Part shown: in pieces, positions 1 through 64,000 of the stretch | Layout of the letters: every line of letters starts with the position of its first letter | Numbering within the stretch: the stretch's first letter is position 1 | Assembly (NCBI GenBank): GCA_023375675.1 | Contig: JALQBC010000036.1 | Span: 310,001 to 374,000 of the forward strand | DNA: 64,000 nt | Direction: 5' to 3' | Source: Cytospora piceicola | Taxonomy: Eukaryota; Ascomycota; Sordariomycetes; Diaporthales; Cytosporaceae | The notes under the pieces: model-generated | What the model saw: the letters and a program-made list of their open reading frames with translations, nothing else | What the model was told of the DNA's origin: nothing | Databases searched by the model: none | Made by a program: the position numbers and the translations under genes

Positions 1-558
1 TGATCTGGGCAGTCATGGCGGTCAGTCGCGGCGCTCTTGAGCCCAAAGACTATCAGTATAGAGAGTACTGGACATGGAAGCCCGCGGGTGAGAAGCCGTG
101 GATCGTGCGTGTGTTTAGTAAAGGCAGGTTCTGGGAGGATGAGCGCAAGAGAAGGCGAAGTTCGGGGCAGGAAAGTGTCAAGGATCACGATGAGTTCACC
201 ATGTCTGAAGTGGACCTCGACAGCATACGCAGTTCGCACATTGCCACTTCATACGCTCCGTCTACCCATCGAGTGTCGGTGGTGACGTCTGAAGTGCAGC
301 GGGAGGAGATGGGAAGGGGGCTGGAGTCCCATGAGTTGGAGGTTGTGACGCCGCAGAAGGTGGTGTTTGCATCTGGTAAGTAGGATGGCTCATCCTAACC
401 AAGCTTGAGCCTGGAGAGAAAAGATGTTGTCGTCGTGGGCGTCCTTACATCAAGCCATGATGATGCTGGCAACAGGCGAGCATGAAAGGCCCTCTGAGGT
501 ATATCAACGTCTGGGCCACGAGCCGCGGCCGCATCATGTTAACGATATGTATGAATAA
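1..558 (+). CDS. 3' end of an unidentified protein gene (5' part outside window)
   Basis: The frame is open from the left edge, so the ATG at 15 need not be the start. The visible part begins with a short hydrophobic stretch, then a basic, Trp-rich segment (YREYWTWKPAGEKPW) and a low-complexity Ser/Glu-rich tail, as in the cytoplasmic tail of a membrane protein. The open frame stops at 383, but a good donor (GTAAGT at 376) sits just before that stop. Joining 375 to an acceptor ending at 475 keeps phase and adds about 27 residues, ending in HHVNDMYE before TAA at 556-558. I infer that 476-558 is the last exon and 376-475 an intron of 100 nt. I do not recognise the family. The alternative is a simple stop at 383. 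Confidence 0.55.
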
Positions 559-1085
559 CGTTTCCTTGTGAAGGTCATATAGGAGACATTCCAGTGTATT
601 GGTAGGGTTCCTAGAGTTGGTTTGGTTTGGAAAAGTAAGGAGACATGGAACTTGACATAAATATTGACAACAATGGAATTGACGCGCAAGTTTCCTGAAG
701 AATATCTATTGCATCTGAATCGGAATGAACAAGACAATTGAGACGTACACTTGGTCTCAAAAATACCATACGCAGCGTATTAAACGGACGGTATGCCCGG
801 GGCACTCCGTGTAAAACGTCACTGCTCTCGGCGCCTGTAGCTCGAAGCTCCCCACCAAACACTTGTAGCTTCAACGATAAACACACCACAAATCGAAGTG
901 CCACAGAAACGCCACGCCGCACGCCCACTACAGACAAGATATTGCAAAGTTATATTCGACTCTCACCCTACCTTAGACATTGATCATTGACCCACAGTTC
1001 ACTTGATTCAACCACACACTCTCGAGGCCATCTGCGCTCTCTTCCATCCTGCCTCGAGTTCTACCCTACCTCCCACACCGTGAAG
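559..1085. other. Intergenic spacer / promoter and leader of the UCH37 gene
   Basis: No gene is visible. The short open frames on both strands have no family features. The last 120 bases are C/T-rich, as is usual for fungal 5' leaders, and run directly into the ATG at 1086. Confidence 0.5.
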
Positions 1086-2326
1086 ATGAGTGGTGGTTGG
1101 AACACAAGTAAGTTCCTCCAGCGTCACATATACCACTTTTTGACCTACAGAATTCTCAGAAAGCTAATTGACCACAGTTGAGTCCGATGCGGTATGTTCC
1201 TACCATCCAATACCCTAAACTACGACTGAGCCGGCGCCCCTGCCGCCCCCCCCCCTTCACCTACAGCCCCGATGGATACGGAGCCACGAGAGACTTTGAG
1301 ACGGCCCCCAAGCTGATAGAAAAACAGGGCGTCTTCACCTACCTGCTGGACAACCTCGGCGTCAAGGATGTGCAGTTCGAAGAGCTCATAACCATGGACC
1401 CGGACGCCCTCGCACAGCTACACCCCGTCTACGGCGTCATCTTCCTCTTCAAATACCCCACCGACACCCCCTACACCTCCGCCGAGAAGCCTCACGAGGG
1501 CACCTTTGACCACGAAGCCGCCGAGCGCCTCTTCTTCGCGGCGCAGACCATCCAGAACGCCTGCGGCACCCAGGCCCTCCTCTCCGTCCTCATGAACAAA
1601 CAAGAGGACGGCGCATCATCATCATCACCATCGGCCACGACGACGACGTCCGGGGCGACAGACGAGGCGCAACACATCGAGATCGGCGAGAAGCTGCGCG
1701 AGTTCCGCGACTTCACCATGGCCCTCCCGCCCGAGTTCCGCGGCGAGGCCCTCTCCAACAGCGAGCTGATCCGGGACGTGCACAACTCGTTCGCCAAGAG
1801 CAGCCCGTTCGCGGACGAGACGCAGCGCGGCGGCACCGGCGAGGGCTCCGAGGACGTCTACCACTTCGTCGCCTACACGCCCGTCGGCGGCACCCTGTAC
1901 GAGATGGACGGCCTGCAGCCCGCGCCCGTCAGCCACGGCCCCTGCGCCCAGGCCGACTTCCCCGCCCGCGTCATGGACGTCCTGCAGCGCCGCGTCGCCC
2001 GCTACGACGCCGCCGAGATCAGGTTCAACCTGCTCGCCATGGTGCGCGACCTGCGCATCCGGGCCAGGGAGATCGGGGACTTTGAGCTGCTGGAGCGGGA
2101 GGAGAGGAAGCGCAGGGACTGGAGGTTCGAGAACGCCCTGAGGCGGCACAACTTTGTCGGGTTCGCGGGGGAGGTCCTGAAGGGGGTGGTCTCGAACAAG
2201 CTGGAGGAGGGCGGCGAGGGCGCTTACAACAAATGGGTGGACGACGCGACTGCCAGGTTGGTGCAGAGGCAGGAGAACAAGAAGAAGGTCGGTGGTGGCG
2301 GCGGCGACGTCGAGATGGAGGGTTAA
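1086..2326 (+). CDS. Ubiquitin C-terminal hydrolase, UCH37/UCHL5 type (peptidase C12)
   Basis: Cysteine protease that cleaves ubiquitin from conjugates; the animal and fission-yeast family members bind the proteasome lid. My model joins 1086-1107, 1178-1191 and 1328-2326, giving 344 residues. The first two are micro-exons of 22 and 14 nt that restore the family N terminus MSGGWNTIESDA before GVFTYLLDNLG. Catalytic residues are visible: the oxyanion Gln85 and nucleophile Cys91 in QTIQNACGTQ, His191 in DVYHFVAY and Asp206 in LYEMDGL. A Ser/Thr/Ala insert of about 20 residues follows the Cys region. The C terminus has the UCH37-like tail (RDWRFENALRRHNFVGF) that in relatives binds the proteasome adaptor, then a glycine run. 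Splice phases agree at both junctions. It is convergent with the HRD1 gene. The family call is strong; the proteasome role is inferred from relatives. Confidence 0.93.
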
Positions 2327-3282
2327 GCGGGGGCGACGGCCGGCGCGTTCATAATTCTCAACGACTGATATCCATACCTTTACCCCCATGGACAAAGGCT
2401 ATAATCTCCTGGCAATTGCCCGGATTTGACGGCTTGGACTTTAGACCACTGGTCTCCTGATTACCAATTGGTGGCTGCATTGGTCACTGGTCACAGAGAT
2501 CTCTATGTCTCTCTTCATATCGCGGCAGCGATGACAGTCACAGGCCTCCGAAACAAGCCGAGATTCCAATTGATCCAACCTCCCGAAAGGTGTCAGGCCT
2601 GGTATTGTCCGACGAGGTGCTCGAAACCCACGTGCGTTTTGACTGGGAAACATATCGAAACGCATCCTCTCATCAAAACCAGCAATGTGGCCCTCTTCCC
2701 CAGCCTTTGCCATTGACAGAGGTCCTGCCAAAACCTGCTTATCGAGCCATGATTATAGAATATTGGCTCGACACGATCGAAACGAACAACAGTGTTTCAC
2801 CACGCCTTTAAGATTCCCGAAAGGGGACCATACAATTCAACCCCAACTCGGCTGTCTTAGGGGCGAGCTGGATGACTTATATAGACGGCGATATATAAGT
2901 AAATACATCTGGACACGGGCCGTCTGTCTCTAGCGTCACACGGGAACGGAACCCAGGCCGAAGTTGGATATATCGACGTTGGCGCTTTGTGTTTTTCCTG
3001 TAAAGCATAACATGCATGAGTCCTTACCTCTGCCATCAAGCCGAGGCGGCCAGCAGCTATTCTTGCGTATGAACGGGGTGTATGATTTCGCACGAGATAA
3101 ACCAACTAGATAAACCAATTGGAAAGAGTAAAAGCAGAGTGAAAGCGATCCTCTACGTCTTCAGACATCCAAGGCCAATCAATTTAGCATGTATTGGTAT
3201 CTCCGTATGACCGCTGTTGATAACGCTCTGCTGCATAACACTACATCAAATTCCCGATCCCAAACCTAGAAAACCCCCCTGC
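2327..3282. other. Convergent 3' spacer between the UCH37 and HRD1 genes
   Basis: About 950 bases between two stop codons that face each other. It should hold both 3' UTRs. The open frames seen on both strands are short and have no recognisable motif. No RNA gene or repeat is evident. Confidence 0.5.
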
Positions 3283-6176
3283 TCAAGACTCGTCCTCCGC
3301 ATCCTCCGCATCCTCGACGGTCGCGGCCGGTGCCTTGCCCTTCGCCACCGCCGACGACGAGCCATTCTCGTGGTCGTGGCCCTCAGGCGGCGCTACTGGA
3401 CCAGCCGAGCCGCTAGGCTCAACCGGCTCGCCAGCGCCGCCGTTGCTAGCCTCGCCGTTGGCGTCGTTCTCTCCGCCCTCCCGAGTCTGGGAGGCAGAGC
3501 GGCTAGACCCAGGCGGCGCCATGCCAAACGGCAACCCACCGCTGCTAGCGCCACCGCCGAAGAGCTGCGCGGAGCCGCCCCAGTTTGGCGTCACGGGCGT
3601 TGGTGCGGCCACTTGAGTTGGCTCTGCCGTCGACACGTGAGCAGGCTGTTGGGCCTCACTGATGTGAGGCTCAGCATGTCCACCAGTTCCATTAGTACTA
3701 GACGTTGCATCCTCGGCAGTAACGGGAGGCTGGGTTGGTACATTGCCGGCCGTGGCATTCCCGGTTGTATGAACCAGGTCTGGCAGACTGGTATGAGAGC
3801 CAGAGCCAGAGCCAGAACCAGAGCCAGCAGGCACGCCAGTCGCGGCAGCCGCTCCATCAAGACGTTGCAGAGGCAGTAATGACCATCCTGGAGGTATCAC
3901 AACACCGTCGGGGAGGTCAGGGCTGCCGGAAGGAATCGCTGTTGTCTGTGTTGCGGGTCCGTGCCGAGTAACACTCGGTGAATTCATCCTGAAATTAAAG
4001 GGCTGAGGAGCGGGAGGGTAAGTGGGGAGAGGGACCTGGCTATGGTGGAATGGCATCATGGGCGGCATAGCCACAGGCACGACTCCTGCTGCGTTGGCAG
4101 GAGGTATGCCGCCAACCGGGGTGTTAGCGGCGGTAGGTATAGGTGTCGAATGTCCTGGTTGTCCGTTCTGGGCTGGAGCCTGTTGTTGTTGGCCATGGCT
4201 AAGTTGCCGTACACGTGCAAGCTCAGCCAGCATCAAGTTGATCAACTGGAGCTCCTGCTGTGCCGTTTGGACACTCTGAATGCCTTGCTGTATATCTCGA
4301 ACCTCCTGCTGAATCCTCTGATCGACTTCCAGCAACCTATTCCGGACAGCCTCCATGGTAGAAAGATCCGCAGGGGTTGTCGTTGGGATATTCGCTTGCG
4401 GTATTGCTGGTCCGTTGGGCCCGTTGAGATCCACGCCCATTCGATTCGCCAAGTCTGCCACTTCTTGTCCACCCTGAGCAAATCCTAAACGTATTGGGCC
4501 GAGATTGATGTATCTCATGGCCGCTCTAGCGCCTGCAGGTTGTTGAACATTTTGACCGGCTTGGCCATTAACCTGTGCATCCTGTCCGCCGGGTGCTTGG
4601 CCATTCGCTGCCGCCGCTTGGTTCTGTCCGTTTGGTAAATTCGGTGCTATATGGAACGCCATCCTAGGGCGGAACTGGCCATTCCTCGGTTGTTGCTGGT
4701 CCACTACCACAGAGCTTCGGCAGGTCGGGCATACTTGTTGCCTCTCTAGCCAGCTCTTGAGGCACCCGAAGTGCAGAATATGGCCACATGGTAGTTTCTT
4801 GGGTCGGGTCCTCTCTATCTGTCCGGCGTTCGGGTCCCAGGGGCGCATTTCTTCTCGGCAGATAATGCATGTGTCCTCGCGTCCCAGATCTTCGGCGGTA
4901 GCGTCGGCATATCGATTCATGTCTCTCAATGCCTGCTTGTATCTCAGCAGTGCTGTCAGGCGCTTGACGAAGCTCCGGGTGGTCATGAAGAGATCCCTCA
5001 TTATGTGGATCGGCAGACCGTAGAACACGAGCAAGACGCAGAAGAAGGCCGTGTACACTGAGAGTTTGAGTAGATCTGCCGCAGTTAGTAAACCTCGTCG
5101 TAACACCGCGACATACTTCCGACCTACCGGCAAAGAGATCCAAAAACAGGATCCATTGGCCTTTCGCGTCCCAGCCGGGAACGTCAATGTCCATCTCATC
5201 GATGTCGTCCTCGCTGGGCAGAGGTTCACCCTGTCCCTCGGCAATCTCACCGGCCTCTCTCCTCCGCAGGATCTCAACCCGCTGCTCCCTGACTTCCCTC
5301 CTCCGCTGTTCCAGCCTCTGCGTAGTCTGCCTCTTGGTCACCCTCGCCTCCACCAGCGAGATGACATACCGCAGCCCCGTATGCATCGAACCCACCGCCA
5401 GGACGGCGAATTCGAACAGGAACATGACCATCATCGTGGGCTTCGCCTGCGCAATGACCGTGTTTATCGAGTAGCTCAGGAGCCAGCAGTTGTAGATGAT
5501 GCTCGTGAGCAGAGACACGACCAGCCTCGTGTGGAAAAGTCGCGGGTTCGCGGGGGGCTGCTGCTCGAGGACCTCGACGCGGCCCTCGCCGATCCAGCCC
5601 CAGACCTTGCCCGTGATCAGGGCGGTAAACATGACGAGGAAGAAGGCGCCGACCTCCTCGCGGAAGACGGTCATGGCGAGGCATGTCTCGGTGACGGCGA
5701 ACCAGGCCTTCTCGTAGAGTTGTTCGACCTCGACGGGGCGTAGGGGGCCGAAGCAGAGGCGCTGGAGGCCGTACATGAAAGAGCCATAGACGAGGAATAC
5801 GAGGTTGACGAGGGTCTACAAGGGCATCTGTCAGCTTGCCGTCACATCTGACGATGTTCGATCACTCCACATGTGTTCTGCTGGAAAAGGAGGGGCTCTT
5901 ACCATCAAACAAAGGTTGCTCTGTGACAGGTAGACCATGGCGGAGTAGAAGTTGGCACGCTGATAGAAGGCAGACGTGACAACCGTGGCCGCAAGGGCCG
6001 CGGAGGCCTGCTTGAACAGTCATGTCAGCTTCAAGCTATATTTGACGATCGATGAGCTCGATCCATACAGTCCCGTCCAGCTACGAGCCAGGCTCGATGC
6101 CGAACGGAGCATGGAAGCACAAGAGCAAGCGGAACTATGTGGGCTGACGTACCCCAGCGTACATAGCCAAGCGCAT
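3283..6176 (-). CDS. HRD1: ERAD E3 ubiquitin ligase Hrd1/synoviolin
   Basis: Multi-spanning ER ubiquitin ligase that forms the retrotranslocation channel and ubiquitinates misfolded proteins. The hand-built model is four exons on the minus strand: 6176-6153, 6007-5903, 5815-5128 and 5075-3283, giving 869 residues. All phases agree, and the third intron carries a TACTAAC branch site. The N terminus [14 protein letters not shown] leads into several hydrophobic helices (roughly residues 1-310), including [18 protein letters not shown] and [19 protein letters not shown] charged Glu/Arg coil lies between helices. The RING-H2 finger spans about 342-392 (CIIC, CGHILH, CPTC). After it comes a long Gln/Pro/Ala/Ser-rich cytosolic tail with a Gly-Ser run (near 3796-3830) and an acidic end. 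The tail is longer than in yeast, as is common in filamentous fungi. Its neighbour is another ubiquitin-system gene. Confidence 0.93.
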
Positions 6177-7253
6177 CTTGGATATCTCCTGAGAGAAACC
6201 GAGATCGGGTGAAGGAATTCCAAAATGACTGGATATGTTTGTCAAGTGCCCATAGTGGCAGTCAAAAATTACGAGAGTTGGCGACACAGCACTTGAGGTT
6301 GTGTCGTTGAGCTTCCAAGGTTGTTGCCACGTTGGAGCTTCCAAGGTTGTGGTAGAAGGTGCCGCGGTCATTCAACAGGCATCATTACCAATTATCCTTG
6401 TCTCTGTCTGGCTGACAGACAATGGGCTAGATCGATGCGTTAGTAAGCAAGGGTTAGGATCTCAGTTTTGTGTCAGTGGCTCAGGGGGGGGGGTGAATCC
6501 CGGACAGACCGTATGCGTCTACATATGTTTAAGACACCAGCCACTCTTTGACACAATTCACTGTGATGAATCACTGAAGTCAAAGAGTAGTCTACAATCT
6601 AAATCCACTTGAAACGGTTACAGTATGGATATTACGCATACGGTATTGGGCTTTCCAAGATTCCCTCCTCCCAGCCTTCGTTCATATTTTGCAGGCAAGT
6701 ATTTCATATAGTTCACGAAAGCATTGGCAAATGTAGGAACAGTTCTGATGAAGGATCTTTTTTATTTTCTGGAATTGGGGGTATTACACTCATCATAGCA
6801 CACTCCCATCCGTCATATAAATGCATCACAAAAAAAAGGGGATTAGCCTGTGTTTATCTCGCACAAACACACCTGAAATCAACGCTCTCCAATCCCAGGC
6901 CAGAGTAGACAGCAATACATCAGACCAGAACATACAACCCGGGTATCGTCACACCAGATCTCCATCATGGTGGATAGCAGTGAGTAGTAAAGAAGTTAGT
7001 CCATGAGACGAGCAAAAAGTCCGTTTCCAAAATCTTCGCAGGAAAGCCAAAACAAATCAAGAAAGTTCTTCCAAAGTTCGCAGAATCAAGTAACCCCCCC
7101 TTTTTTTTTCTTCGGTTGCTTGCCAAAAACATGTCCCGCCCGAAACCGACGCTTGCTCTATGTGAAAGTGATGTGGGACAGACATCGCCCGATTGGGGCC
7201 TGTCCCGAATGCCCGAATGCATGTGGGTAAGGAAAAGAAACAGTGTTACACGC
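6177..7253. other. HRD1 upstream region and 3' flank of the zinc-finger gene
   Basis: Both flanking genes point left. The left part should therefore hold the HRD1 promoter and leader, and the right part the 3' UTR of the C2H2 gene. Small runs of G (6485-6492) and T (7104-7113) are present. No open frame here has coding character. Confidence 0.5.
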
Positions 7254-9552
7254 TCATTGCAGCTGGGCATCCAACATGGCTTTTATGTCTTCATCAGTGG
7301 GGTCGTCTGAGATCCAGAGGCCCTTCTCCTCCTCGGTAGCGTTGAGGAAGCCCTCGGCCCGCTTCAGGGTCTGCACGTCCAGGTCTGTGACGTATGAGTG
7401 TCCGTCAGAGAGAGGTACTCGGACCTCGTGCTCGGTGGACAGCATCATGTCGTCTTTGGCGAGTCGGCGGGGGCCGTCGAAGACAGCCATCACCCGCTTC
7501 CTCATCGTCATCTGGCCCTTGTCGAAGCCCCACGATGAGGGATACTCTCGCCTGTTCTTCCGGCAACGGTTGTTGGGGTTGGACTTGGAGAGGGACACGC
7601 CGCCTCGGGAGTGTGTCAGCCCCCGGGACTTCTGCACGCCGTTGGCCGGGTTGCCCCTGGACTTCTTGGAGGGTGATGCGGAGGTCTTGATGCCCAGCGC
7701 CTTCAAATCTTGCTCGTCCAGCAGCTGGCCATCCTCATCCTCCATCATCTCCTCGTCATCCTCCTCCTCGGTAATCATGGTCTGGGTGGTGGTAGGAAGG
7801 TTATTTTTCTCCAGCGTGGCGTGCACCTCCCGGTCGTTCTCCACCTCCGCGAGCCTCCTCGCGTTAACCGCCTCAGCCGGATCCTCTTGTTGCACGATAC
7901 GTAGCACACAGTCGTCCAAGTGTTCGTAGAAGTCCTGCGCGTTGCTGAATGTCTGCGAACAGGTCGAGCACTTGCCAGTAGCGTCGGGCGCGTAGCCCGG
8001 CCCGGGCTTCTTGCCGGTGACTGCTGAGGTGGATGCCCCGTTCTTGTTCTTCCGGCTGTTGGGTGGTGTCTGCTCCACGCCATGGACCGCCGTCAGGTGC
8101 CTCTTGAACACGTCTGCCCTGTTGAAGGACTTCTCGGCTGCAGAGCCAGATCCAGGGCAGAAACCACACACCATCGTTCCCTTGTAGTGGGTCAGCGTGT
8201 GGCGGTTCTTGTCGTACTTCCGTGCAAAGCCTTTGGTGTGGTACTCGCACGTCGTGATCGGGCACTTCTCAGGCCGCTCGGTCTGGTGCGTCAACATGTG
8301 CGCTTTGAGGTCCTTGAAGGTCTTGCCGCAATCGGGATGTGGGCATCGTTGTTTCTCCTTGGGGTCGCTGTCGCTGTATGCTCCAGAGTGGCCGGAGTGG
8401 AAGGACACGAGACTGGGCCGTCGGCCTTGGTCAATCGGTGCCTGGTAAGGCGAGTAGTGGTAGTTCGGGTGCGGTGGCATGAACGGGCTTTGGCTACCTG
8501 TCCTCATATGTGGTGATGACGCGGTAAGTGCGGGAGAATTCGGGTAAGCGGAGGTCGTCTGCTGGAAACCACCCTCGTACGGAGTCATGAGGGGCCGGCT
8601 GATCTCGTGGTGGATCAGGCTGGGGTCTGTTCATCGAACGATGTCAGCAACGGATTCGTGAAGCGATCGAGATCAAATAAGGAAACCAACAAGATGATCC
8701 AAGAGGAGCAACAAAGTGACCACTAGACTGAGAAAAGAAAGGAGAGACCACTTGAGGGGTTGTCGGACTCATCCAGGCAAGCTCCGGAGAAGAAAAGGGG
8801 GTTGTGGGTGTAGAAGAAGCGAAGACGTTGGGTTTTCTGATGGACTCAGGGGAAGATGGCAACCTCATAGTCTGCGCGTGTGCAGCAGCAGACCGAGTAT
8901 CGACCACTGGCCCGGGTTCGGCGAGTACATTACACGGAGATTCGCAGGACATGGAAGGAGACATGGGACCAGTAATCTGGTGTTGAAGATGCTCTTTAGG
9001 AGTCTGTGGTAACTCACCAACAAATCCGGGTGGTTTGGAAGCGTCTGCAAATGCAAAGGGTGCGAGATCCTCCATACCTTGTGGCGCGAAGCTGTACTCG
9101 GTCCCGGTGTAGTAATCGTGGGAGACGATGTTGGGGCTCATGGCAACGCCCTGAGGACCAGCCCACTCAGATATTGGTGCGGGTTGGCCATGGTTTGATC
9201 GTGGAGAGCCGACTGCTGAAGATGGTGCGGATGGTACGGAAGCAGGAGAGTTATTTGAGGGTATTCCCATTTCCCTGTCTTCCTGGAACATGGGTGGTGA
9301 CATGCGGCCCCCGTAGGCCCAGCCGTTGGGCCCTTCGTGGGAATATGGTATGTGATCCAAGCCAGTCATGATTGTGGGGAACTCTTGTCCCAACCGTGGG
9401 AAATATGCGTCTGATGCGAGACCCATATCGATGCCGGCAGTAGAGAAGGTGCTCTGTGGTGGGTCAGGGTACACGGAGCCGAAGTGCTCGTGCTGTTCCT
9501 CACTCATGTGTCTTGGCAGCATGGCGAATGCGTGGTGCCCGACAGATACCAT
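7254..9552 (-). CDS. C2H2 zinc-finger transcription factor, fungal
   Basis: Predicted DNA-binding regulator; target genes unknown. Exon 1 is 9552-8721 and exon 2 is 8626-7254, giving 734 residues. The first half is low-complexity, rich in Pro, Ser, Gly and Met, with several SP/TP sites (SPTTPQVVSPFF), as in an activation domain. The zinc fingers lie in exon 2: residues about 372-391 (CPHPDC..H..H), 399-424 (CPITTC..H..H, long spacing), 431-459 (CGFC..H..H) and a degenerate C2HC at 497-517 (CSTC..H..C). An acidic Glu/Asp stretch (EEEDDEEMMEDEDG) follows, then a basic patch. The intron donor is ambiguous: GTCACT (used here) or GTGGTC five bases earlier keeps phase only with a different junction residue. 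The finger layout is widespread in filamentous fungi, but I cannot assign a named regulator. Confidence 0.85.
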
Positions 9553-10500
9553 AGTAGAGGAAGTGAGGGTGCGACCGATTTGGTCTTGCGAATGTTGGCC
9601 TCACCGAAGAAATTGAATCCGGGAGAGATCACGAAAGCTGTGCTGGGACGTCAAAGTCAGTAAGGGAGACTCTTGGATAAGACGACGAGAGATTCGTGAG
9701 CCTTACTGGCAGCGTTTAGCTCATACCAAACGGTCAGGTTTGGAGGTATATCCTTCAAGTATGACGGCGGTAAGAAGTAAGCTCGGGAGGAATGAGCGCG
9801 GTCAAGTTGCTCAGCTCATATGACCCTGTCGTCTGTATGTATGCGAATGGTGTGTCCAGGTGCGGGTGATGCGGCTGGTGTGTGGCGGTAACTATTGATG
9901 GGAGGTTTGCGGGTCTCGGTATGGTCCCTAATCACTATTGCCCAGCTCTTGAAGTTCAGATCGTGTTCTTTCTGTCTCTCTCTCTCTCTCTCTCTCTCTT
10001 TTCCTTTTGAACGTGCTAGTGTGCTTGCTGGCTGTCTTGTCCTACACTCTATATATCATGAACCGAGACAGGAGCGCCGGGGGAGGACGAGGGTAGGCGT
10101 AAGCGTGAAAGTGTGAATATGAGTGTGGGTATGAGTGTGAGGGTGAGGGCCAAGGCGACGGTTGTTGGTGGAGGAGGATGTATTTGGATTTGTCCCGGAT
10201 GCGTGTTGGGCGAGGATGAAGCGTAAAAGACACCCTGATTAAAGAGGCCAAAACAAGCTTGTGTGTACGTATGACAGAGGAATGTCTGGGGAATATGGGG
10301 CCAAGAAAAAAGGTGAGCTTGGGAAAGTGGATTTGGGGGCCTTGGGACCTGATATAGACGGCATGTGTGGTGTTTTACGTGTTCTGGCGGATGATGGCTT
10401 TGGGTCGACTGGGGGACCCATATTGGATCTCTGGTAGGGCTCGAAAGGTAAGAGGCGAAGCAGCCCTGGAGGCAGGTCAAGCAGGTACGGAGCTACTTGC
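9553..10500. promoter_or_regulatory. Upstream region of the C2H2 regulator, with CT tract
   Basis: Long upstream region of the minus-strand zinc-finger gene. On the plus strand it carries a TC tract at about 9975-9999 (GA on the gene's strand) and a GT/GA-rich stretch at about 10090-10155. Either could be a promoter element or part of a long leader. No start codon or exon could be joined convincingly. Confidence 0.35.
9975..9999. repeat. (TC)n microsatellite
   Basis: About 12 TC units, directly visible, in the upstream region of the C2H2 gene. Confidence 0.9.
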
Positions 10501-10866
10501 GTCAGCAGGGATCATCCCTACCCACACCCTGCAAGGACAGGGGTGCTGGAGAGTGAGCAAAACGAAAGTGGGTGGTGGGACCCTGACACACCCTGGCAGC
10601 ACCATTTGACCCTGGACACACCCTGGAAAACCCCCATTGGGGTTGGGGTGTGGGCGCAGAATAGATTCCGCTCTTGGCTCTGGTGGGAGGGAGGCCGGCA
10701 ATCGGTACCTTTGTTGCAGCGTGTGCTCTGGCCCCAGGTTACTACTGCGGTGCTGCCTGCTGTGTGCTGTGTGTCGTGTGCTGTGTGTCGTGTGCTGTGT
10801 GCTGCTGTGTGCTGCTGCGTGCGTGTGTGCCTGTGTGCGCACTACAGTACAGTACATACACTACCC

Positions 10867-11030
10867 ACCTAGGTAAGTAATGCGTATGAGTGAGGAGTAC
10901 TATTGCGTATGAATGTACCTACCTAGGTAGGTACCTAGGTATGTATATCCTACCTAGGTACTTAAGTATGGGTGGGTTGGTGGATGGATGGGATGTAGAT
11001 ACCTAGGTAGGTACTTACCTACTCAAGTAC
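10867..11030. repeat. CCTAGG/TACCTAGGTA island
   Basis: Cluster of overlapping palindromic TACCTAGGTA and GTAGGTAC units, densest at 10916-10960 and 10999-11030. The same unit recurs in other non-coding stretches of the window. Confidence 0.85.
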
Positions 11031-11627
11031 GTATTTCCACTTGGGCGGCAACCCCAACCTTGGAACACAGTACAGGTCCGCAATACTGTACTTACTTTAC
11101 CTGGGTACCTGTCCAGGGAAGGGTTTTCCAAGGTTCCAGGTTCCAGGTTCCCTCAGATCACCCGGGGCCCGGGGAATGGGAACGCTGCGCGAGCTTGCAA
11201 TTTTTCTGGTTCTGGCCTGGGTCCCGGAGTCAGTACTTGGTACTTAGTACAGTACTTTGGCAACCCTTCTGTTGGCCCCATAGAAGGAAGCGCTACCTAG
11301 GTATCCATGATGGAGGATGGATCTACACTATATCCCATTCGCCTCGTGGTATTTAGGTGTGTATGTATGTATGTATATACATAGATTTATGCGAACAATC
11401 AACCAACAGATCTCCTTTCCGCGAGGCGACATCGCGAGCCCTGGAGGCGAGGGAGAGGCTAAGGTGCCCATATAACAACAGTACTGTGATACCTACTTTA
11501 GGTAGTAGTCATAGTATGTAATAGTAATAATAGTATTCCAAGCGTTATCAGGCGGATGATCCACAGTTTGACTGCAACAGTCCCAATCAGGCACACGACC
11601 ATCACTGTCGCTGTGTTATACGGAATG

Positions 11628-11628
<1 letters not shown>

Positions 11629-11663
<35 letters not shown>
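11629..11663. repeat. (TCTG)n microsatellite
   Basis: Nearly nine perfect TCTG units, directly visible, in non-coding DNA. Confidence 0.9.
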
Positions 11664-11665
<2 letters not shown>

Positions 11666-13714
11666 GTAGGAATTCGTAGAAGCCCAACTGTCCGGCACAC
11701 GGCCACAGCACAAAGATACCTAGGTACCTACCTGGTGGTGCCATACGAAGTACATGCCATTTTCCCAACGACAACGGGCATCAGCAAGAGCACGTCTGTG
11801 CTATGATACCTACGTGGGCCGACAATGGCGAGGCGAAATAAGAGGGTCACACGCATGCGAGCCTTGCGAGAAATTGGCCTGTCTGCTTTGTTGACTGTGG
11901 TCTCAGAAGAGGCCGAGGGTGATGTCGGTCATGATGTTGGCTGGTTGGCTGGCCGGGGCTCTTCTGCAGCAAAGCGGATAGATTTCAAGTGCAGTCACCA
12001 TGTGGGGACCTTTTCCATTCTCTTTGGTGGCAGGCGGTCACCCTAACAATAAATTAAGTGACGAGGGTATTAATGTACACGGTACGCCGACCTTCCTCTC
12101 CCTTCCGGTTTCCGGGTTCCAGATAGTTGGTGATGTTACCGCTGCCCAACATTTCTGGTATATGGTACGGACCCGTACTCTGTCGCTTGCTTTGCTATGG
12201 GGTAAATGGATACTTATTGTGTCCTTTTCCTGTCCCTGCATAATCTCCCCCCTTCCCCCCCTTTTTCTTCTCTTTAATTCTGATCACGAACAGACCGGCC
12301 AGGACGAGGACGAGGACTGGCCGGCATTTATCGGCGTCACAAGATTACTTTGTTTTGCTTTGCCTTGCTTTGCTGGCTTGCATGTTACTTTTCTGGGGTA
12401 TCGTGCCAGAATGCTACATCCGACTCGAGTCCGGAAACCCTAAAGTGAGATAAAAGAACAAACCCGCCGAGCCTGCTCGGCCTCAAAATGGCCCGAATTA
12501 AGCATTATAGTGGCCCCATAAATCCCAACTCTATCTGTCTTTCTCGGGGGAGCGAAGCCGTGGCAGGCCACTCTGCAAGATTATGCCGTACGATCACCCC
12601 GGGACCAGGTAGGTACATCTATGTACTTGGTGTATACGTAGTTGTTTTGATGTCGTGTCTACACAGTAGTCTAGTTGATGGTCAATTCTTGACTATGGTC
12701 TCGGCTCCCACGAGGGGTGCAGGGGGGCTAAAGACACGAAGTGATCTAAACCATATTCTCAACTCTCATTTGGCATCGAAGAGGCCGGGACTGTCGTAGT
12801 GGCCGCGGGGGACGGGCTGACGGGCTGACGGTGTTCCCAAGCGAGACATTCTCAGGATCTGGCATGGAGGCCCCGTTACCATTTGACTGAGACCTACATA
12901 CGGATAGACCATTTTTTAAGTCAAAAAGGATGCAGGTGCAGTGATTACCCCTGATCAGGAATGGCTCGCCAGTACTGGACGCCATCAGTGATCCTTCATC
13001 GTTTAATCATCCACAAGACTCCGGGGAGGCCACCGGAAGGGGGGGGGGGTCGGCTTTCTGGGAGTAGACCCCACCACATAGGGCTAGAGGGATTCGATAG
13101 GATGTGTTCATTTTCGACGTAATATCCAATATCTCGATCTACCGTAATCATATCCAAAACAATACTAACCGAGGAAAATGTCAGATATGCCAACTCGGCG
13201 GGTTACATCTGCTGTCAATATCGAGTAACCACTGTACTACTTACTTACTTGCCGTACTACGTGTGTCCAAACTGACGATGAACGAAATGCTGTGGTCTGC
13301 CTGCCCTCTCTGAGCATGTCACTGCATGTCTCTCGTTTCTTATCTTCCCGTAGCCAGACAGCCAGAGTATCAACCCCATGGGACCGATACTTATTCACAC
13401 AGACTGCTTCGGGATCATGCCTGTTATATGTGAGATCCGACGAGCCTCTCATTTTCCCCTCGCTTGCCCGTTCCCGTCCCTGTCCCTGGGGGGGAAAAAA
13501 TACCACCCACGCCAACATGTCAACGACTCTCGCCAAACGCGACGCACGGGGGTCCGTCGCCGTGTCCGTAGCCGTCCGTTGTCCAAACCCCTCCTTCCCA
13601 GTGCTCTGGCTCCTGGGCTCGGGGGATGCAGCCACGCCCGCCACACAGCCTAGTGTCGCAGTCTCCGGCACACTCCCCCAAGATGCTTATTACAAATCCC
13701 CGGTGGTCCCAAGA

Positions 13715-13718
<4 letters not shown>

Positions 13719-13758
<40 letters not shown>
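13719..13758. repeat. (TG)20 microsatellite
   Basis: About 20 uninterrupted TG units. They create artificial Cys-Val open frames that should not be taken for genes. Confidence 0.95.
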
Positions 13759-13763
<5 letters not shown>

Positions 13764-16700
13764 GTCGTGGGTGGTGATCAATTCCAGCCCATAATCCAGG
13801 GCTGCCTATACATTTCAGGATCGCGAACCCTGTCCAATAGCATTGTGAACTATTTGCCGAGAATGGACTACATATTATACTATATCATATGGCTGCGATC
13901 CCTTCCGAGCCCACATAGTTCGGCTTCGGCACCGAGGAGTTTTGGACGATGCTAGGCGAGGTCACGAGGCAACCCCGTGGACCTTTCGTGGGTGCCCATT
14001 CCAGAACGCCCGGGGCCTGGGTTGACAGGAACCAGCCCCTGGAACGCGGGTATGACAGAGGCCTGTTCTGCCGGGACATACGGGCGCTCACACCTGCCAG
14101 CATGCATAATTTCTGTGGTACCTGATCTCGAGCAGTGAGCAAGTCAATGGTGACGGTTCTCGTCATAACCTGCTATTTTGGGGTTTGTGAATCTTGGCCC
14201 CTGCCTCGTTCTTGTGCAGCGTGCTGCGCAACGGTGAGATTGAAAGCAACAGTAGGATTCAAGGTTGCTAGTACAGTTTTGGCGCCGCGTGCACAAATCG
14301 TGGGTGGCCGTGCCTGGCAACAACAGCATCATCGTGAGGTACCTGCCCGGCGGCCAGGTGGCACAGCAAATCGGTCCTAGCACAGCATCTGCAGTGGATG
14401 CTGCATGCACTGCGATGGCCAACAAATCGAGGCTTAGGCATGTTAAACCCCCCTCGACCGAAATAAGTGCACAGCCTTACCGCCTACCCTTTTCCGGATC
14501 GCATCCACAATTGGAGGTCGCCTGCAAGGGAAGTCTTACGTCAATGGGGTCTTGAGAGGCCTATGGCTACGCTGCAACCCCCTTTTGTGATGACAACTGA
14601 ACGGCCCCGGAGTCAAATGCAGATCGCAGGCCGTGTTGCTGGTGTCACAGCGCCATGAGATTACTGCATGCAGTGAGGGACGGAATTGAGAACAGTCGTC
14701 GTTCAATCCGAATGTCAAAGGGGAATTCTGGCGTATCAAGCCCCTGCCGTGCACAGTCAGCATCTTGTTCGCATTCGCCTATCCTGACTTGCAAGAACTC
14801 CAACCGGTATCGATCATCACTTTCCGTCCAGACACTTGGATGTCCAAGACTGTGAACAAACAAACAAGTGACACCCCGGTCCGTCCACATGCTCCCGGGT
14901 CGCGGTGAGTCGTGACAGTCGCTCCGGTGGAGCCGGTGGAGCTAAATACCGTATTCTGTCCAGTCGGCTGCCACGACAGTGTGGACACAGCTTTCCGCTC
15001 CTTATTGTTTCACTGGTAGTGCGGTTGCGAATCAACAACAGTCTCTGGCAGTCTGTGCTGTGATGGTTTCGAGGAGCATTCGGTCGCATTGTGATTGATT
15101 GCTAGAAGCGAAGACTGGCCTATGCGGGCGACCCTTGGGGTTGGACTCGCTGCTTCCTTAGATCCGATGGCGAGATCAAGTCTGGGGTTTCGAATAGATC
15201 GCGCCTCCTTTTGCTTTTTCTATGCGCTTCACGATCCTGTGCGCCCATACGCGGACCCAAGTCTCCGCAGGGAGATAGTCCTCCAAGAAGCAATATCGTG
15301 CCACCTCCCTGCGTTATCAGGATCGATTTCGAGGCTGCAGCCCTGATAGTAGGAGTTATGCTTGTCTCTGTCTGCTGCAAGTCAGATGCCTGCCTGTGTC
15401 TGACAGATAGATGAATCTGGTTCATGACTGAACGACAGGTCAAATCTGCTTGGAGCACCGCAATGCACATCGTTCATCATCCTGTCTTACCGAGTTTCAT
15501 ACCCTGTCATGATATCCGCAGATGTCTCTCTGACGAAAGAAGATCTGTGGCCTCGAAGATTACCTCCAGATACGGTATTCCTGTGGCTGAGTTGGTGCGC
15601 GAGCCAGACCCACATGTACTCCCGACAGCTTGTCCTCATCGCTGATTGGTACATACGCGAGCGCAGGAGCCGGGTACGTCCCTGCATGTGTGGGGGAGGT
15701 AAACCCAAAATCCAAAAAAAGAAACCGGCATGAGGCGGTGCTACATGCTGTGCTGTGGTACCGACCTGCTAGCTCGGCATACTGCGGTAGGTGAAGCTCT
15801 CATGACGAAAGTCATCCCAGTTGCCCATCAATTGCTGTCGCGGTACTGGGTACTGCGGTATGTCGCTGATGTTTCAACGATCGAAGAGAGATCCTGCACG
15901 ATCAACGATATCGTCATCTGTTTTTTTTTGGGCACCCAACGCGAGATCGAGATTGGCTCAAGTGGAGTCGTGATATGTGAATGGATCAATTCCACTCGCA
16001 CTAGAGGATCTTATCGGTTTGAGGACCGGTGTCGGGTACTACGGCCCCGACGCCAGTTAACTACTAAGAATCCGTTTTGTTCGACAAGGAGAAATGGCTC
16101 GTCTTGTTCCAAACTGGCAAGCGTCATAGACACAACGCCGACAAGAGAACCGGTAAGCTGGCGCGGTTTCATGCATTGCTTGCTGGAGGGTCTGAGGGTG
16201 TGGCTTAGTAAGAGGCATGCATCCACGCATACCTCGTGCAACCACGCGATGGAGGAACGATAAAGTTTGTGGACTTGCGTGTGCTGTAACCACGTTGCTT
16301 GCTCCTTCAGTTCGAACGAATCCTCCAGATGGCGCATGTTTCCGGGGCATTCGAATCTTTGGCGCCTGTACATAGCCATGTACTGTGTATGAGCACTCGG
16401 TAAGAAGTGTCACTTCGAATCGACAGACCCCACTTCCCCAGGGCGTGTCCCGAGCCACGGCCACCTCCACACGGAACCAATTCATTTGCGATCATCATGG
16501 CGACAGTCTACGTTGACCTTTTGAGGCCATGACATCGGTCATTCCCGAGGTATCAGAGAAAACCTAGGTAGCGCTTCCTGAGTCTGATTCGTGCCTTTCC
16601 GGTCTAGTGCCCGTTGTTGGCTGATTGCCAATACATAGTTGAAGCACCATCTCCTTCTGAGCCAACAGTAATAGATCCTTGGACCAATGCATGGAAAAGG

Positions 16701-18263
16701 GGATGGTGTCTTCCGAGACAAATCAGAAATGAGAGTGCTGACAACCGGCAGATGAGGAACCAGGATCGGCATAGTGAAATAGAAGTTGGGGGCCGATTCT
16801 TAGTTGCGCGTATGATCCTTCAAAGACAGGTCGTGGAACATGACGAGTAGCCCACTGGGGAACCCAATCTTAAAGGCCGGAATGCATGCAAAGGGGTAGC
16901 ATTATGGTGAGATTGATAAGCACGTGGGAAGAGGGTGTGCTCTCAGCCGACAGCTCCTGTTGGCGAGCGGCACGGGTCGTATTTGGCAGAGTCGCAATTT
17001 TCCGGACGGTGTGGGCACTTGGGTTGAGATCCACGAGACATCTGACCCGTGTGGTCGGTTCCTAAAATCTGACATGCTTCGTATGAAGGCAGGGAGCCCG
17101 GGCTGACGCATTAGACTCGGCGAGGAGTTGCGGTCAGCCCTTGCATACTGGGAGATTTGCTTACACAGTACGCCCATACATGGGAATTGTTGATTGTCCC
17201 AAGGCTTTGTTGCTGTCGGGTCGAGTCTGATACGGGATGTCCTTTGAGCGGTCACCACAGCTTCTCACGCAAATAAGCATATACCGCCACTTGTGTTCAA
17301 GGGCCTGCATTCAACAGCCGTGTGGGATTTTGACAACAGGCGCTTGTAATGAATCATGAGAAGGCTCGCCGCGCGTAGGGCTGAGAGAGGAAGACCCGCA
17401 AAAAGGTATCGCAAGGTACCTACCAGGCCTACTCAACATCGAGTGTCAAATCAACGCAATAGGAACTAGTGGAGGATCTCTACCTTACCCGAAGGTCTCA
17501 CTTTTTTTTGTCGTACTTGAGTTTGCCCAACGCGACGCGGGCATCTGTTGGGTAAACCACCAGAAGATTGCGGATGATGAAACGAGGGGTTCCAACCCCC
17601 GACCGATGGGGGAGCCAATATGCTTTCCGCAGCAGTCGTCTGCGCCGCAGGGCAGCAGATGGCCAGGCGGCAATCTTCTGCTCTGGAATGCGCCCTCGCC
17701 CTGCAGGGGAACTCTTCTCAAGACATGCTCGATGGCGAAGAGTGACGTTTGTGTGATATGCCGACTGATGTTCGCTGTCATGCGGCTCCCATGCGAAATA
17801 CCCTGATCGAGGCAGCCAAAAAGAAGAAAAAACACACATGCTGGCCCTGCCAATCTGGCCGCGAGCCCCTGAGACCGTAGATCCCAGCAGCAGCGATATG
17901 AGACACTCGAGCAGAAGTAGCTTGGACGTTGCTTGTGCATGATCCAGCACGTCTTCGTTTCGTCAGGATCTACTTTGTTAGCCTCCAGGGCTTCCAACAC
18001 GGGCCTCAGAAGAAACATTGAAAGAGACACCAGGATTGAAAGTCGGTCTCGAACTCGGGCCCAGTTTTTTGAAGAAGAATGCACGACCAGTGACCAGCGG
18101 TGGCCAAGTCGGCAAGACCAATTGAAGTGGCTCAATCATTGAGTGAGGAAGGGAGGAGTCTGCACTGCTCTGGAAGAAGTCCGTGCATTTGGGTTGTAGT
18201 GTACCAGTACATAGTAATCCGCACAAGTAACGTGTGAAAGAAGTACAATGTGTACTCAGTTCC

Positions 18264-18335
18264 CTACCCAGCTACCTAAGTACCTACCTAGGTACCTTGG
18301 TAGATACCGACCTGGTATCCAAGTACCTAGGTAGA
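18264..18335. repeat. CCTAGG/TACCTAGGTA island
   Basis: TACCTA-type units, including a full palindrome and partial copies (TACCTAAG, TACCTTGG, TATCCAAG), in non-coding DNA. Confidence 0.8.
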
Positions 18336-21300
18336 TATTTAATGCGGACAGTTCTACACGCCCAAGTCAGTATTGGGCAGATTGATAGATCGCGCACTGT
18401 TCCATCTATTGTGTCTGCCTTCAACCCAACAGAAGCAACGTCAAACATATCGATATGCCGATTGACGTCCATCAGATCCTGTGCCTCACACGAACATGCT
18501 GCGGATCCATTGCATGCAACGCCGAGCGGCATCTGACTTCTAGAAAGTCTAGGATTGCCGCTTATCAACTCTTCCGCACTACTCAGATAATTATCCTGCT
18601 TAGGTAGCCGGGGTAGGTATGTACACTACACAGGAACGTATCTACATAGGTGCCGGTATTTCTTCCACGGGACCTTGGGACTGACAAGGCCTCCACCAGG
18701 TCAACTGGTCCATAAACTGCCCCATGGCTCCACTGTGATGAAGAGGTCTGTGGCCACGTCTCCTCACGAAGCTGCCTCACTTCATCATCGTCACCCACAC
18801 GGTACCGTTTGTCTGTGTTCAAAAGGTCCTTACTGCACCATACAAGGGGGCCACGAGGTGGCACCAAGCCTCCACATGGCGGCGACAGGCCCCAGCCTTA
18901 CACATACATCCCAGTGACGATAGATGCTGACTGCATCATCGAGGCCACCAAAGAACGCACCGCACTCTCTTCACCTTGTTGACAGCTCCCCCTTACCCGC
19001 CTTTGCCGCCAAGGGCTCGAACAGGGACCCGTACGCCGGCCAAACCTGATACGACCCTTCCTCTACACCTGGCAATCTACTTTGGGCAGCAGACTAGGGT
19101 TTCGGACAAAAGCAGGAAAAAATGGTCCTAATGACACCGGAGACGCATTGGAATGCGTCGTCTCGTACTCGCAATCGAGACACGGCCTGGCCAGGCGGGC
19201 CCTATGCATCAGGAGGCTGCACGACACGGTGATGTCTGATCAATGCTCGTTATATGTGAACCGGTAGGAGGTCGAGCTGCAGCCACAATGTACATGCGCC
19301 GAACCGCCCGGTCGACCTGGACGACGCCATCTGCCCGTGGTTGAGAAAATGCTGGGGTGGTGCTCCATGTTCCATTCTAACGGCTATGGACAGGGCAGCA
19401 TTAGATTTGGAGACTTCCGTCACAATCACAACTTGCGAGAAGACACCTCAGCAACAAAATGCAAGGCCGGGTCACGAAGACGCTGGAGCCTACTGTCGTC
19501 AAAGTGATTGTTCACTTTTGACACTGCCGAGTGTTCATCGACAATCCCGCGTCAATGCATGTCTCAGTGTCTACTTTTGGAGTAAGGGGGATGCCTCCGG
19601 TTTGCCGCGGTAATCCGTACCTAGGCGTACTGTCTTATGGGTTTCCTATTGCGGAGACAAATTAACCATATGTAGGAACGGAACATTTGCGTGCGATGGC
19701 CCTCTCGGTGATCTCCTTCTCGCAGCCAAGGTTGATAGGACCGTTACCTGCGTTCGCAATGCAAATCACCATGCGCGTCTCCCAACACGGATACGCGCCG
19801 CGCATGGAGAAAGCTGAGCTCGAAGTGACGTCCCCACCTGTCTCCAGCGACCAGTATTCACTTGTTTAAGGCAGCATTGTTATCGACCCGGGGAGAGTTC
19901 AATCCGACGAGGTTTTCGCCGCTGGTGACCATGGACTGCCCCGTTTCATCAGCAGCAGGGCGATCCTATGCACTCCACGTCTGGCGGAATCACACCGATT
20001 TAACTAAGTGGGTCTCGTCTATCTAGCATACAGATTGCTATGGCAAGTCTGGGCGCACCTTACCCATCCGCTGCCATCTGCCCGTCACACCAACGTGATC
20101 AACACTGATAAATCTTACCTACATATCAAATCCTGGCTAGGGTAACCCTCCAAGTTGAGGCGACATAGGAGAAGTTCCGAGTGACCCACGGCCTACAAGT
20201 TAATGACAAATGAACACAGTCCATTCATCTACTGTGTGCTATACGTACCGGGAGGCGTGTGGTATCTCATTCCTAATCAAGGGAGTAGCTATGATGCTGT
20301 AGGTGAATCCGTCCCACTCAATCCTTCGTTGGCCAGCCTGTCACAATGGACCCGGATTTGTCAACAGAGCAGGCCCTCGTCAAACATAAGCAACAAGGTT
20401 AACCGCATCGTTTGGTGTCACAGATACAGATCTCGGCCGAGCGCTGTGATGTTAGCCAACGCTACTGCACCTCCCAGGCTGTTGCTAATTTTGGACACCA
20501 GATGACTGCTTTTGAGAGCCTGCAGCTCTTGTCAGCATTTACCGATCCACAGTACAGATACTACACCACTCACAACCATGCTGACGGCATAATATCAGAC
20601 CTATGTTATACATACATTTATCCCAGAAACTCGCAGGGAATCCCCGATGCGTCCCACAAGCACGCCGTCCTGGACGTTCCAAAGCGCAAAAATGGGAAAG
20701 AAGACGAAGATCCTTAGCCATTTGGATAACTTTTCCATGACAGACTTCCGCTCTACTGCCGGGGCGTACCGGATGCTCGGGTCGAAACAGACTTCTTCTT
20801 GACAGGGGACGACAGAGCCGCAGCTCACAGCTTCCGCAACATGAACGCCATAGTCAAGCCTCAAGATCTACCGTACATAAATAAGTAGGCTTGGCCTTCA
20901 GAAAAATCATGACGGTACTATGTGCTCCATCTTATTCTGGGGATCGACGATGCTCGTTACTTGGGCAAAACACCATACTACTTACTGTACATGCACGACG
21001 GCTCTCAATTCGGAATGGCTAGCCTTGCTCTAAATGGCACTGATCTGAGACAAACTCAGGGCATTCTGCCAAGCGCCGCTTCTCATCCAACGATTTCATT
21101 GATGCCCATGACGAAACTCGGTCGCCTCTACCACGTCAGTGATGGTGATCAACGTCTTGCTTTTTCTCTTATGGGCAGACCGCATAAGTCTGGGCCCACG
21201 AATAATTGTTCATTTTTCGTCCTCATGGGTCTGAAATCGCTTCGCATCGGTCCACCGGAAGCGGTACCCTTCTGATGATCACGGTGCACTGGCCTGCGGA

Positions 21301-24052
21301 ATGCAGCATAATGCGATGTCTCAATATCAGGATCATTATGGACCCAGAGACTCAAAATATTGCACTAGACGAAGTCAAGGAGGAAGAATAGGGACCCAAT
21401 ATGCTTCGCTTAGGCCTGATTAGGGTGGCTTCCGCCACGCCGCCAGTATGGTTGACTATATGGGAGCTCCCGCATGCCGGTCCAGACCCTTGGTGGCGTT
21501 GTGAAAAAGGGGTGGTGAATGGGCCCAACGAGTGTGGATCGTCAAACCGTTCGGTGTACACCTATCGCAAGACCTCCTGCAACAGGTCCTCGGACATCAA
21601 GGCGCCCGCCTGGGCAGCTGCCATCTCTAGGATTGCGGCGATCATTCTTAGCTTAATCGTGGTGGCGCGATATACCCCAAGTTTTGGGTATCAGGTATTC
21701 AATAAGCATCCCGGCATGTCGCGGACTCAACACGCTGGCCCGACACCGCCACCTGAGCCTTATTGTATTACTACGAGGGACCGATCCCTCAAATGAGACG
21801 GATCAAAGTGCCGGAGGTCCTGTCTCACGAACCAATTGATCCTCCCCCTTTCACCTGGTCAGTACTACATCTGACATCCCAGCGAGCCCAGCAACCAGGC
21901 AATCTGTTCCCGTTTGTACCGATACCGACAGTCTGGTTCCAATTAGCTTTCCCGCTGCCCCTGTGCAGTGGATCTAGCCCCAAACGAGATCCGATGGAAC
22001 GCAACACGCGCTGTTTCTTCCTTCATCCCGGTACAGACGACACTACAGAGTACTGTGTGTTATTAGTACTCCTGGTCGATAACAAATCTCTCCCACCTGG
22101 GGCCGGCGATTTTTGCAGTCTTTCCCCGGAGGACACTGGGCCACCCAGAATTGCACTGTGATGGACACCTACATAGTACATACATACTCATACTACCTAC
22201 CCCCATCCTACGACTGGGCCTCGGGCGTTGTATGTACTGTTCAATTGACATCACCATCGCTACTCGGCAGACAAGGCCAAGACTCTACCACTCACATCGG
22301 TCTTCCCCAAAAGAAGCCACCAAAAGAAGCGAAGAAGAAAAACAGGATTTCGGGCCATCGCATCGTCGATCGCTCGCGTCGAGGATATACTGATAGAAAG
22401 AAGATGACATGTCTCTTTTTTTTTTGTTCCGTGTTTTGGTCGACCCGTGTACTGTACAATCTGACACTACGGGGAGGCAGCGCCCAACCCCATGCTCGGC
22501 ACATGGGCCATCCGAGATGAGACCTCGCCTCGTGGGGAAAGTATATGGGGCGATCTCGGGATCTTCGTTCACTCACTACACAGTAGAGGTCGGCGACCAA
22601 GATTGCACGTGCAGAGAAAGGGCTCTTGGACACTGACACCATGACATGTAGCAGCATTTCCCAATGATCACAGTGAACCAACCCGCTCTACCTCCTCTCT
22701 TCGATTGGCTTTTGTTACGGCGCAGTCGAAAAACAGCCGCCCCAACAAACGGAACAGATCAACCAACCAACCAACCGAAACCAGATCACGATGCTGCGAA
22801 TAGATGAGACTCTGATTTAGGTCCCCACTGCCGTTCCTACCTCGATGAATGGGGCCCCGGGCGCCTACAGTACACACTACGCTGAGTCAGTTTCTACAGA
22901 ACTGTACATATAACGAACTGCCAGACCCAGTGCATCCAGTTCGTACCGCGCCCCCCTATTCGCCGGTGAACGTGTCCAGAACATGGGCATTGGTCGCTGC
23001 CTGCGGACGCGCACAGTACCACTCCCGCTCTCTCCCTCTCTCTCTCTCTCTCCACGTTCCATCACCCATGTCGTCTTCGGAGTGGACTGACGATGATGTG
23101 TTGTCGTGCATCATGGGCGCCCCGGTCCGTCCTTGTCCTTGTCCTGCACCCCCCCCCTACTTAGGTACCGTACCCCACGGGACATTGACAGTGGAGGAAA
23201 CCAAAGGACCAAGCCCAATGCGGTAACGTGCTATAACACCACACCCCCCCCCCCGGTTCCTCGCAGCCCGCTTGTGGATTTCGATGTCACCAATGCGGGA
23301 AAGCCGCTCGCAAGCATTCCCCTCCCGCAACCCCAAAATGGCCCAGAAGAGTACTGAGTACTTCCTGGTGGATGCACACATCCTGACCACCCCCAGGCCG
23401 GCCGCCCGCGACCATGGGAAGAGAGAGAAAAGAGAGAGAGAGAGAGGAAGAGAGAGAGAGGGCGGGCGGAATCAGCGCCCGGGACCAGGTGCGGCCGCCA
23501 GGATTTTGCAAGGGGGTGAATACATGTCAATGTACATGCATACATACACATGTTATTGGGTGGTTTGATTAAACGAACCAAATCCTTCTCCCAAGCCCGG
23601 TTCAGGATTTTGAGCCTCAATTCTACCCATTCTCACCCGCGGCGCGTTCGGGGGGTTCTCGACTCCCCATCACTGCTGTGCCCCCGAGGATGTGAGGGTC
23701 TCTCCTCGGGACATGTCTCCTCGGGTAAGCGGTGACGGGGCGCCAGTTTCTTCAGCGGCTTGCAGGTGGGTTACAGGGCAGTTTGGCAGTCGCGCCGGAT
23801 CCGAACGGGAAAGTTGTGCGCTCGCCCATGGCACTCCCTTTTCATAATTCTTGGCCCCCAACGGCTGTCATTAGCACAAAGCCCATTGGGCGGTTGATGT
23901 CTCGAACAGCCCACGGTTCTCCATCAGCACCCTCTCCCAACGCCTCTTTTTGCCTCGCCCGGCCCAAAGTCTGTCGTCTAGATCACACACCTGCGCGTTC
24001 CCCAATCTCCAGGACCACTACCTTCCTCATCGACTGGGCCGGCTCAGTGATA

Positions 24053-24076
24053 CCCAAAAACCCAAAAACCCAAAAA
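24053..24076. repeat. Tandem CCCAAAAA repeat
   Basis: Three exact copies of the 8-mer CCCAAAAA followed by a partial fourth. Confidence 0.85.
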
Positions 24077-24423
24077 CCCAAGCCGCCAAGAGAAGAACAA
24101 TAGACCCATTTTTCTAGGGGTCCAGGACCGCTATCTCCTTTTCCACTGCGGAACGGAACGTATTCCGGGCGGAGGAACGAGGAAAGTCCAAATCGCGCCG
24201 AGGGGGGGAGGGGTCTGGGCCCTCGATGGCACGATGCACCTTTTTTGCCCCCCCCCCCCCCGAGGCAGCCCCACCGAAGAAGAAGACAGACAAGAGACGG
24301 CGCCCAACGGGGCCCCTCCTGACGGGAAGACGAGTCAGGTCCTCACATTCACAAAGACATACATACATATGTACATACATACATACATAGCAGTACAGTA
24401 CGCACAACTGTCATCTCTCTCTC

Positions 24424-25743
24424 TCAAAGGTTCTGAACCTCGGCCCTCCATCCCCACCCGCCGGCAGGTGCGCCCTCCCCGGCGAGAAGCCTCATGCCCG
24501 CGGCACGACACACGTCGATGGCGACCTGTCTCACAGCCCGCACCTCCTCGACGCTAGCGCCGCCGTTCAGGGCGCCCTTGAGGTGGCCCTTGAGCTGGGG
24601 GTTTACCTGTTGACGGTGCTCGCATTAGCTCTGGCGCTGCTTGCCGCTCGGCGTCTCCACCAATGGCCGTCCGTCCTACGGCCTGCTGCCCTTTTCTCGT
24701 CTTCTTCTTTTTCTTCGTTCTTCCTCTCTTTCGGGGGGGCCTCTGTTGTTGCCTCCTCCTCGGCGAGCGAGCGCTCCACAAAAACAGAGCAAGACAGAGT
24801 CCTACGGCCGGCCGACGTCCCTTCTCTGGGCCGCTCACCGGACTTTCCTCTTCACTAGGGTGGTGGGTGGGCCGGGAGGGGGGGATGGGGGGTTGGGTGG
24901 GTGCCTGTCTGCGCCTGGGACTTACATCCTGGGGTACCAGCCCCGCTATCATGACGAAGGACGTCTCCGCCTCGGACAGGACCGCGGCCGGGCTCAGCAC
25001 GTACGCGTAGGCCAGGCGGACGGCGAGGCCCAGGTCCTCGGTCCCGCAGCGGTCCAGCGACGCCGCGACCCGCCCGGCCACCTTGCCGTAGCACCTGCCG
25101 AAGAAGGCCGCGCCGCGGTCCAGCACCTGCGCGCCGGGGGTCTCGTACACGTCCCGGCGGCGGCCCGTCGGGGACTCGCCGCCCGGCTCGTCCGAGAGGT
25201 GCGCCGGGACGGCCTTCTTGAGCTCCTGGAGGGCGTTGATGGACTGCACGGGGGGCGGGGGGAGAGAACGTGTCAGTTTGTGGCTTCCTGGGATAGGACA
25301 TGGGGGCGGGGGGCGGGGGGGATGGCGTGGTCAGGAAGACCAGATACAACAGATAGACAGGCAGGCAGACAGACAGACGGACCTGTTGGTTCGGGGGGCA
25401 GCGAACTCAGAGATGGGTCGGCTAAGCCGCCGGGGTCATGTGGGTGTGAGTGTGGGTGTGTGCGGTCCTTTCTTACCTTTGGCATGCCGCCTATGGCGGA
25501 TGTTTTCAGCAGAGCCTCGCGCAGGCGCCGGGCGATCCTGAGTTGTTCATGGTCTGTTAGCGGCACGCCGCTGTTGCCTTGGGCCACGGCGTGCTTGTAG
25601 ACGGCCGGGATCTCCTCGGGCCGGTTGAGTATGGCCAAGGCAGTGGCCACGACGATGTACCACACATCACCGGGCAAGCTGTCACGGCTGCTGAGGGTGT
25701 CCAGCAGGCCCGGGGTGATGAATGTGGGTAGACACTCGGTCAT
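24424..25743 (-). CDS. Carboxymuconolactone decarboxylase-like (CMD/AhpD-like) protein
   Basis: Belongs to a fungal branch of the AhpD-like fold; the substrate is unknown. The hand model is 25743-25477, 25243-24926 and 24606-24424, all junctions in phase 0, giving 255 residues. It starts MTECLPTFITPGLLD and is mostly helical. The CMD core is in the second exon (FFGRCYGKVAGRVAASLDRCGTEDLGL read in pieces, then AETSFVMIAGLVPQD). The third exon supplies the conserved helix VNPQLKGHLKGALNGGASVE and ends WRAEVQNL. No CxxC peroxidase pair is seen, so a thiol antioxidant activity is doubtful. The introns are long for this genome (233 and 319 nt) and full of G runs and GA-rich low complexity. It is divergent from the methyltransferase gene. 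Yeast has a peroxisomal member of this family, but no clear PTS1 signal is visible here. Confidence 0.82.
24607..24925 (-). other. Second intron of the CMD-like gene, long and low-complexity
   Basis: 319 nt between GTAAGT and CAACAG, carrying long G/C runs and AAGAAGAAG-type purine stretches. Most other introns I could place in the window are about 40-140 nt. Confidence 0.7.
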
Positions 25744-27088
25744 GTTCAAGTGACGCTTTGGGGTTGTAGAGGCTAGTGGTGAGGCTTGAGGACGGCGCGG
25801 CGGGGAAGTATAGGTGAGTTGTATCTCTCTAATTTATCTCTGGATCTCAACGAGTCCTACCTATATCTGGTGTTGTTGTAGTGCTTGTCGTGAGGACAAG
25901 ACGCACGCAAAGCCTTGTACAATCAGGAACAACAACAACGTCCATCCTGCCCCAGCTGGAACGATCCCGTTCGTACCGAATGAACGACTGGATGACGGAC
26001 TGAATGACTGACTGACTGACTGTAAGACTGATTGATAACAGCCGAAGCCCGAGCGACACCGTCGTTTCCCGACGATCACGAGTGTTTTCAGTGGAGCATG
26101 GAAACTAGAAGTGACTTCCGTGGCTTCACCTGATCGAAGAACCCTAACCCTCTTTTGCTCACCGAGACACACCACCCTACCCCCTAACCTCCCCCCCCCC
26201 TACTAGCCCGTCCCACACGATGCCGAGGTCAAGTTGTGATCGGGCAGCAAATACGCCTATTTAGTCAATAGATACATACATAGATAGTGCACATAGATAG
26301 TGTACATAGATAGATACCGGTGTGTGTGGGCCCCCACAGAAAAGGCTCAAGGCCCAAAATCTGGTAAGAACCCCAAAAGGGAACCACCAACCCTAAAGAA
26401 GGATACACCGCGAACCTTGGAACCCAAAATGATAAAAAATTCCGGGCATTGGGGGCTTTCCAGTACACAGTAGAGAGTAGAGAAGGGGGTAAGCCTGCAT
26501 CGGATACTTTTGCTCATGCAGTCAGCAAGAAAGGGACACCTGGTTCCCAAACAATTAGGGCGGTTCCCCACTACCGACAGCTCAACTGACAGCACCCTTT
26601 AGGGGGGGTGGTCAGGGGGTCAGGGGGGTGTTTGCTGCGTGTGAGCACTGCGCCTCTAGGCTTGGGGCGGTGCTGACAGCCGAGCTTGGGGGGGGGGGGG
26701 CGAAGTGCCTGCTTGTGCCTGCCTGTGCCTCTTCTCTACCTACCTAGGTAGGTATACAGACACACTGTGCATAGTACTCAAGGCTGTGTTTGGTTGTGTG
26801 TGTGCGTGTGTGTGTGTGTGAAACAACACTTTTACTTGACGACATCGCGAGGGGGACCCTGCATTACAGAAAGAGACGCCGGAGGCGCGTTGTTCACTTT
26901 TCCTGCATTCTGGTGCTTTAGTTTATTCTTGGTTATTCTTGGTTATTCTTGGATCTCAACCTCTGGTTCGTTGAGACGGGCGGGTAGCGCAAGACGTTGA
27001 CAGGAGAAGAGAGAGAAGAAGAGAGAGAGAGAGAGGGAGAAAGAGTTATTTTTGGGTGCGCATTGCGTGTTGGTGGTGAAGGGCAAGC
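25744..27088. promoter_or_regulatory. Divergent intergenic region (CMD-like / methyltransferase)
   Basis: Shared upstream region of two diverging genes. It holds a 13-base G run (26688-26700), a CCTAGG island (26737-26755), a TG-rich repeat (26793-26820), three tandem copies of TTATTCTTGG (26923-26952) and a GA tract (27003-27034). The last two probably lie in the leader or promoter of the methyltransferase. No other gene is seen. Confidence 0.45.
26923..26952. repeat. Three tandem copies of TTATTCTTGG
   Basis: Exact 10-base tandem repeat about 140 bases before the ATG of the downstream methyltransferase gene. Confidence 0.85.
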
Positions 27089-28246
27089 ATGGCGTTGACG
27101 TCCCGGATCACCCTGACTGGTGCCCTCGAGGAGGACCCGGAGGACATCTTTGGGTCGTCCCTCGGTGTAATCTTCCCAGATGATGTGATGAACCAACGTG
27201 AGTCCCTTTTCACACTTCTTGTCCCACCTTGCCCCCCAACCAACCATCTCATGGGTTTGTCCGTCGAGGCTGTTGGTTCACTCCTGTCGAATCGCACCTC
27301 CTACCCATGATACGAAAGGGGAAGGGGGCGGGAGCGAGTGCGACTGTTGGCTGCAAGATGCCCGAACCCCTTCCGCCGTTCCTCGTCGTCACCTGATACT
27401 GACAGACACACCCCCTCCCACCCAGATGGCGACTCCGACCACGGCCTCCTGTACCAGTCGCCCCATCTCCCCAAGCCGCTCCACATCAGCCTGGCCGCCC
27501 CGGACGGCGACGAGGACCGCCGCCTCTTCAGCCACTACCTGTGGAACGCCTCCCTCCTCCTCGCCGAGCTCGTCGAGGCCGGCACCCTGCGCCTGGGCGG
27601 CCCCGCCGCCGCCGACTTCGACGTCGGGGGCCTGGCCACCGTGGAGCTCGGCGCCGGCACCGCGCTCCCGTCCATCCTGGCCGCGCTCCTCGGCGCCCGC
27701 CGCGTCGTCGTGACCGACTACCCCGCGCCGGCCGTCATCGCCAACCTCCGCGCCAACGTGGCGCGCAACGCGCGGCCCGAGATGGCGCCCCCGGGCGCCG
27801 GCCTGTCGGGCGCGGACGTGGTCGTGGACGGGCACTCGTGGGGCGAGTTCGGGACCGACCTGGCGGGGCGGGACCGGCGCGCGTTCGACCGGGTGCTCGT
27901 GTGCGACTGCCTGTGGATGCCGTGGCAGCACGAGAACCTGCTGCGGTCGGTCGAGTGGTTCATGAAGGACGGCGGCGGGGCGAGGTGCTGGGTCGTCGCG
28001 GGGTTCCACACCGGGAGGGAGAAGATGAGGGGGTTCTTTGAGGAGGGGCGCCTGCGGGAGGTGGGGCTGGAGGTCGAGAGGATCTGGGAGAGGGACTGTG
28101 ACGGTGTCGAGAGGGAGTGGGCTTGGGATAGGGGGTTCGAGGACCCGGTGGGCCGGAAGAGGTGGCTCGTTTGTGCTGTCTTGAAGAGGCTCAAGGCTGG
28201 GGAGGGCAACGCTGTGAACGGGGATGGCAAGGCCGAGGCATCATGA
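27089..28246 (+). CDS. EFM7: Efm7/Nnt1-type protein N-methyltransferase
   Basis: Seven-beta-strand S-adenosylmethionine methyltransferase. The family was long labelled nicotinamide N-methyltransferase; the yeast member Efm7 methylates the N terminus and Lys of elongation factor 1A. Exons are 27089-27197 and 27426-28246, split in phase 1, giving 309 residues. Exon 1 carries the family N terminus (EEDPEDIFGSSLGVIFPDDV), and the junction reads NQ-HGDSDHGLLY. Visible motifs are the FSHYLWNASLLLAE segment, SAM motif I at about 109 (VELGAGTALPS), the acidic loop at about 130 (VVVTDYP) and the post-motif DCLWMPWQHENLL at about 197. The catalytic domain fills most of the length, and the C terminus is a short charged tail. 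GC is very high in exon 2. The elongation-factor target is inferred from the yeast orthologue. Confidence 0.9.
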
Positions 28247-29323
28247 TAGCAAAAATACGATGATCATGCCGCTGATGGTAACTCCTCACGTCTCAATGCG
28301 ATATTCGGTTCTGCAGTCAAGATCGATTCGCTGTAGCCCATGAATGGTGTCCAGCTGAGGAGAGAGGATTATCGACCAAGAGCGACTGTGATGTCAACTG
28401 TTATCTTGAAGTTGTACCAACCTCACACAGGTGTCGCAGGAGGTCTTGCCGGAAGACAGACATCTTGGTGGATCGTGTTATACAACGGTTGAAGCCAGGC
28501 CAGAGCTTCCCAGACGCTATCGACTCTGTAAGCCCTCACGCTCTTCTCAAAGCATAGCGTCTACGCGCCGAATATAGCTCCCCCACGCGGTTGCCCAACA
28601 TACGCCTACTGCTCGGGTGGTAGCACACGGGGAATTGGTGTGTATTTACCTCAGTAGGGACGACGGCACCCCGACGCAGGAAGCGAGCCCGACAGGCCGG
28701 CTGGCATCTTGCTGTGTTGACGTTCATACACATTATGGATCAGTATATTGGAAGTATTGGAAGTATTGGATGAATGTAGATGAAGATGCGGATGGAGAAG
28801 GATGAGGATTATCATTCTTGGTTGGGACTGCTTCGGTCGAGTGTTATATAAAAGTTCCTTCGTTTTGCGGCGCCGCCAGCGCTTTGTCGTTGTGGTCACC
28901 TGCCCTGTCTCACTCACAAATTACCAGTTACTTTGCTGTTGTTGAGATCCTCATATTCGATCCCTTACAGACGCAAACCGTCTTCCCCGATACCGTTCAC
29001 CCCGCCGGGCTTTGCCACCACAAGAACAGTTTTGAGAGTCACGGTCAAGATGTCTCTGGCTACGCAGTGATAGATCATGTCTCATGTCTGCAAGCCCCGA
29101 GAGGTCCAGGCTCTCACGTTCTCCTTTCTCCGGATTGCTCGATTACTTTGAGCATGAGACAGCGGGTTGACCTATCATAATGTTCGGAGCAGAAGAAGCA
29201 TCAAGCGGCCAAGACCACACCGGAGTTTCTCTGCCGGATGTATGAACTGGCTCACCCGGAGCGGACTCTCCGCGCGAATCTCCCTGCTATATATGTCCTC
29301 CGTGTACGATCACCGGTCAGCCA
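28247..29323. other. Convergent spacer after the methyltransferase gene
   Basis: Between two facing 3' ends. A short tandem GGAAGTATT occurs around 28746-28770. No coding frame or RNA gene is supported. Confidence 0.45.
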
Positions 29324-30131
29324 TTATGAGACCTCCTCGTCTTCTCTCGGCTCCGTTGTCTGTCCCCCTGACCGGCCTTCCAGTGCAGAGACGCGGAGGA
29401 GGACGTCCCCCACCATCACCCGGAGCTCATTGTTCTGCGCCTTGATCTCCTCAAGCACGGGGATCAGGTTCATAATTCTGGTGTTAGTCTCGGTCGGTAA
29501 CCTTGTAAATCATCAGCGTCGATCTGCGGCCGGCCATCGGTTCAAGTAAGTCGAGAAAAGAAAAGGCTGCCGGGATAGACAGAACTCACTGGCGAAACAC
29601 ATCCGAGGCGACCCCTCTTAAATCCCCTAACGATAGCTCCGTCTCATGCAGGGCCTTTGAAACATTTTTCTTTCAAGAAGGTACGCCGGCCTGTGGCGCA
29701 AGCTGTATAACCTCGAGATGTACAACCACGTGTGCCTTGTTTTGCTCCACAGGCTTATGTTTTCCTTCCCACCCGTCAAGGCCCTCATGCCGCATGATTC
29801 TGCGTGGGGTACGGCACGCCTCGTCAACACATTTCCTGGCTGTATGAACAGCCTCCTCCAGACGAGGCCTTCCGGGCAGGTCCTGTATTGTCCACGCATT
29901 TTCTCGGTATCTTTCAGTAACGGTTAATAAGTCGTTCCACCCGCTCGTACACTTGTGCTGCGAGTCCCAAATTTCGTCTGCAGAGGTGCGGAATCCACGG
30001 TAGTAGTAAAGAAGGGAGGCGTAGATGGCCACTGCGAAGGTCAATATACCGAGTATGTTGCCTGTTACTGACAATGGACTGTCAGAACAGTCGCAATCTG
30101 GGCAAGGTGTCTGGGTTTGCAACGCCGCCAT
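29324..30131 (-). CDS. Small fungal membrane protein, hypothetical; exon model incomplete
   Basis: Function unknown. The first exon begins at the ATG at 30131 (MAALQTQTPCPDCDCSDSP), has one clear membrane helix at about residues 23-46 (VTGNILGILTFAVAIYASLL) and then a charged cytosolic stretch. This N-terminal pattern, with a CPxCDC motif before one helix, is common in uncharacterised filamentous-fungal proteins. Downstream, coding-like segments lie in different frames: WLYISRLYSLRHRPAYLLER near 29650-29730, a helical piece near 29590-29650, and a C-terminal coil with NLIPVLEEIKAQNNELRVMV ending at TAA (29324). They suggest three or more exons, but I could not join them without a phase conflict. 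Either there are unrecognised introns or the gene carries a frameshift. Confidence 0.5.
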
Positions 30132-30412
30132 GATTTATATATATGCCTGAGTGCACCAATTGTTAACTATGGGTAGAGACAAAAATTGAACTCAAACGCT
30201 TCCTTCTGGGCATGAAGGGTGAGAACGGATAGGTTGCAACATGAATGAAAGAGCTATGCTTTCCAAGAGCGGAGAATGTGAGCAGCACCAATCACAAGAT
30301 GGGCAAAACAAAACACCGCAGCTCGACAAGGCTCCCAGATCACACAGAAATATATGCGTCCTACACGCCCTCCAATTAGCATCTTCTATCATCCAGCCAG
30401 CCAGCCAGCCCC

Positions 30413-33400
30413 TCAGCCCTCCGCCTCCACCGTGGGCCCCTTCTCGTCAACCTGCGCGATGAGCTCCCAGTTCACCCTCAGGTTCTCCGCCGAGGCCAGC
30501 TTGCTCTTGACCTCGGTCTCGTGCCTCTCCGCCACCAGGCGCCGCAGCGCCGCCGCCAGGAACCCCGCCACCGCGTCCACCGACCACCCGTCCGGCACCT
30601 GCTCCAGCACCTCGGCCACGTCGAACCACCCGCCGAACCGCTCCAGCAGCGCCCCCGTCTGCTCCAGCCGGTCGCTGACGTCCCCGATGGCCAGGAACTC
30701 GCGCAGCAGCGCCCGGAACAGCCCCGCCTGCGTGTCCTCGGCCGGCACCGACGCCCGCCGGCCCGGGTGCGGCGTGTAGATGCTCGCCCCGCCCCGCAGG
30801 CAGTACGACACCGCCGTGTCGTAGTCCCCCAGCCGGTGCACGAGCAGCCGCAGGGCCTCCTCGTGCCGGCGCTCGCGCCCGTCGAGGATGATGGCCTCCG
30901 GGACGAGGAGTTGCTCCTCGGGCTTGTCGGCCGGCAGGGCCGAGGATATGCGCGCGCGGATCTCTTTGAAGTCGTACTCGTGCGTCTCCCCGAGCAGCTG
31001 GAGCAGCCGCAGCCGGCTGTGCCACAGGTCGTCCTCGGGCGGGGCGTTCTCGTGGAGGAATTGTCTGTAGGTCGGCTTCGGTGGCCTGAGTGCTCGATAT
31101 GCCACGTATGTAGCAGACATGGCCTCGCGGGCTTGGGCGGACGATTGGAGCTCGTGGATGACGATGTCGAGGTAGTAGGTGATGAGCTCGTTCACATAGT
31201 TTGTATGCCCCTTCCCGAACACGAGGTGCTCGAGGTAGTATTTGACAGCATCGGGTGCTTCCTCGCGGAGAATGGCAACCACCTGTGCTGGCTCGAACTT
31301 GGGGGCCCGGCCTTTGTCGTCTGCAAAAACCTGTACGCCGAGCTTGGGATTACGGTTCGCAAGCCAGATGCCGTATTCCTGCACAAGTGCCTGGCTGCTA
31401 ATCTTGGAAAGATATTCGCGAACACGCAGCTCACCGTCCCGGAGCTCGCCGCCGTCGTCCTGTTCGCCCTCAATGATGCGCCTCCATGTGGCCAGCACCT
31501 CGGCCGCCATCTTGCGGCTCTGATACAGACGGCTCAGAACGAAAAGCCGATGGTACGACTCCAACAGGTCTACGGCTCGATCGAAACAGTCGACTCCTTT
31601 ATCGACAAGCTCATAAAGCTCCGATCGAACGCTGCCGGTCTTGGCCAGCCCCTTTGGTGAGGTCTTGTCGAGATCGAGGAGAACCCTGAGGAGAGCGGCA
31701 TCCACTGTACGGTATATCTCACCCTCGTTTGCGGTGCTAGCCATGCCCTTTTTCCGCCCAGTCGCCCAGAGATATGATTTAATGAACAGGAGAACTGTCT
31801 CTCCCAAATCATCGACGGTCTGGCCTACCTCACCAAACTTCTCTGATGCCATGTACCTCTCAAGGGTCCCTTTGACACCGCCGAATATCCATATGCCTTT
31901 CTTAGTTTCGATGATCTCATTTTGCAGGTCTGGGATCAGCCCAATGACCACCCTTGGGTCTATGTTCGAATCAAGTAGCACCTCCTCCATGGCTTTGAGT
32001 TCGGGCGGGAACGGCGTTTCCCTAGAGTGAAGGAAGCTGATGAAGAGAAGTACGCTTGCCCTTTGTTTTATATAGTTGAATGTCATGAACTCCAGCTCTG
32101 TTTTTGCATCTCGGCCCCTTATGCTTGATAGAATGGAGAACAGTTCGATACGATCCTCTGCCGAATGAGGAGGCTCTTGCGCTTCCAAGGCCGTACATGC
32201 AAGGCTAGCATCGAGCTGCAACAACAACGGGTTTCTCACAGCCCACCATATACGATTGTCAGACCACACTGCAAGTCGTGAGGCCGTCTTGGCAAATCTT
32301 TTGGCAAACTCTTCTTCTTCTTCGTTCCTCGAGGCTTCCCACCCGTCCGGCAAGGGCGGCTCGTCGGCGTCTCTTTCGAAGAGTTCCCTCTCCTTGGAAA
32401 TTCTCTCTATGGAGTGAGCTGTTCGAGAGTCCGCGGTCTTCTGTGATGCTGTCGAGGTCCCGGATCGGCCGAAGGAAAAGGGAGAGAACCTTTTCAGGCA
32501 GAGCTTCTCCACCACTTCCCGGAGATTGAACTCGTCTGCGCCCATGAGCGACCGGATACCGAGAGAAGGAGGACTTTTGGTCTCATTTGATTCTTGTGAA
32601 CTCTTGACAGGGGCCTCCAGCCAATGCTTTGTCGCTTCGTCCTCGCCGACGTTTACATCCCAGCGCTGTATTTCGAGACCAGAGCGGGGACCGTCTGGAA
32701 GCTCCTTGGTCATCGACGCAAGGACATAGCCCTCCTCCTCGTCACCCATAGAAGGTCTCGAGGACGACAGGTCGGGGACTCCACCATCAACAACTATCTC
32801 CCGAGGGTATCTGTCGAATTCCAAAGTAGGTCTCGTAGGATCGCCGTCCAGATTCACAAACATGCCGATGCCAGGGTCCTGAGGTCCAGTGCCTGTCACG
32901 ATGAGGAACTCTTCAGGCGTGGGGGAAACAATATGCGGTTTCAGGATCACTGGGCCAGTCCTCGGCGCAGGAGGAAGCCTAGGGGTCTGCAAAGTACCGA
33001 TCGGTGGACTGGGTAGTGGCTTATCCGTGGAACCGGACTCTTGGTTAGCTTGTTTATCAGGACTCCCTGATCGTTGCGGAGTGTCCGATCCTTGATAGTC
33101 TGAGTCGTAGCCATCACCAGTGTTGTTGCCCTGTCTCCTGATCGCCTGTGACATGTACCCTCCAAGGCTTGAGCTCCGGCTGTGGCCCTGGGCCTCGTGA
33201 AATCCTGAGCTGCCAGGACGACTATGCACAGAAGAAACACTGCGCAGAATCCCAACATCCGAGTTCCCAGCAATGTTCTGAGCTTGACCTATGTTTGATT
33301 GCGAATGGTCCAACGAGGAAATGGGCATAAGGGGGATCTTCAGCTGGCGGTCAACGTCTAAGAGGGCATAGTTACGCGTGTCGGCAACGCATGCTATAGA

Positions 33401-34158
33401 GTCTCTCCGGACTGATATCGTGCTCCCAGCGAAGTCAATTTGCTACAAGTATGTCAGTCAGCCCGTGACCGTATCTGACCTCGCGCTTTCGGGTCCCCTT
33501 ACCTTGAAGACTCTGGCATCTTCGCCAACCCGGACCACCTGGATCTTGCGGGAGAGAGACAGCATGATTGTCTCCCCAACAGGGCGCTGTTCTTTATTGC
33601 CATCATTCTCATTTCCCAACTGATCCAAGTCTAGCCCTCCTATCCAGTAGCAGTTTTTCACCCGCACTGTCCCAAATACAGGGCTGAGCTCCGGGAGGGA
33701 GTAGAAAGTGACGGTATTGTTGCATAGCACACATGCCTTCTGGACGCGAGACAGGAGGAGAATCTGTTGCACTCCGGGTTTCGTACTTCCGGCTACGGAG
33801 CTCTCGTTGAATGTCGGGCGCAGTCTCGAGGCGAGTATAAAGACCGGCTGGCCGGACTTGTCGGCAGGGTCGGGGGGTATCTGGACGAAATGGAGCAGTT
33901 CCGAGGCCGAGGTGCCGATGTAGAGGTTTCCGCCTGGGAGCCGGCAGTCAGCATGAGCAATTGACTGGGCCAAAGGTGACTGTTACCGAGGTAGTCGACG
34001 CAATTGATCCTGACGTCGTCGTCGTCGTCGCCGTCCTCGGACAGAGGAACGTCATGCAGCAAAGTGCGCAACACGAAGGGGCCCGTCGCCGTCGCCAGCT
34101 CTTGCTGCGCATCCCTCGAGCTGGCTTCAGCTTCCTGGCTCGGTGGGGTGGAAGCCAT
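30413..34158 (-). CDS. Vps3-like CORVET subunit / TGFBRAP1-type protein (CNH + Vps39 domains)
   Basis: Predicted tethering-complex subunit for early endosome to vacuole traffic. Exons are 34158-33987, 33933-33503 and 33442-30413 in matching phases, giving 1210 residues. The N-terminal part reads as a citron-homology (CNH) beta-propeller: GGNLYIGTSASELLHFVQIP, then QQILLLSRVQKACVLCNNTV and VKNCYWIGGLDLDQL. A long Ser/Pro/Gly-rich insert interrupts it at about residues 240-350. The C-terminal two thirds are helical repeats with the Vps39-type regions (ALLRVLLDLDKTSP; CFDRAVDLLESYHRLFVLSRLY; RFGGWFDVAEVLEQVPDGWS). There is no RING finger at the end, which fits Vps3/TRAP1 rather than Vps8. An Asp run coded by GAC repeats lies near 34005-34025. 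It is divergent from the CASP golgin gene. The exact subunit name is inferred. Confidence 0.85.
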
Positions 34159-34615
34159 TTCCGGGCCAGAAACGTCACCGATTATGTCTCTTCACCATGC
34201 TTGTCATCCGTCAGGGGGGAGCGCAATGCTCTTGGAGGCGGGGATTGCGAAAGCGATGCTCGTTACTCGACGTTCTGTCTATTATTAGGGAGTTATCAGA
34301 TGCTAGGAGGTACTTACCTGGGTAGGTATAGAGTACTGTACCTAGGTACCTAGTAGCTGCTTAGGTGGGCTGACTGCCTGCCGCTTACCCGCTAAACGGG
34401 TGCCTGAACCCCTGTTTCTGGTGACGAAACTCCCCCGGATCAGCAATGCAGGGAGTACCGATTAGCACACGCCAAACCGAACACGTTCCAACAAACACGC
34501 CGCTCAACACTGACTGCTACGACGACAATTCCCACAGTTGTCATGAGCTTCAGCTCCCAGCTTCTAAGCTGCTGATTCCAACTCAAAATCAACTCAAAAG
34601 CCATACACAGGAGTG
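34159..34615. promoter_or_regulatory. Bidirectional promoter region (Vps3-like / CASP)
   Basis: 457 bases between the start codons of two diverging membrane-traffic genes. It contains a CCTAGG island (34309-34352) with TACCTAGGTACCTAG. Basal elements are not obvious. Confidence 0.6.
34309..34352. repeat. CCTAGG/TACCTAGGTA island in a bidirectional promoter
   Basis: Overlapping palindromic units. Notable for lying between two divergently transcribed genes. Confidence 0.8.
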
Positions 34616-36900
34616 ATGGCTGAGACTACGCCCAGCCAGGCTCCTTCAGGGGCGGGCGCTGACATGGCCGCGGAAACAACAAACAAGTTCCAAGCTGCTA
34701 TCTCAGCATGGAGGAGTACGTCTCTGTATTCATGTGGTCTATCCTATCCTCCTCGGATCACTCGGCTAACCATGGCAAACTTATAGACATCGACATGACC
34801 ACCTTGGTCTCCAACCTCGACAACACGGCATCCGAGGTTGTCACATACCAACGAGACTCGACTGTCCAGAGGAAGGACTTGGCTCAGAAGACCAAGGACT
34901 TTAGGAAATTAGACGATGCCACCAAATTGACCGAGGTCAAGGGGCTGCTGAAAGCATACCAAGGCTTCATCGACCTCCTGACGAACCACTCAAAGTCAAT
35001 AAACTCAGCATTCCTTCAAGCCTACACGTCGCTTTCCGAGGCACCGGACCCGTATCCGCTACTCGAGGCAGCCGTTGACTCCATGCTTGTCGCTGAAGAT
35101 ACCCTACCGAAAGTAACAGAAGAGAACCAGCGCCTACAGGGCAGCGTGGCCCAACTTACATCCCAGTTGGAAGACACAGAGTCGAGGTTACAGTCTGAAA
35201 GGGAAGCCCGGAAGCAGCTCGAGGAGACCCTAGAAGGCAAGGTGAAGGAGGTCGAGTCCTCTTGGGTAGCTGTGCTAGACGAGAAGAATGATAACTGGGC
35301 GGCCAAGGAGAAAGCTCTGGAGGACAAGGTCGAGAACCAGGACCGCCTGCTGAACGAGATCAAGGCCAGCTATGAAGTCAACCAGCGGCTCGGAAAGTCG
35401 GAAGACGCGGACGAAGAACCTAGGGGCCATGTTACGAGCGCCGAGCTGGACATGGTCAACTCTGATCTGGAGCGGACGAGTATGAGGCTAGCGGAAGTCG
35501 AGGCGCGGAACGAGCAGATGCGGCTCGAGCTTGCACAGGCCAAGTCTCAAGTACCCACTCACCACGCTGCTTCGATGGAGGACGACCCAGGCTATATGCG
35601 CATGAGATCCGAAAATTCATCTTTGATACGAAAGTTGGATGCTTCGCGCGTAGAAAAGGAGGCGCTGAAACGGGACCTGGATGCGAGACTGCGCGGCCTA
35701 GAACGGGAGGTACACTCGATGAAGGAGGAGCGAGACTCGCTTAAGGCCAAGATTCAGAAATGGAGCGATTATGACGACGTCAAACAGGAACTAGAAGTGC
35801 TAAAGAGTATCGAGTTCTCAACTGGTGACGATGACGACCCCAAGGATGTCATAGATGAGCAGAATGGAACCGCGGCGCAGGGGAAGGGCGACACGTTAGA
35901 GCAACTCCTGTTGGCTCGGAACAAGAAATTGAGTGACGAGTTGACAATCCTGCGGGTATCCCACCAGGACCTCCAAAGCAGGCTATCAGATATACAAGAG
36001 GAGACATCCCGGACGAACGCGGAGCTGGAGAGGTCTCAAAACCTGAACGAGAAGCTGGAAGACGACCTCGCCAACCTCCAGTCAGAGCACGCAAACGCAT
36101 TCCCATCGGGCGCCTCCGTAGCAGGTACCTACGTGAGCCGCTACGCGCCGTCCCTGGCGCCTGGGCGGAGAGGCGGCGGCGGCGGCGGTCGCACATCACC
36201 GACGTCCTCGATCATCAGCGGCTTCAACCCGCGCGACCCGGGCGGCGAGCCCATGGGCGGCGGGTCCGGCATCCTGCCCATGATCACGGCGCAGAGGGAC
36301 CGCTTCAAGAAGCGCAACGCGCAGCTGGAGCGCGAGGCCTCCGAGGCGCACCGCACCCTCTCGCAGCTCCGGCAGGAGATCGCGGCCCTGCAGAAGGACA
36401 ACCTCAACCTCTACGAGAAGACGCGCTACGTCTCGACGTACAGCCGGAGCGGCGCCGCGACGTCGTCGGCCTCGTACGCGACCAACCCCAACCCCTCGAC
36501 GGTCGCCATCGGGAGCGGCGCCGGCGGTGGCGCCGGCGGCATGGACCGGTACCGTGCGGCCTACGAGTCCAACATCAGCCCGTTCGCGGCGTTCCGCGGG
36601 AGGGAGTCGGCGCGCGCGTACAAGCGCATGAGCTTCCCCGAGAGGGTGGTGTACTCGGTGACGAGGATGGTGCTGGCGTCGAGGACGAGTAGGAACCTGT
36701 TCGCGGCGTACTGTGTGGCGCTGCACCTGCTGGTGTTCCTTTCGCTGTACTGGATGGGCGCGACGGATGCGGACCGGGCTGCTACGAATTTCGGGCAGAC
36801 GGCTGCCGCTGCGGGCGCGGCGGTTGCCGGGGGGAGTGTGGGTGGGGCGGGAGGCACGGGGCATGGGAATTGGAAGGAGGGGGCTTTTGATAACACATGA
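34616..36900 (+). CDS. CASP-family golgin (Coy1-like)
   Basis: Golgi coiled-coil membrane protein of the CASP/Coy1 family, which in yeast and animals works in intra-Golgi vesicle tethering. Exon 1 is 34616-34715 and exon 2 is 34787-36900, joined in phase 1 (AWR-NIDMTTLV), giving 737 residues. Most of the length is coiled coil (for example EENQRLQGSVAQLTSQLED and QRDRFKKRNAQLEREASE). A Gly-rich linker lies around residues 490-520. A conserved C-terminal module YRAAYESNISPFAAFRGRE leads to a single membrane anchor at about 669-691 (NLFAAYCVALHLLVFLSLYW). The tail after the anchor is Ala/Gly-rich and longer than in yeast. The family and topology call is strong. It shares its upstream region with the Vps3-like gene. 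Confidence 0.92.
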
Positions 36901-37840
36901 TGGGTATAGGTGATCATTCAGAGCGAGGAACTGTCAAGAGTAGAATCAGGAGGCTCAATGGTAGAGCTTCTGTCATTCACGGCTTCTCAACGAGCATTAC
37001 CAAGATGTATGTCACACTGTGTCCCTTTGTAACCAGATTATGTACAATGATTAGTGTTACTATGCATTCCATGATGTTTGGCCACGCTGGTGGTCTATAG
37101 ATCCGCTGAGGTTGTGGTGCTGTGGCCCATCGAGTGATGAGGGAAAGTTGATACTAGAAGGTATCCTTCCCGGACAAGCAGAACGCAACACATGTAGAGC
37201 TCGAACACAGCACCACTTACTTGATCGTTCGAACCCATATCCAAGCAATATTATTTACTGTAATACAGTCAATTACTCGGTGTGGGAGCCATAGTAGGGT
37301 CATCAAGTGTGTATCGTGTGGCTTGACTTCGAAGGCTACAGACGGTGCTTAAGGAAGCCAGCCTACTTATAGTTTGGAAGGGGGAACGGAAAGCCTAACC
37401 CCCTATAGTTGCCACCACAGAGGACGAGGGACTAGACAGGCGATCCTAAGCCCTGAATTCACCTTACCGAAGCCGGAACTGTAAACTGGAGAGGCCCAGA
37501 TGAGGAACTCCCGATTCTCCTCCCCATGCTGAATGACGTGGACCTAACTGTGGCCATGCCCAAGTGGGGAGGGTCCCGGAGTCCTTCCTGAGAGTCACGG
37601 AAGAACTGTGCAGGAGGGAGGTAGAGAAAAAGAATATAAAGAGGTTGTAATGATGGGCCAGTACTGTACCCCTAGGCCTTTACTAGAGGCCGAGCTGTAA
37701 TGTCGCTAGAAGATAGTGAAAAGTGAAATGCGGAGAAAGAGCCTGAGAGTTCAGTGTTACCCATCAGTCTCCTCACCCAAAATTACCTCCGCTTTTATAA
37801 CAACTTCATTTGCAAAAAAAAGTAAGCAAGAAAAAGGAAC
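36901..37840. other. Spacer between the CASP gene and the tRNA gene
   Basis: Non-coding by inspection. Near 37210-37310 a 7-bp inverted pair (ACTTGAT/ATCAAGT) flanks a GGGTTCGAAC box, tRNA-like but lacking a proper T-stem. Nothing else is recognised. Confidence 0.4.
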
Positions 37841-37845
37841 AAAAA
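37841..37845 (-). terminator. Pol III T-run terminator of the tRNA gene
   Basis: Five T on the tRNA strand, nine bases after the tRNA 3' end. Further T runs follow at 37831-37835 and 37814-37821. Confidence 0.7.
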
Positions 37846-37854
37846 GTAATGGAG

Positions 37855-37981
37855 TAGCTACAACTGGTTTCGATCCAGCGACCTCCGGGTTATGAGCCCG
37901 GCGCCTTGATTGGGTGTTAGTGCTAATTTTGTATATAGGAACTTTGTGGGTTGACTCACTCTTCCCCTGAGCTATGTAGCT
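37855..37981 (-). tRNA. Initiator-type tRNA-Met (CAT) with a 55-nt insert in the D-stem
   Basis: Removing 37959-37905 leaves a 72-nt cloverleaf: acceptor AGCTACA/TGTAGCT (7 bp), D-stem GCTC/GAGC with loop AGGGGAA, anticodon stem CCGGG/CCCGG with loop CTCATAA (anticodon CAT), T-stem GCTGG/CCAGT with loop ATCGAAA, and discriminator A. A1:T72, three G:C pairs at the base of the anticodon loop, A54, A60 and the short D-loop are eukaryotic initiator-tRNA hallmarks, so it should serve translation start. The usual tRNA intron site after the anticodon is uninterrupted. The A box (37974-37964) and B box (37876-37866, GGATCGAAACC) are present, as are an upstream TATA and a T-run. The insert separates A25-side bases GA from GC of the D-stem. 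A pseudogene is the main alternative, but every stem pairs once the insert is removed. Confidence 0.85.
37905..37959 (-). other. Spliceosomal-intron-like insert inside the tRNA D-stem
   Basis: 55 nt starting GTGAGT and ending AG (ATCAAG). It has a CACTAAC branch-type sequence whose presumed branch A (37917) lies 12 nt before the 3' end. Length and all three signals match introns of filamentous-fungal protein genes. Exact removal regenerates the D-stem GAGC. No bulge-helix-bulge typical of tRNA endonuclease sites is evident by eye. Confidence 0.75.
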
Positions 37982-38005
37982 GTTGAAAATTTGAAATTGT
38001 AGCAG

Positions 38006-38011
38006 CTTATA
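38006..38011 (-). promoter_or_regulatory. TATA-like element upstream of the tRNA gene
   Basis: TATAAG on the tRNA strand, 25-30 bases before the tRNA 5' end, where fungal Pol III genes often carry a TATA box. Confidence 0.5.
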
Positions 38012-38096
38012 GCCTAGACAGACGAGCTAATTGGTCCAAGATGGTGGACCGACTGAGCCTTACCGTCTATACTGTCGAGAATGGGTGGTTAATATG

Positions 38097-38194
38097 GCCC
38101 CGGACGAAAAGGTGCAATTACATCTTAGTGCAGACACGTTATAAAAGACTCTCGACCAGGGCAGTGCTGTACTAATTGGGCTACTAACCGGGGC
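38097..38194 (-). pseudogene. Degenerate tRNA-like sequence
   Basis: GCCCCGG/CCGGGGC ends could form a 7-bp acceptor stem. Inside lies a D-arm-like TAGCCCAATTAGTACAGC segment on the minus strand. The anticodon and T arms do not fold, so this is at best a remnant. Confidence 0.3.
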
Positions 38195-40759
38195 ACAGAT
38201 AACTAACGGAACTTTGCCGAGGATGCGGATTATATCGTTCATGTGACATGTCCTATCAACTGACTGACCAAAATTGCGTCCTAGTTAGATACAATAGATG
38301 TGTTGAACATTCGCCTAGTGCACAGATCTAACACTATAAGAATTATTCCAGATTGCAGATGGGTTGTCAAGGCCAGTGGGTCTAATATTGGATTAATCTG
38401 AGTTTGTCCCGTCCGGCTTCTTGAAGGTGCGAAACTTCTGTCTGGACCTGCCACCAGACCCCCAGTGCCGATGACAGACAAATCTCCAATGCGCCTATCT
38501 CAACCTAAGTAGACTGGCCCTTAGAAGATTATAGCCCTGGCTTCGCCCGTGTCAGTTTATTTTACGGATCTAATTATAATACATAGAAGGCGATGAATCT
38601 ATGTGAACCACCTGAAACTATACTTACTAAGGAACTGTCGAGATAAGCCAACCCTCCTAGACACACAAGATTTAGCGAGAGAGGAACAGATATTGATGGG
38701 TCAACTTCGTATCAATCAATAAAATAACAAAGAGAACAGATAGACCTCAAACCGGGGGGGTTGGGGAAGACAAACTGTGAAGACGGGGCAAAGGCAAAGG
38801 CCGACTATCGGTAAGGGCAGCAGAAAGAAAGGTCTCCGGGGTTCGACCTTGAGATTCAATGGCCGGGGCAGAGGGGTGATGCATATGAGGATGTTATGAT
38901 GCATGAAGGAGAGATGTATAATATAATGTACACGTGCAATATAAATAGAGGGCGAAGGCGAATAGTACGTACCGTGAGGGACACGATGATTTTTGGAAGG
39001 AGAGGGTAATGGGAGCACTACCACGCGCCCGCGAGGTAATTAGGGCGGGAGCGCAGGAGTGGGGGGGGGGCAGGAGGAATGGTGTGTAGGATAGCAGGAG
39101 AGTAAGAGGGGGGCAGGTAGGTAAGAGGGTAGGAGATTAGAAGATTAGGAGGGTAGGAAGCTGGGTAAGAGGGCAGGGCAGTCTTGGGAGGGCAGAGGGT
39201 AGGATGATAAAGCTAGTACGAAAGTCCGTGACGGTTCTTATAGTACGGACCTAAGTAATATTGCCTATGAAGACCATTAAAGTCTTACGAGGCGGCATAA
39301 ATGTCTACATCGATCGCGATATTACGCCTTCAAATATACTTTACCGGTTATCCTCTGGTATTAAGCTGTAGCTATAATTAGCGGTGGGTAGCCCTTCTAT
39401 TTCATTGAAGAACATTTCACAAAGAGAGGGACAGGGAAGTCTTCTGGACTAAGGGAGGTCGTTTCTGTGATATTGGCTTCTTTTCAAGCAATTTCTCTTG
39501 CATTTTGAACTATCTGTTAAGGTGACATGGTTTTTGAAGAACACTACTATATTAGGAACATCCGAATCAGACAAGCATCAATTTAGTGGCAACCCTGCAT
39601 TGGCTGTTGCTAGGTGACTCTTCTTGCCCGGGATCCTTTACATATTGTTTGATATAGCAAGAAAATGGTTAGGCAATGAGACAGGTTATCTGAGCATGAT
39701 GGGTCCTGTCTAAGGGGAGCGCGCATGTGGAGAGGATCCAGCACATGTCGCTGTCGCAATCACCGGGAACTCTGTAAACCCAGCCATCTATCATAAACAC
39801 GCCAACCAGATATATTCCAATGTGTGTCTTACATATCCGTTCCACGTATAGCCCACGTGGGAGTTTGACCACTGGAAGCATAACGACTATCAATAGCAAC
39901 CAGATCAGAAGGGCTCTCTGTTGCCTCTCCATCACTCTTTAATATGGCCACCTGTAAGAGAGGCAACAACAGAAGTACATGGTTCATCTCAAGGAACGGG
40001 TGAAAGAACATATGCGGTTTTCTGCACGATGACCTGACTTATTCCAGGTCAGGAGGTAGCTATACCGTCTATGATCGAATATCAGGGGGGGGGGGGGCGG
40101 ACTTATACAGCAGACTTCATCAAAGACTCTCTCTTTCATCCACTTTCTTCACAAGCTCCAGATGTCAACCTTTAGCCTACTGGTATATGTATGTACGCAT
40201 AGGGAGGGGAACGACTTTAGTGCTGTGCTTCTTAACCCGATATGAAGCCATCTGCGGTTGGTCACGTCCGACCACCCGGTAGATTCGCCATGGCTGACTG
40301 CTTGACTTCCAGTGTGGCCCTCTGAAGCAGATTTTAGGCTAAGTACTTAGGTATCCGTGCGGTTCTTGAAACAAGCTGTCCCAAATACTGAGTTTTGCTC
40401 CCTCAAAAGAACCTCTGGCAGGGCAATTTTAGGCTTTTTGAATAGCACTATTGTACCTACCAGACAAACCTAACAACAACTACCAAGCAAGAAACTCACT
40501 AGAAAACTACCACAACCTTGACAACCTCCCATGTGAATCTCCTCCCTCAACCTTGGAGAGCCTACAAAATTTCCCCGAGTATGAAGGTGTTTGCCATCTT
40601 CCTGTACGGCATTCTTGCAACAGGATCATCATTATGCGTCAAGGTGAAAGTTTACTTCGGTACTAGAGGATTGCTGGGGGGGGGGGGCGAGTACTTCAAG
40701 ATGTTCATTCACGTCTCTATATCCCTGATTTGCCTCCCAGCCGGTATCTCTACCAAACG

Positions 40760-40810
40760 GTCCAACCGGCGGGGCTCGAACCCCAGGTTTCTTACAGAAT
40801 CCCTCTCTGC
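40760..40810 (-). pseudogene. 3'-half tRNA-like remnant
   Basis: On the minus strand, CTGTAAG could be an anticodon loop and CTGGGGTTCGAGCCCCG resembles a T-arm with an intact B box. The 5' half and T-stem pairing are defective. Confidence 0.3.
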
Positions 40811-41049
40811 CTCTATTGTTCACCAACCGGCCCAGTCCACGGAGAGGCAAGAGCGCCGGGTTTCTTTTTCGTTTCCCCCTAGACGTTGACTCGACCTGAA
40901 AGGAGGAAAGGCAAAGATGCAACCAAAGACATACCGTTTGGACTTCCTCCAATGCCGCTGCAATGGCACCAAGTCCGACAGCCAGGAAATGGAGTATTGG
41001 TGGCTGCGGAGATCGACACATTTGTATTGAGTTGGAATCAAGAAAAAGA

Positions 41050-41409
41050 CTACCCAATGCAACCATAATACGACGAATGCGCATCACCAACGCATATTCT
41101 AGGCCCGGAAAACCCTCCTGCCCCGATTACTAGCATCTGCGCCGCGGCGGGCAGGAGCGCCTGTGCGTCGCGGCACCACGGGGCGCGGCGCGGCGCCGAC
41201 GTGTGGTTGGAATAGTAGTACGCCGTGAAGCGGTGCCGGTGGTACCAGAGATAATCTTTGTGGGTGCTACCTGGGACCCCGTCGCCAAGGGCCTGCGGCA
41301 GGTTGTCGTACTTGAATGTGACGACATCTTCGGGCTGTAAGCCGGGTATGAGGTGGGAAAGGGAGGTGCGTGTCGTCAGGACGGGCGAGTCATCGCTGAG
41401 GAGCTCCAT
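41050..41409 (-). CDS. Hypothetical protein, possible first exon
   Basis: A 119-codon frame from the ATG at 41409. The first 90 residues are GC-rich at third positions and protein-like (LSHLIPGLQPEDVVTFKYDN; KDYLWYHRHRFTAYYYSNH). The last 25 residues look non-coding, and a GTAATC donor precedes them, so this may be exon 1 of a longer gene. I could not place a convincing next exon. No family is recognised; it could also be a gene remnant. Confidence 0.3.
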   Translation of the reverse strand: MELLSDDSPVLTTRTSLSHLIPGLQPEDVVTFKYDNLPQALGDGVPGSTHKDYLWYHRHRFTAYYYSNHTSAPRRAPWCRDAQALLPAAAQMLVIGAGGFSGPRICVGDAHSSYYGCIG

Positions 41410-44166
41410 GGCGACTGCAATGCAGACTCGGCGGCTGGCGCGAGATTTAGGTTTGGCATTGAAAGGGAGGAAGGAAGAAAGGAGGACGAGGCACGGGACC
41501 CGGTAGACATGGACGGTTTAGTAGAAGCCTTTTGTATTAAAACTTCCAAGATTCAACATGGATACGTGGCCGACTTTGTGTAGTCCTGGGAACCATCCTC
41601 AAGAGTACATGTGTATTGAAGCAAGATGGGGTCTTCGATGCATGTTTCTTGGTATAGGTGGCGATTACCACTTGCGTACTAATAGCGCTTGGGGTTTTGA
41701 GCGCCCATCATAGTGTGGTTTTGTTATAGTAGTGAACTAATGTTCCAATATTGGGAGCGCGCCTGGCGTACCTAGGTAGCGGCGGTCTCGAGGCCCTCCA
41801 GATAGGTAGGAAAAACACTATCAGCAGAGAAGAGGATAAAGTGGCAGGCTGGGGGTCATTCAAACCATGTTAGTGACTTGTCTAGCCGCTTCCAAGGTTC
41901 CTGCTTGAAGCGTGTGTCCGTGGCCGTGTTCGCTTTCATCCCCTAACGCCCGGTGTTGGAAGCCCACGATATCTTTGTCCAATGGTGTTCTGTCCGTCCA
42001 TAAGCACGAAATCGGTCCATGCTGATACTAAAGCCATACCACCATTTCAAAAATCCATGGCCTTCAGCCCCGGGAGGGAAAGAGTGAAGAGCCAAGTACC
42101 AGCTGGCCTGGGTAGTTCTCCGCTGTTCAAGCCAACGCCCAACTGCCCAGGTGTCCTTGTACATCCGATACCATCCTATGCCTCGACGTCCTACGCAGTG
42201 GTCCCATCATCAACAACCGCGCCATGGTGAGGCTTCCGGGCCGCTGGGGCCATGTACCAACATATCTGACACAGCCCAACCTCCAGCCTGCAACCCCCCA
42301 AAGTGTCATCAGACCTCGGGCCAAGCCCTCAACAGCCGTGGGCTGTATCTCGCATCTCCCGAGCTCTCCCGGTAAGGAAAACGAATGCCCAGCATCAATA
42401 TGCTCGACAGCGGCTTCCCCGCCAACGCTTTGGGCCTGGGGGCCGGAATCGCTGCGTGAGCGAGAGCCCCTTGGGCGAATAATGTGTACCTTCTCGAGCC
42501 AGACGCCCCAGCGTCTGACCAGAGCCATGAGCCTTAAGGCGTCTTGCGTTGACATTCAAACCCAAGAACCACCAAATGTTCATCGTCCTCACAAGATGAT
42601 ACCGCACCCGTGATGCCTCCCCCAGTGCCAAGTCGCGAACCCTGATGGCCAAGCGGTCGAACTCCGAGCCGCAGTGCCGAGTACCAGGGTTGGTAACTCA
42701 CCTTCGAACGCCGGGGATCAGTGACGTTACCGCACCGCACAGAGATCCAGGGCGGGGGCCATGTGACATGAGCTCGAGTGCGATGGCTGCGGCGACGTCG
42801 TGATGACCGTTCCCCCCCCTCCCCCCCCCACCGTGGATGGAGCCGGGCTGAGCCCTTGGGGAGGGGGAGGTCATGCTGATCAGTGCGGTATCGCTTCCGC
42901 TCTTGGCTACCGGCGTGCCTGGCGGACACCAAACAAGGGAATGGTCGAGTGCGTGGCCGCACCGCGCTTGGGGGGTTCGGGAGAGAAAAGATTACATAGG
43001 CCACCTGCTGGGGTTCTTTCTTCAACGACGCGTATACATGTCTATAGACAAGGCTGGCACGTCCGCCCTGTTCTTCTCTCCCCAGGTTTGTCGGCAATCT
43101 GTACCAAGTGATCGTGCCAACCAAACTCATCAGATGAAGATGCGATGAGCAGCATATGAGGTGTGGATACTGGGCGGGGTGTCGACGATGTCAATAATGG
43201 GGCACGACCGACCGTTTTTCCCTGGCACGGTACCGTTTTCCTCGGAACATTCGCGGGTGGCCCCAGTCAATCAACATAGGGAATCCCAGTGAGCATACCT
43301 GATGGGTATATATATCTCGAACGTGCGAGTCAGGCCCGTCGATCTCAACCATGGCGCCACCACTCTGCCTCTCTGCCCGTCTGCCTGTCAGCCTGTCTGG
43401 CTCTCTCCCCCCCTGCCGACCGGGTTCGGCTGTCCCCGGCGGTTTGCAGGGGGTTTATGGGATTCTTTCAACCGTGGAGTCTCCACACAACACGGGTCAA
43501 CCGAGAGACCGCCAAAGTTGTCACCGCTATTTTGAAACGCGCCGCCGTACGCGTAAAATCTCTGCTGGGGAAGCTTCCCTACTAACGCCTATAATATGCC
43601 TGCTAGGCACGGGTAGGAGGTCCTTCCAGGCCGGGTTGGCCCCTTCAGCTAGCTCAACAGGCTCAGTTAGCAAAGCGAGAGATCCCATCGGGTAGATGAG
43701 GCACTATTATAGTTAGTCGGTTATGGACCCTGAAGAGGTCGGATACGATATAAAAACATCCACAGTCGTGAGTGGAAGCCACATGTTCTCGGGGTATTCC
43801 CGGTGGGTTAGCCATGCACGCAATATTCTGGAAGCATCGAATGCTTCCTCTCTGTATTAGCACCTCGAGCCGCCAAGATGGCTTCATATTTAACCGCTGT
43901 ACTAGTACTGGTGGCCAAGGGTAGCATGTCGGGCCTCGCGTATATTTGGATTTCGGCATAACTCTTTCTTCCCATCGTGGTGCTTGCTTGAGGTGCTGAG
44001 TGTCGACCCGGCTTTGGCGCCATTGGAGCTATTTTTCGTTCCGTCTTCTTCGGGGACGCTCTCGGGATGCAAAGGCTTGTGGGAGCTGATGAGATGCACT
44101 CCGAGGTTTCCCTTAGCTACAATTGGCGCTCCTGGTTGACTAGAAAACCCCTTTGGGCCAATGATA

Positions 44167-44168
<2 letters not shown>

Positions 44169-44220
<52 letters not shown>

Positions 44221-44230
44221 CACACACACA
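44169..44230. repeat. Compound (CA)n(TA)n(CA)n microsatellite
   Basis: About 17 CA units, then about 9 TA units, then 5 CA units, directly visible. Confidence 0.95.
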
Positions 44231-46035
44231 TATAAAGAGTGTATCGTAGGGCTTTGTGGTGTGCACAGGGGACGTCCCGGACGCAGAGCGAGCGCCACGG
44301 ATGACCGACAGACCCGACAAATATCACAGTATCTATTGGACGGAAGGCATATCACGGGCCAATATTCCATGCGTGGTCGTGGCACCGACTGCTGCTGCAT
44401 GATTGATTTGCGGCTCGGCCGATCCAGGACAGCGGGTTGTACGACAGGGGCGGGTTCGCACAAAGGACGATGTGGTCCGGATTTCCCCAAACACTGCACA
44501 TGCGTACTGTGAGATGGAAAGAATACACAAGCCGATAAACAGATCATCGCACCTCTTGGCTGGCCAATCGCCCGCTTGGGTAGTGGTGGGTAGCAAGTCA
44601 GTTCCCGTTGACCGAGGCGTGCGGCCGCCGGCGCCGTCGATGTTGGAGATATGTTCTATAAGCTGACTCATCCACAGCCAAAGTGTGGCTGCAAACGTCA
44701 GGCAAATCCCAAAATTAGAATTAAACTTCGATGTCCACCCCCCGCCCGGATTCTTCTGCTCAGCCGCAGGTGGCTGGTGAACATCCATCCCATCAAAGAT
44801 TGGGATGAGCCGCTCTCCCCACAGGCTCTCAGATGAGCAGGGGGGGTTTTCGAGTGGAGGGGAGCCACCGCGCGAGACCGATGACGACATGCTGCAGAGT
44901 CCCCCAGCCCTGTGACTTTTTTTCTTCTTGGTTCGTTCTTCTGCGCGCAGCATTCTGCATTCTGACGTGCGTCTTCGAGAAGAAGAGTTTTCGACGCTGA
45001 CTGCTGCAATGCATTGCCGCGAACTGACGTATTGTGAAGAGCCAAGTGATGGTAAGATCCGGGTTACCGGTGGCAACATCAAGTATCCCGAGAGGTTGGT
45101 AGCTCACAAACAGGAGTTTACATGTGTAAAAAGAAGGCTGAGAGGGTGTGCTAGTACTATTAACCGTGACTACATATCATCACAACCCGCATCCCCGAGA
45201 GCTAGGGAAAACGGTCCAACGAGACGAGCTGACGGTGCCTGTGTACCGTTTAGCTGTCGGCCACGAGGGACCAATCCGTACATCTGCCAATGCCAACTTG
45301 TGGGTTTCGATCAGGTTTGGGTGGGTGAGTCTGGTACATAGTAGAAGACCAAGCAGAACGGGGCTTCTCAGTGGGAAGAAACAACAGCAGTATGCTACCT
45401 ACGTACATACGGACCAAAGACGATCACATACTGTAGGTACTTAACTTTAATTCCTAAGGCTGCTTTAAATTGATGCCCCTTGCTGTCGATGCTGTTTGAC
45501 ATGTGTGTTTGGCATGTTTGATGGACTTTTATCAGTCGATCCAACCAACCAACAACAACGAGCCGTTGTCCAGATGTGGCCTGTGCGCAAGCAATTCTGC
45601 CGTCGGAAATCGTGCGCACTTCCTGAAAGGACAATGTTTCATGTCGCTGATTGGGCTGCCGTCCGGTAGAGTCCAGTGGGCACCACCAGAGCCCCTGCAA
45701 ATCACAGGCCTCAGGAGGGCCCATGCTGGGGCAAGGGGGCCGGGGACCCTAGAAGCGCTAAAGCTGGGGGAGATCATCGAATGTTTCTTTTCGCGCGGTG
45801 GAGCCCCAGGAAGAGGGAAAAAGGGGGCACACAGGCACACGGCTCTTTTCCCAAACGGAACCCGCTCTCGACTCGGAGATCATTCGTAGATGAGGATGGG
45901 CAGGAGGACATGGGTGTTCCCGTTTTACACTAGAGAGGGCTGTCGGAGTCTCGACATCTCGAGATGAATTCCCGCAAATCGTCAATCACTCGCAGATGAC
46001 GGCCGGTCGACGATCAGGGGCCCCGTTGTCCGGGC

Positions 46036-46103
46036 GAGAGAGAGGGAGACAGAGCGAGAGAGAGAGAGACAGAGAGAGAGACAGAGAGAGTTAGACAGAG
46101 AGA
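46036..46103. repeat. GA/CAGA-rich simple repeat
   Basis: Alternating GAGAGA and GACAGA units over about 68 bases in non-coding DNA. Confidence 0.85.
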
Positions 46104-47694
46104 ACTCGGGCGGCCTTGATTTGTGGAAGGACGACCGGGAGTGACGCCGGAAGTGACACCGGAGGGAGGCCACACGGACGGCATATAAACGCTTGCGAGC
46201 GACGGCCAGGGTGGGTGGCAACCCATACACTCGGCGCTGCAGAAGGTGGTTGCATCAATATTGGTTTTGGTTTTCTGTTTCTGTCCGTAAATAGGAGGAA
46301 GTCTCCAGGAGCCGCTCTGACTGGTTCGAAGTCTTCGACTGTTATAAGCATCTAATGCAACCATTCGAGCCTCCCGCATACGATTGATTCGTCCAGTCGG
46401 TAATGCCCAGAAGCACATTATCAAGCTCGTATCGCTGACAGACCAGCACCAGCTAGAGGATGCGTGCTGAGGGCATCACGGGACTGGCTAGTGACCCAGA
46501 GAGACGAGGATATGGATCCGAGGAGATTGAGAGAGCCGATGAAATAACGTCAAACAAGGTTGCGGACTCGGGAAGCTGCCGTGTTCGTTTTTAAAGTTGG
46601 GCGGCAATTGCGGCATGTGTAGAGATACGTAGACGTTCTTCGAATTATTACCGTACGTAGACCGTGACAGTGATAAGCGGCTGCCGGCAGCATGTCCTGG
46701 ACGCCAGGGTGCACTGCATTGCAGCAGTATTGGCGTCTGGCAGATGGGCGTCGCGCCTGGGGGCTTGTTGAGCACCGGTCATCAGTTCATTTTGATATTG
46801 GTGGCGCCTCTTCCACATACATACCTAGGTACTTGGTAGGTATTACTACTATACGGACCGTAGTGCCTGAGAATCGGTTCTTTGCCGAAACCGACGGGGC
46901 ATCGAATTGCAAATCGTCTTGACATGCTGCTGTACTATGTAAACCAGGTATACCAGGTCGCGATCGACGGCCGTGGAGAAGAATTGCGTGCAGGAAAACC
47001 GATCTGCACTCTCCAATTCCCCGTTTCCCTAGCGTTTCATCCTTGTCGGGATGAGGGCGGCGAATATTGGTGAAGATTGATGCTTTCGCTGTGATGATGG
47101 AGTGTGTGTGAGTGTGACTGGCGCTGGTCGATGCTCCGAAAGTCCAGATGCGGCGTGTGTGTGTGTGTGCGTGTGTGTCGGCCGGGGATCGCAGTTCACT
47201 TACATCAAAAATGCAAGCCGCCACACCAAAGGCGAAGAAAAGGGGGCCGACTTACAGCTGCGAACAACCTGACTAATTTCGCTCGCAGGAAGATGCCCCA
47301 CTGTCCATATCTCCTTATGGACATGTTTCATTGCTATGGCATTCAGAGGCTTGCGTCGTCAGTGCCACAAGATTGAAAAAGCTGATGAGCTGCCTTGAGA
47401 GAACCTTGGAAGGAAGGGCCTTCGCTACCGGACATGTATTACCACCCATCCTGTCAAAACGCCCTCTTCTCTCCGGCCGGTCGTCTCGAGTTGCAGAGAA
47501 ATCAGCTTACTATGAGGTAAGCGTGCGAAAAGGGTTGGGCACCAGCCAATCAACAGGCTCTGCGCGACAGCAATTCCAAACCCTCCAGAACATTCAGAGT
47601 CTCGTGGACCCTGCGAATCGATTCGCAATAGCAGAACATTGGAAACCCCCTGTCGCATAAAACCCCTGGCCGTTTTCGTACATAGTACCTGTGT

Positions 47695-47828
47695 ACATAG
47701 ACCTACCTGGGTAGGTAACTACCTAGGTATTTAGCGTCCTGGACCCTGCTCTACATCAGTTGATACCTATGTAGGCTAGGTAGGCTAGGTACCTAGTTAA
47801 GGTAGGTAAGGTATTGGCAGGTAAGTAT
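47695..47828. repeat. Largest CCTAGG/TACCTAGGTA island
   Basis: About 130 bases of TACCTAGGTA, GTAGGCTAGG and GGTAGGTAAG variants: the longest cluster of this repeat in the window. Confidence 0.85.
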
Positions 47829-48867
47829 CCATGGATGTTAAGATATGTCAAGGTGTACTGGTAACCGTTCAGCCATTCCCACCGTTCCTCCGTCAATCGT
47901 TACAGGGCGGAGAAACGGTGGCCCGTGGTGCACGAAAACGTTTCTCCAGCCACCACCACCTTTGGTCAGAGGAATGACGGAAGACAACCTCCACACAAAC
48001 TATCCGCTACGTACACATTTGCACCCGGAAACAGAGGCTGTCGCAGCAGGATGTGAAGTGCCCATGACGATAGTCCCCTGATGGTGGTCGCTTGAGACCT
48101 GGAAATGATAGCTCCTGTCCTCCGTACTCTTGTGAGTTGCAGTTTCACCAAGGCCGGAATCAGCCAACCCCTTCGTGTTTTGCATCATTCGTATTATTCG
48201 TCACATTGCATGCAGAGTGCAGAGTGCAGAGTGATTGTGTGGTCCTGCGAACACCTTACACAGGAAGTAATAACCCAGGACAAGCCCCACGACGAGATAA
48301 TATCCGGCGAGGAGATCACTGCTTTCCCATTATTCAACCTGAAACACCGTTTACAAGGTCGATGACAGTTACTCGTCGCTTCGCTACTCAATCGTATCGC
48401 AAGCGATCTCTTTTTTTTCTTGGTCTTCTCCTAACCGAGCCGAGATCTACCGTATTGGGTAGTCAAGAAAGTCCAGCACGAGCCTCCTTTAAATCCTTCC
48501 CCTTCCTTGACTATTCCTGTCTGTCCCTCACCTTGACCTTGGATTGCGAATCACGTCTGGCTCCATACGTAGATTGTACGCCGAAACTGTGTCATTTATC
48601 CCTTTGGCACGGCATAGAGACCTGCTTCGACCTTTCTTCAAGACATAATTTGAAGGTCTTGATGGTCAAGACCCAAGACAAGACACATACACAGCAGACA
48701 GACAGACAGACAGAAACAGGGGGGGGGGCGTGGGCAGACAGACCGGGTAAAGAGTCGCGCAAGACCATTCCTAAGAGGGGCGTGTAAGTCACCGTTACGT
48801 TTTCTTCTCCCTCCGTTCCCAATGGGTGCAATTAAGAAAGGGACCGTGTGGTGTTTCTGGCAGGGGG

Positions 48868-48914
48868 ACAGGAACAGGAACAGGGTCAGGGCCAGGGTCA
48901 GAGCCAGGGCCAGG
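48868..48914. repeat. Degenerate hexamer minisatellite (CAGGAA/CAGGGC/CAGGGT)
   Basis: Seven or eight imperfect six-base units in tandem. Confidence 0.75.
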
Positions 48915-49556
48915 TACCCATGTACCGTTGTACTGAAGTACATGAGCTCCCCACCACGTTCCCAGGGGGGCCACCGACTATCGCACTACTGCACCTCTCT
49001 TCAGGGATGTGCCCGTCTTCCCTTTTCCCTCCCAAGTCGCGCTGCTTTCAGTGCGCGCACTCACTCACTCACGCACTCACGCACTCACGCACACACGCAC
49101 ACACACCTCTCCAGCCAACTCATTAAAACATTGGACCTGCCCATCTCCCGGGACTTTTCTGAAGCAACCCTTTATATTTCTGCAAACCATTCAGAAACAC
49201 TCCACAGTCTTGTCAGAATCGAGAGAAGGCTCACCTCATATCGTAACAGTTTCTCGATCTGAACAGTAAGGACCGCTTTTTACCGAGAAGACCTTCGTCT
49301 CTTATATACTCCCTTGTCCGGACACAGATTCCCCAGACAGACAAGAAGCACACCGTCTCAGTGCTTCTCCACCGACTTGTTTCTGGTGGACCCTAGGGAG
49401 GTGGGCCGGCCCCAAGAAGACAGCCACGCCGCCGAACATTCATATACCGACGCTCTCCCCAGTTGCCGTACACCGGCCGAGGGCGTTTCTTCCACCTCCA
49501 CCTCCACACACACACACACATACACACACATCCATAACCGCAAGTCCTACGGTTCA

Positions 49557-50798
49557 ATGCACTCAGCCACCTCCTTTGAAATGGACGACCAGGAGATGGC
49601 ATCAGCAAACTCTGGCCTTTGTGTGCCAGAGCAGCAGGCACCAATGTTACCGCAGAAGAGTGCCCTCAGGGCATCTCGCCTGCTCGGCAACTTGGTCGGT
49701 CTGAAGCTTACTATGCCCACGGACCCGCCAGCCTTCAGACAGACACCACACGAGGAGTACCTCTCCTCGGAAGAGGAGGCCTCGTCGACCGCGGGTGACT
49801 TCTCCGACTTCGAGTACGACTCGAGCAGCGACGACATCTCACCGCCCACGAAGGACCGGATGAGCCATGAGGATACGGCCAGAGTGGTGTCGGTGGTCTT
49901 CTCTGGCAAGCCGTCCGTTGTCGACGTACCACAGAACCGGAGGTCGATTTCGCCAATCTCGATAGAGGCAAGAGAGCTGGGCGCAGCGTCACCAACCAAT
50001 GCCAGCGAACGCCAAGTAAAACGACGGACTATGTCCGCCTCGACAACGTCTTCCGAGTCTGCCTGCACCAAGCCAACTTCGGCTCACCCGCCTCGAAGCA
50101 GCAGCATGCAGCCTCCAACCGAGAAGGACCTGCAGAAGAGCAAGCCCTTCTTCCTCCAGATCGACCCTTATGCCAACGGTAGCATGTACTCGTTGGACTC
50201 CCGCCAGGAACCGAAGGAGGCCGAGGACGAAGACCGCCCCAAGACGCCCAGGACACCAACGCAGATCCTCAGGGGCGTTGCCCGCAGCCTGAGCCTGATG
50301 AAGAAGAGGAGCATGCCCAAGATGAACCAGTCCTTCCTGTCGCCATCGACCGAGCGCCTGCCCGTGCCGGCCTCGCCCTCGAAGCTCAGCGTCGCGGAGC
50401 GGCCGCTCAGCGAGCTCGTCGAGGAGCCACACGAGGCCACCGAGTGGATCACCACCGTGGTGTCGGCGCCGCCGGCGCCGCCCGCGGCAATGAGGTCCCT
50501 CGACGCGTCGCCCACGGCGCCGCCCGCGCCGAGGCGGCCGGGCCCGTCCCCGATCTCGGCGCCGGTGACGTACGACGACATCGTCCGCGTCGCCAAGAGG
50601 AACGAGAAGAGCCAGCAGAGGCTCCTGTCGGTCCAGCGCACGCCGACCATGGACTCGATCGAGTCCCCGGTGTCGCCCCTGTCCCCCCTGTCGACGACCA
50701 GCACCAACACCACCGCCACGAGCGGCAAGAGGATATCCAGCTTCAACGCCGCGCGGAGGAGGATGAGCGTCAAGCTCACGGGGAAGTTCCAGCTATAG
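49557..50798 (+). CDS. Intrinsically disordered fungal protein, unknown function
   Basis: 413 residues from the ATG at 49557. The frame stays open upstream to 49314, but that part is CA-repeat leader (Thr-His runs), so the later ATG (MHSATSFEMDDQEM) is preferred. The protein is rich in Ser, Pro, Glu and Thr with no membrane helix. Conserved-looking patches are SALRASRLLGNLVGLKL near the N terminus, an acidic EEYLSSEEEASS..DFSDFEYDSSSDD block, a basic QILRGVARSLSLMKKRSMPK segment and a basic C-terminal end (KRISSFNAARRRMSVKLTG). Many SP/TP sites suggest phosphoregulation. No intron is evident. Third codon positions are strongly GC-rich, supporting real coding. I cannot assign a function. Confidence 0.72.
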   Translation: MHSATSFEMDDQEMASANSGLCVPEQQAPMLPQKSALRASRLLGNLVGLKLTMPTDPPAFRQTPHEEYLSSEEEASSTAGDFSDFEYDSSSDDISPPTKDRMSHEDTARVVSVVFSGKPSVVDVPQNRRSISPISIEARELGAASPTNASERQVKRRTMSASTTSSESACTKPTSAHPPRSSSMQPPTEKDLQKSKPFFLQIDPYANGSMYSLDSRQEPKEAEDEDRPKTPRTPTQILRGVARSLSLMKKRSMPKMNQSFLSPSTERLPVPASPSKLSVAERPLSELVEEPHEATEWITTVVSAPPAPPAAMRSLDASPTAPPAPRRPGPSPISAPVTYDDIVRVAKRNEKSQQRLLSVQRTPTMDSIESPVSPLSPLSTTSTNTTATSGKRISSFNAARRRMSVKLTGKFQL

Positions 50799-53700
50799 GC
50801 GCACGCGCCCTGGGGTTGCCCTCTTGTTCTACTTGTTCTTTTTTTATTTGTTTTATTACTCGCCTTCCAGAGCGTGGGAGTTTCTTGGTGGGGGAGGGGG
50901 TGTGTGTTGGAGACGGATCTGATACACATATATAACTATTACGGAACCTCAAACAGGAAGATGTTTGAACTGGGAGTTGGGAGGGGATCATTTGTTTTAA
51001 AAGCTACGCATTGGCATTACTGGCGTCGGACATTCCATTCGTTACATCACATAGCGATCACCATCATCGTCGTCGTCCGTCTGAGCTATTTGACGGCGGG
51101 GGTCTGTCTACCTTTTTTCTGGAGTTGGGACGGGTTTTTGATATCGCCTACGCAATGGGCAGATCAACCCAACTGGGATTGGAGGCAGTGTTTGGAGGGA
51201 AGGACTCGAATTGAGTGAACCTCAAAAGTCAGTTGGCTACCGGGGTCATCAGCAGTACCTTACGAAGTATGATACCAAACTGCTGGCATCGAAGAAAAAA
51301 AAATCAAGCAAAAAAGAATAAATCATCTGCAAAGCAAAACCTCGTGTGTCCGTCTCATGTGCTTACGCTAGCTACTACATCGATATCGATGTGTGTGCAA
51401 CGTGAATGAACAAAACATCTGCAGCTAGCCGCCATCGAACTCTCTGGTCACTTTCCCCCCCCCCCCCCTCTCCGCCTCAACCCAAACCATCATCATCATG
51501 CCGTGCATTTGACATTGCCCTGTACAACGGTGTCAACGGCCGCCACTCCTGCTAGGTCAGCACACGCGCGCCATGTCTCCGCCTCCCTCTGCCACCTTCG
51601 TCACCTGGTCAAGTCAATCTGGCATATGAGATTTATCCTCCCGCGGGAAGGGGGGTGGGGGGTGGGGAGGAAGAATACTGGATGACCGGGCTGGACTGTA
51701 GACGGTGGCCGTCCCGTTTTGGGTACTAAAGTACGTAGCCTCCATCCCTTCTCACGGAGAGGAGACAAGAAAAGAAAGAAAAGAAAAAGGCTTTCATGCA
51801 AGCACTTTACGTACAGCCTCACTAGCTGGCCTGGACAAAAGCAGGGAGAGCTATGATACTACGTACGACTATTAGCGTGCTCACCTCAAAAAGTTGGTGG
51901 TGAAGCTCGGCCCTCTCTCCCGCCGTCCTGGAACAACCTCATGCGTCCAGGGCGTCCCCGCTGAGGTCTGTGTGTGAACGAGAAGGAGGGGGGGGGGGGG
52001 GCCGATCTACCGGATTTGCTTCTGGGTTCTTGGTGTTGTAGTGATGCCACCCCTGCTTCGAATATATATACCGTGGTGTGAGTGGTTGCATCGGGTTTTT
52101 CGTGGGGGAGGGCGGAGCATCGGTGCTTCTGATACCTACTTGGGTACATACATACATGCATTCGGTTTCCTCGGCGCTACCAGACTTTCCCCGTTACATC
52201 TTCCCCCTTCCCTTGGCCGGCCTGCCTATACTTGGTACGGGCGGAGCAGTGCATACACAGCACACTTGGGGGGGGGGGCACTGCAAGGGCTGCGCAGTCG
52301 TTCAGCTCTGCAGAGGCAGGGAGGGACGGACGGAGGGAGCCGGCAGGCCAGTCAGACGGCTCAGGGAGGCAGCACCGCTTTTGTGCATCGCCCAGTCAGC
52401 TCGCCCAGTGGCCGCCGGCGCCTGGTGGAAAGATAAAATAAAGGTGGATGGTGACATCTGGAGGAGGAGGAAAGACACACACACAAAAATAAAAAATGAT
52501 CTAGCATCGTCGATGCCACCACCACACAACACCATCGCCCCCCCCCCCCCGCTCAACGGTTTGGCGTTTACGGCCGAGTACTATTCGCAAGCCACAGAGA
52601 GAGAGAGAGAGAGTGCTGCGCCGGGGTTATTCCTGGCTATACTTCGCCCTCGTGCACATGGAACCCGCTCCGGGGTGGTTCGACGACTCTGCACGGGCTT
52701 CTCTCTCCCGGATCGGTACCCAGCTACTTGCGCAGGCATCCTGATGTTCAATGCACGAAGTTTCAATGTAGTTTTATCGAGTGGTTGAAAAGCACACACC
52801 CATACACCCACACACACACAAAAAGCACCGGGTCAAAACGGTATTCCTCCTCCGTAACGGAAGTGGCGCCACACCCAAATGAGGCGGGCCCCGGTGAGAC
52901 GCCGGCCGGGCGCGCCGGACTATTGGTGTCCTGCCCAGACACGGCCTTGGTGAGGCATGACAGGGAAAAAACAAGCCTTGTACGTTCCAACGAGACCGAG
53001 AACAACTGGGCTCTGACAAAGGAATGAGAGGTTTTCCTCTTTTTTAAGTTGAAGCTTGGGAAGTGAATCAGCAAGGGGGTGAGAGACACCATATATTTTC
53101 CTGGAACGACACGGGTCTCGTCGCGTCCTGGCCCTGGCTTGAGGGAGGGAGCATTGTCTCGCATGGTCGGGCTTCTCCCGTGTTTGTAGGTTGTGGGAGG
53201 GGCATGACCTTGGTCGGAACGGCAGGTCGAACAGGTCCCCTGGTGATGATGTACCGTATAAGTCAGGCCGGCCGAGTGACTGCTCCGCACATGCAGCCCC
53301 CGGGGCCGTGGTGTGGGTCCGAGCCGGCCCCAAGGTGCCCTTGGTCTGCCCCACCAGCGGTCCGGACCGGCACCGCCTCCGGGATGGTCTTGAACCTTAT
53401 TCTGCTCCGAGCTTTTTTTTGCACGCTACGACGTTATATCTGATGCCAGGGTGAATACATCATAATATTCGGGGAGCTTCGTCCCACCATCGTTTCACCC
53501 CAGGTCCATCCCCAGCTGTTCAAGGATGTGTGCTGCATGCATCCTGCACGATGCATCACCCCCCCCCCCCCCAGCGTGACGAGGGGTGAACACTACAAAC
53601 CCACGGCATCACCATCCCCAGCATTGATGATGGAGAACGCAAGTGAATCCCAGGAAATGGTACGAGGTATCCCCTTACCGTCTGTCGCCCCCCCCCCCTC

Positions 53701-55993
53701 AACCGAGGCCCAAAACAACCTTGAAAGCCATCCGGCACCCTGGTTGTATACACTGCGCGTCCACGGTCCTTCGCCATCTCCCCGCGAGCATCCTGCTCCC
53801 CAGACCCATGCTCCATGAGGCCATCGTCGAAACAACCCGATCGTACCGAATCCTTCTACCCCCTGAGCCGCAGACTAGTCAGTATCTAGTGCAGAGCCCC
53901 GAACCGATTAGGGGGGGTCTCGTAAGCCTGTCGTCTGTATGAAACGCCAAGGCCCTGCCGAACTTACCGGTGTCGACATCCCTTTCGAGCTCGACCGTCC
54001 GGGAGACTCATCCACCGCCCGTTGATGTTTTGGTTTCAAGTGCATGGGTTTATCTGTAGACCCAACAATGTCGTAATTACATAGATATCGCTTTGGGTGC
54101 CCCCCCCCCTGCCCCTGCCCCCGACGGACCGTTGGTCATCTCACCTGAAGCACGATCCGGAATCCTGTTGGCGGGGGTGCCACGGCATGTACATGGAGTA
54201 GTGGCCGGGGGGGGGCCCATATGCCTTGAATCAAACAGCCGAGATATGGTACTCTGCTTCCCGCTCGTCGTCGTAAGCACTCGTCAAGCTGCTACATGCT
54301 TCCAGTGCCTGTTGGCGTCATCAGTCTCGTGGGGGGAGGCACGGAGGGACCAATGCGCAGATATCATCACCAGCCGGTGTCCGGGACAGAGTCTGGTTTC
54401 CGTCCGGAGGAAGGATCCCAACGTGGCAATGATACGGGAGTTAAGAAATTATAGAGGGTTACCTACATCTGTATTCTCGCGCGTAAGAGTCGGATGGAGT
54501 CCCCTCAGCCTCAGCTCCCCTTGGACACATTTGAGGCAGGAGCGCGGGTTAGGTCGTCCTGTGGTCACAAACTGATCGCTTCGGATACGTTGGTTCAGGT
54601 TGTGTCCGCCTGTAAGCACATCCACGGGAGATTGGTCGTTCGTACGTTCACCATGTGTGATATGAGCTCCGCGCCCTTCAATTCCTTCAGGTATTCCACG
54701 CCGGATGAGTACCAAGATTCTAGATCGTCGTACGTCGGTGACTGTATGAGTGAGAAGCCAGAGTATGACATATAACCAAGCGGATGGGTCAGGACGAAAA
54801 CGCCATTTCGAAGATATCTAAACTAGTCAAGGCAAAGCAGAGCAAGGCAATTGTGATCCCGACGATGCTTACCCAAATGTATCCTTGGCTCGAACGGCAC
54901 GTCGGGACAAGGTGAGCCTCCTTCTGTTAGACATCCAGCTATCAGACCAGAATCATTCCTAGTTTTCTAAGGGTGGCCACCCTTTTAGTTGGCTAGCGTA
55001 GTGGTTCTGTTCCAAAGGGTGACAAATAAGTACTAGAGCGCACAACGGTATCGAAGGCGACAAAGGATGAGTAAACGGAGGCAACTGACATCGCGCACCA
55101 CTCAAGCCCATCCACCAGTCACCCAACCGCTTGGGGAGGCACTCTACGAACAAGACAGGTTCGAGGTTCATTTGGGGTTTCATTCAGTCCTATCTAGACT
55201 CTCTTGTCTTCTCGAGTCTGGAAACCCTTCGCAAAAGGCTCTGTGATAAGCCCCGGGGGTATAGTAGTACAACGCAACGCAAGCTTTAAAATCTTGCAAC
55301 AAATGACATGGTTATGTGGACGCCCTTTCCCATTCCTCCTTCCCGCCTCAAGTAGCCCCGTCGCAAGATGAAAGAGAAGGGCTTGATCAGATGCCATGAA
55401 AACAAACAAAACGAGGTATTTGAACAACTGGATAGAGGCACGCCATGCCTGCTTGCAATAGACGCCGAAAATTAGGCAGAACCCGAGTGTGAAGAAAAAA
55501 TTAAACAAAACAAAAGACCGGGAAATTCAAACAAGCCATGAAAGTTGGCCCCGACCATCATCTGTAGATAGGGCGACAGAACAGGGGAAACTCTGTGCTA
55601 ATCCTTTCACCACGGTTCTGAACAGTAGGGGCAAATACCGCTCAAAAATGTTAAACTCCCCCTTGCTGGATTGCTGGCAACATTGGTCACAGCTGTATTA
55701 TGCAACTTCGATCCTCAAAAACAAATCCAATGCAGGCTCTCGATGATTCCAGCGCGAAACGGTCGAACCCAAAAATGAAGGCCAACATAGCCGGTCTCGT
55801 TGGTGTAGTGTCTTCAATGCTCAGGGAATGACCTCAGCCTTGCAAAAGTGACACGCGCTCGAGTAACCCAAGTGCTGAAATTTATGATGGCTCAGCGATC
55901 CGGTCAGCTGCTGTCTGCGGTTGCCGATAACTGCCAGACGCAGGTCCCGTCGTGCTCTCATGCTGGTCGCCCGATCACATCCTCGCCACCCTC
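50799..55993. other. Intergenic region of about 5.2 kb
   Basis: No gene supported. It holds four C/G runs of 13-14 bases (51455-51468, 51988-52001, 52538-52550, 53559-53572), a GA tract (about 52597-52613) and CA stretches. The part nearest 55993 should include the 3' UTR of the F-box gene; an AT-rich frame at 55508-55194 (minus) has a hydrophobic start but no other support. Confidence 0.45.
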
Positions 55994-58126
55994 TCAGCGC
56001 CACAGGTCCATGTTCGTGTGCCTCTTGTTGGAAGCGCTCTTCGGCCTAGGCCACTCGTCACTCTGCCCCGCGGCCGGCGCGCTGCCCCTCCGAGCCGCGG
56101 CGGCGGCGGCCCCGCTGTCGCCCCCCTCGGGCACGGCCAGGAACCCCCCCACGCCGTTCCCCATAAAGACGGACCTGCGGGCCCCGGCGCGCGAGTTCCA
56201 GCCGCTGACGCTGTTGTCCAGTCCATAGCTACTGGACGGCCGCGCCGCGGCGCTGACCTCGGGCTCCCTGGTGGCCGGGTCCACCTTGACCATGCCCCAG
56301 TCCAGCTCGTCGTCGCCCTTGGTGAACACCTCGAGGGTCTGCGGCAGCCCGCTGGGCCCGTTGGGCCCCGCGAGGGCCGCGAAGGGGTTGTTCGAGCTGA
56401 AGCGCGGGTTGTGCCCCGGGTTGGCCATGGGCTTGAGCTTGGAGGCCGGCTCCTGGAAGGGGTTGTAGCTGCCGTTCGGGAACCCTCCCGGGAAGCCGGG
56501 CGAGCCGAGGCTGTTGTATGAGATCTTTCCGGTCGACATCTGAGACCCGCTGCTACCGGGCCTCTTGAAGGTGTCGGCCGCGAACTTCGGAGCTGGAGGG
56601 GGCAGGCCGAGGAGGTTTTCGGCAAAGTTTGGGTCTCGGACGTAGAGGGCACGGAGCTTGGGAAGTCCGCCCATGAGGAGGGAGCCGGAGAGGTAGTTGT
56701 AGTATGACGGAAGTATGTTGGAGTAGGGGCTCGATGTGGGAACGGTCGAGACCTCATAGTGGAAGAACTCAAGGGACTGCGAAGTCAGTGGCGGAACCTG
56801 TGACGTGCCGGCAGCCAATGGCAAGGACGTCGAGGCCTCGTAGCTAATGTTGAGCCGCTTAAGCTGGGGAGCTGCGGACAGGACATCCTGTAGAGTCCAG
56901 GGCGTGACCCCCGTCTCGGAGAGGTTCAAGACTTTGAGAGTCTGAGCAGTGTCGAAGCGGCTGAGCCAACCCTTCAGTCCCTGCGCGCTGATTCCTGGCA
57001 CATCCTCCAAGATAAGCTCCTGCAACGCCGGGAACGCCGGGAGCATTTCGTTGTTGTGTGTAATCATCTCGTCCGTGACGACGCTCGACTCGGTAATCTT
57101 GAGCCCGCGCAGGGCTCCCAGGGCGCCGAGAGCATGCAGGATGGCAGCTCCGTCCATGTGGATGTTCTTCAGCTCCAGAACCTCGAGGTTTCGGAAGACG
57201 TGACCGGTCGCGACCCGCTCCAGACTCCGCTCAGATCCATGCATGTAGGTCATCTTCCTAAGATTCAGACATCTCGCCTCGACCTCCATCCGCAATGTAA
57301 TGTAGCTGGAATCGTCCTGGAACAGCCCCTCCGGGAGGTCAACGTATCGCAGATTGGGCAGCACGGCAATGGTGCGAGCTATATCCGCCTGGCATGACTC
57401 CCGCAGCATGTATGGCAGCTTGAAGTATTCAACCAGCGGGCCCAGGCGGGCGGGATCTTCGCGCAGCGTTCTGCATAGTAGCTTCAGTCGCTTCTTGGAT
57501 GTGTCTTCGGGTTCGCCGTTGCGGTCGAGGAAGGTCTTGCGCTTGCGCTTCTCGGCCAGCAGTCCCTCGCGGTCGCAGTAGTGGACTGCCTCGATCCGGA
57601 TGCTGTGATAGCTGTAAGGGGAGTGCAAACCAAGTTAGCATGGTTTCTATTTCTAGGTCAAACTAGTTCACTGGCGCATTTCCCTGACGCGCCGGTTGAC
57701 GGGCAAGTGCGGGCGGCAGAGCAACGGCACGCGGCATGGCTTGAATACGTACAGGACCTTTACCGCCGTTTCCTTCCACTGGCGGTTGACCTGGACACAG
57801 TGCGCAAGGTCGCGCAGGTCGCAGAGCATGCAGGCGTCATCAATTGAGCTCTGCTCTTGGGTCTCGTAGGTCGAGTCCTGGGTATGGGGGCAGATGAGGG
57901 CGAAGATGCGCTCGAGGACGGGTGGTGGCAGCTCGGCGAGCCTCGCGGCCGAGGTTCGAGTGGGCGAGTAAAGGCTGCCTTGGGCGTAGTCATTCTGGCC
58001 GTTATATCGAGGATGAGCAGGCATGCTGCCGCCGAATTGTCTGTATCGCTTGCCGAATGCCTCGGAGTCTGGCGCCTCGCTCTTGTTGCGCTGCTTGCGC
58101 TTCTTGAAGTATTTCATGAACCCCAT
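55994..58126 (-). CDS. F-box / leucine-rich-repeat protein
   Basis: Predicted substrate receptor of an SCF ubiquitin ligase. Exon 1 is 58126-57753 and exon 2 is 57611-55994 in matching phase (VKVL-YHSIRIE), giving 663 residues. The N terminus is basic (MGFMKYFKKRKQRNK). The F-box-like segment is LAELPPPVLERIFALICPH followed, after an insert with CMLCDLRDLAHC, by VNRQWKETAVKVLYHSI. Then come irregular leucine-rich repeats (LEVLELKNIHMDG; LRGLKITESSV; LQELILEDVPGIS; LKVLNLSETGVTP; LKRLNISYEAS). The last 200 residues are Gly/Ser/Asn/Pro-rich with NPFQEP and NNPFAAL motifs that resemble NPF endocytic motifs, and end in a basic patch. Targets are unknown. The F-box is divergent, so confidence is higher for the LRR fold than for SCF membership. 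Confidence 0.78.
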
Positions 58127-60135
58127 TGTCGATGCTAGTTCCGAAACGAAAAGGGAAAGAGTAGGTAGGAGAGGGTGGTAAAGCGAGGTTTCGTGTTGAG
58201 TTGGCTTGGGATGAGGTTGGATAGGTAGGTAAGTAAGTAGTTAGGTAGGGGAAAAGGCGTAAAGAGGGAGGAGGAGAAGGGTGGGTGTGGAATGAATTAG
58301 AGATTAGACATTTGGGGAGGAGGGGGGGGGGGTTCAATCAGTGATATGAAATGGATACGGGTTAATGATGCAAGTCAAAGTACAGGGAAATGCAGAGCGG
58401 AGGCGCGATCGTCGTCCCAAGAGTCTGGACATGCAGGTCGACGGCGTTTTGTGGTGTTTTTTTCTTTGGGTTGTATGTTATTCAGGCACAACCCGTCGAC
58501 GGTTGAGGTTCCCAAGGGTTTGATAGGGTCACAAGCACTGGCATTCAAAGTTGGAGCCCGTCATACAGAAGCTCCAACAATGGAGGGGGACCACAAACAA
58601 GGGACCCTGTGGACCACTACAATGGCTTCCAAGGTTGTCTACAGGGGGGTTTGGTTGGCCTGGTTGATGGGACAAAGTCGATTCGACGGCTGGGCAGCAG
58701 GGATACCCACAATTTAATTCTGGGTCCCATCGTCTGGGGAAGCCAAGCATATCTGCTTCTGTACAGTAATAGCAGCACTGCAAATTAGATTAGGTCCAGA
58801 CAGGCCCCCAAAGTCCTACCTTGGTACTGTACCTTACTTAAGTAGGTCTTAGTAGCCAAACCAGGGGTTCATCAGGTCAGGGGTAGGTACTGTGTGGTAT
58901 AACAGTACCTAAGGAACTCTTTACATTCCTCATTCGCCTCTAAACTCTCACTACATAGGTACCCTCTAAGGCTGCTTCAGGGTCAAGCCTTATTTACTAC
59001 CTTCCCACCTAGGTACCTAGGTAGGTAAAGGGTTGTTATAAATGTCTAAATCTATCTTCTGCCCCAGATGATACTTACCTACTTAAGTAGTTAGAGTAGA
59101 TCTCAGAGAATTAAAAGTTGGCGCATAGAAGGACGAGTATAGTGTACAGTGGACAGTAAACACTAAAAGAGGTTACTCGTGATGTGGAATTGTGATGGCA
59201 CCTCAACTCCCCTTTGGCGTTCCCATTACCAACTTCGGCTATGACGCATGAAACAGTGAAACCCGAAGTGGATCTTTCAGAATAATGGATATCCACTCGT
59301 GGTGGCGTGCCAGGTACGGGTCCGTTCATTCTACTGTCAAGTTTCATCTAGCAAAGAACATTACAGCTACGCAGCCACGGCGCCGCCCACGTCACAAGAC
59401 CAACCTTGGAAGGCCGTTACTGTTTATATACCTAATCAGGTTCGCAGACCGTCGCCTATATTTACCAAGATGGTATCACGTGTGTTTATACAGCCATTTT
59501 CCTAGGGCTGAGGCATCCGAACGCCAGCCAAGCTTGAAACGAAACAAAACAAGGAAGATCTGGTAGACAGGGGATGTCAACACGCATCCACTGTAGGAAG
59601 CGTCAATCACGCCCACGGGACGAATCACCAACCAACGCGTTTGGAGCTACCACCCTATAGGCTCAATAGATAACCAACGGCATGCCGGATGTCACAACAC
59701 GGCGCCTGTGAGCATACCATGTTGCGATGCTGACTAGATACCATGCCTTCCTGGCTGGATCGTGCCATGCGTGCCATGCATGTCAGTCGGGTTGCTAGCA
59801 GGCAAAGTTGGACAATTCCTACTGCACAGCAGTTCGTATGCCCGCCCAAATGAATCCTGGTGGATCAAATAAGCTGGCTTCAAAAAAGCGATCATGTCAA
59901 CTGTGACTACGTAGTAAACCCGGAAAGCAAGTCAGTTGGTATGCGGTGGTTTGAATCCTAAAAATACATCATGCCATTGATGAACCAGTCGCTCAATGCA
60001 AAGACACCTTTTGCCACTCCCATTTTTGCCTGGTCGCTGATTCCGAGGTCCGTCGTATCTGTGCAAAACCGATGCAGTCCTCGTGCCATGAGTGTGGATC
60101 CGAGCATTCCCGAAGTATCACCCCTTCCGAAAGCG
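58127..60135. other. Spacer: F-box gene upstream region and glycogen synthase 3' flank
   Basis: Both flanking genes point left. CCTAGG-type units lie at 58817-58848, 59007-59027 and 59069-59097. No open frame is credible as a gene. Confidence 0.5.
59007..59027. repeat. CCTAGG/TACCTAGGTA island
   Basis: Two overlapping TACCTAGGTA-type units in the spacer upstream of the F-box gene. Confidence 0.8.
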
Positions 60136-62484
60136 CTAGTTTCCATTGAGCTGTACACCGTCCAAGGGACTGCCAGGACCAGATCGCTTGGTCCTCAGAG
60201 TCAGAGGGAAAGCATACTCATCAGGGTCTTCCTCCTCACTGTAGTCTCCTTGTCAGCTTGAGTCAAAAGAAATTGGGGAAGGGGGTGATATCGCTTACGG
60301 CAATTTCCAGGCTACGTAGTCTTCGGTGTTGAGGCCCTCATGGCCCTCTTGGATGCTAGCAAAATCTCCAGGCGTCATCATACCCGTCCGGTCGCGAGGT
60401 GATCCGGGTACAGAGAAGGGCCTAGAGATCTTTTGCTCGACACCAGGGATATAGTCGTCATCCTCCAAGTCGCCCTCGAAAGAGTTGGGATACGCCCTCC
60501 GCAGGGCAAGCTGACGGGCCTTGACATACTCCATACCCATTCGCTTCCAGTCAAGCAGATCGCTGAGGCGCTCGGTGCGGTTACGCTGGTTGATGCGTTG
60601 TCTGCGGCTCTTCAGGGCGAATTCATGCATGAAAGAGGCCAACTGGTTGACCGAGTCATCCACTCCCTTGTTCCTGCGGTCGACAATGTAGATGCCGTAG
60701 TCGCTCGAGTTCTCAATGAGCTCCTCCATGTAGCAGCCGAATCCGGACAAGTTGGTCGTAATGCTGGGGACTCCCATAACGGTACACTCGGCTGGAGTGT
60801 AACCCCATGGCTCATAGTACGACGAGAAGACGCCGAGATGCGTTCCACGGACAAAGTCGTCATAATCCAGCGGTAACACAGGATTGGCCGAGTTCAGGAA
60901 CTCTGGATGGAAAATGACCTTCACGCGGTCGGTCGGATGGTTGAACAGCTGTACCCGTCGGATCTGGTTCAGGACAGGGTCCTCGGCGTCGTTCACCATG
61001 TTGTGTGTAACAATTGGTGGGAGACCATGTCGCTTCATGGCAAACAGGCGGCGTCGAAGAAGGACACGATCCTGCGCAGTGATAAGCTCCTTCTCGTCTG
61101 GCAATGGGTCTCCATCATGCCACTTCAGCGATCGCTCAAACACGCGCCGTCCAATACTCTTTTCGATGATGTCGACTGTATCTCTCAGCGATTTTATCAC
61201 AGCCTGTCCCTTCAGAGCTTCCACGGTCAATGAGGTCGTCTGAGCTGGCATGATGATGAATGCGACCACAGTCGTCTTACTTCCAGAAACCTTGAGCCTG
61301 TGGTTCAACCGCGCGAGTGACTCAATAAACATATCGACTCCCTTGTTCCTAAACTCATAACGGCCTGCCGTGAAGAAGTAGAGGGTATTTTCCGGATCAA
61401 AATCGTAATGACCATAAAAGTGCCCCCTCACGAAATCGTGGATCTTTTCCTTTGAAACCTGATGCAAGTTCTGGAATTCGTGCACGGCCGAAAACTTGGT
61501 CACGTTGAGACCATTGGGTAGCACACCATCAGGCTTCCGCTTGAGAAGGTGCTCGCTCTCGTAGGCCGTAATGTGGGACACTGTCGTGAAGACGTCACAT
61601 GCGTGTGCAGCCGCTCTTTCTATGCAGTACCTGTGGTAGATACCACGCTTCCCGGCCTCCGCATCGACGTCGAACCACTGAAGGTTATTGTAGAAGTCGA
61701 CAGACCCGGCGCACAGATATCTACCGAGGAGAGTTGCGTGAGTCGTGAAAATGGTAGTGACATCGATGTGTCGCCTTTTCGTCAATGGAAGCGCTACACC
61801 GGCCAGCCACTCGTGGAAGTGCGCAATGACAGCTTTCTTCTTCTCGTGGCAGACGTACTACGTTTGTCAGTATCTCTGTACCGAATAATGTGAGACTCAA
61901 AAGTACATACCTCTCCGAGGAACCAAGCGACGAGGTACCCAAAAACGATAGCTTCGTTTGTTTCGTCGTCACCTGGAGGCGCAGGAATGGACGCAATGTT
62001 CCACAAATCCGTCTTCCATTCGTCCATGTACTTGTAGGCAGTTTTGGTGTCGATGAGGATAACTCTCGGTGCTCCTTCGATCAGCCAGCGTCCGTACAAT
62101 ATACCGATGCCGCGGTCTCGCATGGATTGGATGGTAGCAGCCAGTTCTGGTGTCGTTGGCTCGAGCTCCTCCACTTCGACAGCAGCCTGTTGTTGTTGTT
62201 AGCTGATGTGTCCACACTGATCGTCTCCAAGCAAGACTAACCGATTGGTGGTTCAGGGGCCCGATGAGTGTGTAACGCTCGCCATATTCCGCAGTTGTCA
62301 CTGGGGCTTTGGACTTGAGGACCGAGTAGATACCGCCGACTGCTTGTGTATTAGAAAGAAGCCACAGACCAAGACCACTGCCCATAATCTCTCACGTACC
62401 TCGGTGGGCGACTTCAGTTGCGATCTCGAAGAGGATGTGGTCCTTGACCTCCCGAGGCGCGCGGTCTCCGTCTTCGCCAGACAT
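60136..62484 (-). CDS. GSY1: Glycogen synthase (glycosyltransferase family 3)
   Basis: Cytosolic enzyme adding glucose from UDP-glucose to glycogen. Five exons: 62484-62400, 62339-62242, 62186-61911, 61857-60299 and 60238-60136; all phases agree, giving 706 residues, the size of the yeast enzymes. The N terminus carries the nucleotide-binding [13 protein letters not shown] segment. [10 protein letters not shown] and [11 protein letters not shown] are family landmarks. The catalytic pair is Glu502/Glu510 in [18 protein letters not shown]. The regulatory arginine cluster [20 protein letters not shown] binds glucose-6-phosphate in yeast. The tail has SVPGSP and MMTPGD, which look like phosphorylation sites. 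The last exon supplies [17 protein letters not shown], a conserved ending that is lost if intron 4 is retained, because a TAA lies at that donor. Confidence 0.96.
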
Positions 62485-64000
62485 GTTGGGCAAGGGCAAA
62501 CAGGCTGTATACTAGAACGCGGGTCGCGAATGGTTGAGTCTCCTGTAAGTCCCAAGGTCAATGTCTGCGTGAGTGGAATGATTGAAATGCTGAAGGAACG
62601 GATATTGTAGGAAGCGTCGTGGGATGACGCAACAATTGGGACTAATCCAAAGTAAAGTTCAAAGGCGCACTCACGAAAAGGGCCGAACGTCAAAGCAACC
62701 TGGAAGCTTTCGCCTAGATGTGGGCTTGGCGTCGTGTGAGGGGGAAATGGAGCAAAAAAGAGACAAAGATCAGACAGCTAAGTCGTGGTGTTAAGTACCC
62801 GGTCCGACCACAGTGAATGAAGCACGGCGAAGCTCGGCTACAGGGAAATGATATCCTGACGTGTTGGAAAGTTTTGCATTGAGGAAAAGAGGCGAGGAGC
62901 AGCAAAACCAGCCCGCCGGCCTGCAGGCTGCAGGCTGCAGGTAATATGGTCGGCGCGATCGCAGCAGGTGTGCCCAGGTTCTATGGTTGGGCTGGGACAG
63001 CAATACAGCAATAGCAGCGGCGTTAAGCTATTCCGGGCTAGAACCAGCAGGGTTAACGGTCCCCGGCTGCCGCTATAGGCCCTTCTCCCCAGCTTCTGGT
63101 GACGCTCAAGGCGGGGGAACTCCCGAAAGCCAGCTCTGGAGTGAGGTACAAAGGACGCAAGTATTTCAGCTCTGGCGACACAAAAATCCTTCTGGCTGAT
63201 GCGAAGCCTCCATTGTGCCGCCATAATAGAGTATTTATACAATCATTTATATTATTTATTCCTCCGATCCTACTCTTCAATTTCGAATCTGAGACAGTCA
63301 GCCCCTGCCGTGCTCTAGAAACCCAGCTAGGTACACCTATGGAAGGAAGCCTTGCAGTTGTGTCACGACAGACCCCAGAATACCTCAGGAGACCGGGTGA
63401 GAACTGACCTCCGTAGCAACCTTGGTATAACAGGAACAGGTGACGTTGGCGCTAGTGCTGCCCCCAGATACCCATTTTTAACAAGCTGTACGTACAGCCA
63501 GAATTTTCTGAAATCAGTTGTGCATATGGACATACATACCTATATGTACCTAGACATGTAACAAAATCACTCACAACAGTCACTCGTACGTTGAGATCTG
63601 TTCTTCTTTGGCGTGCCTAGTCTTCGAAATCGCTGAAGAAAGCTGAACTCTATCCTACCAAGGGAGCTACTACCAGCTACTTCGTATTGTCGTACTCTGG
63701 ACCCTGGAGCTTGCCTCGGATACAACTTGGATCATGGATCATGGGTTGATGAAGCCTGGGGGAGAGAGGTTCCACCTCCGCATTCTCCACCTTGCTGAGT
63801 CAGGATGACGTCCGGGGCTCGGGGTGAGACCCCGCATCGGCTTAGTGCTGAACGAACTTCCAGATGCTTTCGGGACCTATTTTACCACATACTACCTACC
63901 ATACCGCGCAGGCGACCCTTTCTGAAATAGTAGTAGGCACGGTGTAGGGGCGTTAAAACCATTTCCGGCCCAACGTCAGCTTGCCATGGTCTTTTAGTCA
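62485..64000. other. Glycogen synthase upstream region to the window edge
   Basis: Promoter and leader of glycogen synthase next to 62484. Tandem GCAGGCT units occur at about 62922-62940. No gene is supported in 62.5-64 kb. Confidence 0.45.

Follow-up and report, generated by a model that had tools for sequence, protein, structure and literature searches.

The removal of introns from nuclear RNAs is, in the textbook account, split between two machineries, with tRNA introns being cut by proteins while mRNA introns are removed by the spliceosome. Spliceosomal introns also occur in the U6 snRNA of fission yeast and other fungi, reportedly the subject of a paper on U6 introns by Canzler et al. 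2016, and in fission yeast U6 the B box lies within the intron. In 2017, U3 and U6 were described as the only RNAs of the small, structured kind in which introns are known to be frequent (PMC5832005). For tRNA genes, section 5 of PMC4090602 puts the nucleomorph tRNA introns of Guillardia at 3-24 nt, with a mode of splicing that is not known, and states that the D- or T-arm insertions of other eukaryotes mostly affect one gene among many synonymous ones. For tRNAscan-SE 2.0, the search for non-canonical introns is described for archaeal candidates. Searches of the open-licence PMC literature listed no description of a tRNA gene with a spliceosomal intron.

The window, by which we mean the whole 64,000-nt stretch of Cytospora piceicola DNA that was analysed, contains an initiator tRNA-Met gene that is split by an insert with the ends and branch motif of a spliceosomal intron (Table 1). 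The structure of this gene, the conservation pattern across its copies, the finding of no intron-less copy in the assembly and the likeness of the insert to mRNA and U6 introns of this genome are established. Very probably, a single ancestral intron of the U2 spliceosomal type is shared by all four initiator genes found and is removed from the Pol III pre-tRNA, such that initiator supply depends on its removal. It is also likely that the entire cytosolic initiator tRNA pool comes from Pol III transcripts spliced by the spliceosome, tying translation initiation directly to the spliceosome in a genome where a U6 gene also needs splicing.

Table 1. Positions of the parts of the split initiator gene and of the genes that served for comparison (window coordinates unless a contig is given).
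Feature	Position	Strand	Basis or remark
Initiator tRNA-Met gene, whole	37981-37855	-	insert after nt 22, size 55 nt
Exon 1, AGCTACATAGCTCAGGGGAAGA, nt 1-22	37960..37981	-	identical in 4/4 genomic copies
A box, TAGCTCAGGGG	37964..37974	-	intact within exon 1
Intron, spliceosomal-type, 55 nt, GTGAGT...CACTAAC...AAG	37905..37959	-	sequence; comparison of copies
5' splice site GTGAGT	37954..37959	-	invariant, 4/4 copies
Branch-point motif CTAAC	37916..37920	-	invariant and equally spaced, 4/4 copies
Putative branch A	37917	-	12 nt before intron end
Exon 2, remaining D-stem, anticodon arm with CAT, T-arm GATCGAAAC, acceptor 3' strand	37855..37904	-	identical in 4/4 copies
B box, GGATCGAAACC, initiator type	37866..37876	-	intact within exon 2
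T5 run, Pol III-type terminator, +10 from gene end	37841..37845	-	sequence of flank
TATA-like element at -30	38007..38011	-	sequence of flank
Glycogen synthase gene, three short introns	60298-62482	-	splicing yardstick
U6 snRNA gene (L054), two spliceosomal-type introns	G000:C68:682383-682331 and 682302-682243	-	sequence
U6 gene (L053), intron-less	C63:24818-24720		sequence

No tRNA is called by ARAGORN in the raw window, and the Rfam tRNA model matches it only at 37924-37855, weakly, with 30.3 bits at a cut-off of 29. The insert lies between gene nucleotides 22 and 23, the conventional positions 23/24 of the D-stem, so that exon 1 runs from the acceptor 5' strand through the D-stem 5' strand and the D-loop to the second base of the D-stem 3' strand. 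The 3' end of the insert reads CAATCAAG on the minus strand, with CAAG as the last four bases. Once the insert is deleted, ARAGORN recognizes a tRNA-Met(CAT) that has all four stems and scores 116.2, the D-stem being restored to GCTC/GAGC by the exact deletion. When 45-65 nt were removed at every offset, 221 of the resulting 1533 variants were called and none scored above 116.2. Two other deletions equal the GT-AG removal, one in a register shifted by one base that leaves the same RNA product, the other of 58 nt and not GT-AG. When folded by energy alone, the spliced RNA forms the acceptor and T stems and lacks the D and anticodon stems; such folds are known to perform poorly on tRNAs, but the result lends the cloverleaf no support. 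The anticodon loop CTCATAA is unbroken and the canonical intron site at 37/38 uninterrupted. The hallmarks of an initiator are present, namely A1-T72 (AGCTACA.../...TGTAGCTA), the GGG/CCC pairs of the anticodon stem (GGGCTCATAACCC) and A54 (GATCGAAAC). A54U55C56 is also named as an initiator feature in PMC3978253. A first-pass annotation of this DNA had proposed an initiator-type tRNA with an exact GT-AG insert in the D-stem and an intact 37/38 site, and all three proposals hold: the call after removal is tRNA-Met(CAT) at 116.2, none of the deletions scanned scores higher, and it is the D-stem rather than the anticodon loop that is interrupted.

The genome assembly searched comprises 43.6 Mb in 99 contigs. 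Anticodon arms of the initiator type were returned four times genome-wide by a pattern search (one place in a reversed control), and the initiator genes found lie on contigs C1 (one), C25 (one) and C32 (two). Each carries an insert at one shared site, with sizes of 56, 56, 56 and 55 nt, and in their raw form none of the four loci is called by ARAGORN with introns allowed. The spliced 72-mer matches the genome only as eight exon pieces of the four genes, with no contiguous copy, and a pattern tolerating up to 3 mismatches gives the four known genes at 0 mismatches and three further places at 3 mismatches, against four places in the reversed control. No intron-less initiator gene was found within the assembly, which could lack one. 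The exon bases are identical in all copies (72/72), T5 or T6 runs start +9 to +12 after each of the four genes, and a TATA-like TATAA or TATAG is present at -30 to -32 in three of them. By simple arithmetic, the probability that a given 55-mer has a GTRAGT start, an AG end and a CTAAC no more than five positions from where it is expected is of the order of 1e-7, and because the arrangement is present in all four initiator genes found, it is not due to chance.

The introns have pairwise identities of 39-53 among the four copies. Not one of the 15 columns that hold the signals (5' splice site, ACTAAC and the final three bases) varies, compared with 16 invariant columns among the 41 others (Fisher exact p = 1.8e-5, a rough test on four related rows and of limited power). 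Every intron starts with GTGAGT and ends with AAG, and the distance from the branch A to the 3' end is 12 nt in all four. In its middle part, the C1 intron resembles the other three no better than shuffled sequence does (z 0.5-0.7), although its ends and branch motif are kept, whereas the mid-introns of the other three resemble one another (z 5.1-9.8). The introns lack a strong pyrimidine tract, which speaks against a spliceosomal intron. The flanks from 20 to 150 nt out align no better than shuffles (12 pairwise comparisons, z -3.0 to 1.7), and when the nearest 20 nt are counted in, a slight likeness emerges (z up to 3.1), of the sort to be expected from TATA-like and T-run elements near the gene ends. 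Judged from the alignments, this is the conservation pattern of working genes, the introns of which drift except where the spliceosome would have to read them. With their common site, ends and branch motif, the introns look like descendants of one intron that was duplicated along with the gene. The comparison of this genome's initiator genes that the first-pass annotation had suggested as a check thus places an insert at the same site in all four, and its spliceosomal-type signals (GTGAGT, ACTAAC and AAG) prove invariant among them. Its suggestion that this might be a silenced copy loses its footing, with the insert in every copy found, none found without it and the exons identical; intron-less copies supplying all initiator tRNA, which it had named as evidence that would refute its spliceosomal reading, were sought in the assembly and not found.

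Other introns of the same genome provide a yardstick for these signals. The three introns of the glycogen synthase gene in the window measure 60, 55 and 53 nt and contain CTAAT, CTAAC and CTGAC, with the A positioned 11, 12 and 9 nt from the end. With the introns deleted, the frame is open over the stretch read, and among the best 120 of 7997 matches the protein reaches 91% with those of Xylaria bambusicola (the best match to a named organism), Hypoxylon texense and Metarhizium majus, 90% with that of Claviceps and up to 95-96% with metagenome proteins without an organism name. On this one protein, the host is placed with reasonable confidence among the Sordariomycetes, Xylariales being a possibility. 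The window also holds a 1009-codon stop-to-stop frame without a Pfam match (30413-33442, minus strand), which is overlapped on the opposite strand by a frame of 426 codons (30380-31660, plus strand).

The U6 snRNA gene on contig C68 is interrupted twice, by GTAAGT...TACTAAT...AAG (53 nt, branch A at 11 nt) and by GTAGGT...TACTGAC...CAG (60 nt, branch A at 12 nt), the second intron containing a B-box-like GAGTTCAAGTC. Its spliced form aligns over the full length, with some differences, with the intron-less U6 on contig C63, and the gene has a T-run and a TATA-like element. Since this U6 gene has two introns of the mRNA type, the genome probably already splices one Pol III RNA by means of the spliceosome, and the parallel with U6 that had earlier been drawn from fission yeast is found in this very genome. 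All five yardstick introns fall within 53-60 nt and have a branch spacing of 9-12 nt, a range that the initiator introns fit with their 12 nt. None of nine tRNA introns at the canonical position, as placed by ARAGORN, starts with GT, and none ends with AG. No intron-sized insert is present in two U3 genes (279 and 279 nt) or in one SRP RNA gene (274 nt), all matched end to end by their models among the best candidates scored. A loose intron pattern occurs 8 times in the window, weakly above the shuffle mean of 4.0 and below the maximum of 9 in 30 shuffles, and proves nothing alone.

We infer Pol III transcription, splicing, a lariat and dependence on the spliceosome from these sequence signals, and the following course of events is envisaged. 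Pol III would transcribe the split gene, with its A and B boxes intact, through to the T-run. U1 and U2 would then bind GUGAGU and ACUAAC, with AAG serving as the 3' site and without involvement of tRNA endonuclease, and the intron would leave as a lariat. Splicing would re-form the GCUC/GAGC D-stem, the ends and modifications of the tRNA being made afterwards as usual, and the supply of initiator tRNA, and hence translation initiation, would become dependent on the spliceosome. In the predicted unspliced folds, the D-stem 5' strand GCUC of L011 pairs with GAGU over the 5' splice site and AGCUCA of L009 pairs with UGAGUU, likewise over the 5' splice site, while those of L010 and L012 contain no D-stem pairing over this site. 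Because the D-stem 5' strand can cover the 5' splice site, folding may compete with U1 and splicing.

It is very unlikely that the insert is instead a non-canonical tRNA intron that is cut by tRNA endonuclease, in the manner of bulge-helix-bulge introns, and joined by tRNA ligase. Canonical tRNA introns do occur in this genome, and bulge-helix-bulge type introns are described in PMC4090602 for archaea and the red alga Cyanidioschyzon merolae. However, an endonuclease substrate does not predict GTGAGT, CTAAC and AG, or that conservation within the insert should fall on these motifs, and the insert sits in the D-stem and not at the canonical nuclear position 37/38. At the exact junction, the four copies offer 2 of 4 central, 0 of 3 outer and 1-2 of 3 inner pairs of a strict motif that the canonical introns also match poorly. 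Counted over ten pairs, the four initiator junctions reach 3-4/10 and the nine canonical introns 4-6/10, a comparison with little power, and the missing bulge-helix-bulge therefore counts for little, since the same test performs poorly on the nine canonical introns.

That all four copies are dead genes or tRNA-derived repeats, with a working initiator gene located elsewhere or missing from the assembly, we regard as highly improbable. According to section 5 of PMC4090602, most insertions in the D- or T-arm of eukaryotic tRNA genes are presumed to be signs of a pseudogene, and the four initiator genes are not among the 58 matches of the genome-wide Rfam tRNA search, in which only 63 of 1659 candidates were scored. 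However, exons that remain identical while the introns have diverged and the outer flanks are unrelated indicate neither decay nor whole-length likeness, the supposedly dead copies retain their T-run terminators (4/4) and TATA-like elements (3/4), and there are only four copies, the searches of the 43.6 Mb having yielded no further initiator gene. It is hardly credible that the mature tRNA keeps the insert as a long extension that separates the D-stem from the anticodon stem. GCUC can pair with GAGU, a helix kept in the predicted unspliced fold of L011, but the other three predicted folds are without it, and retention leaves unexplained why the splice signals are conserved beyond the rest of the insert. 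An initiator that retained its insert would be 127-128 nt long and would need to fit eIF2 and the ribosome. Thus, an ancestral spliceosomal intron remains the explanation that we favour for all four initiator genes.

GT-AG-type introns were also sought in other tRNAs, where the pattern matched 130 places compared with 270 in a reversed control and hence without excess, in a weak search, part of whose places were inspected. With this limited search lacking an excess, and with a shared site, ends and branch motif that look like one ancestor, the mobile-like intron put forward in the first-pass annotation is not borne out. ARAGORN, which seeks introns in the anticodon loop only, was applied to 52 loci, the four initiator loci included. 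The tRNA inventory is incomplete, 6 of the 58 places matched by Rfam being left out. With introns allowed, it returned 60 calls in 48 of these loci, at least one gene being counted twice in the overlapping L007 and L020. Nine calls have an intron near 37/38, and of the 52 loci it is the four initiator ones that remain uncalled. By eye, the unflagged L027, L035, L042, L048 and L049 are long enough for a canonical intron. Dense tRNA gene clusters of mitochondrial appearance are present on G000:C65, with TCA anticodons that ARAGORN takes as selenocysteine, and at G000:C21:384810-398602, where the cluster could be a stretch of mitochondrial DNA lying within a nuclear contig, or could stem from a join made in assembly. 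When initiator-type patterns were sought in viral contigs and prokaryote genomes, one match was obtained, an intron-less initiator tRNA-Met of the eukaryote type on the IMG/VR contig IMGVR_UViG_3300027708_000252 (L100:4389-4419).

In every gene copy found, an essential tRNA seems to have passed into the care of the spliceosome. If true, a Pol III tRNA precursor can serve as a regular spliceosome substrate, translation initiation is dependent on splicing, and the annotation of fungal tRNAs misses genes of the initiator type described here. Such genes would be easily missed because the non-canonical search of tRNAscan-SE 2.0 is described for archaeal candidates. The initiator genes represent a directly testable system for the access of the spliceosome to Pol III transcripts.

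Compared with the systems described to date, the initiator introns share with canonical 37/38 introns their location in a nuclear tRNA gene and the need for removal before use, but the position, the boundary sequences and the presumed enzyme all differ. They resemble the non-canonical introns of archaea, nucleomorphs and Cyanidioschyzon in lying outside 37/38, the nucleomorph ones also occurring in the D-arm, yet those of archaea and C. merolae are tied to bulge-helix-bulge cutting by tRNA endonuclease, unlike the insert described here. While the D- and T-arm insertions of other eukaryotes mostly affect a single gene among many synonymous ones, the initiator insert sits in all copies found. 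As in the U3 snoRNA introns of fungi, an mRNA-type intron breaks a folded non-coding RNA (PMC5832005), albeit in a different host RNA. The closest likeness is to fungal U6 introns, in that a short GT-AG intron with a branch motif resides in a small structured Pol III RNA. However, U6 is a component of the spliceosome and the host RNA here is a tRNA, and an intron-less U6 copy exists in this genome, whereas every initiator copy found has the intron. Pol III genes with a spliceosomal intron are thus known in kind through U6, whereas an essential tRNA that has one in every copy found is, within the literature searched, new.
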